Assembly: GCF_019977295.1 (NCBI RefSeq)
Contig: NZ_AP024651.1
Location: 4,720,109-4,784,108, forward strand
Source: Arthrobacter sp. StoSoilB20
GTDB taxonomy: Bacteria > Actinomycetota > Actinomycetes > Actinomycetales > Micrococcaceae
DNA length: 64,000 nt
Direction of reading: 5' to 3'
The number at the start of each line of letters is the position of its first letter. Position 1 is the stretch's first letter. The notes below the pieces were generated by a model. The model was not told the origin of the DNA, made no database searches, and was given only the letters and a program-made list of their open reading frames with translations. This document shows, in pieces, positions 1 through 64,000 of this stretch. The position numbers and the translations under genes are program-made.

Positions 1-1
1 C

Positions 2-1300
2 GACGAACGGTGGTTGGTTCTTCCGGAAACCGTGTTGTGGACTTCAGTAACTTTCGCGGTCCTCATGGTCATCAGCAACCTGGCGCGAAAGCTTGGGCCC
101 ATAACGGCAAATGGGCCAGAAAGTACCTGGTGGCTGTCGCTGCCGGTGGACCGCCGGCCCATGGTCCTGCCGTCGTTCCTCCGCAAGGTCACGCTTACGG
201 CGGCAGGTTCGGGCATCGTCTACTTGCCCTTCAGCCTGGTGACCGCCGTTGACCGCACCCCCAGTGAACATCTTCTCGCTGCACTTTCCTTTGGCGGCGC
301 CGCTGCTGTTGCCATGGCGATGGCGGCAGTGCAGCAACTGGGCTGGTTGGGACCGCGCGCAGGTAAAGCTGCGACGACGGCGGCCCTCCTCGCCTGCGCA
401 GTCCTGCCGTCACTGTCCGGATCGCCTTGGCCGGCGGCGCTGGTAGCCGCTGCCGCCGTCGGACTACTGGCGCTGGTGGCGCCCCGCGCCGGTAAGGTGC
501 GGGGTGAAGAGCTGGTTCGCGGTGGTGCCGTGGCCGGCCACGCCGGCGCGTCGCTGTTCCTGATGGACTCCAACGAGGTACTTCGGGCCTTGGGTGGCGG
601 CCGTCAAAGGGTCGACGGCGGCAGGGCCGGCCGCTTCTACGCCCGGCCGGCGCGTGGTCCACTGGGCTCGCTGATCCGTGCTGACGCCGTTGCCTTCCTC
701 CGCCTGAATCCCCCGCTGATCCCAGCCGGCCTATGGCTTGCGGCCTGCGTGGCGATCCTCCTCGTAGAAGGCGGCCTGCCCGAGTTCGCGCAGCTTGCGG
801 TGATCGTGATCGCGGGATGCGCCACTGCGTCCGGCATGGGAACCGTGGTCCGCAAGACCGCGCTGGTTCCTGAGCTCGATGCCCTGCTGCCCTTGCATCC
901 GGCACTGGTGAAGACCAGCCGCGCCCTGATGCCGTGCCTGGCCATGGCCGCGTGGATGGCGACGCTCAGCGGGCTGTTGGTTCTTTTGGGCGCTGCGGAT
1001 CCGTGGTTGGTCGGTGTTGGCGGCCTTGCGGGCGTGGGCATGGGTGCGGGCACTCTCCGGGCGGCCGCCAGGACCCCGCCGGACTGGACAGCTCCGCCGG
1101 TTGAAACCCCCTTTGGCCCTGTACCACGCGCCCAGTTGGGGTCCCTGCTCCGCGGACTGGATGTAACCATCCTGGCGACAATTCCATTGCTGGTGGCCCT
1201 TTACCTGGGGTACGTCCCGTGGTCCGTACTGATGGTGCAGGCCGCATTCAGTGCAGGGATCTTCCTGATGGTTGTGTTGGCGCGGCCAAAGCAGCCCTGA
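2..1300 (+). CDS. Integral membrane protein, 5' end missing (DUF6297-like)
   Basis: The frame is open from the first bases of the window, so the true start lies upstream; the visible part is about 432 residues. It has many hydrophobic segments (around residues 10-25, 60-80, 95-150, 240-275, 305-350 and 385-420) separated by short Arg-rich loops, as in a polytopic membrane protein. The C-terminal part with TPFGPVPRAQLGSLLRGLD followed by two last membrane spans resembles actinobacterial DUF6297 proteins, which sit beside ABC ATPases and may be permease-like. No function is known to me. It ends 16 bp before the convergent phzF-like gene. Confidence 0.6.
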   Translation, partial: DERWLVLPETVLWTSVTFAVLMVISNLARKLGPITANGPESTWWLSLPVDRRPMVLPSFLRKVTLTAAGSGIVYLPFSLVTAVDRTPSEHLLAALSFGGAAAVAMAMAAVQQLGWLGPRAGKAATTAALLACAVLPSLSGSPWPAALVAAAAVGLLALVAPRAGKVRGEELVRGGAVAGHAGASLFLMDSNEVLRALGGGRQRVDGGRAGRFYARPARGPLGSLIRADAVAFLRLNPPLIPAGLWLAACVAILLVEGGLPEFAQLAVIVIAGCATASGMGTVVRKTALVPELDALLPLHPALVKTSRALMPCLAMAAWMATLSGLLVLLGAADPWLVGVGGLAGVGMGAGTLRAAARTPPDWTAPPVETPFGPVPRAQLGSLLRGLDVTILATIPLLVALYLGYVPWSVLMVQAAFSAGIFLMVVLARPKQP

Positions 1301-1316
1301 GTGCACAGGGACTTGC

Positions 1317-2168
1317 CTAGAGCAGGGCGGTCCCTTCGATGCACGTTGCCGACGCCCCGCCCACCCAGATTTCGCCGTCCCCGGCCTTGACGTGAATCCT
1401 GCCTGCCCGGCCGAGCACAGTACCTTGGGCAGCGACGTATTCCTCGGGCGCACGGCCGCTTCCGATCAGCCATTGGGCCGCGCCGGCGTTGAAACTGCCG
1501 GTCACTGGGTCTTCCACCATGGCGTCGCCCGGAATGAACGTGCGGACTTCAAAGTCGACGGCGGAACCGGGGTGATAGGGACCAATCACTCCCACTTTGA
1601 GGTCACCCATGGCAACGAAGTCGGGGTCGATGGACAGCACCTGTTCCGCCGAGCTGAGGAGCACTCCAATCCAGGTGGGCCCGTTCACAAGCCATGACAC
1701 ATCCAGCAACTCTTCCTCGCGCAGACGCAGGGCTGCCGCGAGCTGGGTCTTGATGTCGTCATCAACCGGGCCGAAGCGGGTCAGCGGCGGCGCGGCGAAA
1801 GCCAACCGTCCGGCGTCGTGCTTCACCCGGACCAAACCCGCGCCGCATTCCTGGACAAGGACGCCATCTGTCTTTGGCACGCCCCCGGCCTGCAGCCACG
1901 TGTGTGCCGAACCAAGGGTGGGGTGCCCGGCAAACGGGAACTCCTCGCTGCCCGTGAAGATCCGTACCTTGTAGTCCGCCCTGGGGTCAGTGGGAGGGAG
2001 GAGGAACGTGGTCTCCGAGAGGTTTGTCCAGTTGGCGAAGTGCTGCATCTGCTCGCTGCTGAGGCCTTCGGCATCGACCACCACCGCAAGCGGATTGCCC
2101 CGGTAAGGCTGATCGGAAAAGACATCCACTTGGTGGAACGGGCGGGTGCGCGGCGCTTGTGAAGTCAC
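1317..2168 (-). CDS. PhzF family epimerase/isomerase-like protein
   Basis: At 283 residues it has the usual PhzF length. Family marks are visible: the N-terminal FHQVDVFSDQPYRGNPLAVV, the NLSETTF motif with the likely catalytic Glu at residue 52, GHPTLGSAH around residues 81-89, and the C-terminal EDPVTGSFNAGAAQW repeat of the fold. PhzF acts in phenazine synthesis, but most soil-bacterial homologues stand alone and isomerise unknown metabolites; no phenazine genes are nearby, so the substrate is open. The ATG at 2168 is divergent from the DUF1801 gene with about 70 bp between them. Confidence 0.88.
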   Translation of the reverse strand: MTSQAPRTRPFHQVDVFSDQPYRGNPLAVVVDAEGLSSEQMQHFANWTNLSETTFLLPPTDPRADYKVRIFTGSEEFPFAGHPTLGSAHTWLQAGGVPKTDGVLVQECGAGLVRVKHDAGRLAFAAPPLTRFGPVDDDIKTQLAAALRLREEELLDVSWLVNGPTWIGVLLSSAEQVLSIDPDFVAMGDLKVGVIGPYHPGSAVDFEVRTFIPGDAMVEDPVTGSFNAGAAQWLIGSGRAPEEYVAAQGTVLGRAGRIHVKAGDGEIWVGGASATCIEGTALL

Positions 2169-2238
2169 CGGTGAAGGCTACCATCGGCGCAGCCAGGTAT
2201 TGCTGACGAACCTGTCCTGCGTCTGCGAAACTACCCCT

Positions 2239-2661
2239 ATGGCAGAGAACAAGACCCAGCCCACGGACGTGTCCGCTGAAGATTTCCTGGCCGCAGTGGA
2301 ACACCCGACGCGGCGTGCGGACGGCTTCGAGCTGCTCGGGATGATGCGCACCATCACCGGTCAGGAGGCAGTCATGTGGGGGCCCACCATTGTGGGCTTC
2401 GGCAGCTACCACTACAAATACGGGACCGGCCGCGAAGGCGACTCGGCCGCCGTCGGGTTCTCGCCGCGCAAGGCCAACCTGGCGCTGTACGGGCTGACCT
2501 ATGGTCCGGATGCTGACCGACTGCTTCCCGACCTTGGCAAACACAAGACCGGCGCGGCCTGCCTTTACGTGAACAAACTGGACGACATCGACCGCGAAGT
2601 CCTCGCCCAGATGATCCGCACGGGATACAAGCACGTCATGGAGTCGCTGCACACCCCATGA
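2239..2661 (+). CDS. DUF1801 domain protein
   Basis: This 140-residue soluble protein starts at MAENKTQPTDVSAEDFLAAV; the frame is open further upstream to 2146 but that part would overlap the divergent promoter region. The core with FELLGMMRTITGQEAVMWG, IVGFGSYHYKY and GFSPRKANLALY is the DUF1801 (YdhG-like) fold, a small alpha/beta domain of unknown biochemical role. It converges on rplI across a shared hairpin terminator and looks monocistronic. Confidence 0.88.
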   Translation: MAENKTQPTDVSAEDFLAAVEHPTRRADGFELLGMMRTITGQEAVMWGPTIVGFGSYHYKYGTGREGDSAAVGFSPRKANLALYGLTYGPDADRLLPDLGKHKTGAACLYVNKLDDIDREVLAQMIRTGYKHVMESLHTP

Positions 2662-2672
2662 TTTCCCGCAAA

Positions 2673-2709
2673 AAGACCCCCACCACCGGAATCCGGTAGC
2701 GGGGGTCTT
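2673..2709. terminator. Bidirectional hairpin terminator
   Basis: AAGACCCCC at 2673-2681 pairs with GGGGGTCTT at 2701-2709, with a second inner stem (ACCGGA/TCCGGT). It lies between two convergent genes, the DUF1801 gene and rplI, and can end both transcripts. Confidence 0.85.
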
Positions 2710-2725
2710 CAGTTGCAGTCTGAGA

Positions 2726-3178
2726 CTACTTGCTGGCTACGACCTCAAGGTCGATAACAGCGGAAACGTCCTCGTGCAGGCGAACGTTGGCCGTGTACGA
2801 ACCGACAGACTTGATGTGGTTCGGCAGTTCAACGTTGCGCTTGTCGATGGCGCCGAGGCCAGCGGCCTCAACAGCAGCAGCGACATCAGCAGGCTTGACG
2901 GTGCCGAAGAGACGACCGGACTCGCCGGCCTTCACCTCGAGCTTGACCTTCTTGGAGGACAGAGCCTGGGCCTGTGCCTGTGCAGCTTCAACAGAAGCGT
3001 GGGCACGAGCAGCGCGGGCAGCCTTGATGGACTCAACCTGCTTCTCGCCACCCTTGCTCCAGGTCAGGGCGAAACCGCGGGGCAGCAGGAAGTTACGTGC
3101 GTAACCGTCCTTGACCTCGACGACATCGCCAGCAGCACCGAGACCGGTTACTTCGTGGGTCAGAATGAGCTTTGCCAT
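2726..3178 (-). CDS. rplI: 50S ribosomal protein L9
   Basis: The 150-residue length and the N-terminal signature [32 protein letters not shown] identify L9. The protein has the expected two-lobed plan: N-terminal rRNA-binding domain (residues 1-50), a long Ala/Lys-rich connecting helix (about 55-85) and a C-terminal RNA-binding domain. It binds 23S rRNA near the L1 stalk and affects reading-frame maintenance. It is the last gene of rpsF-ssb-rpsR-rplI, 18 bp after rpsR, followed by a strong hairpin terminator. Confidence 0.98.
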
Positions 3179-3196
3179 GTTAGTTAATCCCTTCCC

Positions 3197-3436
3197 TTAG
3201 CCGCGGCCAGCGCCGGAGTAAGGCAGCAGAGCAACTTCGCGGGCGTTCTTGATTGCCTGGGCGATCTTGCGCTGTTCCTGAACGGTAACGCCAGTGACGC
3301 GACGAGCGCGGATCTTTCCGCGGTCGGAGATGAACTTGCGCAGCAGTGCTACGTCCTTGTAGTCGATGACAGTGATGTCAGCGGCCTTCAAGGGGTTGGA
3401 CTTTGGTTTGGGCTTACGGAGTTCAGCCTTAGCCAT
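3197..3436 (-). CDS. rpsR: 30S ribosomal protein S18 (zinc-ligand-free form)
   Basis: S18 partners with S6 on the 30S platform. The 79-residue product has the family core [26 protein letters not shown] and the C-terminal REVALLPYS. There is no cysteine anywhere, so the CxxC zinc site found near the N terminus of many actinobacterial S18 proteins is absent; this is the C-minus form that works without zinc. A clear GGAG precedes the ATG, and a 9-bp hairpin lies just upstream at 3460-3481. Confidence 0.97.
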
Positions 3437-3459
3437 CGTGGAGCTCCTTTTCTATGGAG

Positions 3460-3481
3460 CCCGTGGATATTGATCCACGGG
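3460..3481 (-). promoter_or_regulatory. Hairpin in the ssb-rpsR intercistronic leader
   Basis: CCCGTGGAT (3460-3468) and ATCCACGGG (3473-3481) form a perfect 9-bp stem with a 4-nt loop. It ends about 12 nt before the rpsR ribosome-binding site. It has no T-run, so it is more likely a processing or translation-control element than a terminator; that role is inference. Confidence 0.5.
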
Positions 3482-3564
3482 ATGGTGGTGTTCGACGGCG
3501 GTTGCCACCTTGGTGCCTTGCGGCAGTTCCGGTGAGCGTCCGGCGTCGGACTTTAATGTTGTGT

Positions 3565-4137
3565 TTAGAAGGGAGGTTCGGAATCCGGGCCGTTGCCCCA
3601 GCCGCCAGCGTTGCTGACACCGGGCGTAGCCCAGGGGTCATCCTGCTGCTGTGCGGGCTGGTTGCCGCCCCAGGTTCCACCGGAGTTGCCGCCGCCCTGG
3701 TTTCCACCAGGAGCGCCACCTCCGAAGCCACCGGCGTTACCGCCACCAAAGCCGCCCTGCCCACCGCCGGAGCGCTGGGTACGGTTGACCTTGGCGTTTG
3801 CGTAACGCAGGCTGGGGCCGATTTCGTCGACCTCAAGCTCGATAACGGTGCGCTTTTCGCCTTCTTTTGTTTCGTAGGAACGGCTCTTCAAACGGCCGGA
3901 AACGATGACGCGCATTCCCTTTGTGAGGGACTCCGCTACGTTCTCGGCCGCTTCGCGCCAGACAGATGCGCGGAGGAACAGGGTTTCCCCGTCCTTCCAC
4001 TCATTGGACTGGCGGTCAAAGGTCCGGGGAGTAGAAGCGATGGTGAAGTTCGCTACTGCCGAGCCAGACGGGGTGAACCGCAGCTCCGGGTCATTGGTGA
4101 GATTACCGATGACCGTAATAGTGGTTTCGCCTGCCAT
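3565..4137 (-). CDS. ssb: Single-stranded DNA-binding protein
   Basis: This 190-residue protein starts [21 protein letters not shown], the standard beginning of the OB fold, which runs to about residue 110. A disordered Gly/Gln/Asn-rich tail follows, with GGG repeats, ending in DSEPPF, the acidic tip that docks replication and repair partners. SSB coats single-stranded DNA during replication, recombination and repair. It lies between rpsF and rpsR on the minus strand with a GGAGG-type ribosome-binding site, the classical actinobacterial arrangement. Confidence 0.97.
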
Positions 4138-4187
4138 CTACTTCCTCCTTGTTCGTTCCTGCGGGGTAAAGATCTGAAAGGGGCTGA

Positions 4188-4493
4188 TTACTCAGCAACA
4201 ACCTTCTGGTCTTCAGGACGGATGATCTTGGTGCGCATGATCGTCTCGTTGAGAGACAGCTGGCGATCAAGTTCCTTGGCGGTAGCCGGTGCTGCGGTGA
4301 AGTTCACCACTGCGTAGATACCTTCGGACTTCTTCTTGATGTCGTACGCCAGACGGCGACGGCCCCAGATGTCTACCTTTTCGATGGTTCCACCATCGGT
4401 GGTGATGACATTGAGGAACTTCTGAAGCGACGACTCTACGGTACGTTCTTCGACCTCGGGGTCGATGATTACCATCAATTCGTAAGGACGCAT
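4188..4493 (-). CDS. rpsF: 30S ribosomal protein S6
   Basis: The 101-residue product begins [16 protein letters not shown], the S6 signature, and contains the central [18 protein letters not shown] strand and loop that contact S18. I start it at 4493 because AAAGGAGG lies 11 nt upstream; an in-frame GTG at 4505 overlaps that Shine-Dalgarno sequence and would add four unlikely residues. It is the first gene of the rpsF-ssb-rpsR-rplI operon. Its leader can fold so that the ribosome-binding site is paired (see 4498-4550). Confidence 0.97.
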
Positions 4494-4497
4494 ATGT

Positions 4498-4550
4498 GAA
4501 CCCACCTCCTTTGGGCTAAGCGGTTACGGTATTTCCGTAACAGGAGGTTC
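4498..4550 (-). promoter_or_regulatory. rpsF leader that can sequester its ribosome-binding site
   Basis: In the mRNA sense, GAACCTCC (4550-4543) is complementary to GGAGGT..GGTTC around the rpsF Shine-Dalgarno sequence (4509-4498). Between them sits a perfect stem, GTTACGG/CCGTAAC (4541-4535 and 4529-4523), and a CCG-containing single strand. In other phyla rpsF leaders are bound by the S6:S18 complex for autoregulation; this layout is compatible with that, but I have not matched the published consensus base by base. Confidence 0.45.
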
Positions 4551-4727
4551 ATTTGCGATGCTGCGTTGGCGCTCCCCGACCGAAGACACGGCAAGAGGGC
4601 GTAACACAGACTTCAATATCTTAGTGCATCTCCTGCACTCAAAGCTATTCGAGGGTGTCCGCGGCTGGAACCGGGCACTTGGCGTATGTGGATAACGAGG
4701 GGGTATGGAGCAGGGAATACTGGAGCC

Positions 4728-5066
4728 ATGACCGTCCTGAAGTCCATCATTCTCTTCATTCTTGCCGCCGTTGCAGAGATCGGCGGTGCCTGGCTGATCT
4801 GGCAAGCCGTCCGTGAGGGCAAGGCCTGGTGGTGGGCTGGACTGGGCGTCCTGGCACTTGGCATTTACGGTTTCTTCGCAGCCTTCCAACCCGATGCCCA
4901 CTTCGGCAGGGTTTTGGCAGCATATGGGGGCGTCTTCATCGTCGGCTCGCTCGCGTGGGGAATCCTCATGGACGGCTTCCGTCCCGACCGCTGGGACGTG
5001 ATCGGCGCGGCCATCTGTGTTGCGGGCGTAGGCGTGATCATGTTCGCACCACGCCCGGGCGCCTAG
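4728..5066 (+). CDS. YnfA/UPF0060 family small membrane protein
   Basis: The 112-residue product has four hydrophobic segments and the family marks [14 protein letters not shown] at the end of the first span, YGFFAAFQP in the middle and [15 protein letters not shown] in the third span, ending with [18 protein letters not shown]. Members resemble small multidrug-resistance exporters, but transport has been shown only for a few. The ATG at 4728 follows TGGAGCC; an upstream in-frame ATG at 4686 lacks a ribosome-binding site. A terminator follows at 5101. Confidence 0.93.
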
Positions 5067-5100
5067 GCCCGGCACCGACGGTACCGGCCCGAACACGACA

Positions 5101-5131
5101 AAACCCCCGGAAGATTTCCTTCCGGGGGTTT
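5101..5131. terminator. Hairpin terminator after the YnfA-like gene
   Basis: AAACCCCCGGAAG at 5101-5113 pairs with CTTCCGGGGGTTT ending at 5131. It sits between the plus-strand YnfA-like gene and the 3' end of the minus-strand tRNA-Leu gene and can serve both. Confidence 0.85.
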
Positions 5132-5136
5132 CTCTG

Positions 5137-5219
5137 TGCGCGGAGGGGGACTTGAACCCCCACCCCCTTTCGAGGACTAGCACCTCAAGCTAGCGCGTCT
5201 GCCATTCCGCCACCCGCGC
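5137..5219 (-). tRNA. tRNA-Leu (anticodon GAG)
   Basis: Read on the minus strand the gene has a 7-bp acceptor stem GCGCGGG/TCCGCGC with discriminator A, a D arm, an anticodon stem CTAGC/GCTAG enclosing the loop TTGAGGT (anticodon GAG), a long class II variable arm, and a T arm with GGTTCAAGTCC. CCA is not encoded. It reads the CUC and CUU leucine codons. The next 300 bases hold only very small open frames. Confidence 0.96.
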
Positions 5220-5238
5220 AAGGTGATCAGGAGAAACA

Positions 5239-5388
5239 ATGTTCCATTTTCTCCTTGACAGCGACAAAGACAATAACACGAACGAAGCCGATCCGTGGAT
5301 TCCTGTCGCCTCTAGCACCCTCGCCGAGGCGGTCCTCACCAAGGCGGCGCTCACCAAGGCCGTCCTCGCCAGGGCGGTTCATCGCTAG
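5239..5388 (+). CDS. Putative 49-residue protein with pentad repeats
   Basis: An ATG at 5239 follows CAGGAG with 7 nt spacing and opens a frame of 49 codons ending in TAG at 5386. It starts MFHFLLDSDKDNNTNEADPW and ends with four pentads, LAEAV-LTKAA-LTKAV-LARAV, encoded by four tandem 15-bp units at about 5328-5379. The stop is 10 bp before the ATG of the next small frame, which suggests coupling. Against it: the frame read one base differently is open too, and its promoter would have to lie inside the tRNA gene. I do not recognise a family. Confidence 0.4.
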   Translation: MFHFLLDSDKDNNTNEADPWIPVASSTLAEAVLTKAALTKAVLARAVHR

Positions 5389-5398
5389 GGTGGTGCAC

Positions 5399-5560
5399 AT
5401 GGATGCCACACCCATCAGCGCCCTGCTCCTGACCGTCGTGTTCGCCGCGATAGGTCTCTACTCCCTGTACTTCGTGGTCCGCTCCGGCGTACGCGACGGA
5501 ATCCTCCAGGCCGACGAGAAACGGAGCGGACACAAGGAAGCCCAACCTCCAACTGGCTAG
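5399..5560 (+). CDS. Small single-span membrane protein (53 residues)
   Basis: The frame starts MDATPISALLLTVVFAAIGL, so almost all of residues 5-28 form one membrane span, followed by a charged cytoplasmic tail (SGVRDGILQADEKRSGHKEA). An open extension upstream to 5255 is Pro/Arg-rich and derives from the repeats, so I take the internal ATG at 5399. The stop is 9 bp before the DUF1345 gene, implying co-transcription. Function unknown. Confidence 0.55.
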   Translation: MDATPISALLLTVVFAAIGLYSLYFVVRSGVRDGILQADEKRSGHKEAQPPTG

Positions 5561-5569
5561 GGTGGGCAC

Positions 5570-6229
5570 ATGGACAATGTCAGGGTGAAGCGGAGCCGGC
5601 TGCGGTTTGTGGTCATGGTGCTGGCCGGCGCAGCGGCTTTTGCCGCCACCGGCCTCTCGGGCAGTTGGGTGGACGCTCCGGCAGTTGGTTGGGCCGTGGC
5701 CGCACTGGTCTACGTTGCCTGGGTTTGGCTTGTCATCGCCCGGCTGGATCCGTCCCGCACGGAACAGCACGCAACCTCCGAGGACCCCTCCAGGGGAGTT
5801 ACGGATCTTTTGATCCTCGTCGCCAATCTGGCCAGCCTCGCCGCCGTGGCAGCTGTGATCGTGGATTCCCATGCCCAGGGGACGGGCTCACGTTTGGCCT
5901 CTGCAGCTTTGGCTTTGGGGTGCGTGGGCCTGTCCTGGATGCTGGTCCAGACACTGTTCACACTCCGCTATGCAGAGCTCTACTACAGCAGGGACGCCCA
6001 TGCCGGGGGTTCCGTGGGCGGCATCAGCTTCAATCAGGACCGGCCACCGCAGTACACGGATTTTGCCTACCTGGCCACCAGCCTGGGTATGACCTACCAG
6101 GTCTCCGACACCAATCTCGGAAACCACTCGATCCGGCTGGAAGCGCTCAAGCACAGCCTTCTTTCCTACTTGTTTGGAACCGTCATCCTGGCAGTGACCA
6201 TCAACCTGGTCATCGGCCTGGCCCAATAA
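5570..6229 (+). CDS. DUF1345 family membrane protein
   Basis: This 219-residue protein has five predicted spans (about residues 13-32, 39-58, 80-98, 108-130 and 197-216). The stretch TLRYAELYYSRD followed by GGISFNQDRPPQYTDFAYLATSLGMTYQVSDT is the DUF1345 signature. The family's role is unknown. It begins 9 bp after the small membrane protein gene and is followed by a strong hairpin at 6261-6299 shared with the convergent permease. Confidence 0.9.
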   Translation: MDNVRVKRSRLRFVVMVLAGAAAFAATGLSGSWVDAPAVGWAVAALVYVAWVWLVIARLDPSRTEQHATSEDPSRGVTDLLILVANLASLAAVAAVIVDSHAQGTGSRLASAALALGCVGLSWMLVQTLFTLRYAELYYSRDAHAGGSVGGISFNQDRPPQYTDFAYLATSLGMTYQVSDTNLGNHSIRLEALKHSLLSYLFGTVILAVTINLVIGLAQ

Positions 6230-6260
6230 CCAAGACGTTCAACGGGAGCTTAAAGCGAAA

Positions 6261-6299
6261 CGGGGCAGCCGCCGTCGAATGTTGACGGTTGCTGCCCCG
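6261..6299. terminator. Bidirectional hairpin terminator
   Basis: CGGGGCAGC at 6261-6269 pairs with GCTGCCCCG at 6291-6299 and an inner GCCGTC/GACGGT stem extends it. It separates the convergent DUF1345 and permease genes. Confidence 0.8.
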
Positions 6300-6313
6300 C
6301 TGTTGAAAGACGC

Positions 6314-7729
6314 TTACGACGCCGGTCCCCCACCGATGCTGGCCTGCTCGGCTTCTTCAGTGGTCGCCTCAGGTGAAGTGGCGCCGCGCTTGCGGTAGCG
6401 CCACACACCGATGCCCACCACGATCGCGGCCAGTGCCAGCGACAGGAAGAGCGATTCACGGGTGGAATCGATGATGACCATGCCGATGATCAGCGCCACG
6501 ATGGCACCGATTGCAATCCACGTGAGGTACGGGAAGAACCACATCTTGAGGTCGAGGTCCTTGGCCGCGGCACCCATGCGTTTGCGGAGGATGAGCTGCG
6601 AGGCCGCAATAACCAGCCACACAAAGAGTGCGATGGCTCCGGAGGTGTTCACGAGGAACAGGAACACTGTGTCCGGGGCGATGTAGTTCAGGCCAACGGT
6701 CACGAAACCCACCACGGTGGAGGCCAGGACTGCTGCTGCCGGCACGCCACGCTTGGAGATCTTCATCCAGGACTTGGGAGCGTCGCCACGTTGCGAGAGC
6801 GAGAACAGCATGCGGCTGGCGGTGTACAGGCCGGAGTTGAGGCAGGACAGCACCGAGGTGAGGACCACGATGTCCATGATGGTGCCTGCGCCCGGGATGC
6901 CGTAGAGCTCGATCACGGCAACATAGGGGCTCTTGGCCACGGAGGCGTCGTTCCACGGCAGGAGCGTGACAACAATGGCGATGGAGCCGATGTAGAAGAT
7001 CAGGATGCGCCACACGGTGGACTTCACGGCCTTCTTCACGGCGTCTACGGGGTTCTCCGATTCGCCGGCGGCAATGGTGGCGATTTCGGCGCCGAAGAAC
7101 GAGAACACCACCACGAGGATGCCCGCCAGGACTGCGCCTGGACCATTGGGCATGAAGCCGCCCTGGTCCAGGAGGTTGGCGACGCCCGGCGCGGAAACAC
7201 CCGGCATAAGGCCGAGGATGGCAGCGATGCCGGCAAGGAGGAATATGACGATCGCAGCGACCTTGATGGACGCGAACCAGAACTCGAACTCGCCGTAGGA
7301 CTTCACGGAGCCAAGGTTGGTCAATGTCAGGAGCACCATCAAAACCAGCGCCCAGATCCACTGGTCCACGCCGGGCACCCAGCGGTGCATGATGGCGGCG
7401 CCCGCCGTTGCCTCGATGCCGAGGACGATGATCCAGAACCAGGCATAGAGCCAGCCAATACTGAACCCTGCCCAGCGGCCAAGGGCCTTGTCAGCGTATG
7501 TGGAGAACGAGCCGGTCTCCGGGTTGGCAGCAGCCATTTCGCCCAGCATCCGCATCACCAGGATGACCACCAGGCCGGCAGCCAGGTAGGCCACGAGGAT
7601 GCCGGGACCGGCCTGCTGGATGGCGGCCCCCGAGCCAACGAACAGTCCTGCGCCGATCACGCCGGCAATGGCGATCATGGAGAGGTGGCGGGGCTTCAGG
7701 GATTTTGAAAGTTGTTGGTCAGCGTGCAT
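6314..7729 (-). CDS. APC-superfamily amino acid permease (GabP/AnsP-like)
   Basis: The 471-residue product has twelve spans and the AAT-family N terminus LKPRHLSMIAIAGVIGAGLFVGSG, with the substrate-binding GxGxF-type first helix, then GEMAAANPETGSFSTYADKALG. It imports an amino acid or GABA by cation symport; substrate cannot be read from sequence. I use the ATG at 7729 (AAAGGAC upstream, 12 nt) because alignment starts there; the frame stays open to 7789. A long imperfect inverted repeat lies 130-200 bp upstream. Confidence 0.9.
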   Translation of the reverse strand: MHADQQLSKSLKPRHLSMIAIAGVIGAGLFVGSGAAIQQAGPGILVAYLAAGLVVILVMRMLGEMAAANPETGSFSTYADKALGRWAGFSIGWLYAWFWIIVLGIEATAGAAIMHRWVPGVDQWIWALVLMVLLTLTNLGSVKSYGEFEFWFASIKVAAIVIFLLAGIAAILGLMPGVSAPGVANLLDQGGFMPNGPGAVLAGILVVVFSFFGAEIATIAAGESENPVDAVKKAVKSTVWRILIFYIGSIAIVVTLLPWNDASVAKSPYVAVIELYGIPGAGTIMDIVVLTSVLSCLNSGLYTASRMLFSLSQRGDAPKSWMKISKRGVPAAAVLASTVVGFVTVGLNYIAPDTVFLFLVNTSGAIALFVWLVIAASQLILRKRMGAAAKDLDLKMWFFPYLTWIAIGAIVALIIGMVIIDSTRESLFLSLALAAIVVGIGVWRYRKRGATSPEATTEEAEQASIGGGPAS

Positions 7730-7858
7730 GGATCTGCGCCGTCCTTTAGGTTTTTGCGGGGTGGCCGCGCGGTGTGCCACGGGCCACATGACTCATTCAC
7801 GCTAGCCTGCTACCCAACCACCACGCCTGTGCAGCTGAACATTTTGACAGCACCAAAA

Positions 7859-7929
7859 AGGGGTGTGTGCACAAAATGTAAACCGTGAGGCATCCCCTGT
7901 TTCATATTCGAAACTTTTGTCACACCCCT
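7859..7929. repeat. Long nested inverted repeat upstream of the permease
   Basis: AGGGGTGTG (7859-7867) matches CACACCCCT (7921-7929), extended inside by CAAAA/TTTTG, and a second smaller pair GTTTC/GAAAC (7899-7903, 7910-7914) lies within. It falls between the apeB stop and the permease start, so it may end the apeB transcript or bind a regulator of the permease. The flanks are A/T-rich for this genome. Confidence 0.45.
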
Positions 7930-7953
7930 GAAATAACTGTTTGAGGCTATCCG

Positions 7954-9261
7954 TCAGAGCGAAGTGCGGAAGAACAGCTCAACAGCAGTCGCCAGATACC
8001 GGGGATCCTCAACGCCGCACAGCTCGCGGGCAGAGTGCATCGACAGCAAGGGGATGCCCACGTCCACCGTCCGGATGCCAAGGCGCGTAGCGGTCAGGGG
8101 CCCAATGGTGGACCCGCACGGGAGATCGTTGTTCGATACATATTCCTGGTATGGAACACCGGACTCATCGCACAGCCGGGCCCAGAACGCAGCACCCGTA
8201 GCATCCGTGGCATAGCGCTGGTTGGCGTTGATCTTCAGCAGCGGCCCACCGTTGAGCACCGGCTTGTTGGCAGGATCATGCTTTTCCGCATAGTTGGGAT
8301 GGACGGCGTGGCCCGCGTCGGCCGAGACGCAGAACGAGGCCGCAAAGGCCTGCCGCCGCTGGCTCACCGAGGCACCGAGCCCGTCCGAAATGCGGACCAG
8401 GATGTCTTCGAGGATGGGGCCGCAGGCACCGGAACGCGAGTTGGAGCCGATCTCCTCATGATCGAAAGCGGCCAGAACAGCGATCGGGCCCCCTTCCGTA
8501 GCTGTTGCAGCGTGGCTGATCAATGCCACCAAGCCGGCGTGGGTGGAGGACAGGTTGTCCATTCGGCCTGAAGCGAAGAACTCGCTGTTGGCCCCGAAAA
8601 CCGCGGGTGGCTGCGTGTCTGCCACTACGACGTCGTACCCGCCAATGGCAGCCGCATCCACTGTGGCGCCCTCAACGCGATCCGCGAGCAATCCCAGGAG
8701 GTCCTCACCAGCAGGGTCCCCCTGGCCGAAGATCGGGTTCATGTGCTGCTGCTTGGACAAATGCAGCCCGTTGTCGTTGACCCCCCGGTCCAGGTGGATG
8801 GCCAATTGCGGGAAGCGAAGAAGGGGACCCGTGGCCGTCAGATGCTGCGTACCGTCACGCATGACCAACCTTCCGGCCAACTGCAGTTCCCGGTCCAGCC
8901 AGGAGTTGAGCAGCGGACCGCCGTAAACCTCGACGCCGGCCTGCAGCCAACCGAATTTGCCGGTGGTGGGCTTGGGCTTCAGTTTGAACGACGGTGAGTC
9001 CGTGTGGGCGCCAAGGATATTGAAAGCCGTGGTGGGGCCCGCATTCTCCGGCGTGACCCACGCGATCAGGGCGCCGTCGCGAATGATGTAGAACCTACCT
9101 GCCCCGCCATCCCAAGGCTCCAGTTCATCCAGCGCCGTGAAGCCGGCCGCGTCCAGGCGTCGCCCTGCTTCGTGGACTGCGTGGAAGCTCGACGGTGATG
9201 CCGAAACGTAGGCACCCAGGTCCTGGACATGGTCAATTGCTGTGGAGGCATTCGAAGGCAT
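7954..9261 (-). CDS. apeB: M18 family aminopeptidase
   Basis: The 435-residue length is usual for bacterial M18 enzymes, dodecameric cytosolic aminopeptidases with two zinc ions. The zinc and catalytic motifs are in order: GAHTDSP (about residue 85), RMDN (about 233), DHEEIGS (about 266), SADAGHA (about 312) and LSMHSARE near the C terminus. It releases N-terminal, often acidic, residues from peptides. The gene is divergent from nothing and runs in the same direction as the permease downstream, 224 bp apart. Confidence 0.95.
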   Translation of the reverse strand: MPSNASTAIDHVQDLGAYVSASPSSFHAVHEAGRRLDAAGFTALDELEPWDGGAGRFYIIRDGALIAWVTPENAGPTTAFNILGAHTDSPSFKLKPKPTTGKFGWLQAGVEVYGGPLLNSWLDRELQLAGRLVMRDGTQHLTATGPLLRFPQLAIHLDRGVNDNGLHLSKQQHMNPIFGQGDPAGEDLLGLLADRVEGATVDAAAIGGYDVVVADTQPPAVFGANSEFFASGRMDNLSSTHAGLVALISHAATATEGGPIAVLAAFDHEEIGSNSRSGACGPILEDILVRISDGLGASVSQRRQAFAASFCVSADAGHAVHPNYAEKHDPANKPVLNGGPLLKINANQRYATDATGAAFWARLCDESGVPYQEYVSNNDLPCGSTIGPLTATRLGIRTVDVGIPLLSMHSARELCGVEDPRYLATAVELFFRTSL

Positions 9262-9299
9262 GACCCCGAGTCTAGCCCCGCTTCCGGTGCCGGCGGGGC

Positions 9300-10178
9300 T
9301 TACACGGTGACGTTCAGCGCGGCCGTATAACCGCCCGCAACCGAGCCGGATATAGTCGCCAATTGGTATATACCTCCGTCATCGCCGAAGACGTTGTCGG
9401 ACGTCAGCGTCGTCCTGGGGAAGTTCCGGGCGCTGGACTCGTAGCCGGTGGTTGCATAGACCTCCTTGCACGCCTTTTCCGCAAGGGCGATCTGCGAGAC
9501 AGCCAATACTTGCCCTGCTGCGGTGGTGTTGCCCATGGATTCAAATACCTCAAAGTGAATATGCGGCCATCGTCCCGTGTAGGCACCGGGGTAGATGGTG
9601 CTGAAGGTCAACTGTCCCTTTGCATCGGCTTCCTGCACTCCCCTTAGGAAGTTCTCGTTCTTCAGGCCTGGATCGTAGAGCGAATACTTTCCGTTCCGGT
9701 CGCAGTGCCAGACGTATACCGCAGCGCCGGCCAAGGGCGCGCAGCCGTTGGCATTGTCCAGGAGCGTCAGGGTTACAGTCAGGGGCACGCCCTCGGCCTT
9801 GGCGGAGGAGGTTCCGAAGCTGGAACGGATGTCCCTCCGGACCACCCCGGAAGCTTCGAGCACATTGGGGCCATTGCTTCCGTCGGCGGGGTACGGTCCC
9901 AACGTCTCTTCGGGGATTTCCACGCCACATTCGGCGAAGGCCCGCGTGACGGTGCTGGTAGCGGAAGGTGACGCGGCCGCCGTCGAACTTTGCGTTGTTG
10001 TGGCGGCACTGCCGGTGCTCGACGGCGTTGCGGCGCCGCCTCCGGTACCCGGGGTGCAGGCAGCCAGGGCTGCTGCCGAGCCGGCGCCCAGGAGGACACC
10101 CAAAGTGCGCCGCCGGTTGAGGAGCGTGGAGAGGTCGAACTCAAGCCCGCGGTCGTGGTTCGGGTGGGGAGTATTCAT
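9300..10178 (-). CDS. Exported intradiol ring-cleavage dioxygenase-like protein
   Basis: At 292 residues it begins with NRRRTLGVLLGAGSAAALAAC, a twin-arginine-type signal ending in a lipobox Cys, so it is probably a Tat-exported lipoprotein. A Ser/Thr-rich linker follows, then the dioxygenase fold: TLGPYP supplies one Tyr, and TIYPGAYTGRWPHIHFEV supplies the second Tyr and two His ligands for ferric iron. Homologues open catechol-type rings, but secreted forms have no confirmed substrate. The chosen ATG at 10178 has GGAGG only 1 nt away, so a slightly different start is possible; the frame is open to 10457. Confidence 0.85.
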   Translation of the reverse strand: MNTPHPNHDRGLEFDLSTLLNRRRTLGVLLGAGSAAALAACTPGTGGGAATPSSTGSAATTTQSSTAAASPSATSTVTRAFAECGVEIPEETLGPYPADGSNGPNVLEASGVVRRDIRSSFGTSSAKAEGVPLTVTLTLLDNANGCAPLAGAAVYVWHCDRNGKYSLYDPGLKNENFLRGVQEADAKGQLTFSTIYPGAYTGRWPHIHFEVFESMGNTTAAGQVLAVSQIALAEKACKEVYATTGYESSARNFPRTTLTSDNVFGDDGGIYQLATISGSVAGGYTAALNVTV

Positions 10179-10293
10179 GCCTCCATAAAACCCGTGCAGC
10201 CTGTGTCTTGTACATGGTGCCACTGTGGCAAGCCTGTGAAGAGTTGGCGCAACGTGCAACATAGACATTTTCATATGCTTGTAATGCCCGTCA

Positions 10294-10308
10294 CATCGTG
10301 GCACGATG
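10294..10308. promoter_or_regulatory. Palindrome in the divergent dioxygenase/CutA-like promoter region
   Basis: CATCGTG-G-CACGATG has perfect 7-bp arms around one central base. It lies 33 bp before the start codon of the plus-strand gene at 10342 and about 115 bp from the dioxygenase start, a usual place for a regulator site. The IclR-type regulator at 11612 is the nearest candidate binder (inference). Confidence 0.5.
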
Positions 10309-10341
10309 GCTCCACGGACATAATGACGGAAGGTCACTCGC

Positions 10342-10788
10342 ATGAATATTGAACTGAAACCAGTGCGCAAGCTTCGGATCCATTGGCCCATACCGGTGGA
10401 GACCATGAAGCAGCTTGCCAGTGGCGACCTTGCAGCCCTTGAGTCCGACGCGGGCATCAGCTCACTGCTGAACGAACTTCAGACCGCTCCCGAGCTGGGC
10501 GGCTTCGGCAACTACCACCACGTCTTCGAGTCCTCTGCGGGATTCGAGGGCTTCACCGTGGCCGAGGGCGCAAAGCCCACACTGGGAACCGTAGGACAGC
10601 GAACCATCTCACCCACCTTTGTGTTCACCACCTACTTTGACGATTCCCTGGACCACCGCACCGTCCAGGAGCTGGTGCAACGGATTGTGGATATCCACCC
10701 CTGGGAAGTTCCGGTCATCGAAGTATCAGGGCCGCTCAGCGTCTCCAGCAGCTCCGCAATCCACGCCGAAACGCGGGTGGCATCATGA
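10342..10788 (+). CDS. Stand-alone CutA/Nif3-insert-like domain protein
   Basis: This 148-residue protein has no full-length relative I can name. Its second half, GNYHHVFESSAGFEGF, GAKPTLGTVGQ and IHPWEVPVIEV, follows the pattern of the CutA/PII-like insert of Nif3-type dinuclear metal proteins (GxYxHxxF...GxGxFxP..GAxPxxGxxG...HPYEEP), so the fold is probably a ferredoxin-like metal- or ligand-binding domain. The flanking Nif3 halves are absent. It shares ATGA with the next gene, so it is translationally coupled to the cyclase-family enzyme. Confidence 0.6.
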   Translation: MNIELKPVRKLRIHWPIPVETMKQLASGDLAALESDAGISSLLNELQTAPELGGFGNYHHVFESSAGFEGFTVAEGAKPTLGTVGQRTISPTFVFTTYFDDSLDHRTVQELVQRIVDIHPWEVPVIEVSGPLSVSSSSAIHAETRVAS

Positions 10789-11525
10789 CCCCTCCCCTTT
10801 GGCAGGAACTGGCACCACTGCTCCGCAACAGGACTTTCACGGACCTCACCCACGCCTTCCATCCCGGACAGCCGCACTTTCCGGCCTTCCCCGACGAGTC
10901 CAGGGAAGCCCTCTTCAACCTGGAAAAGGGCGACGGGTTCACGGCGCACCGGTACTCGATCGTGGGCCAGTGGGGCACCCACGTGGATCCGCCGTCGCAT
11001 TTTATCCGCGGTGGCCGCACCCTCGATCAGCTGCCGGTGGAGGACATGATCCTGCCACTGGTTGTCCTGAACATCAGCGAACGCGTCGCGGTAGATCCGG
11101 ATGCCACTCCTACCTTGGATGACGTCCACAACTGGGAAGCGCGGAACGGAGAGATCCCCGCCGGATCATTTGTTGCCCTGCGCACGGGGTGGAGCCACCG
11201 CTGGCCGGACAGCGCCGCCATGGCGAACGTCGATGACGACGGGATCAGCCACACCCCGGGGTGGTCGCGGGAGGTCCTGGAGTACCTGATCGAAAAGCGG
11301 TCAGTCAGCGCGGTAGGACACGAACAGACGGATACCGACCCCGGCATGGCTACGTCCCGGCAGGATTTCAGCCTGGAAACCTACGTCCTGGCGCAGGATA
11401 AGTGGCAAATTGAACTCCTTGCCTCCATGGACCACCTCCCGGAAGCAGGCGCCGCCCTGGTAGCTTCATGGGCCAAACCGCTCGAGGGCAGCGGTTTTCC
11501 CGCCAGGGTCTTCGCTATCCACTAG
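10785..11525 (+). CDS. Cyclase/kynurenine formamidase-family hydrolase
   Basis: The 246-residue product belongs to the cyclase family: FTDLTHAFHPGQPHFPAF near the N terminus and GQWGTHVDPPSHF around residue 63, which carries the His-x-x-x-Asp-x-x-x-His metal site. GHEQTDTDPG provides further active-site residues. Relatives hydrolyse amides, lactones or isatin; the substrate here is unknown. It overlaps the CutA-like gene by 4 bp and is followed at 87 bp by an IclR regulator, so the three probably form one aromatic-metabolite unit with the divergent dioxygenase (inference). Confidence 0.87.
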   Translation: MTPPLWQELAPLLRNRTFTDLTHAFHPGQPHFPAFPDESREALFNLEKGDGFTAHRYSIVGQWGTHVDPPSHFIRGGRTLDQLPVEDMILPLVVLNISERVAVDPDATPTLDDVHNWEARNGEIPAGSFVALRTGWSHRWPDSAAMANVDDDGISHTPGWSREVLEYLIEKRSVSAVGHEQTDTDPGMATSRQDFSLETYVLAQDKWQIELLASMDHLPEAGAALVASWAKPLEGSGFPARVFAIH

Positions 11526-11611
11526 CTGCCGGCCGCCGCTTAATGGCGCGGCCTTACGGCGTGGCACGCTGCTGTGACACCTGGGCAGGCCGGGGTAGCT
11601 AGAATCGATCC

Positions 11612-12388
11612 ATGTCAAAGAGCTCCAGCATGGGACGCGGCATGATGGCCCTCCTTGCGGTGGGGGCGCGTCATGCGGACGGTTTCGACGGCGGCACGGT
11701 GGCCGACGTCGCGGCCCACCTTGGCAAAGACCGCAGCCAGGTGTCCAGAAGCCTCAAGGGTGCCCAGCAAGAGGGCTTCCTGACCCGCTCGGACCAACGC
11801 GAGTACAGCCTGGACTGGTCCATCCTGACGGATGCCCAACTGGTCACCGAACAACGCTTGAAGACCGATGGCCTCACCGCCTTGGAGGGCTTGGCCACGG
11901 AAACCAACGAGGCCTGCTTCCTTGGCGTATTGAGCGGAAACAGTACGGTCACCATTGGCGAGCAGGTTCCTGAAAGTGCAAACCTTGTGGGCTCCTGGTT
12001 GGGCCGCCCCTACCCCGCCTACTGCAGTGATGCCGGCCAGGCGCTTCTGTGGGATGCCCCCGAGGCGGAAATCCGGAAGATCCTTGGCACAGTGGAGTTC
12101 GTGAAGCACGGGCCCAATACGCCGGTCTCCGTGGATGACTTCCTGGATAGGCTCCGCAAGGCACGCGTCCGCGGGTACTCGATTGTTGATGAAGAAGCCG
12201 AGCCCGGCCTCTACTCTTTGTCCGCGCCCATCCGGGACTTCAAGGGCGATGTCGCCGCAGCCCTGCAAATTGTTGGGCCGAAGATGCGCGTAGAGCCCCA
12301 ACGGGAAGCTTTCGCCGTCGCGCTTGGTTCCTGGCGGACGTGGCTTGAGTCCCGGGTGGGCGGGATTGCCCCCGGAGTTGAGGCCTAA
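11612..12388 (+). CDS. IclR family transcriptional regulator
   Basis: At 258 residues it has the IclR plan: N-terminal winged helix with TVADVAAHLGKDRSQVSRSLKGAQQEGFLTR (about 28-58) and a C-terminal effector domain with the WLGRPYPAYCSDAGQALLW and RGYSIVDEEAEPGLYSLSAPI motifs. IclR proteins bind aromatic or other small acids. Because it follows the cyclase gene in the same direction, it most likely controls the dioxygenase/cyclase region. Confidence 0.88.
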   Translation: MSKSSSMGRGMMALLAVGARHADGFDGGTVADVAAHLGKDRSQVSRSLKGAQQEGFLTRSDQREYSLDWSILTDAQLVTEQRLKTDGLTALEGLATETNEACFLGVLSGNSTVTIGEQVPESANLVGSWLGRPYPAYCSDAGQALLWDAPEAEIRKILGTVEFVKHGPNTPVSVDDFLDRLRKARVRGYSIVDEEAEPGLYSLSAPIRDFKGDVAAALQIVGPKMRVEPQREAFAVALGSWRTWLESRVGGIAPGVEA

Positions 12389-12420
12389 ACGTCCGACGCC
12401 GGTGGGCGGCTGGGGGTTTG

Positions 12421-12521
12421 GGCGCTTGGGTTTCTTGGGTGGCCGGGCTTTGGGTGCTTGGGTCTTAGGCGCTTGGGTTTCTTGGATGGCCGGACTCCTG
12501 GGTGCTGGATCCCTGGGTGCC
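12421..12521. repeat. Direct repeat, 47-bp period
   Basis: GGCGCTTGGGTTTCTTGG at 12421 recurs at 12468 with one later mismatch (GGTGGCCGG versus GATGGCCGG), and a third, shorter degenerate unit with CTGGGTGCTGG follows to about 12521. It lies between two convergent IclR genes and extends into the 3' end of the minus-strand one, where it encodes the variable C-terminal tail. Confidence 0.6.
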
Positions 12522-13283
12522 AAGGCGTTCGGCGCCGGCGTGAAGCACGGCGGCGATTTCCGGGGCATTGGATTCTACGCCGGACCGACTGCCCAGCACG
12601 CTCAGGGCAGCAATGATCCGGCCATCCCCAGCGCGAACGGGAACGGCGAGCTCCCAGACTCCATGTTCAAATTCTTCGGCAGCCAAGACGTAGCCTCCCG
12701 GCCTGTCGCGTTCCATCAAATCTGACACTTCGGGAGCTGTGTGTGCCGCCGCGGGTCCACCTACGCCAATGAAGTTGACATCCCTGAGCAGGGAACCAAT
12801 GTCCTTTTGCGAATGGTCCCACAGCAAGGCCCGCCCGGACCCCGTGCACCATACGGGCGTGACCATGCCGGGCTTGGCGAATCCGCCCAGGACCGAGTTA
12901 TTGGTTGACGAACGCAGCAAGAGAACGCGGACACCCTCCCGCACTGAGAGCCTGGACCGCAGGCCGAACGCGGAAACCAGCTCTTCAAGCTCGGCTCGGG
13001 ATTGCTGTACCCACGTACTGTTGAGGGACGCTGCAAGGCTGAAGAAGCGTGGTCCTGTCCGGAACGGTCCGCGGTCCACCCGCTCCAGCAGCCCCAGGTC
13101 ACACAACTCCTGGGCCAATCGGGAGACCCGGCTTTGCTCCATGTCCAAGCCAGCTGCGAGCTGGGAGACACCCAACAGTTGGCGTCCCTGCTTTTCGCGG
13201 TCCGTGACCATGCGGACAAGGCGAAGACCCTGGGCCAGGGATGACGCCTCCGGTGACACCTCCACGAAATCCGCTCCTTCCAC
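12465..13283 (-). CDS. IclR family transcriptional regulator
   Basis: This 272-residue protein has the winged-helix segment QLAAGLDMEQSRVSRLAQELCDLGLLER (about 42-69) and an IclR effector domain with PVWCTGSGRALLWDHS and RPGGYVLAAEEFEHGVWELAVPV. The last 20 residues are low-complexity and encoded by the direct repeat. Its start is 18 bp after the racemase stop, so it is very likely co-transcribed with permease and racemase and senses a product of that pathway (inference). It is not a close copy of the convergent IclR gene. Confidence 0.87.
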   Translation of the reverse strand: MEGADFVEVSPEASSLAQGLRLVRMVTDREKQGRQLLGVSQLAAGLDMEQSRVSRLAQELCDLGLLERVDRGPFRTGPRFFSLAASLNSTWVQQSRAELEELVSAFGLRSRLSVREGVRVLLLRSSTNNSVLGGFAKPGMVTPVWCTGSGRALLWDHSQKDIGSLLRDVNFIGVGGPAAAHTAPEVSDLMERDRPGGYVLAAEEFEHGVWELAVPVRAGDGRIIAALSVLGSRSGVESNAPEIAAVLHAGAERLGTQGSSTQESGHPRNPSA

Positions 13284-13301
13284 CTAGCGTTCACGCCATT
13301 C

Positions 13302-14456
13302 TCACACGCTGACGTCCGCGGCAAGGACACGGGCACCGTTGGCCCACACCGTGTAGAGGTCCGCGAGGATCGCCTCATTCGCCGTCTCCAGCTCCCCCAC
13401 CGTGATTTGCCCGCCATCCTGCCCACCAAAGAGGACTACCTCGTCACCAGGGCTGATATCCCGGACGGAAGAGACATCCACAACCATCGAATTCATGGAG
13501 ACGATGTCCACTACCGGTACCCGTTGACCACGGACCAGCACATGCCCCCTCCGTCCGAGTGAGCGTCGGTAGCCGTCACCGTAGCCCGCAGTGACTGTGG
13601 CGAGGCGTGAATCGGTGGCAAGGGTATGGGTCAGCCCGTATCCGACACTGCTGCCGGCCGGGTAGCTGTTGATGGACCCGATCCGGGCTTTGAACTTCAT
13701 GCAGCGTTGGAACATGGAGTGCCCGGGATCGGAATCGCCGTAGAGCACAGCACCCGCCCGGACCATGTCCAACCAAGCGGACGGAACGTTCAGTGCCGTG
13801 TAGGAGTTGGCGGCATGCAGGAGGACATTGTGGCGGGAGATTCCGGCCTGGTAGAGGATCGCGTTCGAGTCGGCCTTGAAGCGGCTCAAGGCTTCTTTCA
13901 CGTGGCCTACGTTGTCGTGCGGAAAATGAGTCATGATGCCGGCAAGTTCCAACTCCGGATGACTGATGATTCCCGCAGCGCATGCACGTCCCGAAGGCGA
14001 GGACACCTCGAGGCTGTGCCGGCTTATTCCTGAGGAATTGATATCCAGATGCACGCGCAGCTTTCGCCCCTCCCCCGCTGCGATCCTGCTCATTTCCCAC
14101 GCACTCTGTGGATCGGCAACGAGTTCCTCAATGTGGTGGGGCAGGCCCGCCCGGATCTCCTGGGGCGCCGCGGCACGGACCCGCAGCAACTTCCCGGTGA
14201 ACCCGTGTTTCCGGGCAAGTGCCGCTTCAGTGTTGGTGCCTACCCCTATGTACGGAACGCCGGACGCCACCAGGAACGGCAGCAGGAGGTCCGCCCCGTG
14301 CCCGTAGGCGTCGGATTTGATCACGGCACACAACAGTGCCCGGTCCTGGAGCATTGCGATCATGGACCGGACGTTCGCGTCGAAGGCAGCACCGTCAATC
14401 TCAAGCCAACTGGCAAGGTTGTCGGTCACTACAGAGAGTTTCCTATTCGCAGTCAT
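13302..14456 (-). CDS. Bsr-like broad-specificity amino acid racemase (alanine racemase family)
   Basis: This 384-residue PLP enzyme has AVIKSDAYGHG with the PLP-binding Lys at about residue 47. Rather than the LDTGMGRLG loop of housekeeping Alr it has LDINSSGISRHSLE, and further on HAANSYTALNVPSAWLDMVR, SYPAGSSVGYG and TAGYGDGYRR, all closer to the broad-specificity racemases (Bsr) that interconvert Lys, Arg and other residues. Bsr proteins are usually periplasmic; no signal peptide is seen from the ATG at 14456, so this one should act in the cytosol. The frame is open to 14624 but that has no ribosome-binding site. Confidence 0.82.
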   Translation of the reverse strand: MTANRKLSVVTDNLASWLEIDGAAFDANVRSMIAMLQDRALLCAVIKSDAYGHGADLLLPFLVASGVPYIGVGTNTEAALARKHGFTGKLLRVRAAAPQEIRAGLPHHIEELVADPQSAWEMSRIAAGEGRKLRVHLDINSSGISRHSLEVSSPSGRACAAGIISHPELELAGIMTHFPHDNVGHVKEALSRFKADSNAILYQAGISRHNVLLHAANSYTALNVPSAWLDMVRAGAVLYGDSDPGHSMFQRCMKFKARIGSINSYPAGSSVGYGLTHTLATDSRLATVTAGYGDGYRRSLGRRGHVLVRGQRVPVVDIVSMNSMVVDVSSVRDISPGDEVVLFGGQDGGQITVGELETANEAILADLYTVWANGARVLAADVSV

Positions 14457-14526
14457 ACTGTTGTCCCCCGGAAATGGCGTCACAGCCGGGCACAAAGCCC
14501 GGCTGCGACGCATGGCGGATCCCGTA

Positions 14527-15969
14527 TCAGGCAGAACGCTTTGCCTTGGCCTTGGGACCATAGCGGAAGTGGAAGAACAGGTAGCACGCGGCAACGAACG
14601 GAACACCAAAGTACAGAGCAGCAATTTGGGAAGGGTCGAACGCTATCCCGATCAGGGACACCAGGCACAGGGTGAAGGCCAGGATGGGCAGTACCGGGAA
14701 GAACGGCGCTTTGTAGGCCAAGTCGGACACCTTCCCGCCATTACGGATGAATGCCCTGCGGTGGAAGAAGTGTGATGCTGTGATGGACATCCAGACTCCC
14801 ACCACCGCGAATCCGGCAATGGACACCAGGGCCAGGTAGACGGTCTCCGGTGCAGCCACGCTGCTGACCAGTGAAGCCAGTCCTCCCACCATGCTGACCG
14901 AAAGGGCAACCAGGGGTATTCCGCGCCGGGTCAGCTTCTTCAGTGCCCGGGGGCCATGTCCTTCATCGGCCAGGGAGTAGAGCATCCGTGCACAGGAGAA
15001 CAATCCGCTGTTTCCCGCTGAAAGCAGCGCCGTGATGATGACGAAGTTCATGATGTCCGCCGCGAACGGGATGCCTACGGATGAAAAGACCGTCACAAAC
15101 GGGCTTTCATCCAAGCCCACCTGGTCGTAAGGGACCGTTGCAGCAATGACGGCGATGGCTCCAACAAAGAAGATCAGGAGCCGGATGACCGTGCTGCGCA
15201 TGGCCTTGGGGATGTTCTTTGCAGGGTCCTTGGTCTCCCCCGCGGCGACGCCGATCAGTTCCGAGCCGGAGAAGGCATAGAAGACGGCCAGCGCGGTGAC
15301 CAGCACTCCGGCGAAACCGTTGGGGAAAAGCCCGCCCGGGGTACTGAAATTCTCGAAAAGGAAGGGGTGGTTACCGGACTCTGCCAGGGGATGGAAGCCA
15401 AACAACGCGGCCCCGCCGAAGACGATAAGAGCGATGATCGCGCCCACTTTGATGATCGAAAACCAGAATTCGGATTCCCCGAAAAACTTGGAGGAGAAAG
15501 CGTTGAAACCGAAGAGGAGGCCCGCGAAAACGAGGCACCATACCCAGACCTCGACGTCTGGGAACCAGCGCTGCATGAGCAGGCCGGAGGCCGTGAATTC
15601 CGATCCGATGGCTACTGCCCAGCAGAGCCAGTACAGCCACGCCGTTGCGAAGCCCGTTGCCGGACCGATTGAACGGGAAGCGTAGATGTGGAAAGCACCG
15701 GAGACGGGGTAGGCAATGGCGAGCTCCCCAAGGCATGCCATCACCAAATAGACCACGAAGGCACCCACCAGGTAAGCGATCACCGCTCCCAATGGGCCTG
15801 CCTGGGAGATGGTGTACCCCGAACTCAGGAAGAGACCTGAGCCAATTACTCCTCCCATCGCGATCATGATCAGGTGGCGGGGTCCCATGGAGCGGCGCAA
15901 CCCGGGTTCCGCGGTGGCCAAGGGGGTATCAACTGGATGGTCCAGCTTCAGGGGTGTTGAAGATTCCAT
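14527..15969 (-). CDS. APC-superfamily amino acid permease (LysP/CycA-like)
   Basis: The 480-residue protein has twelve spans, the AAT-type start [24 protein letters not shown], and [22 protein letters not shown] plus [21 protein letters not shown]. Relatives carry lysine, arginine, or D-Ala/D-Ser/Gly. It is 70 bp upstream of the Bsr-like racemase gene, so import and racemisation of the same amino acids is a reasonable inference. Start at 15969: GGAG lies 8 nt upstream. A TGACT/AGTCA palindrome is 100 bp upstream. Confidence 0.88.
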
Positions 15970-16070
15970 GTCTTGTCTCCGTTGAGTGACAGCTGCGAAC
16001 GGTACGCCGGTGACTTCCGGGGCGGGGAGCCGTGGGGGCGCCTGTAGTGACGAAGGTAACACAGATCATG

Positions 16071-16082
16071 TGACTTTAGTCA
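16071..16082. promoter_or_regulatory. Possible operator upstream of the permease
   Basis: TGACT-TT-AGTCA is a perfect short palindrome within an A/T-rich stretch (16071-16120) that is unusual for this genome, 100 bp before the permease start and 115 bp after the AsnC-type regulator gene. A site for that regulator is plausible, not shown. Confidence 0.35.
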
Positions 16083-16196
16083 TTAAAAACATTTATGAAT
16101 GCAAATAACGCACGCTTTGCCCGCATGGCATGACGATGTGACTGTTTCCAGGGCAGAACGCCCCTACATGGTTGCTGGTCCCGAAAAACGCAGCTC

Positions 16197-16646
16197 CTAC
16201 AGCGAAGCCCGTCGGATCACATTGGACAAGGTCATTGCCGTCACGGTGTCACTCACTCCGGGGAGGGCAGCGATCTGCTCCCAAATCTCCTGGACGCGGC
16301 CCAGGGAACGTGCTTCGACGCGCACAATAAGGTCAAAGTCCCCGCTGAGGACGTCGCACAGAACCACTTCCGGAATGGATCGGAGTTCGTTCAGGACATC
16401 CGCACCCCGCATACGGTCTTTGCGGTAGATCATCAGGAACGCGGAAACCAGGGATTCGACGTCGACTCCGGCCACCACCGTGTAGCCCTGGATATACCCC
16501 TGCCGTTCCATGCGGTCAATCCGCTGCCTCACCGCATTTCTGGACAGGAGGACCTTGCCGGCGAGTTCGGCGTGCGGGATACGGGCGTTCTTGGTGAGTT
16601 CCGCAAGGATTCTTTGATCGATGCCGTCCAGACCCGCCCGCTCCAT
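16197..16646 (-). CDS. Lrp/AsnC family transcriptional regulator
   Basis: At 149 residues it has the family's standard form: helix-turn-helix LDGIDQRILAELTKNARIPHAELAGKVLLSRNAVRQRIDRMERQGYI split over residues 6-52, then a RAM effector domain (about 65-140) with GDFDLIVRVEA. These proteins sense amino acids and form octamers. It is upstream of, and in the same direction as, the permease and racemase genes, which are its likely targets. Confidence 0.92.
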   Translation of the reverse strand: MERAGLDGIDQRILAELTKNARIPHAELAGKVLLSRNAVRQRIDRMERQGYIQGYTVVAGVDVESLVSAFLMIYRKDRMRGADVLNELRSIPEVVLCDVLSGDFDLIVRVEARSLGRVQEIWEQIAALPGVSDTVTAMTLSNVIRRASL

Positions 16647-16798
16647 GTGTCCCTTTCCACCTACCCTGCAGGAACCCTAAGCTCCTGCCCCGACCGAAAG
16701 GCCCGCGAAAGAAATGATACGTCCACAAGCCCAGCGGCGTTTCCTGCCACCAATTGGACATCGACGGCCGGTTGGTGTTGGGGTTTCCCGGCGAAGGC

Positions 16799-17491
16799 TC
16801 AGTAGTCCGGGTTGCTTGGCACAACCAGCCCGGTCTCGTAGGCGTAGACCACAACCTGCACCCTGTCCCGCAACTGGAGCTTGCTCAGGATCCGGCGAAC
16901 GTGGGTCTTCACTGTCGCCTCGGACAGGAAAAACTTGTGGGCAATCTCCGCGTTGGACAAGCCTTCGGCAATAGTGGTGAGAATTTCGGTTTCGCGTGGG
17001 GTGAGCTCATCAAGCAACGGATCCCGGTGCGGCGTCGGCGACTGGCCTGGTACTGCTCCGCCACGAACGTACGTTTCCAGGAGACGCTGCGTAACCCGGG
17101 GAGCCACCACGGCGTCACCACTGGCCACGAGCCGCACAGCGTGGACCAGCTCTGACGGGGCAACGTCCTTGAGCAGGAAGGCGGACGCGCCGGCCTGCAG
17201 GCCCGTGAAGGCATACTCATCGAGGTCGAAAGTGGTGAGAATGATGACCCTGGCCTCGGAACCGGAGTCCGAGATCCGACGCGTCGCCTCGATGCCGTCC
17301 ATGGCAGGCATCCGCACATCCATCAGCACTACATCCGGCGCCAGGGCTTCCACTTGGCGTACGGCTTCAGCGCCGTCGGACGCCTCACCCACCACATGGA
17401 AGTCGTCCTCACCTTCGAGGATGAGCCGGAAGCCCATGCGAAGCAGTGGCTGATCGTCCACCAGCAGCACTTTGATGATGTCTTCTGTCAT
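16799..17491 (-). CDS. NarL/LuxR-type response regulator
   Basis: The 230-residue protein has a receiver domain with Asp pair at residues 12-13, phosphorylation site D58 in VVLMDVRMP and K108, then a LuxR-type helix-turn-helix near the C terminus (LTPRETEILTTIAEGLSNAE and VKTHVRRIL). Its start overlaps the stop of the kinase gene by 4 bp (ATGA), so kinase and regulator are made together. Likely target: the ABC exporter genes immediately upstream in the same direction. Confidence 0.95.
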   Translation of the reverse strand: MTEDIIKVLLVDDQPLLRMGFRLILEGEDDFHVVGEASDGAEAVRQVEALAPDVVLMDVRMPAMDGIEATRRISDSGSEARVIILTTFDLDEYAFTGLQAGASAFLLKDVAPSELVHAVRLVASGDAVVAPRVTQRLLETYVRGGAVPGQSPTPHRDPLLDELTPRETEILTTIAEGLSNAEIAHKFFLSEATVKTHVRRILSKLQLRDRVQVVVYAYETGLVVPSNPDY

Positions 17492-18777
17492 GATTCCCCC
17501 TTGTCGCCGGCCCAGCGGAGCTCGGCGTGGACTGCCCAGCCGCCCCTCTTACTGGGGCCGGCAGTAACGATTCCAGCATAAATTCCTGCGCGTTCATTCA
17601 TCCCTGCAATGCCTTGGCCGGTGCCCAGGCTCCCGACGGGTTCGCTGCCGCCCTCCAAGGTTCCGCGGCCGTCGTCGTGCACGTCAATGGTGACCAGATC
17701 GGCGTCGCGCGCCACCTGGACGTCAACGCGGCTGAGCGAGCGGCCGTACCGCAGGACGTTCGTCAGTGACTCCTGCACAATGCGGTAAACGGTGAGTTCA
17801 AAGGCGGGATCCGCCGGGAGGCCAGGGCCTGTGTGCGCATAGTGCAGCGGCAAGCCCGCAGTCCGGAAGCCGTCCAGTAGCTTTGCGAGGTTATGCCCGG
17901 ATTCCAAGGGCGTCAGCGGTGCCGGGCGCCCGGAGTCGTCGCGGAGAACGCCCAACACGCGGCGCATGTCGGCCAAGGCAGCCCTGCCGGTACGTGACAG
18001 TTCGCCAAGGACCTCACCTGCGCGCTCCGGATTCTTCCGGACCACCACCGCAGCGCCATCGGACAGGCTGATCATCACGGTCAGGGAATGGGCTACGACG
18101 TCGTGCATCTCCCGCGCGATCCTGTTCCGCTCCGTCACCTTGCCCAGGTGCGTCGTGCGGGCCGCCCAGGCAGCGATTTCGGCCTCATGTTCCCGCCGCT
18201 GGCGCACGGAAATGCCGATGCCGGTGGCCAGCAGGTTGGACAACATGATGGTCACCGCGGTTGCGATGTTGTTGATCAGGTGGAAGTTCTCGGGGACGTC
18301 CTGCAGGTTGTCCATGCCGCTGGGACTGGTCCACATAAACAGGTACAGCAGGCTCAACGGCAGGCTGGCGGCAACAAACAGCACCAAAGCAAGGCTGCGT
18401 TTCCGGAGGGAAGCCACGGCATACAACGCGAACCACAAGCCGGCCGAGACGTTGGAACCCCACGGGTTGAGGATGGTGGCGGCAACTTCGAGAAGTACGA
18501 CGGCGGCAACCACCTGCAGTGGGTATCGTCGCCTGAACGTCAACGCAGCCGCGATCATCAGCAGCAGCACCACTACCAGCCACTTGCCCTCAATGATGGA
18601 GGTAATGATGGTTGGCAGGGCCAGGAGCACGTAGCTGAGGACCACTACGGCGTCCATGGCGCGCGGCCGCTCAAAGAAGTAGCGCCGGATGCGGCCCCTG
18701 CGGCGCTGGGTGATTTCAGCGAAGGACGCGTCCACCGTAGCGGTGGCCGCGTCCTTCACTTGTGGTGCTTCAGTCAT
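17488..18777 (-). CDS. Sensor histidine kinase (HisKA_3 type)
   Basis: The 429-residue protein has an Arg-rich cytosolic start, five or six spans (about residues 40-190) with almost no external loop, then the dimerisation helix with the phospho-acceptor His in RNRIAREMHDVVAHSL, and the ATPase domain (QESLTNVLRYG, DDGRG, GQGIAGMNERA). The tiny sensor part is typical of intramembrane-sensing kinases that watch cell-envelope stress and partner with ABC exporters such as the one next to it. Confidence 0.94.
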   Translation of the reverse strand: MTEAPQVKDAATATVDASFAEITQRRRGRIRRYFFERPRAMDAVVVLSYVLLALPTIITSIIEGKWLVVVLLLMIAAALTFRRRYPLQVVAAVVLLEVAATILNPWGSNVSAGLWFALYAVASLRKRSLALVLFVAASLPLSLLYLFMWTSPSGMDNLQDVPENFHLINNIATAVTIMLSNLLATGIGISVRQRREHEAEIAAWAARTTHLGKVTERNRIAREMHDVVAHSLTVMISLSDGAAVVVRKNPERAGEVLGELSRTGRAALADMRRVLGVLRDDSGRPAPLTPLESGHNLAKLLDGFRTAGLPLHYAHTGPGLPADPAFELTVYRIVQESLTNVLRYGRSLSRVDVQVARDADLVTIDVHDDGRGTLEGGSEPVGSLGTGQGIAGMNERAGIYAGIVTAGPSKRGGWAVHAELRWAGDKGES

Positions 18778-18803
18778 GGATCGAGCCTAGACGGCAACCC
18801 GTC

Positions 18804-19655
18804 CTAGACGTCCCGCTTCTTCAGCAGGATCATGGCCAGGGCTACCGGTACAACAACCCAGGCACCCAGGACCAGCGCGGCCTGCCACGCTTCCAGCGTC
18901 TCAGGAACATGTTCGACGGCGGTCATGGGACTGATGGTGCTGGTGGGAAGGAACTTGTTGGCTTCCTTGAAGAAGTCGCCGGGAATGAGCTGGAAGGCAA
19001 TCGGGGCCACGAACAGCAGTCCCACCAGGCTCATGATGCCGCCGGCCGAGTTCCGGACGATGGTTCCCAGCGCCATACCGATTGCTGCCACTGCTGCGAC
19101 ATAGAGGCTGTTGACCAAGAGGAGCTTGACGGACTGCGAGCTGCCAAGGTCCAGCTTGAGGTTGTAGTTGTCCACGATCGGCAGGGACACCAGGCCCGCA
19201 ATGTAGATGGACACGGCTGTCAGCGCGAAGGCGCTGACCATCACCACAATGAGCTTGGCCAGGAACGGGGAGAGCCGCTTCGGGACGGCGGCAAAAGTGG
19301 AGCGTGCCATGCCGGTGGTGAATTCGGAGCTCATGAGCAGGACGCCCAGAGAGCCGAGGATGAGCTGGGCAAACGAGATGCCGGAGGTGGGAATGCTGAC
19401 TGCGAGGTCCCCGCCTTGTGCGGCCATGGCGGCTGCTGCTTCGGGATCGCTGGCAACCTGCTCGGCAAACTGTCCGGTTCCCCACGCCGAAAGCGCGGCG
19501 AACCCCACCATCACCAAGGCAGTCGAGGCCAGGAGGATCAGCGTGGACATCAGGGTGCGGAACTTGATGAACTCCGAGTTCAGCACACGGTGGAAGGCCG
19601 GTCCGGGACCGACGGCGTTGCGGGTGGACCTGCGGTCCAAGGTTGTGGTGCTCAT
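18804..19655 (-). CDS. ABC-2 type exporter permease
   Basis: The 283-residue protein has six spans (starting near residue 38) with a larger loop after the first, as in ABC-2 permeases of the bacitracin/daunorubicin exporter group; the start FHRVLNSEFIKFRTLMSTLILL is typical for them. Its start codon is 2 bp after the ATPase stop. With the ATPase it would export a hydrophobic compound or antibiotic; the substrate is unknown. Confidence 0.9.
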   Translation of the reverse strand: MSTTTLDRRSTRNAVGPGPAFHRVLNSEFIKFRTLMSTLILLASTALVMVGFAALSAWGTGQFAEQVASDPEAAAAMAAQGGDLAVSIPTSGISFAQLILGSLGVLLMSSEFTTGMARSTFAAVPKRLSPFLAKLIVVMVSAFALTAVSIYIAGLVSLPIVDNYNLKLDLGSSQSVKLLLVNSLYVAAVAAIGMALGTIVRNSAGGIMSLVGLLFVAPIAFQLIPGDFFKEANKFLPTSTISPMTAVEHVPETLEAWQAALVLGAWVVVPVALAMILLKKRDV

Positions 19656-19657
19656 GT

Positions 19658-20602
19658 CTATTTCCCTCCGGCCTGGGCGGGAACCGAGGCCCCGGTGGTG
19701 ATGTGCGAGTGGTATTCCACCTCGTCCTTGGTCAGTTCCATGTACGCCTCTTCCAGGCTTGCCTGAAGCGGGGTCAGCTCGTACACCATGACCTGGTTCT
19801 CCAGGGCAGTCCTGGCGATCCCGCGGGGATCCAGTCCGGACACCTCAAGGAGTTCGCGCTCATGGACCTCCACGGAAACGCCGGTTCCCGCCAGGAGTTG
19901 CATGAGGCGTTCCGGCTGGTCGGTACGGACACGGGTGCGTGCCTGGCCTTTGCCGGTGATGATTTCGGCGATCGGGGCGTCTGCAATGATCTTGCCCCGG
20001 CCAATCACGATCAGGTGGTCTGCAGTGAGCGCCATCTCGCTCATGAGGTGGCTGGACAGGAAGACCGTGCGGCCTTCGGATGCCAGGTACTTCACCAGGT
20101 TGCGGACCCACACCACGCCTTCAGGATCCAAGCCGTTGACCGGCTCGTCCAGGATGATGGTCTGCGGATCGCCCAACAGTGCGGCGGCAATGCCGAGGCG
20201 CTGACCCATTCCGAGCGAGAAGCCCTTGACCTTCTTTTTGGCGACGTCCCCCAGGCCGGTCATTTCGATGACTTCGCGTACCCGGCTCTTGGGGATGCTG
20301 TGCGTCGCTGCCATGGCGAGCAGGTGGTTGTAGGCGGTGCGGCTCGTGTGGACAGCCTTGGCGTCCAGGAGGGCACCGATCTCCCGCAGCGGTGCCCTGT
20401 GCTGGGCGAACGGTTCACCGTTCACAGTCACAGAGCCCGACGACGGAGTGTCCAGCCCCATGATCATGCGCATGGTGGTGGACTTACCGGCACCGTTCGG
20501 ACCCAGGAAGCCCGTCACCCGTCCGGCCTGGACAGTGAAACTGACACCGCCGACGGCGGTCTTCTCGCCGTAGACCTTGGTCAGGCCTTTTGCTTCGATC
20601 AT
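19658..20602 (-). CDS. ABC transporter ATP-binding protein
   Basis: The 314-residue protein has Walker A GPNGAGKST, the Q-loop, signature FSLGMGQRLGIA, Walker B TIILDEPVNGLDPEG and switch His in SSHLMSE, followed by a C-terminal regulatory extension common in DrrA/BcrA-type exporters. Start at 20602 (GGAGGGA 9 nt upstream); the frame is open a little further. It is first of a four-gene unit: ATPase, permease, kinase, regulator. Confidence 0.94.
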   Translation of the reverse strand: MIEAKGLTKVYGEKTAVGGVSFTVQAGRVTGFLGPNGAGKSTTMRMIMGLDTPSSGSVTVNGEPFAQHRAPLREIGALLDAKAVHTSRTAYNHLLAMAATHSIPKSRVREVIEMTGLGDVAKKKVKGFSLGMGQRLGIAAALLGDPQTIILDEPVNGLDPEGVVWVRNLVKYLASEGRTVFLSSHLMSEMALTADHLIVIGRGKIIADAPIAEIITGKGQARTRVRTDQPERLMQLLAGTGVSVEVHERELLEVSGLDPRGIARTALENQVMVYELTPLQASLEEAYMELTKDEVEYHSHITTGASVPAQAGGK

Positions 20603-20750
20603 GGAAGCGTTCCCTCCTCGGAGCACAATGAGTGTGCGGATGAGTTTCGAATGTACTCACCACGCTACTCACCGGGAGGACGTAAATCGCCGGTCTCAGG
20701 GATGATTCAGGGTTCAGTCAGGGTAGTCCTCGCGGATGACCCGCAGGACT

Positions 20751-22253
20751 TCAGCCGGCGGGAAGGGGCGAGTACACGCGGAGTTCACGGGGTTTCACAG
20801 TGAACGTGGCGCTGCGGACTCCGGGCTTCGGTTCGCCATCCACCGCCAGGACCAGGGGCTGCCCGATTGCTTCCACGGTGATGGTGGTGGCCTCCGTCAG
20901 GTGGGTGACCCGCGACGCCGCCACAGTCCCTGTCACCACAGCCCACAACAGCCGTGCCCGGGCGAAGGGCTCATCCGCCGTGATCATGCGCAGGTCAAAG
21001 ACGCCGTCATCCAGCACAGGCCTGCGGAGCGGCGCGTGGTCGCTGGGGTAGAACCTTCCGCGGCCCATGTAGAGGATCCACAGCTTGTGCTTTACCCCAT
21101 CCACCATGAGCGTGGTGGGCGAATTCACCCCGAAAGTCCGCAAGGATGCCACCACACTGGCCATCGGCTTGCCCATTGCCGGCTGGAGCCGTTCCCGACG
21201 CCTGACCAGGTTCGGATACACGCCCACGCTGGCGGTGTTCAGCATTGCCAGCTCCGTGGTTTCGGGGGTTTCAGGCAGGCCACGCTGCACCACTACATGC
21301 CCCAGGTCAACGGAGGCCGCCTTCCCCTTGGTCAGTGCCTCGATGGCGTCATCGATCGAGCCGGTGCCAATATCGCGGGCAAAGTGGTTGAGCGTCCCGC
21401 CTGGCAGCACCAGGAGCGGCAGTGAATGCTCGACGGCGGCAGCCGCCGCGGTGCCAACGGTTCCGTCGCCGCCCCACACGCCCAATGCGACGGTTCCGGG
21501 CCGCGTGGCTGCGGCTTCCATCTCTGCAGCTATGTCTTCGCCTTCAGAAATTTCCCTTATATAAGCTTTCGGGAATATTTCGTTCAGCAGTTCTCCGGTC
21601 TCGGGCGTGTAGGAGCCACCCATGACGTTGACCCCGATACTCAGCCCCTCGCCGTCGTGGATTGCCGGCGCCTCAACCGGCGTGCGCCGGGGAGTCGGTT
21701 CCGGGGGCCGCGCCGGCCACCACTTGCGGGTTGCCCAAGCAGCGCCGGCCCCAAGGGCGGAACCCAGCACCACATCCGAGGGCCAATGTGCGCCCGTATG
21801 CACGCGCGAGTAAGCCACGCCGGCGGCAATGGGCGCCAGGGCAACTCCGATGACGGGGGAGACGATGCCGGCCCCCACAGCGAAGGCGACCGCGGAAGCA
21901 GAGTGCCCGGAGGGCATCGATGAGCTGGTTGGCTGCGGGTTCACGAAACGAAACAGCGGCAGGTGCTCAGGAAGCGGGCGCCGTCGGGGGAGTGCGCGCT
22001 TGAAGATGACGTTGGTGACCCCTGAAGCAACACCCAAGGCCAACACGCCGTGAAGGGCTGCCCTGCGCGGTTTACCGGGGAACGCGGCCATGACCCCCGC
22101 AATACCGAACCAGAGTTTTCCTTTGGTGGCGGCTGCCGAGAGCCGCCGGAAAAAGACGTCATGGTCACCCTGGGGTTGCCGGGAGACAACCCGGACCAGG
22201 AAGTGATCGAATTTCACAACTCGTTTGGGGCCCTTGGCCACGAAGCCTCGCAT
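20751..22253 (-). CDS. Fused PAP2 phosphatase / diacylglycerol kinase-like lipid kinase
   Basis: This 500-residue protein joins two lipid enzymes. Residues 1-180 are a PAP2 phosphatase with SMPSGHSASA and SRVHTGAHWPSD, with membrane segments between. Residues 210-500 are a DAGK catalytic domain with WGGDGTVG and LPGGTLNHFARD. Such fusions occur in actinobacteria, and may recycle phosphatidate or an undecaprenyl or mannoside lipid. The start is not certain: 22253 is used, and an ATG 24 bp upstream is in frame. It is divergent from another PAP2 gene. Confidence 0.88.
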   Translation of the reverse strand: MRGFVAKGPKRVVKFDHFLVRVVSRQPQGDHDVFFRRLSAAATKGKLWFGIAGVMAAFPGKPRRAALHGVLALGVASGVTNVIFKRALPRRRPLPEHLPLFRFVNPQPTSSSMPSGHSASAVAFAVGAGIVSPVIGVALAPIAAGVAYSRVHTGAHWPSDVVLGSALGAGAAWATRKWWPARPPEPTPRRTPVEAPAIHDGEGLSIGVNVMGGSYTPETGELLNEIFPKAYIREISEGEDIAAEMEAAATRPGTVALGVWGGDGTVGTAAAAAVEHSLPLLVLPGGTLNHFARDIGTGSIDDAIEALTKGKAASVDLGHVVVQRGLPETPETTELAMLNTASVGVYPNLVRRRERLQPAMGKPMASVVASLRTFGVNSPTTLMVDGVKHKLWILYMGRGRFYPSDHAPLRRPVLDDGVFDLRMITADEPFARARLLWAVVTGTVAASRVTHLTEATTITVEAIGQPLVLAVDGEPKPGVRSATFTVKPRELRVYSPLPAG

Positions 22254-22328
22254 TACTTCACAGTAACGCCTGCGCACCCCTGCGGTGGGCTGCCCTCGAC
22301 TTCACCTGGCCGTGGCTACGATGAATGG

Positions 22329-23033
22329 ATGATCCGCGTCCTGCGTCCACGTCAACAACCCGGGTGGCAACTGGTGGTTCCCGGCGTACTCCTGCTGTGC
22401 GCCTTCATAGTCCCGGGCATCATGCTCCTGGTGGGGCAGGGCGAGCCCGCGTTCAACAGCGTTGACACCACGTGGCAGGCCTTTGCGTTCACTCTGCATT
22501 CACCCTTCTGGGATGGCGTGAACGCAGTCCTGAACGGCGTAGGGTACGCGGGCATGCTGGTGCTCCACGGGGTGTTGGCCGCAGTACTGTTCGTTTGGCG
22601 CCGACCCCTTACGGCCACCTTCGTCCTGGTCTCAGGCGTGACGGCCCTGGCGCTCACGCAGCTGGGCAAGGTGGTGGTGGGCAGGGAACGGCCAGTGGGT
22701 GCCAAAGTCCTGACGGATACCGGTTCATACCCCTCCGGGCATGTATCTGCCACCACGGCTCTCCTCATGGTGCTGGCCATCCTGGTCAGCCGCTGGTGGA
22801 TGACGCTGCTGGCTGCCCTGGGAGTCATAGCCATGATGATCAGCCGCACCTACCTCTCAGCACATTGGCTCAGCGATGTCCTCGGCGGTGCCTGTCTTGC
22901 CGGTGGAGTAGTGCTGATCCTCTGGTGGCGCTTCCGGAACGTATGCGTCAAAGAGAATGAAACGGGAGGTCCCCGGACTATTTGGGCGGCAGGGGCTTCG
23001 CGACGCCTGCAAGCAGGAGAGCGAGCAGAATAG
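22329..23033 (+). CDS. PAP2 superfamily phosphatase
   Basis: The 234-residue membrane protein has six spans and the three-part PAP2 site: KVVVGRERP, YPSGHVSATTA and SRTYLSAHWLSDVLGG, giving the Lys/Arg, His and His-Asp residues. It would dephosphorylate a lipid phosphate or undecaprenyl pyrophosphate on the outer face of the membrane. The last 56 bp overlap the 3' end of the convergent MFS gene, so its C-terminal 19 residues are encoded by shared DNA. The gene points away from the fused PAP2 kinase gene with 75 bp between starts. Confidence 0.9.
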   Translation: MIRVLRPRQQPGWQLVVPGVLLLCAFIVPGIMLLVGQGEPAFNSVDTTWQAFAFTLHSPFWDGVNAVLNGVGYAGMLVLHGVLAAVLFVWRRPLTATFVLVSGVTALALTQLGKVVVGRERPVGAKVLTDTGSYPSGHVSATTALLMVLAILVSRWWMTLLAALGVIAMMISRTYLSAHWLSDVLGGACLAGGVVLILWWRFRNVCVKENETGGPRTIWAAGASRRLQAGERAE

Positions 23034-24165
23034 GCGCACCGATGGCCAGGAGAGCCAGGTGGATGCCTGTGTGGTCGCCCAAGTATCCCAACAAAGGCGG
23101 GCCGGCCAGGAAAGCTATGTAGCCGATGGTGGAAACCACGGACACCCGCGCAGCGGCGTGCTTGGGGTCATCCGCAGCGGCCGACATGCCCATGGGGAAG
23201 GCCAGTGCGGCACCGACTCCCCACAAAGCCGCACCAATACCGGCAAGAACCACGTTTCCTGCGAAGACAAACAGCGCCAGGCCAGCTGCGGCCGCTGCCA
23301 TGCTGGCCCGCAGGACGGTGACGCGGCCGAACCTGTCAATCGCCTTGCCCCCAAGGAACCGCATGATCGTCATGGCCAGGACGAAGAGGGCGAACAACAG
23401 CGCACCGGTAGATTCCGAAGCACCCAGTCCGTCCACCGCAGCCTTCGCGATCCAGTCGTTGCCCGCACCTTCGGTCAGGGTGGCACCAAGTACTACGACG
23501 CCGATCAACAGGGTCCTGCCATCGCGCCAAGCGGAGGGTCCCTTCGCAACCGGAGCGCCGTCGTCGTGTACTTCTGCGGCCTCGTGGGGCAGGAAGAAGC
23601 GGGGGACCGTCAGCGCAAGGGCGACAGCGATGGCGGCGATGACCAGCAAATGCTCAGGGAGGCCCACGCCCAGCTGTGAAAGGCCGGCGCCGATCAAGGC
23701 GCCGAGGAAGGCTCCCCCGGAGAACGCCGCGTGGAACTGCGGCATGATGGTTCGCTTGAGCCGGTGCTCGACGTCGGCGCCTTCGATGTTCTGCGCAACG
23801 TCCCACAGCCCGATTCCGATGCCGAAGAAGAACAAGGCGATAGCCGTGGCGGGCACAGAGGCGGCCATCAGGGAGAAAGCGATGGCTGCGCCTGCAGCTC
23901 CTGCAACGATCCCGGCCACACGGACGGTATTCGCAGTGCCGATCCTGCCCACAACCCAGCCCGCCGAAGGCAACGCCAGCAGCGACCCCACCGCTGTGCA
24001 CAGCAGCAGGGTGCCCATCTGGCCGGAGGTCAGGCTCAACGCTTCCGTCACTGCAGGAATGCGCGCGGCCCAGCTGGCAAAGACCAACCCGTTCATGCCG
24101 AAGATCAGGAACGTCGCCACCGCAGCGGCATTGACGTTGGTGGTGCTTCTGGTGTTGGTGGTCAT
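22978..24165 (-). CDS. MFS transporter
   Basis: The 395-residue protein has twelve spans with the usual two halves, for example GMNGLVFASWAARIPAV at the start and LSLTSGQMGTLLLCTAVGSLLALP, which is typical of the YbjJ-like sugar/drug MFS group. The start codon overlaps the stop of the DeoR-type regulator by 4 bp, so it is the second gene of a regulator-transporter pair and probably exports or imports a sugar-derived compound. Confidence 0.9.
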   Translation of the reverse strand: MTTNTRSTTNVNAAAVATFLIFGMNGLVFASWAARIPAVTEALSLTSGQMGTLLLCTAVGSLLALPSAGWVVGRIGTANTVRVAGIVAGAAGAAIAFSLMAASVPATAIALFFFGIGIGLWDVAQNIEGADVEHRLKRTIMPQFHAAFSGGAFLGALIGAGLSQLGVGLPEHLLVIAAIAVALALTVPRFFLPHEAAEVHDDGAPVAKGPSAWRDGRTLLIGVVVLGATLTEGAGNDWIAKAAVDGLGASESTGALLFALFVLAMTIMRFLGGKAIDRFGRVTVLRASMAAAAAGLALFVFAGNVVLAGIGAALWGVGAALAFPMGMSAAADDPKHAAARVSVVSTIGYIAFLAGPPLLGYLGDHTGIHLALLAIGAPILLALLLAGVAKPLPPK

Positions 24166-24929
24166 GCAATCACAACTTCCACGGAGAGTTTGTTGAGCCG
24201 GACAAGATCTTCGGGGGACGGCTTTTGGTCAGTGACAATGACATCCACGGCGTCCATGGCTGCAACCAAAGCCACCGCGCTGGCATTCCACTTGCTGCCT
24301 GCCGACGCCACGATGACACGGGCCGCGGATTCCAGCCCTGCGCGTTTCACCGCCGCATCATCGAGGTCGTGGGCCAGCAGTCCGTCCTTGAGGTTGAGTG
24401 CGCAGGGAGTTACGACGGCGGTGTCGAACCTGAGCGAGCGGATGTTGGCTTCAGTCATGGGTCCCCGGAAAGACTGCTCGCCGGGGATGAGGCTGCCGCC
24501 GGGAAGGATGAGCCGGGGCGCCCGTCCGTCCTTGGCGTGCGTGAGGGCTTCAACACCGTGGAGTGACATGGGCATCACGGTGAGTTCCCGCGTGCCCAGC
24601 CCGCGTGCAATCTCGGTGGCGGTGGATCCGCTGTCCAGCCACACGTGTTCGCGGTCTTTGAGGAGCCCGTCAACTGCGGTGGCAATGCGGGTTTTAGCTT
24701 CGTGGTCTTCCAGTTCCCGCTGGCCGTAACCGGGGTTGTCTCCACGTGCCACCAGGCTGCGTGCACCACCGTGGATGCGCTTGAGGACTCCATTGGCTGC
24801 GAGTATCTCAAGGTCGCGGCGGATGGTGGCTCCCGAGGCTCCCGTGGCGTCCACCAGTTCGTCCACGGTGGCTTGTTCGCGGGTGCGCAGCAGCTCGCCA
24901 ATGAGCCGGTGTCGGTCAGCAGTTCCCAT
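24162..24929 (-). CDS. DeoR/GlpR family transcriptional regulator
   Basis: At 255 residues it shows the DeoR plan: helix-turn-helix (ATVDELVDATGASGATIRRDLE, about residues 18-39) with the family sequence GVLKRIHGGA, then a sugar-phosphate isomerase-like sensor domain with DSGSTA (about 98-103). It precedes and overlaps the MFS gene. A 12-bp palindrome with two flanking repeats lies at 24948-24986, 20-60 bp upstream of its start, a likely own operator. Confidence 0.92.
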   Translation of the reverse strand: MGTADRHRLIGELLRTREQATVDELVDATGASGATIRRDLEILAANGVLKRIHGGARSLVARGDNPGYGQRELEDHEAKTRIATAVDGLLKDREHVWLDSGSTATEIARGLGTRELTVMPMSLHGVEALTHAKDGRAPRLILPGGSLIPGEQSFRGPMTEANIRSLRFDTAVVTPCALNLKDGLLAHDLDDAAVKRAGLESAARVIVASAGSKWNASAVALVAAMDAVDVIVTDQKPSPEDLVRLNKLSVEVVIA

Positions 24930-24947
24930 TATTCAACCGTAGCAAGC

Positions 24948-24986
24948 TTTGCGCATTTAATCATCACTAGTGATCATTTGCGCATT
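24948..24986. promoter_or_regulatory. Putative DeoR operator: palindrome flanked by direct repeats
   Basis: ATCACTAGTGAT (24963-24974) is a perfect 12-bp palindrome. TTTGCGCATT occurs on each side (24948-24957 and 24977-24986). The group lies immediately before the DeoR-type regulator gene, as expected for an autoregulated regulator-transporter operon. Confidence 0.55.
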
Positions 24987-24992
24987 CGATCC

Positions 24993-25076
24993 TCTCTCAC
25001 ATCCCCGGGCTCAAAGCGAAACGCTCTTGCAGCAAGTGCAAGAGCGTCCGCGGGAAACCAAGGGGATGTGCGAGAG
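24993..25076. repeat. Nested inverted repeat after the ABC-F gene
   Basis: The inner stem is perfect: ACGCTCTTGCA (25021-25031) with TGCAAGAGCGT (25037-25047). The outer, imperfect pair is CTCTCACATCCCC (about 24993-25005) with GGGGATGTGCGAGAG (25062-25076). It begins 3 bp after the stop of the minus-strand ABC-F gene, so it probably terminates that transcript. The CTC..CACATCCCC word also occurs in the C-rich repeats at 51813-52117. Confidence 0.55.
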
Positions 25077-25078
25077 CG

Positions 25079-26761
25079 TCAGCGGGCGCGCTCCACCCGC
25101 TTCTCGTCCCACACAGGTTCCTCGGACTCGTAGACCTTGCCATCGGACCCGAAGATCATGAAACGGTCAAAGGACTTGGCGAACCAGCGGTCGTGGGTCA
25201 CGGCCAGGACAGTGCCCTCGAAAGCATCGATGGCCCGTTCCAGGGCTTCTCCCGAGTGCAGGTCCAGGTTGTCCGTAGGCTCATCCAACAGCAACAAAGT
25301 GGCACCGGAGAGCTGCAGCAGGAGGATCTGGAACCGCGCCTGCTGACCACCGGACAGGGACTCGTACTTCTGCTCCGACTGGCCGGCCAGCCCATACCCA
25401 TCCAGGGCACCAGCAGCCGACTCACGGGGAAGGCCCGAACGGTGCTCGTCGCCCCTGTGCAGGATCTCCAGCAACGTTCGGCCCAGAAGGTCCGGCCGTA
25501 CATGGGTCTGCGCGAAGAATCCGGGCCTGATACGTGCACCCAGTTTCACGGTGCCTTGGTGCGGAACTTCAGCGATGACGACGTCGGACACCGGCAGGTG
25601 CTCGCGCTCCGGATCCGTGCCTCCGGTAGCGAGCAGCCGCAGGAAGTGGCTCTTGCCCGAACCGTTGGAGCCGAGCACGCCCACGCGGTCCCCGAACCAG
25701 ATTTCCGTGGAGAACGGCTTCATGAGCCCGGTCAATTCGAGCTTCTCGGCCACGACGGCCCGCTTCGCGGTGCGCCCACCCTTCAGTCGCATCTTGACGT
25801 TCTGCTCGATGGGCAGGGCCTCGGGCGGTCCCGCTTCAAGGAACTTGGCCAGGCGCGTCTGCGCAGCCTGGTACCGGTTGGCCATGTCGGAGCGGAAAGC
25901 AGCCTTGTTCTTGTACATGTTGACGAGTTCCTTGAGCTTTACGTGCTCCTCGTCCCAACGCTTGCGCAGTTCCTCGAACCGGGCGTTCCGATCAGCGCGC
26001 GCCTCAACGTACGAGCCGAAGCCGCCACCATGGATCCAGGCACCGGCACCATTGATTCCGGGTTCGAGGGTGACAATGCGACCGGCGGCATTGTTGAGCA
26101 ATTCGCGGTCGTGGCTGATGAACAGCACAGTCTTCTTGGACTCGTTGAGCTTGCCCTCAAGCCACCGCTTACCGGGAACGTCAAGGTAGTTGTCCGGCTC
26201 GTCCAGGAGCAGGAGTTCGTCCGGGCCGGCAAACAGGGCTTCGAGCACCAGGCGCTTCTGCTCGCCGCCGGACAACGTGGAGGCGCGGCGGAATTGCGCT
26301 TTGTCGAAGGAGATCCCCAGGGCGGCCATGCAAACTTCGTCCCACACGGTCTCGACGTCGTACCCACCGGCATCGCCCCAGTCCACGATCGCCTGGGCGT
26401 ACTTCATCTGGGTGGGCTCGTCGTCATGCTCCATCATGGCCAGCTCTGCGTCTTCAACCGCCTTGGCGGCAGCTGCCAGCCCGGCCTGGGCTGTGGAAAC
26501 CAGGAGGTCGCGCACGGTGGATTCGTCACGGACCTGGCCTACGAACTGGCGCATGATCCCCATGTTGCCGGAGCGGCCCACTGCGCCCTCGTCCGGAGTG
26601 AGGTCGCCGGAGATGATCTTGAACAGGGTGGTCTTGCCGGTTCCATTCGGTCCGATCAAGGCGGTCTTGGTGCCGTCGGGGACCTTGAAGGTCACACCGT
26701 TGAGCAGCTGGGTGCCGTCGGAGAGGAAGTAGTCGATGCCGGAAACGTCAATATGGGCCAC
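25079..26761 (-). CDS. ABC-F family ATPase (ribosome-associated)
   Basis: The 560-residue protein has two ATPase domains and no membrane spans: Walker A GPNGTGKTT (about 37) and GSNGSGKSH, signatures LSGGEQKRL and LSGGQQARF, Walker B LLLLDEPDNYLD and LLLLDEPTDNLD, and between them a charged linker of about 80 residues. ABC-F proteins bind the ribosomal E site and either help translation or confer resistance to ribosome-targeting drugs. It starts at a GTG with GGGAGG upstream at 9 nt. Its leader carries tandem repeats. Confidence 0.93.
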   Translation of the reverse strand: MAHIDVSGIDYFLSDGTQLLNGVTFKVPDGTKTALIGPNGTGKTTLFKIISGDLTPDEGAVGRSGNMGIMRQFVGQVRDESTVRDLLVSTAQAGLAAAAKAVEDAELAMMEHDDEPTQMKYAQAIVDWGDAGGYDVETVWDEVCMAALGISFDKAQFRRASTLSGGEQKRLVLEALFAGPDELLLLDEPDNYLDVPGKRWLEGKLNESKKTVLFISHDRELLNNAAGRIVTLEPGINGAGAWIHGGGFGSYVEARADRNARFEELRKRWDEEHVKLKELVNMYKNKAAFRSDMANRYQAAQTRLAKFLEAGPPEALPIEQNVKMRLKGGRTAKRAVVAEKLELTGLMKPFSTEIWFGDRVGVLGSNGSGKSHFLRLLATGGTDPEREHLPVSDVVIAEVPHQGTVKLGARIRPGFFAQTHVRPDLLGRTLLEILHRGDEHRSGLPRESAAGALDGYGLAGQSEQKYESLSGGQQARFQILLLQLSGATLLLLDEPTDNLDLHSGEALERAIDAFEGTVLAVTHDRWFAKSFDRFMIFGSDGKVYESEEPVWDEKRVERAR

Positions 26762-26824
26762 GTTTCAATCCTCCCACGGCAAGGTATTAACGCTCGACGG
26801 CGGCAGCCGGCACCGCCCGACGGC

Positions 26825-26944
26825 GTCCGCTGTCGGGGGAAATAACGGGGTGCCGGACCTCGGTCGGAGAGCAACAGGGCCGGACCGCTGTCGGCGAGAG
26901 CAACAGGGCCGGACCTCGGTCAAGGAGAGGAACGGGCAGTCCGG
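26825..26944. repeat. About 29-bp tandem repeats upstream of the ABC-F gene
   Basis: Four imperfect units of about 29 bp each begin with a form of GCCGGACC, contain CTCGGTC or GCTGTCGG and end in GAGCAACAGGG or a variant: about 26825, 26851, 26880 and 26909, with a final partial unit CAGTCCGG to 26944. They fill the space between the stop of the FAD enzyme gene and the ABC-F start, so they lie in the mRNA leader if transcription starts upstream. Confidence 0.6.
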
Positions 26945-28201
26945 CTAGGGCTTCCTCCGGGCGAACTCGGGCGCGTGTTCGGGCCGTGGACCGAAAGCGA
27001 TCATTCGCGCAGGAAGCTTCCCGAACCAGGGGAATTTCCGCACAACAAAGACCAGCGGCCTGGGAGGTTTGGGTTGTTTCCCGGCCATGACCTGTGCAAA
27101 CACCACACGGTGCAGCACGCGCTGGAAGAATTGGATCAGGACGGTGGGAAGCCAGCGCCGCCTTTGGACCGCGGCGAGGTGGCCGTCGTCGAGTGTTTGG
27201 GTCAGCAGCGGCCCTGCGAGCAGGCGCGCCGCCGCCACTGCATCCTGCACCGCAAGGTTGATTCCCACCCCACCGGCAGGGGACATCGCATGGGCTGCAT
27301 CCCCTATGAGCAGCAGCCCGGGCTTGTGCCACCGGGACAGCCGGTTGAGTTTCACGTCCAACAGGTGCAGATCGTCCAGCGATTCGATGGCTTCCACACG
27401 GTCGGCCAGGTCCGGCCGTAAAGCGGCTACCTTGCCACGGAACGCCTCAATTCCTGCAGCCCGCAGTTGGGGGTCCGAGCCTTTGGCCGCCAAGTACGCG
27501 ATCTGGTGGTAATCCTTGCGGGTCAAGCTCAACAGGACGTCTGAGCTGCCAAAACGCGGGGCAATGGAAGCCAGTGGTTCGTCCTCGCCGGGAGTGCGGG
27601 GGATCCTGAACCACCAGGTATCAAAGGGCACGGGAAACTCCTGTGGAACCAGGCCGGCCTTCCTGCGGAGGACTGAACCACGTCCATCGCAGGCAACGGT
27701 CAGTGGCGCCCGCAGCTCACCGTGTCCCGTCAGCGCCCCCGTCTGCGGATCGCGTGTTCCGTACGCAACTCCAACAACCGCTCCTGCCGTGTCCGTCAGC
27801 GGTTCCGTCACCTCGGTATTCATCAGCAACGTGAAGTTGGGTTCCTGCTGTGCCGCTTCGACCAGGAAGTTCAACAGGTCCCATTGCGGCACCATGGCGA
27901 CGTAGTTGTACGGGGCTTTGAGCCGCCCAAAATCAGCCAGGACTACCGAATCATCCGATCCGACGGGTAGGCGGAAATTGCCCAGCTTGCTTTGGGGAAG
28001 GGCACGGAAGCCCTCGCCCAGACCCAACTCGTCAAGGAGCCTGACGGTGGAGGCGTGAACAGTATCGCCCCTGAAATCACGCAGGAAGTCAGCGTGTTTC
28101 TCCAGCACGGTGACTTCCACGCCGGCGCGGGCAAGCAGCAATCCCAGTACGATCCCGGCCGGCCCTCCGCCCGCCACTACACACTGGGTATTCGCTGCCA
28201 T
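26945..28201 (-). CDS. FAD-dependent monooxygenase (PHBH-like)
   Basis: The 418-residue protein has the flavoprotein hydroxylase motifs: GGGPAG near residue 11, RGDTVH, CDGRGS around residue 170 and GDAAHAMSPAGGVGINLAVQDA around 290. These enzymes hydroxylate aromatic or related compounds with NAD(P)H and oxygen. The C-terminal 70 residues are Arg/Pro-rich. It ends where the ABC-F leader repeats begin and is preceded closely by the PBP gene (14 bp), so may be read through with it. Confidence 0.9.
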   Translation of the reverse strand: MAANTQCVVAGGGPAGIVLGLLLARAGVEVTVLEKHADFLRDFRGDTVHASTVRLLDELGLGEGFRALPQSKLGNFRLPVGSDDSVVLADFGRLKAPYNYVAMVPQWDLLNFLVEAAQQEPNFTLLMNTEVTEPLTDTAGAVVGVAYGTRDPQTGALTGHGELRAPLTVACDGRGSVLRRKAGLVPQEFPVPFDTWWFRIPRTPGEDEPLASIAPRFGSSDVLLSLTRKDYHQIAYLAAKGSDPQLRAAGIEAFRGKVAALRPDLADRVEAIESLDDLHLLDVKLNRLSRWHKPGLLLIGDAAHAMSPAGGVGINLAVQDAVAAARLLAGPLLTQTLDDGHLAAVQRRRWLPTVLIQFFQRVLHRVVFAQVMAGKQPKPPRPLVFVVRKFPWFGKLPARMIAFGPRPEHAPEFARRKP

Positions 28202-28215
28202 GTTCAGCCTCCGAT

Positions 28216-30273
28216 TCAGCCCGCCGCGGTCAGGAACGATTTCAACAACGGGCCGCTGGTGGTGGCACCCAGCCCGCCGTCTTCAACAAACACTGCGACC
28301 GCCAGGTCCCCGTGGGTCGCCACAATCCAGGCGTGGGTCTTGGGCGGGTTGTCGTTTCCGAACTCTGCGGTGCCCGTCTTTGCGCCCACGGGTGCGCCGG
28401 GCACCTGGGCCAGGAAGCCCGCATGTCCGGAGGTGACCACGGCACGCATCATGTCCGCCAGGGAGGCGGCTTCTTCCTTGGTAATCGGCTTGGTGGACGC
28501 CGGCGCGGCGGTTGCCGCAGCGGACGAGGCCGCAGCGGAGGCTGCACCGGATGCTGCTGCGCTGGATGTTGCTGCGTCGGACGACGGCGGGGCGGAGCCG
28601 CTTTCCGTCGTAGCGCCGGTAGCGCCGGGGTCCGAAGCGGCGCTGGGATCCTGGGCAGCATCGGCGTTGAGCACGAGCTGCGGTGAAACCGGAGCCCCGT
28701 TGGCGACGGAAGCCGCCATGACAGCGGCCGAGAGCGGCGAGAAGAGGACTTTGCCCTGACCAATCATGGATGCGGCGTGCTCAGTTCCTTCAGCGGCCCC
28801 GGGAACCGAACCCAGGAAGGCGTCTGCGCCGAGCTTGGGGGCTTCGACCGCAACCCCCAAAGCCTGGGCGGCGGACTCAAGTTGATCCTGGCTGACCGTT
28901 TCCCGGGCGTTGATGAAAGCTGTGTTGCAGGAGTGCGCAAAGGCATCCCGCAAGGCAACAGTGCCCAACGAACTCTCGGGGTAGCCTTCGGCGTTCTTGA
29001 ACGTGCGTCCGTCCACGGTCAACGTTGACGGGCACTCCACTTTTGAGTCCGGGGTGGCGCCGTTGCGGAACATGGCAAGGGAATCAACAATCTTGAAGGT
29101 GGAACCGGGGGCGTACTGGCCCAGGAGGGCAGTGTTGTAGCCGTTGCTCCCAGGCCCGGATGCTGCGGCCAGCACGGCACCGGTGGACGGCCTGAGCGCC
29201 ACGATGGCGGAAGCCGGCTCTATCCCGGCCAAGGTTTCCTCGGCCAGCTGCTGCAGTTTCAAATCCAGGGTGGTTTTGAGGGTGGTTCCCGGAGCGGGAA
29301 GGGATGAGAAGAACACCTTGGGACCTGGGGTTTCGCCCTCGGCCTTTTCAGCGGGGGTGGCCACCACTTCCACGCCGTCCTTGCCGCGCAGGAGGGAGTC
29401 GTACTTCTGCTGCAGGCCACCTGTGCCTGTGGTGTCTCCCGCACGCAGGGCCCCGTTGGATTTCTCGATCTGTTCTGCGCTGGCCTGGCCCACGCTGCCC
29501 AGCAGGGCCCGGGCGAAGGTGCGTGTGGGGGCCAGGGCCATGGAGTCCAGGATGCTCACGCCACCGGGGATGGCCTTGATCTTGGCCTCGGTGACCTCGG
29601 CGGTGTAGGCACGGAGGACCAGTCCCTCCACGAAGGCCTGCGGTCCGGAGGCGGCAACCTGTTTGGCGTACTCTTCGGCATCCAAGCCCAGCAGCGCCGC
29701 CATGGCGCGGGCAGCGGCATCGGCCTGCTCGGCGGCTACCTTGGTTTTGTCGATGCCCACCCGGAAGACGGGCCGGTCCTGGACAATCGGGGCGTCGCCG
29801 GCTCCAAGGATCTGGCCGCGCTGGGCAGGAACAGTCGTGACGGACAAAGTCTCACCATCGGAGAGTTCCGGCGCCAGCAGGGACGGAGTCCACTGGACCG
29901 CCCACTTGTCACCCGATTTCTTCAGGGTGGCCTCGGAGCTGTATTCCCACTTGGCCGAGCCGATGTTCCAGCTGTAATTAAGCGGGAAGGTGGCGGTGTC
30001 GCCGTCGAGCTTTACCTCCCCGGAGACAACCGAGGGGTTGGCGTCCAAGCCGGCGAAAACGGCTTTCAGCTCATCGTTGGCCGCGGCAGCGTCCTTGCCG
30101 TCTACGGCGAGCGAACCGACGTCGAGCGCTGCCAGGGAGGAAGCGAGCTGCTTGGCAGCGCCCTCCGCACCCGATCGCCCGTCATCGCACGCGGTCAGTG
30201 AACCACCCATCACCAACGCCACGAGACCAAGAACAAAACCTTGCTGCATCTTCAGTTTCCCCATTTGCGACAT
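28216..30273 (-). CDS. Penicillin-binding transpeptidase lipoprotein (PBP2a-like)
   Basis: This 685-residue protein begins with a short basic tail and a signal ending in GGSLTAC (lipid Cys near residue 29), unusual for PBPs. An NTF2-like MecA_N domain follows (about 35-140), then the dimerisation region, then the transpeptidase domain with SxxK (STFK, Ser near 391), SxN (SCN, near 448) and KTGTA near 640. A 60-residue Ala/Ser/Pro-rich insert lies between SxN and KTG. It would cross-link peptidoglycan with its own beta-lactam affinity. The start at 30273 is supported by GGGGAAC upstream. Confidence 0.9.
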   Translation of the reverse strand: MSQMGKLKMQQGFVLGLVALVMGGSLTACDDGRSGAEGAAKQLASSLAALDVGSLAVDGKDAAAANDELKAVFAGLDANPSVVSGEVKLDGDTATFPLNYSWNIGSAKWEYSSEATLKKSGDKWAVQWTPSLLAPELSDGETLSVTTVPAQRGQILGAGDAPIVQDRPVFRVGIDKTKVAAEQADAAARAMAALLGLDAEEYAKQVAASGPQAFVEGLVLRAYTAEVTEAKIKAIPGGVSILDSMALAPTRTFARALLGSVGQASAEQIEKSNGALRAGDTTGTGGLQQKYDSLLRGKDGVEVVATPAEKAEGETPGPKVFFSSLPAPGTTLKTTLDLKLQQLAEETLAGIEPASAIVALRPSTGAVLAAASGPGSNGYNTALLGQYAPGSTFKIVDSLAMFRNGATPDSKVECPSTLTVDGRTFKNAEGYPESSLGTVALRDAFAHSCNTAFINARETVSQDQLESAAQALGVAVEAPKLGADAFLGSVPGAAEGTEHAASMIGQGKVLFSPLSAAVMAASVANGAPVSPQLVLNADAAQDPSAASDPGATGATTESGSAPPSSDAATSSAAASGAASAAASSAAATAAPASTKPITKEEAASLADMMRAVVTSGHAGFLAQVPGAPVGAKTGTAEFGNDNPPKTHAWIVATHGDLAVAVFVEDGGLGATTSGPLLKSFLTAAG

Positions 30274-30380
30274 TATGCCCCGTTCCCCTGACAGTTTCTT
30301 GTTGTGCCCGGGAAGCGGACAGCCGCCGCCTGCCATCCCCGGAAAGGGTCGGGCACGCGGCGGCTGCCTGGAAAACCGAA

Positions 30381-33300
30381 CTAAGGAGCGCAGGTGAACT
30401 TGGCATCACCCCACACGCCGTGTGCGCCGTTGATGGAGCCGGACGGGTCAACCACCAGTTCCACATAAGCCGCACCTGTCAGGTCAACAGATACTGACTC
30501 CGGCGCGAACCCGGGGGTGTACGTGCGCGACTGGTACCTGTTCACACCGTCGGCATTGACCTTGAAGACGATGTTGCCGCCAAAACCGCTCTCGAGACCC
30601 ACCTGTGAGGTGAAGGACGAACACTTTCCGCCCAGGTAGTACGTGATCTTCGAGGCAGCGTGGACCCCCAGGCCCTTGGTGAATACGGGCTGTTTCCCTG
30701 TGGCCGTGTCCGTGTAATTGATGGCAAGCGGCACGTCCGGGGACGATGCAGAGTCTTTGTTGGCCACGTTCTTTCCGATCACTCCGTAGCCGTTCAGAGC
30801 CTGGACCCATGGGGTTTCGGAGGCATACACAGAGCCAACCGGAACGGCCGGCAAGGGCTGCGAGGTCACCTTCCAGTCGAAGAACTTTACCCGGGTGTCA
30901 GTCGGCAGGGTGACGGACGCCAGTTCCTTGGTGGGGTTCAAACGGACGGTGTTGGAGAACGCCTGGTACTTGTACTGCGTGTACTCCGGCGACGGCCCGT
31001 TGGCGTTGTTGCGGCCTTGCTCGGATACGGCCAGGACTGCCCCGTTCAACACCGAGGGCTGCAACCAGTTGGGGAAGAAGATGGACTGATTTTCTATGCT
31101 TCCATCGGCATATGTCAGGGTAAGAGTAGGACTGGTGCCATTTCCTACCGCAGCGGATCCGAGGACGGCCAGGTGGGTGCCCTTGCCCTTGACGGCAATG
31201 GTCTGGGCTGAGAGAGCCACCGAGTTGGGCACGTCCGGTCCCACGGACGGCCACGTGTAATCAACCTGCGTCGGTTTCCCTGCATCCACTGTGACCGTGC
31301 CACCCGGGCGGACACCACCGGCCGGAACCGTAGCGGCAGCCAGCTGCTCTGCAGCGAAGGTGGCCCCTCCGCCGTCGAAGTTTCCAAGCGCCTTGCCCGC
31401 CACGGTGGTGACCGAAACCGTGTTGTAAGCCGCCGCCAGGGAACCGTAGGCGACGTAGATCTGGTTTCCGCCGGTCACCGTCTGCGTGCTTCCGGAAGCA
31501 GAGTACGACGCCGAAACCCGCACGGTCTGTTGACCCGCCTTCGCGCTGGAGCCAGGTTTGATGACAAACGTGGCTGTGGTGTCCGCGCCGCCTTCAACCT
31601 TGGCCGCTGTGGCTCCGGAGGAAGAAACCACTGTCCATCCCTCGGGAAGAACAGGGGTAAGGACCACGTTGGTCTTGGCCTTGGTACCGGTGTTCACGAA
31701 TGCCGCGGTGACCGTGGTTTCCTGGTCCTGGAAGACTTGCCCGCCCGTGGTCACCCGGACCTCGGCTGCGGTGTCCTCCTGGCTCTTGCCTCCCAGCGGG
31801 CCGGCCTGTTGAAGCTGCACCGTGGCCGATTGGTTGGAGGCGATGGAGCCGGTCTTTACCCAGATGGTGCCGTTGTTGGCTTCATCGAAGAACCAGCCGG
31901 TGGTTGCTGCTGCGTAGGCGGCCTGGGTGGTGTGTTGGGCGAGCTTGGTCCCTCCGATTTTCACATCCTTGGGGGCTGCTCCCGCGTGGACCTTCAGTTC
32001 GTAGGGGCGGGCTGCGGCCTTGCCGGTGTAATCGCCCTTCCGCTCACCGATGGAGACCTTCACACTGCTGTTGCCCTTGCCCGGAGCATCCACTGCGAAG
32101 ACCTGACTGGAGGATTTTCCGTCCTTGAACTCACGGGTGACTTTGTCGTCCTCATAGAGGGTGAAGGTGTCCTGGCCCTGGGCGTAGACATCCAAAGTGA
32201 TCATGGAGTCTTCGGGGACCAAGGAGGCATTTCGGGCCACGAGGCCCTGCGGGATGACAGCGCCGGCGCGGACGAACACCGGAAGCTTGTCCAGCGGGGC
32301 GTTGTAACCGTTGAGGATCTGGCCGCCCTGGTAGAGCTTGCCCGTCCAGTAGTCCACCCACTGTTGGCCTGCAGGCAGGAAGATTCCGTTGCGGACGTCG
32401 GTTTGGGTAAACACCGGAGCCACCAGGAAATCAGAGCCGAGCATGAACTGGTTGTTCGCCTCAGCTCCGTAAGACCACTGCTGGTCGGGGAATTCGAGGG
32501 CCATGGAGCGCATCATCGAAACGCCGGTGGTGGAGGATTCCTGGGCCAACGTGTAGATGAACGGCATGAGTTGCTGGCGGAGCTGCAGGTACTGGCGGTT
32601 GATGGCCGTGGCCTCGTCACCGTAGAGCCATGGGCGCTTGTCAGTAGCAGCCCAGCCGGACATGGAGTAGAGCGCCGGAGCGAAGGCCTTCCACTGGAGG
32701 TCGCGGACATAGGACTCAGCAGAGCCACCAAAGATGCCGTCAACATCCCCCGTGGTGAATGCCAAACCTGAGTTGCCGGCGCCGGTGAGGGCCGAGACCT
32801 GCCAGCGGACGGCGTCGAGGTTTCCTGAGTGGTCACCCGTCCACTGCATGCCGCAGCGCTGGGACCCCGCCCAGCCTTCCACCATCAGTGAGGTGCCACG
32901 TGCGTTGGAGTATTGCTCAATACCGCCGTGTGCTGCCTCGCAGCCTGTGAGCGCTTGGCGGTAGCCCTGGCCCACCCATGCGACGTCCAGCTTGCGGAGC
33001 CGAACGCCGGCCTCTCCCACTTCGTATTCCTGGTTGGTCAGGGAGCGCTGCGTCCACAGGCCTACCTTGAGGTCGGTTTCTTCCTCAATGTTGCTCACGG
33101 TTTCCGGAAGTTGCTGGTATTCGCAGCCGTAGCCGTCGTTGACCAGCATCCAGCCGGCCGGCATGTCATTCTCAACGAACTTCCGCGCGGTCTTGATGGC
33201 ATCCGGGGTGCGCTGCTTGGCGCCATCAGGATCGCCATAGCCGGAAGAGGAATAGCCGGGGTTGGAGCGGTTGTAGCAGTCGGCATCGCCGTATTCCAGT

Positions 33301-34229
33301 GCGTAGACCGGGGGCATCATCGGCTTGCCGGTCAGGGTGGTGTAGGCGCCGAGTGACTGCTTGTAGTCCCCCACGAAGTAGTAGGCATCGAACCGCTTTT
33401 CCTCGTGGGTAGTGGTGGGTTGGCCACCGAAGTTGTAGGAGCCGCGGGCAAACGTATCGCGGAGGACTCCGTAACCTTTGGATGACATGTAGTAGGGAAC
33501 TGCGTTGGGGTAGCCGTCGTCGTCCCAGTCGAAGTTCTTGGCGATGTTGATCAGGGCGCCGGTGTGGACAGAGCGGCCGTTCTGCATGCCGCCGCCGATG
33601 AACTGCTCACCGTCCTGTTGGGCGAGATGCTGGGTAGCCGAGTTGGCACCAAAAGTGATGGGCGCGGATTCCTCCAGCACCAGTGAGCCGTCGGCCCTGA
33701 CCACCCGAAGCTGTGTGGTGGCCTTGTTGATTTCCACGCTGATCCTGGCTGTCTTCAGGCCCAGCCAGTCACCGTCGGTAACTGCCGGGGTGGCGCCGGG
33801 GAACTTGTCCTTGCCCACCACGATGTTGGCTGTCCTGGCGGGATCGCCCTGATCTGTGTTGGCGGGGTCGGTGAATTTTCCGCTGGGATCGGCTTCCAGG
33901 CGGAAGTTGGCCTCATCCAGGAACGTGACCCGGATGGCCCCCTTCTCTGCTGTTAGGTCTACGACGTTGCCGGACTGGGTAAAACCCGTCACCGCGCCGA
34001 GCGGGATTCCGGCAGCGTCAACCGGGACTTCCGGGGTGACTGTTTTGATGGCGGCCGGATCGCCGGGAGCTGCAGTGGCAGCCGCAGCGAAGGTGAGTGC
34101 GGGGATGCTTCCGGCGAGGAGCAGCGAGGCAAGGCCAAGAGAGGCTGCCTTCCTGGCCAGCGAACGTTTTCTGATGTATCCGAAGCTGTTGGGCGCAGCT
34201 CCGGACAGACCCAGCGAGGGTGCGGACAT
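30381..34229 (-). CDS. Secreted GH31 glycosidase with NEW3 and NPCBM domains
   Basis: The 1282-residue protein has a signal peptide (to about residue 55, AAATAAPGD), the GH31 catalytic core with nucleophile Asp in KLDVAW (near 415) and acid/base Asp in WTGDHSG (near 466), then beta domains, a NEW3 segment (TVTAAFVNTGTKAKTNVVLTP and PEGWTV) and a C-terminal NPCBM carbohydrate-binding domain. GH31 cleaves alpha-glucosides, alpha-xylosides or similar; substrate not deducible. An in-frame TTG at 34238 is an alternative start. A palindrome at 34312 may be an operator. Confidence 0.92.
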   Translation of the reverse strand: MSAPSLGLSGAAPNSFGYIRKRSLARKAASLGLASLLLAGSIPALTFAAAATAAPGDPAAIKTVTPEVPVDAAGIPLGAVTGFTQSGNVVDLTAEKGAIRVTFLDEANFRLEADPSGKFTDPANTDQGDPARTANIVVGKDKFPGATPAVTDGDWLGLKTARISVEINKATTQLRVVRADGSLVLEESAPITFGANSATQHLAQQDGEQFIGGGMQNGRSVHTGALINIAKNFDWDDDGYPNAVPYYMSSKGYGVLRDTFARGSYNFGGQPTTTHEEKRFDAYYFVGDYKQSLGAYTTLTGKPMMPPVYALEYGDADCYNRSNPGYSSSGYGDPDGAKQRTPDAIKTARKFVENDMPAGWMLVNDGYGCEYQQLPETVSNIEEETDLKVGLWTQRSLTNQEYEVGEAGVRLRKLDVAWVGQGYRQALTGCEAAHGGIEQYSNARGTSLMVEGWAGSQRCGMQWTGDHSGNLDAVRWQVSALTGAGNSGLAFTTGDVDGIFGGSAESYVRDLQWKAFAPALYSMSGWAATDKRPWLYGDEATAINRQYLQLRQQLMPFIYTLAQESSTTGVSMMRSMALEFPDQQWSYGAEANNQFMLGSDFLVAPVFTQTDVRNGIFLPAGQQWVDYWTGKLYQGGQILNGYNAPLDKLPVFVRAGAVIPQGLVARNASLVPEDSMITLDVYAQGQDTFTLYEDDKVTREFKDGKSSSQVFAVDAPGKGNSSVKVSIGERKGDYTGKAAARPYELKVHAGAAPKDVKIGGTKLAQHTTQAAYAAATTGWFFDEANNGTIWVKTGSIASNQSATVQLQQAGPLGGKSQEDTAAEVRVTTGGQVFQDQETTVTAAFVNTGTKAKTNVVLTPVLPEGWTVVSSSGATAAKVEGGADTTATFVIKPGSSAKAGQQTVRVSASYSASGSTQTVTGGNQIYVAYGSLAAAYNTVSVTTVAGKALGNFDGGGATFAAEQLAAATVPAGGVRPGGTVTVDAGKPTQVDYTWPSVGPDVPNSVALSAQTIAVKGKGTHLAVLGSAAVGNGTSPTLTLTYADGSIENQSIFFPNWLQPSVLNGAVLAVSEQGRNNANGPSPEYTQYKYQAFSNTVRLNPTKELASVTLPTDTRVKFFDWKVTSQPLPAVPVGSVYASETPWVQALNGYGVIGKNVANKDSASSPDVPLAINYTDTATGKQPVFTKGLGVHAASKITYYLGGKCSSFTSQVGLESGFGGNIVFKVNADGVNRYQSRTYTPGFAPESVSVDLTGAAYVELVVDPSGSINGAHGVWGDAKFTCAP

Positions 34230-34311
34230 GGGGGCCAACTTTCGACGAGTGACTTTTTGTGATCTAACTCATAGCGAAACGTGCACTAATCGTCACTGCA
34301 AAAAGCCCAAA

Positions 34312-34327
34312 GGTCAACCGTTTAACC
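34312..34327. promoter_or_regulatory. Near-palindromic operator-like site before the GH31 gene
   Basis: GGTCAACCGTTTAACC reads as GGTYAA-NNNN-TTRACC, one mismatch off a perfect 16-bp inverted repeat. It lies in A/T-rich DNA 83 bp before the GH31 start, so is placed to control that gene. No regulator for it is apparent nearby; a LacI- or GntR-type repressor elsewhere would fit (inference). Confidence 0.4.
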
Positions 34328-34434
34328 AAAATTAACTTACCCAACAGGTCGCCTCTTTGCGCGTTTGGAAGGCTCTTGAAGCGCACTAAAGCGCCTCAGC
34401 TGGGTTCGGGTGAGCGAGGCCAACCGGCCGGGAC

Positions 34435-35091
34435 TCAGTGTCCGCGGATGATCCTGCGCTGCGTCGCCACGGCGATGGCAGCCGTGCGGTTATCCACCCC
34501 GAGCTTGGAGTAGATGTGCACCAGGTGGGTCTTCACCGTGGCCTCGGAAATGAAGAGCTGCTTGGCCATGGCACGGTTGCTCATCCCCGTAGCCAACAGT
34601 TCCAGGAGTTGGACTTCCCGCCCACTCAGCACGGGAGCGGGATTTCGGATCCGTCCCATTAAACGTGCCGCAACTTCAGGTGCCAGCGCAGTCTGCCCTG
34701 CCGCTGCTGACAGGACGGCCTGGCGCAACTGCTCGGGTGGGGCATCCTTCAACATGTAGCCGCTGGCCCCGGCCTCCACCGCCGCAAGGATGTCCGCGTC
34801 CGTGTCGTAGGTGGTCAGAATCAGCACGGGCGGCGGGGGAGTCCCGGCCTCACCCGCTTTGATCTTCCCGGTGGCCGTGACGCCGTCCATGCCGCTGCCC
34901 ATCTGCAGGTCCATCAGCACCAGGTCCACCGGTTCGCCGAGTGCATGGAACCTGCCCAACTCAGCCAGCGCAGCGTCGCCGTCGGATGCTTCGGCAACAA
35001 CCGTCACCCCCGGGAAATCAGCCAGCATGGCCCGGAGGCCCGCCCTCACCACGGGATGGTCGTCCACCAACAAGATCCTGATTTCGCTCAT
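34435..35091 (-). CDS. NarL/LuxR-type response regulator
   Basis: The 218-residue protein has a receiver domain with D10-D11, phospho-Asp D61 in LVLMDLQMG and K115, then the LuxR DNA-binding region (LSGREVQLLELLATGMSNRAMA and VKTHLVHIYSKLGV). The start overlaps the kinase stop by 4 bp. It is paired with the kinase at 35088 and lies divergent from the FtsX-type ABC pair at 36560, a likely target. Confidence 0.95.
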   Translation of the reverse strand: MSEIRILLVDDHPVVRAGLRAMLADFPGVTVVAEASDGDAALAELGRFHALGEPVDLVLMDLQMGSGMDGVTATGKIKAGEAGTPPPPVLILTTYDTDADILAAVEAGASGYMLKDAPPEQLRQAVLSAAAGQTALAPEVAARLMGRIRNPAPVLSGREVQLLELLATGMSNRAMAKQLFISEATVKTHLVHIYSKLGVDNRTAAIAVATQRRIIRGH

Positions 35092-36365
35092 GAAGCACCC
35101 TCTTCGGCCGGCAACGGCACCCTGACGGCCACCACTGTTCCTTCACCGGGCGCCGACTCCACCTCCAGGCTGCCGTCCAACGCAGCCAGCCGCTCCCGCA
35201 AACTCATGAGACCGACGCCGGTGCCGTCGCCGCGCGCTGTACCGGCCGCCGTCGACGACTCAAAACCAACGCCGTCGTCGAAAACGTCAAGCGTCACCTC
35301 CGTGCCTGGAAACGACAAAGTCACTACGGCGGTACTGGCCTGGGCGTGTGCCCACACGTTCGCGAGGGAAGCCTGGGCGGCCCGGAGCAGGGTGGTCTGG
35401 AACGTATTGGGCAGCTCAACCGGGGTGCCCACCAGCTCGAAGCGGCATCGCAGGGAGGTTCCCCTGGCAGCGGCTTCCGTCTCGGTCTTTTCGCAGAGCC
35501 TGCGCAGAGTGTCCACCAAGCCGGACTGCTCAAGGTCCGGCGACCTCAGGCCCCGGACAAAGCTCCTGGCCTCGGCGAGATTGCCGGACGCGGTGTCCTG
35601 CACCATCTTCAGGCGCTCCTTGGCCACGGACGTGTCTCCGTCATCGAGGGCTTTCTCAGCTGACCGGCCCATGAGGACGATGCTGGAGAATCCCTGGGCC
35701 AGGGTGTCGTGTATTTCGCGGGCCAGCCGTTCACGCTCGGCCAGCATCCCGGCGTCGTGCTGGGTCTGTGCCAGTTCAGCCCGCGTCCTTCGGAGGTCGT
35801 CGGCCACGGCTCGCTGGTTTTCGGCTTCGAGGAACAAGGCCCGGTAGGCAAGGCCGGTAACCACGGCGAAAACAGCCCCGAACACCGGCCCCAGGACCAT
35901 GGCGGGCTGCAATCCGCCATCAACCGAATCCCGGCTGTGGAACCACAAAGCACCAACCAGCAGTGCCGTGCTCAGGGCAATGGCGGGGAGGGCAAGGCGC
36001 CGGGGGAGCAGGTGGAGTTGCAGGAAGAACAGGGGGAAGGCCACCCAGGCGAAGTCACCGCTGACCAGCAGGAGCAGCAGCCATAGCAGCATCACCGCCC
36101 CCAGCCACCAGCGGGCGTACGGCGTGGGGTTGAAGCGGCCGGCATCACCGGCGTAGCGCTTCTCCAGGACGGTGCCGGCCAAATACACCAGGGCCAGCAC
36201 GGCTGATAAACCCAATCCCGCGGCAATGGCCACCGATGACGGCGCACCGGCGGTTCCAACTCCGGCCAGCAGGCGGACAACTGCCACCAGCAGCAGCACC
36301 GCGAACCCTACATGCAGGCTCACGCGCAGCACGCGGAGGATGGTGGCGGCACCGGTGGTTTGCAT
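35088..36365 (-). CDS. Sensor histidine kinase (HisKA_3 type)
   Basis: The 425-residue protein starts at MQTTGAATILRVLRV (the frame continues upstream to 36431 without a ribosome-binding site). About five spans occupy residues 12-190, then a coiled segment, phospho-His in RERLAREIHDTLAQGF, and ATPase motifs DDGVGF and GVGLMSLRERLA. Like the first system it has little external sensor sequence. It is divergent from the ABC pair with about 195 bp between. Confidence 0.93.
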   Translation of the reverse strand: MQTTGAATILRVLRVSLHVGFAVLLLVAVVRLLAGVGTAGAPSSVAIAAGLGLSAVLALVYLAGTVLEKRYAGDAGRFNPTPYARWWLGAVMLLWLLLLLVSGDFAWVAFPLFFLQLHLLPRRLALPAIALSTALLVGALWFHSRDSVDGGLQPAMVLGPVFGAVFAVVTGLAYRALFLEAENQRAVADDLRRTRAELAQTQHDAGMLAERERLAREIHDTLAQGFSSIVLMGRSAEKALDDGDTSVAKERLKMVQDTASGNLAEARSFVRGLRSPDLEQSGLVDTLRRLCEKTETEAAARGTSLRCRFELVGTPVELPNTFQTTLLRAAQASLANVWAHAQASTAVVTLSFPGTEVTLDVFDDGVGFESSTAAGTARGDGTGVGLMSLRERLAALDGSLEVESAPGEGTVVAVRVPLPAEEGAS

Positions 36366-36559
36366 GCGTCCCAGCGTATCCCCCGGCGTCCCCCACCCAG
36401 CCCGGTTTTCCGCGCACCGCGCCCGAATCAACCATTCGGATGATCAGCCCCTCAACCCCTCGACGGCAAGCAATCCATCCGGCTCCCGATGTGCTGCGGA
36501 CCCATCAGCGGAAGAGTTGATTATGCCGGGATCAAGCCCGCACCAAGCAAAGGATTCTG

Positions 36560-37639
36560 ATGTTTCTCGCCATCCGCGACCTCCGGTTCGCCAAGGGCCG
36601 CTTCGCGCTCATGGGCAGCGTGGTCGCCTTGATCACCCTGCTGCTCGTCATGCTCTCCGGGTTGACGGCAGGCTTGGGCAACCAGTCGACGTCGGCCATT
36701 GCGGCACTCCCCGCTCAACAGATTGTCTTCGGCGCACCCGCCGGCGGAGAGCCTAAAGCCTCCTATACGGAGTCCGAAGTATCGGCCTCCCAGCTGGCGA
36801 CCTGGCGTGAACAACCGGGGGTTTCATCGGCGAAGGCAGTGGGAATCAGCCAAACCCGGTTCCAGTCCCTGGACAGTTCCGGCACACCGAGCGGAACCGC
36901 GAATGTAGGTGTGTTCGGCGGAGCAGTTGCGCCATCGGCCGTGCAGGACGGGACGGTGGTGGTCGGCGAAACCCTGGCCGGGGAACTGTCCCTCTCGAAA
37001 GGGAGCCGGGTCCGGGTGGGCGGTTCGGAACTGACCGTGGCCGATGTTGTGGAGGACCAGTGGTATTCACACACCGGGGTCATCTGGACCACCCTTGAAA
37101 CCTGGCGGACCATCGCCCATGCGGCACCCGGTACCGCTACCGTCCTGGCCGTCACGCACGACGCCGGGACCTCCTTGGACATCGATGCCGCCAATGCGGC
37201 GGCCGGCACGGTCAGCTCCGATCCTGTGGGCTCGTTCCAGGCCCTGTCCTCGTACAAGAGTGAGAACGGCTCACTTATGCTCATGCAGGCATTTCTCTAC
37301 GGCATCTCTGCTCTGGTGATTGTTGCCTTCCTGACGGTTTGGACTGTCCAGCGAACCCGCGACATCGCCGTACTCAAAGCCCTGGGTGGATCCTCCGCGT
37401 ACGTCCTGAAGGACGCTTTGGCCCAGGCAGCAATGGTCTTGGTGACCGGCGCAGCCGTGGGCGGTGCCATTGGCTTGGTTGCAGGCGTCTTTGCCGCCCA
37501 AGCGGCGCCCTTCCTGATCACTCCGCTGACAACCCTTCTTCCGGTGGCAGGGATCGTGCTGCTGGGACTGGCCGGCGCGGTGCTGGCAGTCCGGAAGGTC
37601 GTTTCCGTTGATCCGCTGCTTGCCCTCGGCGGCAACTAA
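36560..37639 (+). CDS. FtsX/MacB-type ABC permease
   Basis: The 359-residue protein has one N-terminal span (about 15-37), a large extracytoplasmic domain (residues 40-225), and three C-terminal spans, the MacB/FtsX plan. C-terminal QRTRDIAVLKALGGSSAYV is the coupling helix contact with the ATPase. It precedes the ATPase gene by 24 bp. Such pairs act in lipoprotein sorting, mechanotransmission or peptide-antibiotic export; the two-component system alongside suggests envelope stress response. Confidence 0.92.
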   Translation: MFLAIRDLRFAKGRFALMGSVVALITLLLVMLSGLTAGLGNQSTSAIAALPAQQIVFGAPAGGEPKASYTESEVSASQLATWREQPGVSSAKAVGISQTRFQSLDSSGTPSGTANVGVFGGAVAPSAVQDGTVVVGETLAGELSLSKGSRVRVGGSELTVADVVEDQWYSHTGVIWTTLETWRTIAHAAPGTATVLAVTHDAGTSLDIDAANAAAGTVSSDPVGSFQALSSYKSENGSLMLMQAFLYGISALVIVAFLTVWTVQRTRDIAVLKALGGSSAYVLKDALAQAAMVLVTGAAVGGAIGLVAGVFAAQAAPFLITPLTTLLPVAGIVLLGLAGAVLAVRKVVSVDPLLALGGN

Positions 37640-37663
37640 TACATTCCTCGAAAGGAATACACG

Positions 37664-38365
37664 ATGGTCACTGCATTGAATCTCTTCAACGTCTCACTGG
37701 AGTATCCCGACGGCGGGTCCGTCCTGAAGGCTCTGGACGCCGTCAGCCTCCCGGTCCACAGGAGCGAATTCCTCTCCTTGGTGGGCCCGTCCGGATCCGG
37801 CAAATCGTCCTTGCTCGCTGTCGCTGCCACCCTGGTCAAGCCAACTGCGGGAACCGTGGTGATTGATGGGCAGGACGTTTCCGTCCTCACGGAGGCCGAA
37901 CGCACGGCTCTGCGCCGGGACAAGGTGGGCATCATCTTCCAGCAACCCAACCTCCTTCCCTCCCTAACCGCCGTCGAGCAATTGCTCCTCCGCGAGCATC
38001 TTCGCGGCAAGTCGGTGAAGGAGGCCCGTCGCAAGGCCGAGGATCTCCTGGATGTTGTGGGTCTGTCCGCGGCCGGGTCCAAGAGGCCACATCAATTGTC
38101 CGGCGGCCAGCGTCAGAGGGTGAATATCGCCCGCGCCCTCATGGGGAGTCCCAGTGTCCTGCTGGTTGACGAACCAACGGCGGCACTGGATCACGAACGG
38201 AGCGAATCGATCGTCCGGCTGCTGCGGCAGGTAACCGATGAGTTCTCCACGGCCACCGTCATGGTCACGCACGACACCGAATTCCTGCCCATTACCGATG
38301 CAGTTGCCACCATGAGGGACGGAAGGATCAGCCGATCCGTGGTCCCGTCTGCGCAGCCCAACTAG
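37664..38365 (+). CDS. ABC ATPase, LolD/MacB type
   Basis: The 233-residue ATPase has Walker A GPSGSGKSS, Q-loop FQQPNLLPSLTAVEQ, signature LSGGQRQRV, Walker B VLLVDEPTAALD and switch His in MVTHDTEF. These are the marks of ATPases that pair with FtsX-type permeases. It follows the permease at 24 bp with AAGGAATAC in front of the ATG. Confidence 0.95.
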   Translation: MVTALNLFNVSLEYPDGGSVLKALDAVSLPVHRSEFLSLVGPSGSGKSSLLAVAATLVKPTAGTVVIDGQDVSVLTEAERTALRRDKVGIIFQQPNLLPSLTAVEQLLLREHLRGKSVKEARRKAEDLLDVVGLSAAGSKRPHQLSGGQRQRVNIARALMGSPSVLLVDEPTAALDHERSESIVRLLRQVTDEFSTATVMVTHDTEFLPITDAVATMRDGRISRSVVPSAQPN

Positions 38366-38413
38366 GTGACAGTAAACGTCCCACTGGAGCCTCATTGCAG
38401 CAAGAGCTGTTAC

Positions 38414-38812
38414 TCAGTTGGGTGAGCCGAGGAGAGCTTCGTCCTGCGCGTCGTCGTAGGCATCCCGCGCTTCCAGGATGGTGGGCACGTGGCTCTCAGC
38501 CCATCGACGCAGCAGGGTGAGAGGCTGCAGCAAGGACTGGCCCAGGTCGGTTAGCTCGTATTCCACGCGCGGCGGCACTTGGGCGTAGACGGTTCGGGTG
38601 ATCAGGCCGTCGCGTTCCAAGGTGCGCAGTGTTTGCGTCAGGACCTTCGGGGTAACTACGTTTACCATTTTGCGCAGTTCGGAAAAGCGGACGGGACCGT
38701 CGCCCAGAACCTGGATCACCAGCGATGCCCACTTATCGCCGATGCGCTGGAAGACCACGCGCGACGGGCAGTTGGGGTCCAGGACATTTCCGGCCAGGTC
38801 ATTAGTATCCAT
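38414..38812 (-). CDS. HxlR family transcriptional regulator
   Basis: This 132-residue regulator has the HxlR winged helix: CPSRVVFQRIGDKWASLVIQVLGDGPVRFSELRK and TPKVLTQTLRTLERDGLITRTVYAQVPPRVEYELT in order, plus the N-terminal Cys (CP) that in some relatives senses electrophiles. It is divergent from an NAD(P)-binding oxidoreductase gene with 83 bp between, and a palindrome lies in that space. Confidence 0.93.
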   Translation of the reverse strand: MDTNDLAGNVLDPNCPSRVVFQRIGDKWASLVIQVLGDGPVRFSELRKMVNVVTPKVLTQTLRTLERDGLITRTVYAQVPPRVEYELTDLGQSLLQPLTLLRRWAESHVPTILEARDAYDDAQDEALLGSPN

Positions 38813-38841
38813 GAGGTAACTCAGTTCCTTTGAAGCTATCA

Positions 38842-38856
38842 GTATCCAATGGATAC
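38842..38856. promoter_or_regulatory. HxlR operator candidate
   Basis: GTATCCA-A-TGGATAC is an odd palindrome with perfect 7-bp arms; a further half-site, AAGGATACC, follows at about 38871. It lies between the divergent HxlR and oxidoreductase starts, the usual location for HxlR binding. Confidence 0.6.
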
Positions 38857-38895
38857 CTTTGTGTTATTGCAAGGATACCAACCCCAAGGAGAGCT

Positions 38896-39501
38896 ATGAA
38901 AATCGCAGTCTACGGCGCAACGGGCATGGTCGGCAGCCAGATCGTCAACGAGTCCATCACCCGCGGCCACCAGGTCACGGCCATCTCCCGCAAGGGTGCA
39001 GAGGTCCCGGGTGCCGCCGCCCAGGCCGCAGACCTGGCTGACGCCCAGGCGTTTGCCTCCATTGCAAAGGAACACGACGTCGTTGTGTTGGCGACGGGTC
39101 CCAGCCGCACCGGCGGTGACCACGGAGAATGGCTCGATGCCATGGCAGCCGCTTACAGCAACGCCGAAGGAACCCGCCTCATGATCGTAGGGGGTGCCGG
39201 CACCCTGGAAATCGATGGTGTCCGCCTGCTCGATTCACCGGACTTCCCGGAGGCGTACAAGGCTGAGGCCACCACCGCCGGCAAGGCACTCGAGGCAGTC
39301 AAGGAAACCCCGGAATCCGTGGACTGGACCGTGCTTGCCCCCGCCCCGGTGATCCAGCCAGGCGAACGCACCGGCGTATACACCGTGGCCAAGGATTCAC
39401 CGGCCGGCAACGCAATCTCTACGCAGGACTACGCAGTAGCCATGCTGGACGAGATCGAAACCCCGGCCCACCGCCGCGCCCGCTTCACGGCAGCCAACTG
39501 A
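38896..39501 (+). CDS. NAD(P)-binding oxidoreductase (NmrA/SDR-like)
   Basis: The 201-residue protein starts MKIAVYGATGMVGSQIVNES, a Rossmann glycine motif (GATGMVG at about residue 7), followed by the NAD(P)-binding ISRKGAE turn and VVLATGPSRT. It lacks the classical SDR Tyr-Lys pair and is like NmrA or flavin-reductase proteins. The ATG at 38896 follows AAGGAGAGCT; the longer frame from 38830 overlaps the operator. HxlR-linked oxidoreductases often detoxify reactive electrophiles or aldehydes (inference). Confidence 0.88.
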   Translation: MKIAVYGATGMVGSQIVNESITRGHQVTAISRKGAEVPGAAAQAADLADAQAFASIAKEHDVVVLATGPSRTGGDHGEWLDAMAAAYSNAEGTRLMIVGGAGTLEIDGVRLLDSPDFPEAYKAEATTAGKALEAVKETPESVDWTVLAPAPVIQPGERTGVYTVAKDSPAGNAISTQDYAVAMLDEIETPAHRRARFTAAN

Positions 39502-39516
39502 TACAGGCCCTGGCAG

Positions 39517-40962
39517 CTACAACCCCAGGCCCAGCCCGGGTACCTGCATTCCAAAGATGTCCTTAAGGGCGTGTTTGGCAGCGTGGTATCCGGGCATTCC
39601 TGTGACTCCGGGTCCGGGCGGAGTGGACGAGGAACAAAGGTAGACCCCCTGCACCGGCGTCCTCCACGGCACGTTGGAGACCACAGGCCGTTGCACCAGG
39701 CCGCGCAGGTCCAGGAGCCCGGCGCTGAAGTCACCCCCAACGTAGTTCGCGTTGTACGCAGACAGTTCAGCCGCCGTCGTGGTTTGCGAAGCCACCACGA
39801 CGTCCCGGAAGCCGGGGGCATACCGCTCTATGCGGGCCGTGACGACTTCCGCCATGTCTACCGTGGAGTTGGCAGGGACATGGCAATAGGACCACAGGAC
39901 ATGCTTGCCCTCGGGAGCGCGGGTTGAATCCACTACCGATGGCTGCGACACCAGGACATAGGGCTCGGTGGGGTGCTTTCCCATATCCACCAGGTTCTCC
40001 GACTCAGCCATGGCCCGTCGGGACCCACCTACATGGACCGTTCCTGCCTTCGCCAGCCCGGGGTCGAGCCAAGGGACCGGCGCAGAGAGAATGAAGTCCA
40101 CCTTGCACGCCGCATTCCCGAACCGGAACGTTTCCAGTGCATGCCGGTAGCGGTCGGGGATTTCGGGTCCGCCCAGCCGTGCCAGCGTGGGCGGGGCGAC
40201 GTCCAGCAGAATGGCCTTCGCGGGACGGATCTGGTCCAGCGAGTTGACTCGTTCTCCCACGTGGATTTTTCCGCCGTGCTCAATCAGGTCGTCCGCCATG
40301 GCCCTGGCGATGGACATGGAACCGCCCACCGGGATGGCCCATCCGCCGGCATGGGCCAAAATACTGAGCAGGAGCCCGGCCCCGGTCGAGCTGAGGGACG
40401 GCTGGGAACCCAGGGCATGCGACATGACACCCGTCAGCAGCGCAGGCGCGGCCTCTTCGCGGAAGCGGCGGTTCCACAGCGGCGTCCCCTGGTCCAGCGT
40501 GGCCAGCCCGAACATGACAGCCGCCATGGGGTCTTTGGGAAGGCGCAACAGCTGGTTGGACGTAAAGTCCACCACACCGTCGGCACGCTTCACCAACGGC
40601 CCAAGGAGCCGCCGGTATGCGTCACCATCAACGCCAAGTTCCAGTGCGGTCCGTTCCAAGGACTGATAGGCCAACGCAGCGCCCCCTGCGTCCAGCGGAG
40701 TACCGTGCTGGACTTCGGGGATCCGCAGATCCACGCGCCGGGAAAGTTCAAAGGCGCGGAAGAACGGCGACGCGAGTGCCATGGGGTGCACAGCGGAGCA
40801 GACATCGTAGAGGTAGCCCGGTTCCATCAGTTGGCTGGTTCGCGAACCACCACCAATGGCCTCGGCGGCCTCGTAAAGTTCAACCTCCAGGCCGGCGCGG
40901 GCCATGACTACTGCGGCCGCCAGTCCGTTGGGACCGGCTCCGACGACGGCGACATCCACCAT
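39517..40962 (-). CDS. FAD-dependent oxidoreductase, phytoene dehydrogenase-like
   Basis: The 481-residue protein has VDVAVVGAGPNGLAAAVVMARAG at the N terminus (dinucleotide site), ELYEAAEAIGGGSRT, and a C-terminal FAD contact (PPGPGVTGMPGYHAAKHAL). It belongs with the CrtI/FAD amine-oxidase superfamily; carotenoid genes are not near, so function is open. It runs 6 bp downstream of the GT87 gene, so both are one transcript. Confidence 0.88.
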   Translation of the reverse strand: MVDVAVVGAGPNGLAAAVVMARAGLEVELYEAAEAIGGGSRTSQLMEPGYLYDVCSAVHPMALASPFFRAFELSRRVDLRIPEVQHGTPLDAGGAALAYQSLERTALELGVDGDAYRRLLGPLVKRADGVVDFTSNQLLRLPKDPMAAVMFGLATLDQGTPLWNRRFREEAAPALLTGVMSHALGSQPSLSSTGAGLLLSILAHAGGWAIPVGGSMSIARAMADDLIEHGGKIHVGERVNSLDQIRPAKAILLDVAPPTLARLGGPEIPDRYRHALETFRFGNAACKVDFILSAPVPWLDPGLAKAGTVHVGGSRRAMAESENLVDMGKHPTEPYVLVSQPSVVDSTRAPEGKHVLWSYCHVPANSTVDMAEVVTARIERYAPGFRDVVVASQTTTAAELSAYNANYVGGDFSAGLLDLRGLVQRPVVSNVPWRTPVQGVYLCSSSTPPGPGVTGMPGYHAAKHALKDIFGMQVPGLGLGL

Positions 40963-40968
40963 TGCTTT

Positions 40969-42465
40969 CTACCTCCGCTCGCTGGGCTTCCGGGATTCGG
41001 GAACACTTTGGGCGGCGCGCCAAGGCAGCAGGGACCGTGAAGGACGGAGGAGGTCAATCCTCAGCCAGTCCCGGGCGCCGTCAAAGGGCCCTCCATGGGG
41101 ATCGTCCTCGCCGTGGATACGCAGGGGGTCCTGGGCGGGATCCCAGATATCCAGGACCACGCGGGCCATCAGATAGGCCGTGGCCACCATGTGCAGGCCG
41201 ACGGCAAGGACGTAGTAGGACATATCGATGTTGTGCTGGACGGAACCCCCACTGGTTGCCTGGCCCAGGTACATCCAGATGGCCGCCCAGTGCAGGCCTT
41301 CGGCTGCCTGCCAGATGAGGAAGTCGCGCCAGCGCGGCCGGGCCAGGGCCAGCAGCGGAATGAGCCAGATAACAAACTGCGGCGAGTAGACCTTGTTGGT
41401 AAGGATGAAGGCGGCAACTATCAGGAACGCCAGTTGCGCGATCCGGGGCCGCTGCGGCGCGCACAATGCCAGGGCGCCAATCAGCGCACAGGCAATGATG
41501 AACAGGTAAAGAGCCAGCGAGTTGATGGTTGCGGCATTCATCTGCATCCACTGAAGCCGGTCCGCCACCAGGTTGTAGGCAAACCATGGCGAGCTGTAGC
41601 CGGCGGGGCGTTCCTGCGTGAACTCGAAGAAGTAGCGCCAGCCGGAGGGGTTCATCGCCGCGATGGGAAGGTTCACGGCAAGCCACGATGCCAGGGCAGC
41701 CCCGGCGGTCACAAAGAACGCCCGCAGCTTGCCCGAACGCAGCGCGAGGACCAGTACCGCGCCCAGAATCAGGACGGGATACAACTTGGTGGCAGTACCG
41801 AGCCCTATGCACACACCCGCAAGGACAAGCTTGTCCCGCGAGAAGAAGTACATGCCCAGGGCGAGCAGCCCCACAGCCCACATATCCCAGTTGATGAAGC
41901 CGGCAAGGATGATGCCCGGTGCCACCGCAACCATGGCCGCGTCCCACGGGCGCCGCTTGTTGATGCGGGCCGTCAAAAGAACCGTGAGTATCCAGACGGC
42001 AACTATGAGCGTGGCGTTGATATCGAAGTAGCCAAGGATGCGTTCGCTGCCCACTCCCTGGCCCGGCACCATCATTGCCGTGATACCGGCAATGATCCCC
42101 ATGAGGACGGGGTACTCGAACAAGCTGCCTTGGGTGAAGAACGGGAAGACGCCGTCGCCCAGGCCGCGGTTCTTGAAGAGCTCAGGGAAGTCGGAGTAAC
42201 AGGTGGCGTAGAACTGGCCGGGCGTTTGCCACCCGTTGACCCGGCAGTACTCCTTGGCAAGCACGGCCAGCAGTGCTGCCAGCACGGTAAGGACAATGAG
42301 GACCCGCTCAACAGTGAACGGCCCGGAGGAAACCCGTCCTGGAGACGCATGCTTGCCCAGCGGGCCACCTATCAGCTCCGTGAAGTTCCGGAGCAGGGAG
42401 TCGCTGCGGCTCGGAACCACAAAGCGGGCACGTTTTTGCGGCCGGTGCGGCTTCGTCTCCTGCAT
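40969..42465 (-). CDS. GT87-type membrane glycosyltransferase-like protein
   Basis: The 498-residue protein has about eleven spans from residue 52 and the DUF2029/GT87 pattern, including YSDFPELF in the first loop (likely catalytic Asp), FINWDMWAVGLLALGMYF and GTATKLYPV. Family members transfer mannose or arabinose from polyprenyl-phosphate sugar outside the membrane. Both ends of the chain are highly charged. It is followed closely by the FAD enzyme gene. Confidence 0.87.
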   Translation of the reverse strand: MQETKPHRPQKRARFVVPSRSDSLLRNFTELIGGPLGKHASPGRVSSGPFTVERVLIVLTVLAALLAVLAKEYCRVNGWQTPGQFYATCYSDFPELFKNRGLGDGVFPFFTQGSLFEYPVLMGIIAGITAMMVPGQGVGSERILGYFDINATLIVAVWILTVLLTARINKRRPWDAAMVAVAPGIILAGFINWDMWAVGLLALGMYFFSRDKLVLAGVCIGLGTATKLYPVLILGAVLVLALRSGKLRAFFVTAGAALASWLAVNLPIAAMNPSGWRYFFEFTQERPAGYSSPWFAYNLVADRLQWMQMNAATINSLALYLFIIACALIGALALCAPQRPRIAQLAFLIVAAFILTNKVYSPQFVIWLIPLLALARPRWRDFLIWQAAEGLHWAAIWMYLGQATSGGSVQHNIDMSYYVLAVGLHMVATAYLMARVVLDIWDPAQDPLRIHGEDDPHGGPFDGARDWLRIDLLRPSRSLLPWRAAQSVPESRKPSERR

Positions 42466-42570
42466 GGATCGAGCTTACAGTCACCCTTTGGCCTGCAGCA
42501 TCACACCCGGCAGGGTGGCAGCACAAAGTAGCAGCACCAAGGCGGACGTTAAGCGGCCCTTAAAAGGGAG

Positions 42571-42596
42571 GAGCCCACGCGCAGCCGCGTGGGCTC
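42571..42596. terminator. GC-rich hairpin
   Basis: GAGCCCACGCG (42571-42581) and CGCGTGGGCTC (42586-42596) form a perfect 11-bp stem with a 4-nt loop. It lies 58 bp downstream of the small minus-strand gene at 42655, which it probably terminates; no long T-run follows. Confidence 0.7.
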
Positions 42597-42654
42597 CTTG
42601 AGGTTCAGCATGAATGTGTGGCACCTGAACTCCTTCGGGGCAGTGTGAAGGACA

Positions 42655-42795
42655 TCAACGGATGAGTCCCATTTGGTGCAGGACAACGTAGACGTCTTCA
42701 CGGTGCTGGTCGAGCAGCTGGCCGTTGAACAGGGTGCGGTCCTTGGGAGCATTGGTGCTCTTGAAGAATCGCATGTCTTCCGGGCGTTTTCGCAT
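42655..42795 (-). CDS. 46-residue protein of unknown function
   Basis: An ideal ribosome-binding site, AAGGAGGTGAACC, lies directly before ATG at 42795, followed by 46 codons and TGA at 42655. The product starts MRKRPEDMRFFKST and ends HREDVYVVLHQMGLIR; it is basic at the start, hydrophilic and not membrane-bound. The 5' region (42800-42900) is A/T-rich and looks like a promoter, and a hairpin terminator follows at 42571. I know no family for it. Confidence 0.65.
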   Translation of the reverse strand: MRKRPEDMRFFKSTNAPKDRTLFNGQLLDQHREDVYVVLHQMGLIR

Positions 42796-43124
42796 GGTTC
42801 ACCTCCTTTCCGGGGGCAACTAATCCGGCGTTTAGGCACAACAATTAGAGCCATATGAATTCGAAAGAAATCAAGGCGTAAAAAGGGCATAAAAGGCCGA
42901 GGCTAATAAAGGGGATTAAGCGGACTGAATCAGGAAATCCTGAAACGCCGTGCACAATTGCGCGTGCTTCCGGCAGTCGACCCAACAAGAAGCTGGTTCC
43001 GAACTATGGGGAAACTGCGCACCCGCGGCATGCTGCGTGGGTCCGCGCCTACAACTGACTACCCGGCCATCCAGGGAAGGAGGCCGACAAGAACACCGCC
43101 GGCGTCAAGGCCGGTCCGGATGGT

Positions 43125-43220
43125 TCAGGAGTGGGTCAGAGAGCAAAAATGGCGTCGATCATCAGCAGAGGCCGGGGCAGCAGTGACGGTCAACTTCCGT
43201 CCGCTAGTCAAAGTAATCAT
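43125..43220 (-). CDS. Possible 31-residue peptide
   Basis: AAGGAGG at 43230-43236 is 9 nt from ATG at 43220 on the minus strand, opening 31 codons to TGA at 43125. The peptide begins MITLTSGRKLTVTAAPASAD and ends FCSLTHS. The good ribosome-binding site is the only real support; length and composition are weak. It could be a leader peptide of the 46-residue gene 330 bp downstream. Confidence 0.3.
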   Translation of the reverse strand: MITLTSGRKLTVTAAPASADDRRHFCSLTHS

Positions 43221-43361
43221 TTTTCCCAACCTCCTTTTCTGGTCACGAGGACCTGCTGTGGCATTCTCCCGGCTGACTGAACCAGGGAATGCGCGCCTTG
43301 TTCCCGGCGGATCGCTCTGGGAACAAGATATAAGCTACCGCATACAGAAGGAGTTTGACCA

Positions 43362-43392
43362 GCGAAATTAGGCATTTCGCCAAAAGTTTTTT
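43362..43392 (+). terminator. Plus-strand intrinsic terminator
   Basis: GCGAAAT (43362-43368) and ATTTCGC (43374-43380) form a 7-bp stem with loop TAGGC, followed by CAAAAG and a run of seven T. The T-run shows it acts on plus-strand transcripts, yet no established plus-strand gene precedes it, which hints at an RNA from 42950-43360. Confidence 0.65.
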
Positions 43393-43404
43393 TAAATTCC
43401 CGGT

Positions 43405-43986
43405 TTAGAGGCCCCAACGCACAATTGCCGGCGTCCGCTTATCCCAACCCAGGGTGCAAACCTTGGCAGTCCCCAGAATGAAGTGCCGGCCTTCGCGGGC
43501 GTCCATTTCCAGCCAGCGGGCCGTGAGGATACGGGAGAAATGTCCGTGGGCCACTATCAGGACATTGTCCATTCCGGATTCCAGGACCCGCCCAATGATC
43601 TTGTCGGCCCGGGCGGCAACCTCGTCCAGGGTCTCCCCGTTGGGTACGCCGTCGGTCCAGATGAGGTAGTCCGGGTTGTCCTTGCGGATCAGGTCCGAGC
43701 TGATGCCTTCGTAGTCGCCGTAGTTCCATTCGACCGCCAGCGGCTCGTGCACGGCCTCCGGATAGCCGGCCAGTTCCGCGGTGCGGCGGGCGCGGCGCAG
43801 TGGCGAGGTCAGGACGAGGTCGAAGTCGATGCCTTCCAGGACCTTCCGGGCCTCCACTGCCTGCTGCTCACCCTCGACAGTGAGGGGAAGGTCGGTCAGG
43901 CCCGTGTATTGGCCGCTCTTGGACCATTCGGTCTCGCCGTGGCGCAGGATCCAGAGTTGCGGACGTGGGGAAGTCGCAGCGTTCAT
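43405..43986 (-). CDS. Histidine phosphatase family protein
   Basis: At 193 residues it has the phosphoglycerate-mutase-like motifs: catalytic His in LWILRHGETEWSKSGQYTG, Arg in LTSPLRRARRT, Glu in WNYGDYEG, and the second His in IVAHGHFSRIL. Such proteins dephosphorylate small phosphates; substrate unknown. Its start overlaps the CCA-adding enzyme stop by 4 bp (ATGA), so it is translated together with it. An upstream extension to 44049 would overlap more and is not used. Confidence 0.93.
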   Translation of the reverse strand: MNAATSPRPQLWILRHGETEWSKSGQYTGLTDLPLTVEGEQQAVEARKVLEGIDFDLVLTSPLRRARRTAELAGYPEAVHEPLAVEWNYGDYEGISSDLIRKDNPDYLIWTDGVPNGETLDEVAARADKIIGRVLESGMDNVLIVAHGHFSRILTARWLEMDAREGRHFILGTAKVCTLGWDKRTPAIVRWGL

Positions 43987-45452
43987 GAAAGCTCCTCGGT
44001 TTCGGTCAAAGGTTCGACGACGGCGGACTCGGGTTGTGCTTCCCACCATGCCAAGAGTTTCTGCTCGGCTTCCTCGGGGGACAGCGGCCCGTGTTCCATC
44101 CGTTCTTCGAGAAGGAACTTGTAGGCCTTACCCACCACGGGACCGGGCTTGACTCCCAGGAGTGCCATGATCTGCGCTCCATCAAGGTCCGGTCTTACAG
44201 CTGCCAGCGATTCCTGCTCCAAGAGCGTCGAGATGCGTTGCTCAAGGTCATCGTAGGCGAAGGACAAGCGGTCGGCCTTGCGCTGGTTACGCGTGGTGAC
44301 GTCGGATCGTGTGAGGCGGTGCAGGCGTTCCAGGAGGGGGCCGGCGTCGGTCACGTAGCGCCGGACCGCGGAGTCACTCCAGCCGGCGTCGCCGTAGCCG
44401 TAGAAGCGCATGTGCAGTTCCACCAGGCGGGACACGGCTTTGATGGAGTCGTTGTCGAACCGGAGTGCTTTCATCCGCTTCGCCGTCAGTTTGGATCCCA
44501 CAACGTCATGGTGGCGGAAGCTCACCGCGCCGCCCGGTTCGAAACGGCGCGTAGCCGGCTTTCCGACGTCGTGCATCAACGCAGCGAACCTCAACACAAA
44601 GTCAGGGCCGGGCACGGGGCCGTCCGGACCGGTTTCCAAAGCCGCCGCCTGTTCGAGGACCTGAAGCGAGTGCTGGTAGACGTCTTTGTGGCGGTGGTGC
44701 TCATCGGCTTCGAGGCGCAACGCGGAAACTTCCGGAAGCACGAATTCGGCGAGCCCGGTGTCCACCAGGAGGTCGATTCCCACCCTGGGGTGTGCTCCGT
44801 TAATAAGTTTGACCAACTCCTCACGGACCCGCTCCGCGGAAATGATCTTGATGCGGTCGGCCATCTGCGACATCGCGAGCCGCACGTCGTCGTGGACCGA
44901 CACGCCGAGCTGGGACGCGAACCTGGCAGCGCGCATCATGCGCAGGGGGTCGTCCGAGAAGGACGCCTCGGGCGCTCCGGGCGTGGCCAGTTCGGAGGCA
45001 TGGAGGTCACGGACGCCGCCGAACGGATCCACGAGTTCCAGGCTGGGCAAACGCAGCGCCATGGCGTTGATGGTGAAGTCGCGCCGCAGGAGGTCATCGG
45101 TCAGGGAGTTGCCGAACGCCACCACCGGCTTGCGCGAATCGGGGTCGTAAGCCTCCGCGCGGTAGGTGGTGACTTCAATCTGGAAGCCGTCCTTCTTCAT
45201 CCCGATGGTGCCAAAGGCGCGGCCGATTTCCCAGAAGTTGTCCGCCCACTTCTTGATGACGGCAATGGTCTGGTCCGGTGTGGCATCGGTGGTGAAGTCG
45301 AGGTCCGGGGATGTCCTGCCCAGGAAGAGGTCGCGCACGGGTCCACCCACCAGGGACAGCTCAAAGCCGGCATCGACAAAACGCTGCCCGAGGTCGAGCA
45401 CCACCGGATCGATGGTGAAGTTAACTGAAGAGCTGTCCAATACGTGCGCCAT
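43983..45452 (-). CDS. cca: CCA-adding tRNA nucleotidyltransferase
   Basis: The 489-residue protein has the class II nucleotidyltransferase head: LSLVGGPVRDLFLGRTSPDLDFTTDA (GG and DxD), RRDFTINAMAL, the EDxxR-like segment (SFSDDPLRMMRAARFASQLG) and then an HD domain with MHDVGKPATRR. It builds or repairs the 3' CCA of tRNAs, consistent with CCA not being encoded in the tRNA-Leu gene. The C-terminal part binds tRNA. The AAGGAAC before the ATG at 45452 is only 2-3 nt away. Confidence 0.96.
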   Translation of the reverse strand: MAHVLDSSSVNFTIDPVVLDLGQRFVDAGFELSLVGGPVRDLFLGRTSPDLDFTTDATPDQTIAVIKKWADNFWEIGRAFGTIGMKKDGFQIEVTTYRAEAYDPDSRKPVVAFGNSLTDDLLRRDFTINAMALRLPSLELVDPFGGVRDLHASELATPGAPEASFSDDPLRMMRAARFASQLGVSVHDDVRLAMSQMADRIKIISAERVREELVKLINGAHPRVGIDLLVDTGLAEFVLPEVSALRLEADEHHRHKDVYQHSLQVLEQAAALETGPDGPVPGPDFVLRFAALMHDVGKPATRRFEPGGAVSFRHHDVVGSKLTAKRMKALRFDNDSIKAVSRLVELHMRFYGYGDAGWSDSAVRRYVTDAGPLLERLHRLTRSDVTTRNQRKADRLSFAYDDLEQRISTLLEQESLAAVRPDLDGAQIMALLGVKPGPVVGKAYKFLLEERMEHGPLSPEEAEQKLLAWWEAQPESAVVEPLTETEELS

Positions 45453-45600
45453 AGTTCCTTAAGCTTGGCAGATTTTTGCTCCGCAGTGGGCCACTGTTCC
45501 ATGCGAAATCGGGCATGTGTCCGCGGAGCATCTCCTGCAGTCCATCTTGTGGCCATGTCCCGGTCATCACTCGAGGGCAAGAGTCGTTAGAGTGGACCTC

Positions 45601-46152
45601 ATGGCCAACCCGATCCCGAGCGCTCCTGGCAGGAGGACAAACGCACCGTTGCCGTCGGCAATCGGTGCACACGTCGCGCCTGCCCAGCAGCACCCGGTGC
45701 AGGCCTCGCTTCCCACTGTGGAGGAAGTGTCAGCCGGTGGCGTTGTAGTAGACACGTCCGACGGCGAACTCCGGGTTGCGATCATCGCCCGCCTTAATAG
45801 GGGTGGCCGGCTTGAGTGGTGCCTCCCGAAGGGACATCCGGAAGGCCGTGAGAACAACGAGGAAGCTGCTGTCCGCGAGATCGCCGAGGAAACCGGCATC
45901 GAAGGCAGCATCCTGGCGCCCCTGGGCAGCATCGATTACTGGTTCACCGTGAGCGGGCACCGCGTCCACAAGACCGTGCACCATTTCCTGCTCCAGGCAA
46001 CCGGCGGCGAGCTGACCATCGAGAACGATCCCGATCAGGAAGCCGTTGACGCTGCCTGGGTTCCCATCCAGGAACTGGCCCGCAAATTGTCCTTCCCGAA
46101 CGAACGCCGCATCGCCGACCTGGCACGGGAAGTGCTGCCCGAACACCTCTGA
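45601..46152 (+). CDS. NUDIX hydrolase
   Basis: The 183-residue protein contains the Nudix box GHPEGRENNEEAAVREIAEETGI in two parts around residue 80, with RLNRGGRLEWCLPKG before it. It hydrolyses a nucleoside diphosphate-linked compound. ATG at 45601 is used; an extension upstream to 45517 is not supported by a ribosome-binding site. The first 50 residues are Pro/Ala-rich and variable. It directly precedes murJ (26 bp), as in many actinobacteria, where a homologue lies upstream of mviN. Confidence 0.94.
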   Translation: MANPIPSAPGRRTNAPLPSAIGAHVAPAQQHPVQASLPTVEEVSAGGVVVDTSDGELRVAIIARLNRGGRLEWCLPKGHPEGRENNEEAAVREIAEETGIEGSILAPLGSIDYWFTVSGHRVHKTVHHFLLQATGGELTIENDPDQEAVDAAWVPIQELARKLSFPNERRIADLAREVLPEHL

Positions 46153-46178
46153 GCCGGGTACGTGGGACGATAAAGGCG

Positions 46179-48191
46179 ATGTCTGAAGCCAAAACAACCC
46201 AGTCCGTTCAATCCGGAGAAGCCCGTTCCAGTGCCATCATGGCCGCAGGAACGCTGGTTTCCCGGTTCCTTGGCTTCGCAAAAACCTGGATGCTTGGTGC
46301 CGCCCTGGGCCTCGGTTCCACGGTCAATGACACGTTCATCAACGCAAACAACCTGCCCAACCTGATCTTCCTGCTGGTGGCCGGCGGCGTGTTCAACGCC
46401 GTCCTGGTTCCGCAGATCATCAAAGCGAGCAAAGCCCCGGACCGCGGTGCCGACTACATCAGCCGCCTGCTGACCCTGGCTGTGCTGGTCCTGCTGGCTT
46501 TGACGGCGCTGGTAACTCTCGCGGCACCGTTGGTCATCGACCTCACCACCCAGGGGTACTCCGAGCAGCAGAAGGCCCTTGCCGTCACCTTTGCCTTCTG
46601 GTGCCTGCCGCAGATCTTCTTCTACGGGCTTTATGCCCTGCTGACCCAGATACTGAACGCCCACGGAGCGTTCGGGCCCGCCATGTGGGCCCCCATCCTT
46701 AACAACCTGGTGGCCATCGCCGGCCTGGGCATGTTCATTTGGATCCTGGGCGCCAACATCACCAACCCGCACACGCTGGACAACTGGGGACCCACCCAGA
46801 CGTTCCTGATCGCAGGGTTCTCCACCTTTGGCGTGATCGCCCAGACTGCCATCCTGCTGGTCCCCGTTTTCCGCCTGCGCCTCGGCCTGCGGCCCCGCTT
46901 CGGTTGGCGCGGTGTTGGACTGGGCCAGGCAGCCAAGTTGAGCGTCTGGACATTGGCGACTGCCGCCGTCGGGCAGTTGGCTTTCCTGTACATCATGAGG
47001 ATCGCCACCATTCCAGGCGCAGAGCGGCTCCGCCTCCAGAACGCTGGGGATACGGTCGGCGCAGCGGTCCTGCCCGGTAACGCCGTCCTGGAAGTCGCGA
47101 GCCAGCTGTACCTGCTGCCGCACTCCATCATCGCGTTGTCCCTGGCTACCGTCCTTTTCAACCGCATGACCCGTGCGTCCCAGGACGGCAATAAAGCCGA
47201 ACTTCGCGATGCCCTGTCCCATGGCCTGCGGACCATGGCCGTGGCCACGGTTTTCGGCGCCTTGGCACTCTTCGCCTTGGCGGGTCCGCTGGGCATGTTC
47301 TTCTCCGGCGGCAAGCCGCAGGACGGCGTCATGCTCGCCCAAACGCTCACCATCCTTGCCCTGAGCACACCGTTCCTCAGTGCGAACTTCATGATGTCCC
47401 GCGTCTTCTACGCCAACGAGGACGCCCGCACGCCCCTGTATGTCCAGCTATGGCTCGCAGTGATCTACGTGGTGGGCGCTTTCTTCATCCAGTTCCTTCC
47501 CGTCGGCCAGATCATCTACGCGATCGCCATTCTTTACACCCTGGGCAACATCCTCTCCGTAGTGATCAGCGTGGTGTTCCTGCGCCGCCTGCTGGGCCAC
47601 CTCGACGGCCCCCGCATTGCCAATTCGTACATCCGCATGGGCTATGCCGGGCTCGGTTCCGCACTGGCCGGTGCCGCTGCACTGTGGCTTCTGGGCAGCT
47701 ACCGGGCAGACGGTTTCGCGTGGAGCAGCCGCCCGGCCGCCCTGGTGACGGTGGTCGTCGTCGGGCCCGTCATGCTGCTCGCGTACCTGGTCCTGCTTCG
47801 CGTCTTCCATGTCACCGAACTGCGGGACCTCCTGCGGCCGCTGATGGGACGCTTGGGACGCGGAGTCCCCGCACCCGTTTCCGGCGAGGCTGTGGACACC
47901 ACGACGGCGGCCCGCGCCACGGTCTCGGACGACACCGGCTTGATCCCGCGCATCTCGGGTGAGTTCGACGCCGCCTCCTACCGTGCCGGACCGGCCGTGG
48001 AACGTGTGCCTTCCGCGCCTGCCGGGGACGTCGCAGACGCCCCCAAGACATACCTGCCGGAAGAGGATGCACCCAGCACCGCGCGCGGCGGCAGATTCCG
48101 TCCGCAGGTCCCGTTGCCGGGCCGACGCACCTTCCAAGGCGACGCCGGGAGCAATCCCTACTTCCCGACGCGCGGAAATCACCGGAAGTGA
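46179..48191 (+). CDS. murJ: Lipid II flippase MurJ
   Basis: The 670-residue protein has fourteen spans: SGEARSSAIMAAGTLVSRFLGFAKTW at the start and the family RxxG and NDTFINANNLPN motifs in spans 1-2, plus ASQLYLLPHSIIALSLATVLF and LSTPFLSANFMMSRVFYANED further on. MurJ moves lipid II outward for peptidoglycan synthesis. The cytoplasmic C-terminal tail of about 110 residues is charged and Pro-rich. In mycobacteria this tail is a pseudokinase; here that part is the next gene. Confidence 0.97.
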   Translation: MSEAKTTQSVQSGEARSSAIMAAGTLVSRFLGFAKTWMLGAALGLGSTVNDTFINANNLPNLIFLLVAGGVFNAVLVPQIIKASKAPDRGADYISRLLTLAVLVLLALTALVTLAAPLVIDLTTQGYSEQQKALAVTFAFWCLPQIFFYGLYALLTQILNAHGAFGPAMWAPILNNLVAIAGLGMFIWILGANITNPHTLDNWGPTQTFLIAGFSTFGVIAQTAILLVPVFRLRLGLRPRFGWRGVGLGQAAKLSVWTLATAAVGQLAFLYIMRIATIPGAERLRLQNAGDTVGAAVLPGNAVLEVASQLYLLPHSIIALSLATVLFNRMTRASQDGNKAELRDALSHGLRTMAVATVFGALALFALAGPLGMFFSGGKPQDGVMLAQTLTILALSTPFLSANFMMSRVFYANEDARTPLYVQLWLAVIYVVGAFFIQFLPVGQIIYAIAILYTLGNILSVVISVVFLRRLLGHLDGPRIANSYIRMGYAGLGSALAGAAALWLLGSYRADGFAWSSRPAALVTVVVVGPVMLLAYLVLLRVFHVTELRDLLRPLMGRLGRGVPAPVSGEAVDTTTAARATVSDDTGLIPRISGEFDAASYRAGPAVERVPSAPAGDVADAPKTYLPEEDAPSTARGGRFRPQVPLPGRRTFQGDAGSNPYFPTRGNHRK

Positions 48192-48332
48192 GCCAGTGGC
48201 GCCAACATGGGCGCAGGGCATGGATCGGATAGGCTAGAAAATGAATACAGGTAGTTGCAAAAGCGGTTGAACCGGCTCGCCGGGCCGGCCGCGTGCAGGA
48301 CCCGCAGCTCCCGGACAGCCTAGGAGGAACAC

Positions 48333-50069
48333 GTGTCCCACCCGATCGACGTCGGATCAGTACTTGGCGGCCGCTACAAGGTCACGGCCAATGTGTTGAC
48401 CTCGCATGACCAAGATCAGGTGCTCGACGGCGTGGACCAGGTCCTCAACCGTCCCGTGAGCATCCTTGTCGCAGGACCCGGCAACGCCGAGCAGGTTGCC
48501 CAGAGCGCCCGCGAAGTCGCCACGGGGGAGCGCCCCGGCCACGTCCAGATCCTGGACCTTGGGGTCAGCGACAACACCACATACCTCATCACCAACCACA
48601 GCAGCGCTCCTGATTTGTTGGACCTGGTGGTCGCCACCAACCCGCCGTACATTGAGCCCTTCTTCACCGAGACTCTGGGCAGCGAAATCTTCGGACAGCC
48701 CCGCACATACGAGCCCGAGACCTATGACGGCCTGTACGAGGATGACGAGCACGACGCCGCGTACATCCAGTACGACGAAAACGGCTACCCCATCCACAAC
48801 GGGGACGACACCGATCGCGCCGCTGAACCCGAGGCCGGCAACGTTCCTCCGCGGCCTGCCGCCAGCCCGTCGTCGTCCAAGAGCGGCATCGCCGGCAAGC
48901 TGGCTGCTGCCGCCGCAGGCGCTGGTGCGGCCGGTTTGGCCGCCTGGAAGAACTCGGGGACCAAGAACCACGACGCCGGTGCTGCCGCCGGCTCTGGTGC
49001 TGCTGGTGCCTCCGGTGCTGCCGCCGGCTCTGGTGCTGCTGCCGGAGCCTCAGCCCAGCCGCCCACCCAGGCCGTGACGTCCCAGCCGGCTCCTGCTGCT
49101 CCGCCGGCTCCTGCCGCACAGCCTCCGGCGGCGCCGCCCCAGCCGCCGACGCGAGCTGTCAATGCGCAGCCGGCACCCACACGGGAACCGGCAGTGTCGC
49201 GTCAACCTTCAGAGCCCAAGGTGTCCCTGTGGTCTGAAGAGGACTACGGCTTCGCCGGGGGAGGTGCCGCTGCCGGTGGTGCTGCTGCCGCTGGTGCCTC
49301 GGCTGCTTCGCGAGGTACCTCCGACCCGGGTTATGACCGCGCACCTACCAGCTTCCCGGCGTCGGCCGCTGTCCAGGAAGACTACGACGACGAGGAAGTG
49401 TACGAGGACGACGCTCCGGAGAAGGAGCCGCGATCACTCCGCTGGCTCGTCGGCGGCTTGCTGGCTGCCGTGCTGATCGTGGGCCTTGTCCTCGCCGTCA
49501 CGAATTTGGGCAGTCTCCTTCCGAGCGGCGCCCCTGCAGCCACGCAGAGCACGCCCGCTCCGCAAACCAGCAGCAGCACTCAAGCTGAGGAGCCAACGCC
49601 TTCGGAAACGGCGCCTCCGGCTGTGCCACCGGCCATCCAGGGCATTTCCCGGCTGGGTGATTTCCCCTTCGCCGCCACGTACGACAAAGACCTGGTCCGG
49701 GCATTCGATGGCAACGCAGCAAGTTACTGGTCAGACATGGAATTTGCTACGGCGGACTGGGGCGGACTCGTCACCAACATGCCGCTGGTGATTGAGCTCA
49801 AGGAAAAAACCGAGGTTAAGTCCATTGTGCTGAACCAGTTGGGTGGATCCGGGGGCAGCATCAGCGTTTACACCAACGACCGCCCTGCGATGGACGGTGC
49901 CAAGCTGGTTGGAACCAACAGCTTCACCTCCCCGGAACTGACCATGCCACTGGCAGCGCCGACGCAAACCAAATACCTGATCGTGGATGTCAAGGCCCTG
50001 CCCAAGCTGGCCGCACCGAAGACCCGGTACGGGTTCGGCCTGCGCCTGGCTGAGGTTACCGTCCAATAG
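48333..50069 (+). CDS. Pseudokinase-like membrane protein following murJ
   Basis: The 578-residue protein has an N-terminal domain (1-110) starting LGGRYKVTANVLTSHDQDQVLDG, like a serine/threonine kinase lobe but without the catalytic Lys, HRD and DFG motifs. Next come an acidic segment and about 200 residues rich in Ala/Gly/Pro/Gln, one membrane span near residues 370-392, and an external C-terminal domain (about 445-578) like a discoidin/F5-8C fold. In mycobacteria the same parts are fused to MurJ and the pseudokinase is phosphorylated and binds FhaA. The GTG start follows GGAGG at 6 nt. Confidence 0.85.
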   Translation: MSHPIDVGSVLGGRYKVTANVLTSHDQDQVLDGVDQVLNRPVSILVAGPGNAEQVAQSAREVATGERPGHVQILDLGVSDNTTYLITNHSSAPDLLDLVVATNPPYIEPFFTETLGSEIFGQPRTYEPETYDGLYEDDEHDAAYIQYDENGYPIHNGDDTDRAAEPEAGNVPPRPAASPSSSKSGIAGKLAAAAAGAGAAGLAAWKNSGTKNHDAGAAAGSGAAGASGAAAGSGAAAGASAQPPTQAVTSQPAPAAPPAPAAQPPAAPPQPPTRAVNAQPAPTREPAVSRQPSEPKVSLWSEEDYGFAGGGAAAGGAAAAGASAASRGTSDPGYDRAPTSFPASAAVQEDYDDEEVYEDDAPEKEPRSLRWLVGGLLAAVLIVGLVLAVTNLGSLLPSGAPAATQSTPAPQTSSSTQAEEPTPSETAPPAVPPAIQGISRLGDFPFAATYDKDLVRAFDGNAASYWSDMEFATADWGGLVTNMPLVIELKEKTEVKSIVLNQLGGSGGSISVYTNDRPAMDGAKLVGTNSFTSPELTMPLAAPTQTKYLIVDVKALPKLAAPKTRYGFGLRLAEVTVQ

Positions 50070-50083
50070 CCGCATCCATCCAC

Positions 50084-50131
50084 GTAGCAGCAGGGGCCGT
50101 TTTGACCAGTCGAAACGGCCCCTGCTGCTAC
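50084..50131. terminator. Long perfect hairpin after the pseudokinase gene
   Basis: GTAGCAGCAGGGGCCGTTT (50084-50102) pairs perfectly over 19 bp with its complement at 50113-50131, leaving a 10-nt loop. There is no T-run; the stem strength alone should stop or process the transcript between the murJ operon and trxB. Confidence 0.85.
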
Positions 50132-50297
50132 CCGCAATGACTTCACCGCTTGGAACCGGCGCTCGTGCAGACGGTACCCTGAATGTTGGTGGCTTTCAGG
50201 TCCCCAACTCCAACGGAATATTTGGGGCTTAACCGGGGTTGAGTCAGGTGGCCGCCCCGAAAGCCGCAGCATCGACCAAGAAAGAGGTTCACGCCAC

Positions 50298-51254
50298 GTG
50301 AGCATTGCAGAAAACAGCGCATCGCAGGTGCGTGACGTCATCATTGTAGGTTCAGGCCCGGCCGGCTACACCGCCGCCGTTTACACCGCCCGTGCCAACA
50401 TGAAGCCTCTGCTCATTGCCGGTTCCGTCACCGCTGGTGGCGAACTCATGAACACCACAGACGTGGAAAACTACCCGGGTTTCCCGGACGGCATCATGGG
50501 CCCGGACCTCATGGAAAACTTCGAAAAGCAGGCCGCACGTTTCGGCACGGAGATCCTGTTTGAGGACGTCACGGAACTGGACCTCGACGGCGACATCAAG
50601 ACCGTGACCATCGGAACGGGGGAGACCTTCCAGGCGAAGGCCATCATCCTCTCCACCGGTTCGGCTTACCGCGAGCTCGGCCTGACCAATGAGAAGCGAC
50701 TCTCAGGACACGGCGTTAGCTGGTGTGCAACCTGCGACGGTTTCTTCTTCAAGGATCAGGACATCGCCGTCATCGGTGGTGGCGACTCCGCCATGGAGGA
50801 AGCACTGTTCCTCACCAAGTTCGCAAAGTCGGTCACCGTAGTCCACCGGCGCGACACCCTCAAGGCTTCCAAGATCATGGGTGACCGCGCCCAGGCCCAC
50901 GAGAAGATCAACTTCGTCTGGAACACTGCCGTCGAAGATGTTCTCGGTGGAGACAAGGTCACCGGCCTGAAACTGAAGAACCTGGTGGAAGGCACGGAGT
51001 CCGAACTGGCTGTCACCGGCGTCTTCGTGGCTATCGGTAACGATCCCCGCACGGACCTCATCAAGGGCAAGGTGGACCTGACCCCCGAGGGAACCATCGC
51101 CGTAGAGGGCCGCAGCTCACGCACCAACATCAAGGGTGTCTTCGCCGCGGGCGATGTCATTGACCCCACCTACCGCCAAGCCATCACGGCTTCGGGTTCG
51201 GGCTGTGTGGCGGCCCTCGATGTTGAGCACTACCTCGCAGACCTGCACTCCTAG
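50298..51254 (+). CDS. trxB: Thioredoxin reductase
   Basis: The 318-residue protein has the low-molecular-weight TrxB plan: FAD site VIIVGSGPAGYTAAVY, redox motif CATC (residues 143-146, SWCATCDGFF), NADPH site VIGGGDSAMEEALF and the C-terminal FAD contact GVFAAGDVIDPTYRQA. It reduces thioredoxin with NADPH. The start is a GTG at 50298 with AGAGG about 10 nt ahead. It is followed by trxA at 35 bp. Confidence 0.97.
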   Translation: MSIAENSASQVRDVIIVGSGPAGYTAAVYTARANMKPLLIAGSVTAGGELMNTTDVENYPGFPDGIMGPDLMENFEKQAARFGTEILFEDVTELDLDGDIKTVTIGTGETFQAKAIILSTGSAYRELGLTNEKRLSGHGVSWCATCDGFFFKDQDIAVIGGGDSAMEEALFLTKFAKSVTVVHRRDTLKASKIMGDRAQAHEKINFVWNTAVEDVLGGDKVTGLKLKNLVEGTESELAVTGVFVAIGNDPRTDLIKGKVDLTPEGTIAVEGRSSRTNIKGVFAAGDVIDPTYRQAITASGSGCVAALDVEHYLADLHS

Positions 51255-51289
51255 AGCTGCATCCAAGCAACCATAAGAAGGGAAAAGTT

Positions 51290-51616
51290 ATGAGCAACGC
51301 AAAAGACGTAACTGACGCAAGCTTCAGCACGGATGTCCTGGCTTCCGAGAAGCCGGTCATCGTGGACTTCTGGGCAGAGTGGTGTGGCCCCTGCCGCAAG
51401 CTCGGCCCCATCCTCGACGAAATCTCCGTCGAGTACGGCGACAAGGTTGACGTTGTGAAACTCAACGTTGACGACAACCCCGCGATCGCGGCTGAGTACG
51501 GCATCACGTCCATCCCGGCTGTGTACCTCTTCAGCGGGGGAGAAGTGAAGAGCACTGTCATTGGCGCCAAGCCGAAGCAGTTCTTCGAGAAGGAATTCGC
51601 GGACGTCCTGTCCTAG
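51290..51616 (+). CDS. trxA: Thioredoxin
   Basis: The 108-residue protein has the active site WCGPC at residues 31-35 in VDFWAEWCGPCRKLGP, and the cis-Pro loop TSIPAVYLF. It is the substrate of the upstream trxB product. A strong intrinsic terminator follows. In other actinobacteria (for example mycobacteria) the next gene is cwlM; here no such gene follows. Confidence 0.97.
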   Translation: MSNAKDVTDASFSTDVLASEKPVIVDFWAEWCGPCRKLGPILDEISVEYGDKVDVVKLNVDDNPAIAAEYGITSIPAVYLFSGGEVKSTVIGAKPKQFFEKEFADVLS

Positions 51617-51642
51617 CTCGGATTCCTGACTCCGAGTCAACG

Positions 51643-51692
51643 AAAGCCGGCGGCTGCTGCTCCTCAGGGAGCGGGAGCAGCCGGCTTTTTTT
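51643..51692 (+). terminator. Intrinsic terminator of trxBA
   Basis: AAAGCCGG (51643-51650) pairs with CCGGCTTT (51681-51688), with inner CTGCT/AGCAG and GCTCC/GGGAGC pairs, followed by a run of seven T. Confidence 0.92.
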
Positions 51693-51812
51693 ATTTCTTG
51701 GATAAGTAAACTTCCAGAGCTTTCATTTCACTCAGTTCGTTGCCGGGGAGCCTTCAGCGGTTCAGGTTTTGGCTATTTCGGTTGGCCCTACCTGGGGTAG
51801 GCAGAACTTGCT

Positions 51813-52117
51813 CCCTCTTCCACATCCCCACCCCCTCCCGGGCACACCTCTTGCACATCCCCACCCCGTCCCGGGCGATCCTCTTCCGCATCCCCGCCCC
51901 CTCCCGGGCAACCCTCCTCCACATCCCCACCCCCCCGGGCAACCCTCTTCCACATCCCCACCCCCCCGGGCAACCCTCTTCCACATCCCCACCCCCCCGG
52001 CCGACCCTCTTCCACATCCCCGCCCCCTCCCGGGCAACCCTCCTCCACATCCCCACCCCCCCGGGCAACCCTCTTCCACATCCCCGCCCCCTCCTGGGCA
52101 ACCCTCTTTCATCACGG
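51813..52117. repeat. C-rich tandem repeat array (unit 31-34 bp)
   Basis: Nine full units plus a partial tenth run without spacers from 51813. Each holds CTCTTCCACATCCCC or a variant and then an uninterrupted C run and CGGGCAA. Unit lengths are 34, 32, 33, 31, 31, 31, 33, 31 and 33, differing by CCCCCTCCC versus CCCCCCC. One strand is nearly all pyrimidine plus A. All three plus-strand and several minus-strand frames stay partly open, but only because of the period; I see no protein. The array starts 121 bp after the trxBA terminator and precedes the parS block. Confidence 0.9.
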
Positions 52118-52813
52118 CATAATCGAGCCAATGGAATGCATGATCCTGATAATCCTCTTTGGGCCAATCCACCTGGGGCGGACAGACTAGCACTCAAACC
52201 GGCGGTCGGGGCCGAACTGCCACATTGTCATCGGCCAACACTTTGGAGGAGATGCGCTTAAGGGGCTCTACTCTTGACAGGCTTTGCCGCCGGTTACATT
52301 CACTGGAACGGTAGGACGGACCGGAATTAGGCGGATGAAACCCCGCTTGTAACTAGATCGGACCCTTCACGCTGATTGTTTCGCGGGAGTGCCCACGACG
52401 CAGTCATCATGGGGAGTGAGGTCAGATCATGACGATGGGAAGTGGACAGATGGTCATAGATCTGCAGCGGTTTCATGGCTGCCCTTGGCAAGGAATTCGC
52501 TGGTTTGTGAATGAAATTGCCTCTGCCGGCGGGAATGCTGTGCGGATGTCACGACACCCAATGGGAGTTGCGCGGGAACGACAACCATTACTGTTCCCAC
52601 TACGCCCATCGGTCAGCGTCGGGCAGTGTCTTCCATTTCACCGCTTGCGGCAAATGACTCTTGTACTTCTACCTGCAGCCGGTGATTCAGTAGCTGCGTT
52701 CAATACGCTCACAAGTACACACATGGCTCCTGACAAACGTCCCCCGTCTCTCCGGCGTCAGAAGATGCAGTAACTCTAAAGTCCTGCGGCCCAACTCTAG
52801 GTAGTCACTGGGT

Positions 52814-52829
52814 GGTTTCACGTGAAACA
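52814..52829. promoter_or_regulatory. parS site 1
   Basis: GGTTTCACGTGAAACA contains the perfect 14-bp palindrome GTTTCACGTGAAAC, the ParB clamp-loading site. Outer bases deviate at one side from TGTTTCACGTGAAACA. Confidence 0.95.
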
Positions 52830-52930
52830 TGGGCGGGCAAGCCGTGCACGGGAGCCACCAACTGTATGGCGCACCAAGTCGCCCCAACACCGTCATGCCT
52901 AAATGCCACTTCTTCACGGAGCCAACCGCA

Positions 52931-52946
52931 TGTTTCACGTGAAACA
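52931..52946. promoter_or_regulatory. parS site 2
   Basis: TGTTTCACGTGAAACA is the full 16-bp consensus parS. It is 117 bp from site 1. Confidence 0.97.
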
Positions 52947-53525
52947 ACGGTCTGCTTGCCGCGCCTAGGGAGGTTCCACGGCCGATGCAGCAGCAACGAA
53001 ATGATTTGGTCCCCCCAACGAGTCTGACTTCATTGATGCAGGGCGCGTGATCTAGGTGAAACCCCAGGACTGGTCTTGGTGTCACAGGCACACGTTTCTC
53101 CTACTGCATGATTTGTTAGCCCGGGGAACCCGCCAGAAAGCTACTGGTAGCGCTGAACTTTGCCTGGCACCTTGAAGCGCGCGAGCCCGACCTCGGCAGC
53201 CAGAAGACCCGGCAGGGCCGATTCTGCGCACAAAAAGCCTAGGGGAGCCGCTACGAGTCTCCCAGGCACTACTGGCCCCCTGCAAGCCGCATTCAACTCG
53301 CCTCCGGGTCTTCCTCATACGGATATTCGAGACATTGAGGTAGAGAGGCAAAATGAGTTAGAGAACTTATCAACTGCAAAGCCCCGCTCGCCAGTCCCAT
53401 GCAAAGGCGATGCCCGCCAACGAGGGTCAGAACCACGGCAGCAACGAGCAACTGACTAATGAACACGATGACTCCATGGAATTGCTATCTGCCAGGAGAG
53501 TTCTGAGGCTCCACGGCCAACAATC

Positions 53526-53567
53526 GAGCCCCTGCAGGCTCACCTGCAGGGTCACCTGCAGGGGCTC
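53526..53567. repeat. Palindrome with three CCTGCAGG units every 12 bp
   Basis: GAGCCCCTGCAGG (53526-53538) and CCTGCAGGGGCTC (53555-53567) form a perfect 13-bp inverted repeat with a 16-bp spacer that holds a third CCTGCAGG (53543-53550). The three 8-bp palindromes start at 53531, 53543 and 53555, exactly 12 bp apart, with the linkers CTCA and GTCA. Confidence 0.9.
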
Positions 53568-53955
53568 TGAAGCTGGCAGGGCAGTACAACTTTGCGAGAT
53601 CACGTCCGAATCTTGGAAAAGGGCCAGAGGTGCGGGCACCAGCAGCTCATTCTGAGCAGTGGGATGGCCGCCGGGAGCTACGGCCTACACACACCCTCAG
53701 GGAAACGTGCGATGCAGTGTTCCAACCACAAACGCCCCACTGGCGGGAGCCGGCAGAGCCTTGGCGGCAGCACCGTGTGAGTAGCCGGGATGCATCCATC
53801 CAGGCCGAGAGAAATGCCTGATACATGCGGCCACCAACGGACTTGAGTTCAAAGGCGAACGCAGCAGAACGGCGGACCGAATCGTGTGCTAATTGGTGAC
53901 GAGCCACGACTTCCGCTGACCATGGGAGATATTCTGGCCGCTTGTTCTCGCCCAA

Positions 53956-53971
53956 CGTTTCACGTGAAACA
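53956..53971. promoter_or_regulatory. parS site 3
   Basis: CGTTTCACGTGAAACA holds the perfect 14-bp core in gene-free DNA. Confidence 0.95.
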
Positions 53972-54497
53972 TTGGAGCCCTCCGGCGAGGGACGCGTCTA
54001 CATCCGACTTGGACCACTAACTCCATGGTCTATAGCCACTGCACCACCCTTCATGGTGACGAACATGAGCAGCGCGCCGTTGCACCTGCTTGGCTACACG
54101 ACTCTCTGGCGACATCCAGATAATTGGGTGTGGTCCAGTTTCTCTCAATGAGCCCATCGGGGCGTCAATTGAAATCAGAATGTGTGAACGCTAGCAAGCA
54201 TCGAATCGCATCTGCGTCAGGGACTCACCGCAGTCTCGACATTAGGGCATTCGATGATAACCAGAACTATCCCTGCCGATACGGGGAGTCACTATCCAGT
54301 CTCTCAATCAGGCCCTGAGTGCCACAGGCGTTCCAGGGAAGAGAAGGACGCGGTGGCGCGTGGCTGCAACGGTCATGTTCTGCTGTGGCTAACGTGGCTT
54401 CTGCGACCACGAATACTCTTCCGGGCATGATCTGGAGTTTCCTTCACCGCTGGGCGTGACCGTCGTCCAGGCGAAAGGGGAGGGCGCCACGAATGCA

Positions 54498-54513
54498 CGT
54501 TTCACGTGAAACA
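54498..54513. promoter_or_regulatory. parS site 4
   Basis: CGTTTCACGTGAAACA holds the perfect 14-bp core, 542 bp after site 3. Confidence 0.95.
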
Positions 54514-55067
54514 CTGGCTCGGGCACATCGACTGATCAAGCTGGTGCAGTCATACAAGACCAACGAAAGGGAACACGTGACTGCGCGCTGGGATGGACCT
54601 GGACAACGCTCGGCCCTGTTGCAAGGGTTAGTTCATCTCTCCTCGTGCTCCTTCTAGACCGGCGGCCGGGTCGAAGTCCACTACTTCTTGGAACGGTCAG
54701 CATGGTTAGCGCCCGTCACAACAACGCACTAAATATACTGGCTCTCCGTCGGCCCCAAGCCCCGGCACTAGTGAGCATACGCTGCCCGTCTAAGCCATCA
54801 ATGTCATCAAGTGGGAAAGACATCCGATGAATTCCTTGATGTCGTTGTCCATCACGAAAAGCGGAGCTAAGGGTTCCTGGCTGTCAGGAGCACACTCTTC
54901 TCCACTAGAGTAATGGCGCTGGAACAAGACAGGGAGGACCCTAGTGCCAGCCGGCATGTGTCCTTGTCGCATCGAGTCCTCAAAGTCGCATGGCGGCCTG
55001 CCCATCATCCAAGGTGACTGCAATTTGGCCAGGGTTGTCCACCGATCGACACCCAGTCGTCTTGAAG

Positions 55068-55103
55068 TTGTGCACATACTTATCCACAGGCTTATCCACT
55101 GAG
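55068..55103 (+). other. DnaA-box-like array A (three units, 12-bp period)
   Basis: TTGTGCACA (55068), TTATCCACA (55080, the perfect box) and TTATCCACT (55092) start exactly 12 bp apart and point the same way. A weaker copy, ATATCCACG, stands alone at 55162. DnaA boxes follow TTATNCACA. Confidence 0.75.
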
Positions 55104-55388
55104 TATGAGCCCGTTCACAGATCGTCATTCTCGTAGGTCCTTGAGTACGACCGAGATGGAAATATCCACGATCTCGCGCCACCGCGTGTATGCGCCCAGC
55201 ACTTAGGCGGAGTGCCCAAATCTGCGTGCAAAACCAATGGAAATCAGGGGCAAAGGCCAGAAAAGGGGCGCCGCTAGACTTGGCTCTCGTAACTTCCGAT
55301 CGAGTTCGCACTGAAGCAGGTTCGACGAGCCGGTGTCGCGGTCACTCGGATCGCGATGTGGGCCTAAGCACACCACACCAGCCCACAT

Positions 55389-55436
55389 TACCCACAAAGT
55401 TATCCCCAACGATATCCACAGGGATATCCACTTCCT
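55389..55436 (+). other. DnaA-box-like array B (four units, 12-bp period)
   Basis: TTACCCACA (55389), TTATCCCCA (55401), ATATCCACA (55413) and ATATCCACT (55425) are spaced exactly 12 bp, all in the direction of array A. Each differs from TTATCCACA by one or two bases. The array ends 50 bp before parS site 5. Confidence 0.7.
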
Positions 55437-55486
55437 TATGCGCAGGCATCCCAGCCGACACTATGCACTCGGCACAATCAGTTCCC

Positions 55487-55502
55487 CGTTTCACGTGAAA
55501 CA
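55487..55502. promoter_or_regulatory. parS site 5
   Basis: CGTTTCACGTGAAACA holds the perfect 14-bp core, directly after DnaA-box array B. Confidence 0.95.
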
Positions 55503-56791
55503 ATCTGCCCTGTCGTTACGAACGGACACGAGCTGTTCATTCGCCTTCAGAGCTCGCCCGCGACAATCACGGTAGGTCCCATCGTGTGCCAAGTCGGAAA
55601 TGCCAGGCAGTCACGGATCGGGCAGTGGCGACATCAGACCAATCGGCCGTGCCTTCACCAACTATGTTTACTGAGGCTCTTCCAGCGGTGGCGCGGTCGC
55701 AGGTGATGACATCGGTAGTTCCTCTCCTTATCCTGTTGTGGACCGCAGGGGACTGATGATGCCAGTGCCGCCAAAAGACCGGGCCTGAACCAACGGCATT
55801 CCTGAACAATCCGCTTTCTGCTCCTCGGGCTGCCATTCCTTGCCGCCTAAGGCATTCAGAGAACCGCCAGTTCCGCGCCAGGACGACCAAAGGACGGCTC
55901 TCCCGTCGTCGCACCCGAGGTGTGCTGAGGAGGAGGACAGAATCCCGAACAGGCGTAACTGCACCGGCCACGGCTCCATCCCTCCTAAGGGGGTTCCGAT
56001 ATCCGCAGGGAGCCGCAAGGACACTTGAGTCATCCTGCAAATTTGGGACCCCCGACTTGTCAATGGCAAAACTGCGCGGCTCTATCAGCGAAGCTGTCGG
56101 GAATCGCAAAGCGACGGTTGGAGGGCGGCCGAGTATTTGAGGGACTTCAACCTCGGGACCTCCAAGGACACCAGGTCTGACCACGGGCCCACGAAGCAAC
56201 GGAGGGGCGAGTATGCGTAGATTCACCCCTGATAAAGACCGGGGGCCTTAGTACCCGCCCTCGCTACCCATACGCCAGAGAGACGACTACGGGCGAGAAC
56301 AGAACCTGCACGCAATGGCGAACAGACATGAGGAGGTCACAACTCACGGACGGTAACCACGACTGCCACCGTAGCTGCTTCCCTGCCGCTACTCACCCAG
56401 GAAGTAGGGTCACGACAACTCGCCCATAGCCGGCCGATGCCCCCAGGCCTTGAGTAGACAGGTTCAAGCTCTCTCGACTGATCTACGCCGCCCGTACCCC
56501 AGGCCGCCGTTCCCTAGACCCTATTCGTAGCGCGATTCGGTAGACGGGGGAGGTGCCCGGAGTGAAGCCCGTGAGAGGCCGGAGGGAAAGTAGGGACGAT
56601 GCCCACGTCACAGAGCCGATCTGCGGGCCTTACAGGCCTAATCACATGACCGACTGAATGCCGCCGCAAAGATCCACTCTCTCTAAACGCCGATCAGAGG
56701 CAGCCTTCAGCGGTGGGGCGCTGGTCACTAAGTAGCGAATTTTGCTCCCAGCCCTACCGAAGACTAAGACCGAGGTTGGTAGTTCGGCGTA

Positions 56792-56807
56792 CGTTTCACG
56801 TGAAACA
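56792..56807. promoter_or_regulatory. parS site 6
   Basis: CGTTTCACGTGAAACA holds the perfect 14-bp core. Confidence 0.95.
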
Positions 56808-56979
56808 ACTGCATCAACATGCCTGATGATCTATCCAATAGTGGACTATCGGCAACAAGGCGCCTTGATTGCTGGTCGGGTTCTTTCGGGTGGTCTTACG
56901 CGCCAGGTCTTGATTGCTCCAAGCTTGTCAGGAGTGCTGGCCATTGCGGGTTTCCTGGATCCGAGGCCATGTCCGATTT

Positions 56980-56995
56980 TGTTTCACGTGAAACA
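56980..56995. promoter_or_regulatory. parS site 7
   Basis: TGTTTCACGTGAAACA is the full 16-bp consensus, 188 bp after site 6. Confidence 0.97.
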
Positions 56996-57386
56996 CAAGG
57001 TACGACGCCGAAGCCGCTACCTTCCAGGCAGGAGGAGTAGAAGAGGCGTCGAACAGACAGGTAGTGCATCTGCATCTGAGTCTGCCACCTGGCCAACGAG
57101 GCCCCACCAGACTGCTACTGCGTGACCCGCACGGTTACCTCCTAGGTGACCAGAAGGGGTGGGTTGGACGATCACTGGTTGCCTCCGAAATCTGCGTCCG
57201 TTGGGGCAATTCCTAGACAACCTCGAAGGCGCTTCTCTGCCTCTAGACCGCTGGGTGACGGCAAACTGAAGTGTTAGCTACTGTTTATGCGGCCTACACT
57301 GCTTCGGGGCAAATAGATGTCTGGCCTGGAACACCGGAACCACGGCAGACTGAACACCGATCTAGATCGTAGTGCCGAAGACAAGC

Positions 57387-57402
57387 TGTTTCACGTGAAA
57401 CA
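57387..57402. promoter_or_regulatory. parS site 8
   Basis: TGTTTCACGTGAAACA is the full 16-bp consensus. Confidence 0.97.
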
Positions 57403-57678
57403 GCCGCTCGGATCAACTAGAGGAGCCCAGCTCTAGTCTTCTGGTGGTTCAGGCGCAATAGGGCGTTGCCGCCACTTCGTTCTGATCCGGTAATCACTGG
57501 GCCTAATGCAGCCACCTGGGAGTGAGGCTCGGGATAATATGCCTTTGAGGCGCATAGCAGTCCAACAGCACCGTACCGTCCACGACATTAGCAAGAAAGC
57601 CAAATCCTGCGTAGGTACCCACACTGCGGAACAGTTGCTCGCAATGCCACAAGTCCACAACGGGGGGAACACCACCCA

Positions 57679-57694
57679 TGTTTCACGTGAAACG
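57679..57694. promoter_or_regulatory. parS site 9
   Basis: TGTTTCACGTGAAACG holds the perfect 14-bp core about 160 bp downstream of the parB stop codon. Confidence 0.95.
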
Positions 57695-57804
57695 TCGAGA
57701 CTTTTTCGCTGTTCCGAAACTTAGGGGCCTGACCTCGAAATGTCGCACGGCAAATGTGGCGGGACCATGCTCATTTCGTAGGAGAAGACTTAGAGGACAA
57801 GCAA

Positions 57805-57835
57805 AATGGGACCTACTCGAAGAGTAGGTCCCATT
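57805..57835 (-). terminator. Intrinsic terminator of the parAB transcript
   Basis: AATGGGACCTACTC (57805-57818) is perfectly complementary to GAGTAGGTCCCATT (57822-57835), with a 3-nt loop. It begins 17 bp after the parB stop. On the minus strand TTTT follows the stem. Confidence 0.88.
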
Positions 57836-57852
57836 CTAGAGAGTCGGAAGTG

Positions 57853-59124
57853 TCAGTCTTCGGCGCCAGGTCCCAGGACATCCATGATGCGATTGAGATC
57901 CTCAACGCTGGCAAACTCGATGCTAACTCGGCCTTTGCGGGCCCCCAGAGTGATCTTTACGTTGGTATCCAAGCGGTCCGAGAGAGACGAAGCGAGGTAG
58001 TCAAGACGTTCGTGGCGGGCATTCGGCTTCGGAATGCTGTTCTTGGCCGGTGTAGTGGGGTCTTGATAGAGGGCCACTGCCTCTTCTGTCGCACGGACAG
58101 ACATACCCTCAGCCACGATCCTCTGAGCCAAACGTTCCATGGCGGCGGCGTCCGGGAGTGCCAGAAGAGCACGGGCGTGGCCTGCTGAAAGCACGCTGGC
58201 AGCTACACGTCGTTGAACCAAGGGCGGGAGCTTCAGCAATCGCAGCGTGTTGGAGACCTGCGGACGTGAGCGGCCAATACGGTCCGCAAGCTGCTCGTGG
58301 GTGGTGCCGAAGTCTTCCAGGAGCTGCTGGTAGGCAGCAGCCTCTTCAAGGGGGTTCAGCTGACTCCGGTGCAGGTTCTCCAGCAGCGCATCCCGGAGAA
58401 GGTCGTCGTCGGTAGTGTCTCGGACAATCGCGGGGATGGTTTCGAGGCCCGCGGCCTGAACTGCACGCCATCGACGCTCACCCATGACCAACTCATACGG
58501 TTCTCCACCCTTTTCGGTTGAAGTACGTACAACAATTGGCTGGAGGACGCCGATTTCTCGAACCGAGTGGACCAGCTCTGCCATGTCGTCTTCATCGAAG
58601 ACCGAACGAGGCTGTTTGCGGTTCGGGTGAATGTCACCCACCGGGATCTCAGCGAAGCGGGCGCCGGGGACCTCGACCAGCTCCACGTCCGACGCAGAGG
58701 AAGAGGAAGCCGCAGCATTCACATCGTTGGTTTCCGGAGTCGACGAAGCAGTAGTTCGCTTGGTCGCAGTCTTAGCCGGCGTTGACTTGGCGGCGGACTT
58801 AGCCGGCGTTGACTTGGCGGCGGACTTGGCCGGCCCCTTGGAAGCCGCAGCCTTGGACGCAGCAGAATCCGACGCTGCCGACTTCCTAGTCTCCTGCACC
58901 GCGGCCTTACCGACGGCTGCTGCTGCACCAGGCGGCTGCGAAGCCTCAGCTTCAACAGCCGCTTCGGAAGTCGGAGCCTCCACTACCGGTTCAGCGGACT
59001 TCTTTGCTTCCGGGAAGAACAAATCCACTGGGCGGGACGGTGCAGAACCGTTTCCCTGGGCCGCAGCCGAACTGGGAATGAGAGCCCCAAGACCCCTACC
59101 GAGGCCCCTTCGCTTTTCGCTCAT
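57853..59124 (-). CDS. parB: Chromosome-partitioning protein ParB (CTPase clamp)
   Basis: The 423-residue ParB is long for the family because of a linker. Residues 5-18 ([13 protein letters not shown]) are the ParA-stimulating tip. Residues 20-145 form a low-complexity Ala/Lys/Ser/Pro region with two tandem SAAKSTPAK units (about 101-118). The CTPase domain follows with GERRWRA (216-222) and [14 protein letters not shown], then the parS-binding helix-turn-helix (about 275-300) and a dimerisation tail. Start at 59124: GGAGGGA lies 8 nt upstream; the frame stays open further without support. Confidence 0.97.
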
Positions 59125-59191
59125 TGATTCATCCCTCCGATGAAATGGCCGAGCACGGACCTGCTCAGGCTGTTGCAGTGTTTCAAGAATT

Positions 59192-60247
59192 CTAGCGTTC
59201 GGCGATTTCGGCAGCGGCTTCCATGTAGGAAAGCGCACCACTCGACGAAGGATCGTAAGTCATCACCGTTTGCTGGTAGCTCGGCGCCTCAGAGATACGC
59301 ACTGAACGCGGAACCACAGCTCCCAAAACCTGCTCGGGGAAGTGTTGGCGTACCTCGGAGGCAACTTGCGCAGCCAGGTTGGTGCGGCCGTCATACATGG
59401 TCAAGAGAATCGTTGAAACAACCAGGTCGGCGTTGAGGTGCTTCTGGATCATCTCAATGTTCTTGAGGAGCTGGCTTAGCCCTTCCAGTGCGTAGTACTC
59501 GCACTGGATGGGGATCAGGACTTCACTGGCTGCGCAGAAGGCATTGACCGTCAGCAGGCCCAAGCTGGGAGGGCAGTCAATGAAGATGAAGTCCAGCCGG
59601 CCTTCACCATTCTTCTCCCGCTCCTTGGCGTAAACGTCGATGGCTCTTCGAAGCCTCTGCTCGCGTGCCACCAACGAGACCAACTCGATTTCAGCACCGG
59701 CAAGGTGGATGGTGGCGGGGGCGCAGATCAGATTCGGGATGTCAGGGCAGGCAGCAACGACGTCCTTCAGGGGGAGGTCGTTGATCAGGACGTCATAGAT
59801 GCTGTCGACGTCGGCATGGTGCTCTATTCCAAGTGCCGTGGAGGCGTTTCCTTGGGGATCAATGTCGATCACCAGGACGTTGAGCCCGGCAGAGGCCAGG
59901 GCTGCGGCGATGTTCACCGTGGTGGTCGTTTTGCCCACTCCGCCCTTCTGGTTGGAGACAGTGAAGATGCGGGTTTTATCCGGCTTGGGGAGCTCCCTGC
60001 CGATCAACCGCTCGCGCCGACGGGTTTCATTGGCCAACTGACGGGCGATCGGACTTGAATCATCAATGGAATCCATCACGTTATGCACTCCATCAGATAC
60101 GGTTTCACGTGAAACGGCAGCATTCTCAACCGAATTGGGACGCACAATCGCAGACTGAAGAGATGCAGAGGGTGTGGCCATTGCCCGCGCGGACCCCAAC
60201 GACATAAACGGGGGGATTCGCTGCGTGGAGGTTTCACTACTGCCCAC
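59192..60247 (-). CDS. parA: Chromosome-partitioning ATPase ParA
   Basis: The 351-residue protein has the deviant Walker A KGGVGKTT (101-108), [10 protein letters not shown] and [14 protein letters not shown], the marks of ParA/Soj. The first 90 residues are an unusual hydrophilic extension; residues 45-49 (VSRET) are encoded by a parS palindrome. The start could be GTG at 60247 or ATG at 60181; both keep the extension partly. ParA moves ParB-parS complexes apart after replication. It lies 67 bp upstream of parB. Confidence 0.96.
60101..60116. promoter_or_regulatory. parS site 10, inside parA
   Basis: GGTTTCACGTGAAACG holds the perfect 14-bp core in the parA coding sequence, in codons for VSRET. 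It lies 2.4 kb from the nearest site of the cluster. Confidence 0.95.
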
Positions 60248-60334
60248 TGGTCACACTCTCACTCTCATTCGGCGCTTGCTGCCGTTCTCTAGCCTAACTG
60301 CTCAGCCGCCGACACGCGGGAAACCAAGCGGGTC

Positions 60335-60985
60335 TCAGGCCGTCTTTCCGGGCTTGTTGACGATAATCCTCACCACGGTGGTGGGTTCCTCCAAAAGCTC
60401 CTGTCCACAAACAACAACTGACGTTTCCACGCCACCCAGTTTGCGGATGACCTTCTTGGCCTTCTCGATCTCCTCGGCCGCGCTGCGGCCCTTGATGGCG
60501 ACAACTTCGCCATGGCCATTCAGGAGGGGAATCGTCAGACCTGCCAGGTTACTGAGAGCAGAAACTGCCCGCGCCGTAACAACGTCGGCGTCCACCATGC
60601 CCACGGCGAGCTCAGCACGCGTCCTCATGATGGTGACGTTATCCAGGCCGAGATCGTCCACCACTTCCTGGAGCCAGATGACACGACGCTCAAGCGGCTC
60701 AATCAGAGTCAGTTCAAGGTCCGGCCTGGCAATTGCCAAGCAGAGACCCGGCAAGCCTGCGCCGGATCCGACGTCGGCGACGTGGCTGTCCATGGCAATG
60801 GCGGATTCAATGACTGCACAGTTCAGGACGTGGCGACTCCACAAACGCGGAATCTCCCGTGGACCAATCAGCCCACGCTCAGTACCGGACGTTGCAAGAT
60901 GTTCAACATAGCGCTTGGCGAGATCCAGGCGCTCTCCCAAAATCTTCTCGGCCGCTTCAAGTTCAGCTGCGGTTATTTCGACCAT
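60335..60985 (-). CDS. rsmG: 16S rRNA (guanine-527-N7) methyltransferase RsmG
   Basis: The 216-residue protein has the RsmG motifs: SAM-binding DVGSGAGLPGLCLAIARPDLELTLIE in two parts around residue 72, RHVLNCAVI, and VVTARAVSALSNLAGLTIPLL. It methylates G527 of 16S rRNA using SAM; loss gives low-level streptomycin resistance. Gene order jag-rsmG-parA is conserved. Spacing to the R3H gene is 6 bp. Confidence 0.96.
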   Translation of the reverse strand: MVEITAAELEAAEKILGERLDLAKRYVEHLATSGTERGLIGPREIPRLWSRHVLNCAVIESAIAMDSHVADVGSGAGLPGLCLAIARPDLELTLIEPLERRVIWLQEVVDDLGLDNVTIMRTRAELAVGMVDADVVTARAVSALSNLAGLTIPLLNGHGEVVAIKGRSAAEEIEKAKKVIRKLGGVETSVVVCGQELLEEPTTVVRIIVNKPGKTA

Positions 60986-60991
60986 GAGCTG

Positions 60992-61543
60992 CTAGTCAGC
61001 CGAAACGACGATGTGACGGCCTGCGCCTTCGCCTTCGGACTCGGAAACGAACCCAAGGTCAGCAACGGCGTCGTGAACGATCTTGCGCTCGTAAGCACTC
61101 ATCGGTTCAAGGGCGACGGTACCGCCGTCGGACTTGACCTTGGCTACGGCGTCTTCGGCGATCTTCTGCAGAACGCCGGCACGTTCCTTGCGGTATCCGT
61201 TGATGTCCAGGACGAGGCGTGAACGGTTCTCCGTCGCAGAGAGTACGGAGAGGCGAGCCAGCTCTTGCAGAGCCTCCAACACTTCACCGTCACGGCCCAC
61301 CAGGCTATCCAACGCTGCAGATTCTTCATCGGCGCCGATGGAGATGTAGGTGCGTCCGTTGCGGACCTCAATGTCGATGTCGCCATCGATATCGGCAATA
61401 TCCAGGAGTTCCTCGAGGTAGTCGGCGGCGATATCGCCTTCCTCCTCGAGACGGCTGGCCGTCTTGGACTGCGTCTCTTCCTGCGTTTCGTCCTGGTCTT
61501 CAGTCACAGCGGCGATAACTTCTTCAGTGCTCTCGGCAGACAT
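60992..61543 (-). CDS. khpB: KH/R3H RNA-binding protein (Jag/KhpB)
   Basis: The 183-residue protein has an acidic N-terminal part (1-35), a type II KH domain (about 40-110, with GRDGEVLEALQELARL) and a C-terminal R3H domain (about 125-180, MSAYERKIVHDAV). The KhpB family binds RNA and affects cell division. The ATG overlaps the yidC stop by one base (TAATG). Confidence 0.94.
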   Translation of the reverse strand: MSAESTEEVIAAVTEDQDETQEETQSKTASRLEEEGDIAADYLEELLDIADIDGDIDIEVRNGRTYISIGADEESAALDSLVGRDGEVLEALQELARLSVLSATENRSRLVLDINGYRKERAGVLQKIAEDAVAKVKSDGGTVALEPMSAYERKIVHDAVADLGFVSESEGEGAGRHIVVSAD

Positions 61544-62514
61544 TACTTCTTCTTCCTGTTCTTACGTTGTGGCTGGACGCGCTGTGCACGGATCTCGGCG
61601 GCTGCAGCAGCTGCAGCTTCGGCTTCCGCGGCGGCGTCGGCGGGCTTCTTTCCACCCAGGAGCGGCGGGAGGCCCTTGGCGGCGCGGCGCTCTTCCAATG
61701 CCTTGGCGGCAGGGGAACCCGGGGTGGGCATACGGCGAATGACGAAGAACTGCTGGCCCATGGTCCACAAGTTGGTGGTGGTCCAGTAGATCAGGACACC
61801 GATCGGGAAGTTGATGCCACCGATACCGAAAACGAGCGGCAGGATGTAGAGCATCATCTTCTGCTGGCGCATGAACGGGCTGGCCATGGCCTCTTCGGAC
61901 ATGTTCTTGGCCATGATCTGCTTCTGCGTAATGAACTGCGAGGCCGTCATGGCAACGATCATCACGATGGAAAGAACTACTACCGAGATGTTTCCGGCAC
62001 CACCGTGGAGCAGCGCAGACGACAGCGGCGCACCGAAGATGCTCGATTCATCGAACTCCACTACCTGCTGGGCGCTCATCGCACCGATGCCATTACCGGC
62101 ATTCTTTGCGTTCGAGATACCCGACAACACCTGGAACAGCGCGAAGAAGAACGGCATCTGGATCAGCATCGGCAAACATGCCGAGAACGGGTTGGTCCCG
62201 TGCTTCTTGTACAGCGCCATCTGTTCCTGCGCCATGGCCTGGCGGGACAGCTGATCGGTCTTGCCCTTGTACTTGGTCTGAAGTTTCTTCAGGTCCGGCT
62301 GCAGCAGCTGCATGCCGCGCTGCGCTTTGATCTGCTTGACGAAGACGGGAATCAAGGCGGCACGGATCACCAGCACGAGGCCGATAATGGACAAAGTCCA
62401 CGTCCAGCCGTTCGCGGCGGGCAGGCCAATGAAGCTCAGTCCCTCGTGGAAGCCAACCATGATGATTGACACCAGCCACTTGAACGGAAACATGATTGTT
62501 TCAAAGAAGTCCAT
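61543..62514 (-). CDS. yidC: Membrane protein insertase YidC
   Basis: The 323-residue protein is the gram-positive form without the large periplasmic domain. It has five spans: MDFFETIMFPFKWLVSIIMV at the start, the family positive residue in the hydrophilic groove (LVLVIRAALIPVF), KKHGTNPFSACLPMLIQMPFFFALF, and INFPIGVLIYWTTTNLWTM. The tail is Ala-rich, then very basic (QRKNRKKK), and probably binds ribosomes. It inserts membrane proteins with or without SecYEG. Confidence 0.97.
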   Translation of the reverse strand: MDFFETIMFPFKWLVSIIMVGFHEGLSFIGLPAANGWTWTLSIIGLVLVIRAALIPVFVKQIKAQRGMQLLQPDLKKLQTKYKGKTDQLSRQAMAQEQMALYKKHGTNPFSACLPMLIQMPFFFALFQVLSGISNAKNAGNGIGAMSAQQVVEFDESSIFGAPLSSALLHGGAGNISVVVLSIVMIVAMTASQFITQKQIMAKNMSEEAMASPFMRQQKMMLYILPLVFGIGGINFPIGVLIYWTTTNLWTMGQQFFVIRRMPTPGSPAAKALEERRAAKGLPPLLGGKKPADAAAEAEAAAAAAAEIRAQRVQPQRKNRKKK

Positions 62515-62530
62515 ACGATATCCCTATTCG

Positions 62531-62953
62531 TTAGGCCGCTGTGCGGCCTTCTTCATCAGCCTGAGCAGCCAGGAACTGGTCCGGATTGTTCAGTACAACA
62601 ATTGTGGGCGTCCGGCCTTCAGGCCAGTGACGATGACCGGCGGGGACGTGGTCCACTCCGCCGGCGTTCCAAGGATGGCATTTGGCGAGCCTTTTGGCTG
62701 CGAGCCAGCTGCCCTTCACGGCGCCATGCACCGTTACTGCTTCCAGCGCGTACGCGGAGCATGAGGGAAAGAACCGGCAAACCTGGCCGTACAGGGGCGA
62801 GATGACCTTGCGGTACGTCTTCAGCAAAAGAATAAGGATGTTGCGGGGCAGCTCCCACAGGAACATGCCTACCGCCGCCGGAAGGCTCCGATGCGGAACC
62901 TTGCCGGAGGGGTCGCTTGAGGTAGGAACGACGGCGGTGCTTATGTCATGCAC
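62531..62953 (-). CDS. yidD: Membrane protein insertion efficiency factor YidD
   Basis: The 140-residue protein includes the YidD core ILILLLKTYRKVISPLYGQVCRFFPSCSAYALEAV with three conserved Cys, then GGVDHVP. GTG at 62953 is preferred, with AAGGGA 8 nt upstream; a later ATG at 62869 lacks a ribosome-binding site. The start overlaps rnpA by 8 bp. Its N- and C-terminal extensions are unusual in length. It assists insertion by YidC. Confidence 0.9.
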   Translation of the reverse strand: MHDISTAVVPTSSDPSGKVPHRSLPAAVGMFLWELPRNILILLLKTYRKVISPLYGQVCRFFPSCSAYALEAVTVHGAVKGSWLAAKRLAKCHPWNAGGVDHVPAGHRHWPEGRTPTIVVLNNPDQFLAAQADEEGRTAA

Positions 62954-63356
62954 GCGGTGTCCCTTCCGTTGTGGTGCCGTGGTGTTCGGTCGAAGCATTG
63001 CGTGGAGCTGAGCCACCCAATCGCTTCGTCGTCACAGCCAGCGCGGCGTTGTAGTCGGAGAGCAATTGCTCCCAGCTGGCAGATGCAGCTGCGGGCAATG
63101 CCCGGACCACCACCGCCAGGCCGGTTCCATGCGTGTGCAAGGAAAGCGCGCCTGCTTCTCTCAGTCTCCTCTTAACGAGGTTCCTGGTCACAGCGTTCCC
63201 GACGGCTTTGGAGACAATGAAACCGATTCGACTCGGCTCCCCGGCCCCGATAGAGGCCGTATATAACACTAAGTTCCGGCGTCCATTGCGGACGCCGGAA
63301 CGTACAGTTGTTGAAAAGTCGGTAGACGTCCGCAGACGGTTAGGGGTGGCTAGCAC
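62946..63356 (-). CDS. rnpA: Ribonuclease P protein component
   Basis: The 136-residue protein has the RnpA signature GFIVSKAVGNAVTRNLVKRRLRE and basic surface that binds the precursor-tRNA leader. It partners with the RNase P RNA. The start is a GTG at 63356. The C-terminal 25 residues after DYNAALAVTTKRLGG are variable, and overlap the next gene's start. Confidence 0.96.
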   Translation of the reverse strand: MLATPNRLRTSTDFSTTVRSGVRNGRRNLVLYTASIGAGEPSRIGFIVSKAVGNAVTRNLVKRRLREAGALSLHTHGTGLAVVVRALPAAASASWEQLLSDYNAALAVTTKRLGGSAPRNASTEHHGTTTEGTPRA

Positions 63357-63397
63357 CGTCGAACCCGCAAAAAGACCCTGACCGACAAGTCAGTTGT

Positions 63398-63535
63398 TTA
63401 CGCCGACAGTTCGACGCGGCCCTTGCCGCGACGGGCAGCCAGGATGGCGCGGCCGGCACGGGTGCGCATACGAAGGCGGAAGCCGTGCTTCTTGGCCCGA
63501 CGGCGGTTATTCGGCTGAAAAGTCCGCTTGCTCAC
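63398..63535 (-). CDS. rpmH: 50S ribosomal protein L34
   Basis: The 45-residue protein begins [20 protein letters not shown] and ends KGRVELSA, the invariant L34 form. The start is a GTG at 63535 with GGAG 8 nt upstream. It is the first gene of the rpmH-rnpA-yidD-yidC-jag operon, opposite dnaA which should begin beyond the right edge. Confidence 0.97.
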
Positions 63536-64000
63536 GTTAGTTACTCCAGTGGATCAAAGGTGCGCCCACCCGATCAAAAAAGGGGAAGAACTGGCCGACG
63601 CTAAGTTTTGTATGTGCCTGCCGCCGTTGCCTTCCGTACGGTGAACGTACGGGGTTACAACTGATCTCAAAAGCGGACACAAAGGACTTCACAACGTTAG
63701 GGCAAAAAGGCACCCGCAGTCAAACCGGGAGCCTGCCGTGGAGCTATCCACAGCTGTGCCCAACCCATGTTCCCAGCCTGTGGATGAAGTGGCTCACAGA
63801 CCGTTTCGAAGAACAACAACGGTGTAATTATCCACAGGCAACTTCCCAGCTATCTTCTAGCGTTTCCATCCCCTAGAGTGGCTCAGTAGCCCAATGTCCA
63901 CCCGCTGTGTATAACTCTGTGGATTATCGCCCAGAACAGAGCGGCCGGAGAGACTTCGGCTGCCAGCAACGCCGGCAAGCAAGAATTTAGGAACTGATTG
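63536..64000. other. rpmH-dnaA intergenic region with DnaA boxes (oriC-associated)
   Basis: The region holds CTATCCACA (63744), TGTGGATGA (63779, reverse), TTATCCACA (63828, perfect), TGTGTATAA (63906, reverse) and TGTGGATTA (63918, reverse, 12 bp after the former). A 7-bp stem CCGTACG/CGTACGG lies at 63634-63652, in the rpmH leader. The dnaA gene would begin just past 64000. In actinobacteria the main origin is often between dnaA and dnaN, so this may be only part of oriC or the dnaA promoter. Confidence 0.75.

Follow-up and report, generated by a model that had tools for sequence, protein, structure and literature searches.

A conserved gene-free parS block with a central pair of DnaA-box groups between trxA and parB in Arthrobacter

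Bacteria seldom keep kilobases of gene-free DNA, and the occurrence of such a stretch next to the partition genes of Arthrobacter sp. StoSoilB20 raises the question of what it is kept for. Within the window analysed here (the whole stretch of 64,000 nucleotides, with positions counted from its first base), a gap of 6,236 bp separates the end of trxA at 51616 from the stop codon of parB at 57853. This gene-free block (51617–57852, no strand assigned), supported by ORF and codon tests and by divergence, is flanked by convergent genes whose transcription runs into it: trxA on the left (51290–51616, forward strand; Pfam Thioredoxin) and parB on the right (57853–59124, reverse strand; Pfam ParB_N, HTH_ParB and ParB_C). 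The parA gene (59192–60112, reverse strand; Pfam AAA_31 and CbiA) is adjacent to parB; its start codon is unsettled, the ORF extending to 60247. The adjacency of the two genes, together with the Pfam domains of a ParA ATPase and the ParB_N, HTH and C-terminal domains of ParB, fits a chromosomal ParABS system. Terminator-like hairpins are found at both ends of the block, 3′ of trxA (51656–51691, forward strand) and 3′ of parB (57797–57835, reverse strand; absent from the stock scan list). Comparable structures lie within 150 bp of the gene in 51/59 (trxA side) and 55/59 (parB side) of the genus intervals described below, against 3/59 control stretches. A promoter scan of the block gave no excess (3 found, 2.0 expected). 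Because the flanking genes converge on the block and end in terminators, no incoming transcript would be expected to cross it.

For comparison, 60 relatives of the same genus were drawn and 59 fetched; G060, with two ParB contigs, was excluded and read later, outside the counts. Two fetched stretches, L129 (genome G014, at a contig end) and L140 (genome G046, with an insertion), contain no trxA and also lie outside the final set of 59 intervals, which comprises 57 relatives, the window and L001. Part of the block statistics omit L152 and L166 as well (n = 57).

The initial annotation had reported nine perfect parS sites in 4.9 kb with no convincing gene between trxA and parB, and both observations are confirmed. 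No gene-like ORF was found in the window's gap, where the best log-odds score was −6.6 (maximum of 20 shuffles, 2.7) and the longest ORF, of 219 aa, is at shuffle level (mean 192, maximum 283). The two gap ORFs submitted to Pfam (219 and 173 aa) gave no match, the block gave no Rfam match at gathering score, and substitutions relative to the nearest relative, L111, show no codon phase. No other stretch as long lacks coding-like ORFs (60 aa or more) in the 124 kb that surround the chromosome start; the second longest measures 1.5 kb. By the same codon and ORF tests, gene-like ORFs are absent from 57 of the 59 homologous gaps. ORF scores above the best of 20 shuffles occur in 6/59 blocks, comprising two real insertions (L152 and L166) and four marginal cases (scores 2.0–5.9), a number close to the approximately 3 expected by chance; the longest ORF likewise exceeds the shuffles in 6/59 blocks, both insertion blocks included. 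Known RNAs in the block were rejected on the Rfam result, and hidden genes on the 57 blocks without a gene-like ORF. That the interval nevertheless contains small RNAs or genes that escaped recognition, or results from misassembly, is scarcely credible: long ORFs do occur, as expected at 58% G+C, and very short genes could escape the codon test, in which a few training-set genes do score as low per codon as the block ORFs, but the coding, Pfam, Rfam and codon-phase results all speak against such content, and dozens of separate assemblies show the same structure, so that assembly error was rejected as well.

The nine exact parS sites (palindrome GTTTCACGTGAAAC) inside the block lie at 52815–52828, 52932–52945, 53957–53970, 54499–54512, 55488–55501, 56793–56806, 56981–56994, 57388–57401 and 57680–57693 (no strand assigned), covering 4,879 bp from first to last base. 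A tenth exact site (60102–60115, no strand assigned) is situated within the 5′ part of parA, and these ten are the only exact sites in the 4.78-Mb genome. When up to two mismatches are allowed the window contains 11 matches (the ten exact sites and one with two mismatches at 27349) against 0.26 expected, a number attained by none of 100 shuffled windows. The concentration is general: of the 524 perfect parS of 58 genomes (the 57 relatives and the StoSoilB20 genome), 464 fall inside the block, and in 57 of the 58 the stretch fetched contains exactly one additional site outside the block (in the window, the one in parA). The sites are also rarely degenerate, with 472 perfect parS in the 59 blocks against 45 with one or two mismatches. 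Strictly even spacing was not found, the coefficient of variation being 0.68 against 0.83 for random placement, a mild effect.

All nine sites are identical and in place in L111, whereas the remaining block is only 64% identical, compared with 81% at 4-fold sites, and in nine further close pairs 6–9 of 8–10 parS are shared in place. As judged from these comparisons, the parS sites are under purifying selection. Block divergence exceeds 4-fold divergence in 7/9 of the further pairs and is lower in L138/L145 and L162/L165. Hypermutation of the filler was considered and dropped, since these two close pairs go the opposite way and alignment is close to its limit for the most diverged ones.

Across the genus, every one of the 59 intervals carries between 5 and 11 parS, and the 57 gaps without a gene-like ORF measure 3.9–7.0 kb. 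The proposal of a dedicated, gene-poor centromere architecture is thereby supported, and the block is not missing from relatives, a finding that would have spoken against it. The expectation that both length and parS number would prove conserved, and that no genes would be found in the interval, largely holds: parS number stays within 5–11 throughout, length varies 1.8-fold, and inserted genes are present in L152 and L166 and, outside the 59, in G046. Because of this variation, and because insertions are tolerated in three genomes, a strict requirement for length is not supported.

The reading of the block as a centromere was nonetheless incomplete, in that a DnaA-box module near its centre had been overlooked. 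Two groups of boxes, both on the forward strand and both in 12-bp steps, are present in the window. Group 1 (55068–55100) consists of a strict box (TTATCCACA) at 55080, a one-mismatch box at 55092 and a two-mismatch box at 55068, and group 2 (55388–55432) of one-mismatch boxes at 55388, 55400 and 55412 and a two-mismatch box at 55424. The fifth parS begins 100 bp past the start of group 2. About midway between the groups lies a mildly AT-rich patch (55227–55246, no strand assigned), a local AT maximum that carries little weight by itself; in the average profile, mean AT is 0.55 in the bin 150–175 bp past group 1, against a block mean of 0.41. Identity with L111 includes a 33-bp run from 55080 in group 1 and a 29-bp run from 55413 in group 2.

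A co-oriented pair of such groups, with boxes mostly 12 bp apart, is present in 59/59 intervals, while under the same rule pairs were found in 0–1/59 in each of ten shuffle rounds and in 1/59 on the reverse strand. Both groups have at least two boxes in 49/59 intervals and one group is a single box in 10/59; in L163 both groups are single boxes, and L164 is without a strict box. All 131 strict boxes of the 59 blocks fall in the module and on one strand, against four in 803 kb of flanks. Over the 59 intervals the distance between group centres is approximately 357 bp (sd 19), and over 57 blocks the module lies at a relative position of 0.53 along the block (sd 0.04), a positional constancy that is partly due to shared ancestry; the spacing between the groups is conserved, and little of the intervening sequence is. 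A parS site precedes group 2 in 47/59 intervals, follows its start in 8 and is not found within the range shown in 4; in genus g7, parS lie approximately 400–810 bp from strict boxes. The group-1 doublet differs from the oriC doublet at two of 21 positions, and in the StoSoilB20 genome the box doublet, with up to two mismatches allowed, occurs at no more than three loci, of which two adjoin dnaA. At the sequence level, DnaA boxes at this parS locus exceed chance, as would be expected of a centromere of the Caulobacter type.

What these boxes are for may be answered in several ways. They could belong to an origin, which might be the actual oriC, an additional origin or the other half of a bipartite oriC. 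In favour of this, the two groups point the same way and lie close to dnaA, bipartite origins are documented (PMC4285127, excerpt), and GC skew does not tell the two candidate sites apart: its cumulative minimum is broad, lies some 10 kb past the start of dnaA and coincides with neither. This is very unlikely. A separate conserved oriC is found in the dnaA-dnaN spacer, where conserved boxes adjoin a nearly identical AT-rich element (StoSoilB20, L215 and L216), and the richest 40 bp reach an AT content of 0.70–0.725 in these three spacers, against 0.55–0.68 in the 59 modules (0.57 in the window). The modules are close to other stretches of the block (median 0.57, maximum 0.80), so that by this measure no AT-rich unwinding element was found beside the DnaA boxes of the 59 modules. 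The block as sole origin was rejected on this evidence, and several genes separate it from dnaA. It is also unlikely that the locus is no more than a common parS cluster in a region of decayed genes that is gene-poor by chance, with function limited to parS. The filler does evolve at about the synonymous-site rate or faster, insertions are tolerated, and in other genera the interval is mostly shorter and holds fewer parS, but mere decay sits poorly with a block of 3.9–7.0 kb kept without a gene-like ORF in 57/59 genomes when the next such stretch in the surrounding 124 kb is 1.5 kb, and with DnaA groups in every interval.

A somewhat unlikely alternative is that the DnaA groups form a titration or nucleotide-reset site like datA or DARS, placed in the block merely as free DNA near oriC and with no role in segregation. 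In E. coli, datA and DARS are non-coding loci with grouped DnaA boxes and a site for a bending protein between the groups; they are not known to lie at a centromere, which sets them apart from the present locus. The two groups with a mildly AT-rich midpoint, seen also in the average profile, recall these layouts; the midpoint here is a weak AT patch, with no defined protein site. The conserved spacing around a little conserved intervening sequence also speaks for this alternative. A link to ParB is suggested instead by the central position of the module among the parS and by a parS at similar distance in 55/59 intervals (47 before, 8 after), a pattern that shared ancestry could also give; the small number of loci with the box doublet (three, with two next to dnaA) also argues against this alternative. 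Since the alternative includes the centromere half of our preferred explanation, the probabilities of the two are not exclusive of each other and do not add up to 1.

The distribution of the block within the family helps to define what is characteristic of it. From 120 family genomes, 40 loci of 30 other genera were fetched, two of which (L195 and L200) have no trxA beside parB. In a 69-tip tree that includes 24 of the 59 Arthrobacter intervals, the block-bearing tips group together as a single clade (support 1.0). Intervals in the other genera sampled are mostly shorter and have fewer parS, and one g7 block contains a gene-like ORF. Because a few of these genera have gene-poor parS intervals without DnaA groups, what marks the clade is the combination of gene-free block and DnaA groups, and gene-poverty by itself does not.

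We propose, with a probability of roughly 0.6, that the block is a centromere on which ParB loads, shielded from transcription, and that it carries a DnaA hub coupling segregation to initiation. The block would be the chromosomal centromere, DNA reserved for ParB, which would load at the nine identical parS and then slide across DNA free of recognisable genes and incoming transcripts; drift would alter the filler while selection would keep the parS. DnaA bound to both groups, possibly joined via a bend between them, would form a hub beside ParB-loaded parS and may make origin-region segregation depend on how much DnaA is present or on its ATP state. The shielding argument is weakened because ParB spreading was largely unaffected by transcription in the system of one modelling paper (PMC10387095, excerpt), and titration of DnaA could be enough to account for the groups, with no coupling involved. 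More tentatively, the element may be a DnaA-gated centromere, in which a two-group switch would license or time segregation of the origin region by DnaA, a single composite replication-segregation element that evolved a single time, within the Arthrobacter clade. That the genus keeps the block while its sequence drifts suggests that a bacterial centromere can be under selection as a whole stretch of DNA, and not for its parS alone. Coupling of initiation and segregation is known in Caulobacter and Vibrio (review PMC6399470, excerpt), and for its study the central DnaA boxes would offer a compact natural system.

With other chromosomal ParABS centromeres the locus shares exact consensus parS, parAB alongside and dnaA nearby; it differs in having a gene-free block of 4–7 kb that holds most genomic parS (the above 464 of 524 in 58 genomes), convergent flanks, terminator-like ends and DnaA boxes near the centre. 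Corynebacterium glutamicum, also an actinobacterium with a single parS cluster near oriC, has ten parS, nine intergenic and one in a gene, which span 35 kb at 73 kb from oriC, whereas here they occupy approximately 5 kb without genes, abutting parB (PMC7083940, excerpt).

Arthrobacter parS counts may have been mentioned earlier, for example by Livny et al. 2007. Literature searches found nothing on Arthrobacter parS together with DnaA boxes, and among the matches listed for Arthrobacter parS, ParB or chromosome segregation no title concerned this region. A DnaA-bound centromere was reportedly described in Caulobacter crescentus by Mera et al. in 2014. According to the excerpted part of a review (PMC6399470), the Caulobacter centromere is bound by DnaA and partitioning needs DnaA-ATP; rctA/parS2 of Vibrio cholerae chromosome II is a centromere that also binds a replication initiator, differing from the present case in that this is RctB, not DnaA, and that the chromosome is a secondary one. 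In Caulobacter, too, DnaA boxes lie at the parS locus, and the initiator acts at the centromere (PMC6399470, excerpt). The Arthrobacter element, as predicted from sequence, would differ in its two box groups at conserved spacing, in the gene-free block that contains them and in its occurrence in an unrelated lineage.

Nine perfect parS palindromes lie within positions 52815-57693 of the window, in the stretch between trxA (end at 51616) and parB (stop at 57853), two genes which are both directed toward the gap; a tenth, at 60102, falls in the 5′ part of parA. These are exactly the perfect parS of the whole genome, a single contig of 4.78 Mb of which the window forms the last 64 kb, and a search of the window allowing up to two mismatches returned 11 matches, against 0.26 from shuffles. 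The flanking products were confirmed by Pfam as thioredoxin, ParB and ParA. The initial annotation had described nine parS in an interval with no convincing gene, and both parts of this description are borne out. A log-odds model of codon usage, with 379 flanking genes as its training set, scored none of the ORFs in the gap as gene-like, and could pass over a gene as short as a few dozen codons; ORF lengths there match those in Markov shuffles, the two gap ORFs submitted to Pfam gave no match, and no Rfam family reached its gathering score within 50000-61000. Over the 124 kb that straddle the chromosome start, no other stretch lacking a coding-like ORF of at least 60 aa matches this block in length (6,237 bp; runner-up, 1,484 bp).

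Sixty same-genus relatives were drawn and 59 loci fetched, of which 57 had a definable trxA-parB interval; these, the window and Arthrobacter sp. ISL-72 (L001) make up 59 intervals. The expectation that length and parS number would be conserved held for the sites, at 5-11 perfect parS in all 59, and for length in the 57 intervals free of gene-like ORFs by the codon model (3.9-7.0 kb, median 5.4 kb), but not in loci L152 and L166, which bear inserted genes. Of the 524 perfect parS counted over 58 genomes, the block holds 464. Exactly one extra perfect site occurs outside it in the fetched stretch of 57 of these genomes (its location in parA being established for the window only), the exception being G047, whose stretch stops at a contig edge beside parB; one additional parS elsewhere was seen in three. 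The block accepts insertions (L213, L166, L152): as labelled from reading translations, L166 has two bearing transposases, L152 a set of metabolic genes, and about 14 kb that include mobile-element genes separate the parS of genome G046, which is outside the 59; the transposase genes of G046 and L166 are of several types.

Both ends of the block appear sealed. In a simple scan, terminator-like hairpins were found within 150 bp of trxA in 51/59 intervals and within 150 bp of parB in 55/59, compared with 3/59 for control stretches inside the block. A stock terminator scan listed the trxA hairpin and not that of parB, with 8 in total versus 5.5 expected, and promoter-like sites showed no excess over expectation. 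A C-rich tandem repeat (51813-52108, 9.2 copies of a 31-bp unit) follows the trxA terminator immediately, at the block edge, and its complementary strand has many G runs; eight of the ten places in the genome that match part of the unit (at most one mismatch) fall there, and related repeats are matched in L111, L113 and L117.

The DNA between the sites changes about as fast as synonymous sites or faster. Relative to the nearest relative (L111), identity is about 87-100% for trxB, trxA and parB, taken per 100 bp aligned, 81% at 4-fold sites (Jukes-Cantor 0.22) and 64% in the block (0.49), with 76 indel events and no codon phase in the block substitutions, while all nine parS are unchanged and in place. 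In nine further close pairs, block divergence exceeded 4-fold divergence in seven and fell below it in two, and 6-9 of 8-10 parS were common to both members, in place. Against seven more distant relatives, blastn of the DNA outside the sites matched only one or both of two short spots, one near 55.07 kb and one near 55.4 kb, and, in two of the seven, the tandem repeat at the trxA edge.

The two conserved spots are groups of DnaA boxes, all on the plus strand: group 1 at 55080 and 55092, 12 bp apart, and group 2 at 55388, 55400 and 55412, again in 12-bp steps; the box at 55080 alone has the strict form TTATCCACA. Such a pair, selected at a spacing of 230-420 bp, is present in 59/59 intervals, as compared with 0-1/59 in each of ten shuffle rounds and 1/59 on the reverse strand. 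In 49 intervals each of the two groups has two or more boxes, and in the other 10 one group or both consist of a single box. This agrees with the counts of strict boxes, which use no pairing rule: the 59 blocks hold 131 on one strand, all inside the module formed by the two groups, and none on the other, and 803 kb of flank holds 4, counting both strands. At least one is found in 58 blocks, L164 having none. Steps inside groups are mostly 12 bp, with 11, 13 and multiples also seen; the centres of the two groups are separated by a mean of 357 bp (sd 19, n=59), and the module sits at 0.53 of block length (sd 0.04, n=57). A perfect parS precedes group 2 by 87-143 bp in 47/59 intervals and lies 90-112 bp after its start in 8/59, the window included; four show none in the range displayed. 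In L144, the place between the groups where most genomes carry the preceding parS is occupied by GTTCCACGTGAAAC, the commonest near-miss variant across the 59 blocks (13 copies).

The module was considered as oriC and rejected as the sole origin. With up to two mismatches, the box doublet occurs at three loci only in the genome: the block, dnaA-dnaN, and just upstream of dnaA (63906-63926, minus strand, two mismatches). The dnaA-dnaN spacers of this genome and of two loci of G060 share boxes adjoining a near-identical AT-rich element, which is what oriC should show. Their richest 40 bp reach 0.70-0.725 AT; those of the 59 modules reach 0.55-0.68 (window, 0.57), close to other block stretches (median 0.57, maximum 0.80), with a mild AT-rich patch about midway between the groups in the averaged profile that is weaker in individual genomes. 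GC skew does not separate the two candidate sites. The G060 assembly is probably mixed, as two contigs (L215, L216) each carry their own dnaA-parB region.

In the wider family, sampled as 40 loci of 30 genera besides Arthrobacter, trxA-parB intervals range from about 0.1 to 12 kb, and strict DnaA boxes within them are confined to two genera, g7 and g19 (4/4 of their loci); the remainder of these stretches has just two isolated strict boxes (g2, g23), each at least 1.5 kb from any parS. One of the two g7 intervals has a gene-like ORF, although calls outside Arthrobacter, on which the model was trained, are rougher. In a tree of 69 tips (ParA/ParB/GidB/TrxB/TrxA), these four loci and 24 Arthrobacter intervals form one clade (support 1.0) with no other tip within. 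Since all bearers fall in one clade, the module probably arose once. The gene-poor parS platform would be older or of repeated origin, because g22, g23 and g30 (L193, L194, L201, L211) have it without DnaA groups (2.5-6.9 kb, 5-6 parS, no gene-like ORF by the Arthrobacter-trained model). In L025 (Auritidibacter), five DnaA-like boxes, three of them strict, lie in about 85 bp beside parB in an interval without parS, perhaps an independent case.

We consider the block to be a centromere with a predicted DnaA hub that would couple segregation to initiation, at a probability of roughly 0.6. According to one study, ParB clamps load at parS and then slide, tightly bound proteins can stop them, and the effect of transcription on ParB was small in that system (PMC10387095). 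A gene-free block with sealed ends could offer sliding clamps an undisturbed track, an argument weakened by the small transcription effect in that study. This idea, together with the precedent of DnaA at the Caulobacter centromere, is why a centromere with a DnaA hub is favoured. The main rival takes the DnaA groups as a site of DnaA titration or reset; the centromere half is common to both, and their odds overlap.

No literature on this region in Arthrobacter was found by a search that reached few subscription journals, and we class the block as a variant of the chromosomal ParABS centromere. Corynebacterium glutamicum also has ten parS, nine of them intergenic, but over 35 kb (PMC7083940), whereas nine perfect sites here lie within 52815-57693. 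In Caulobacter, as a review describes, the centromere is bound by DnaA and partitioning needs DnaA-ATP (PMC6399470); the DnaA boxes near the middle of the block recall this arrangement.
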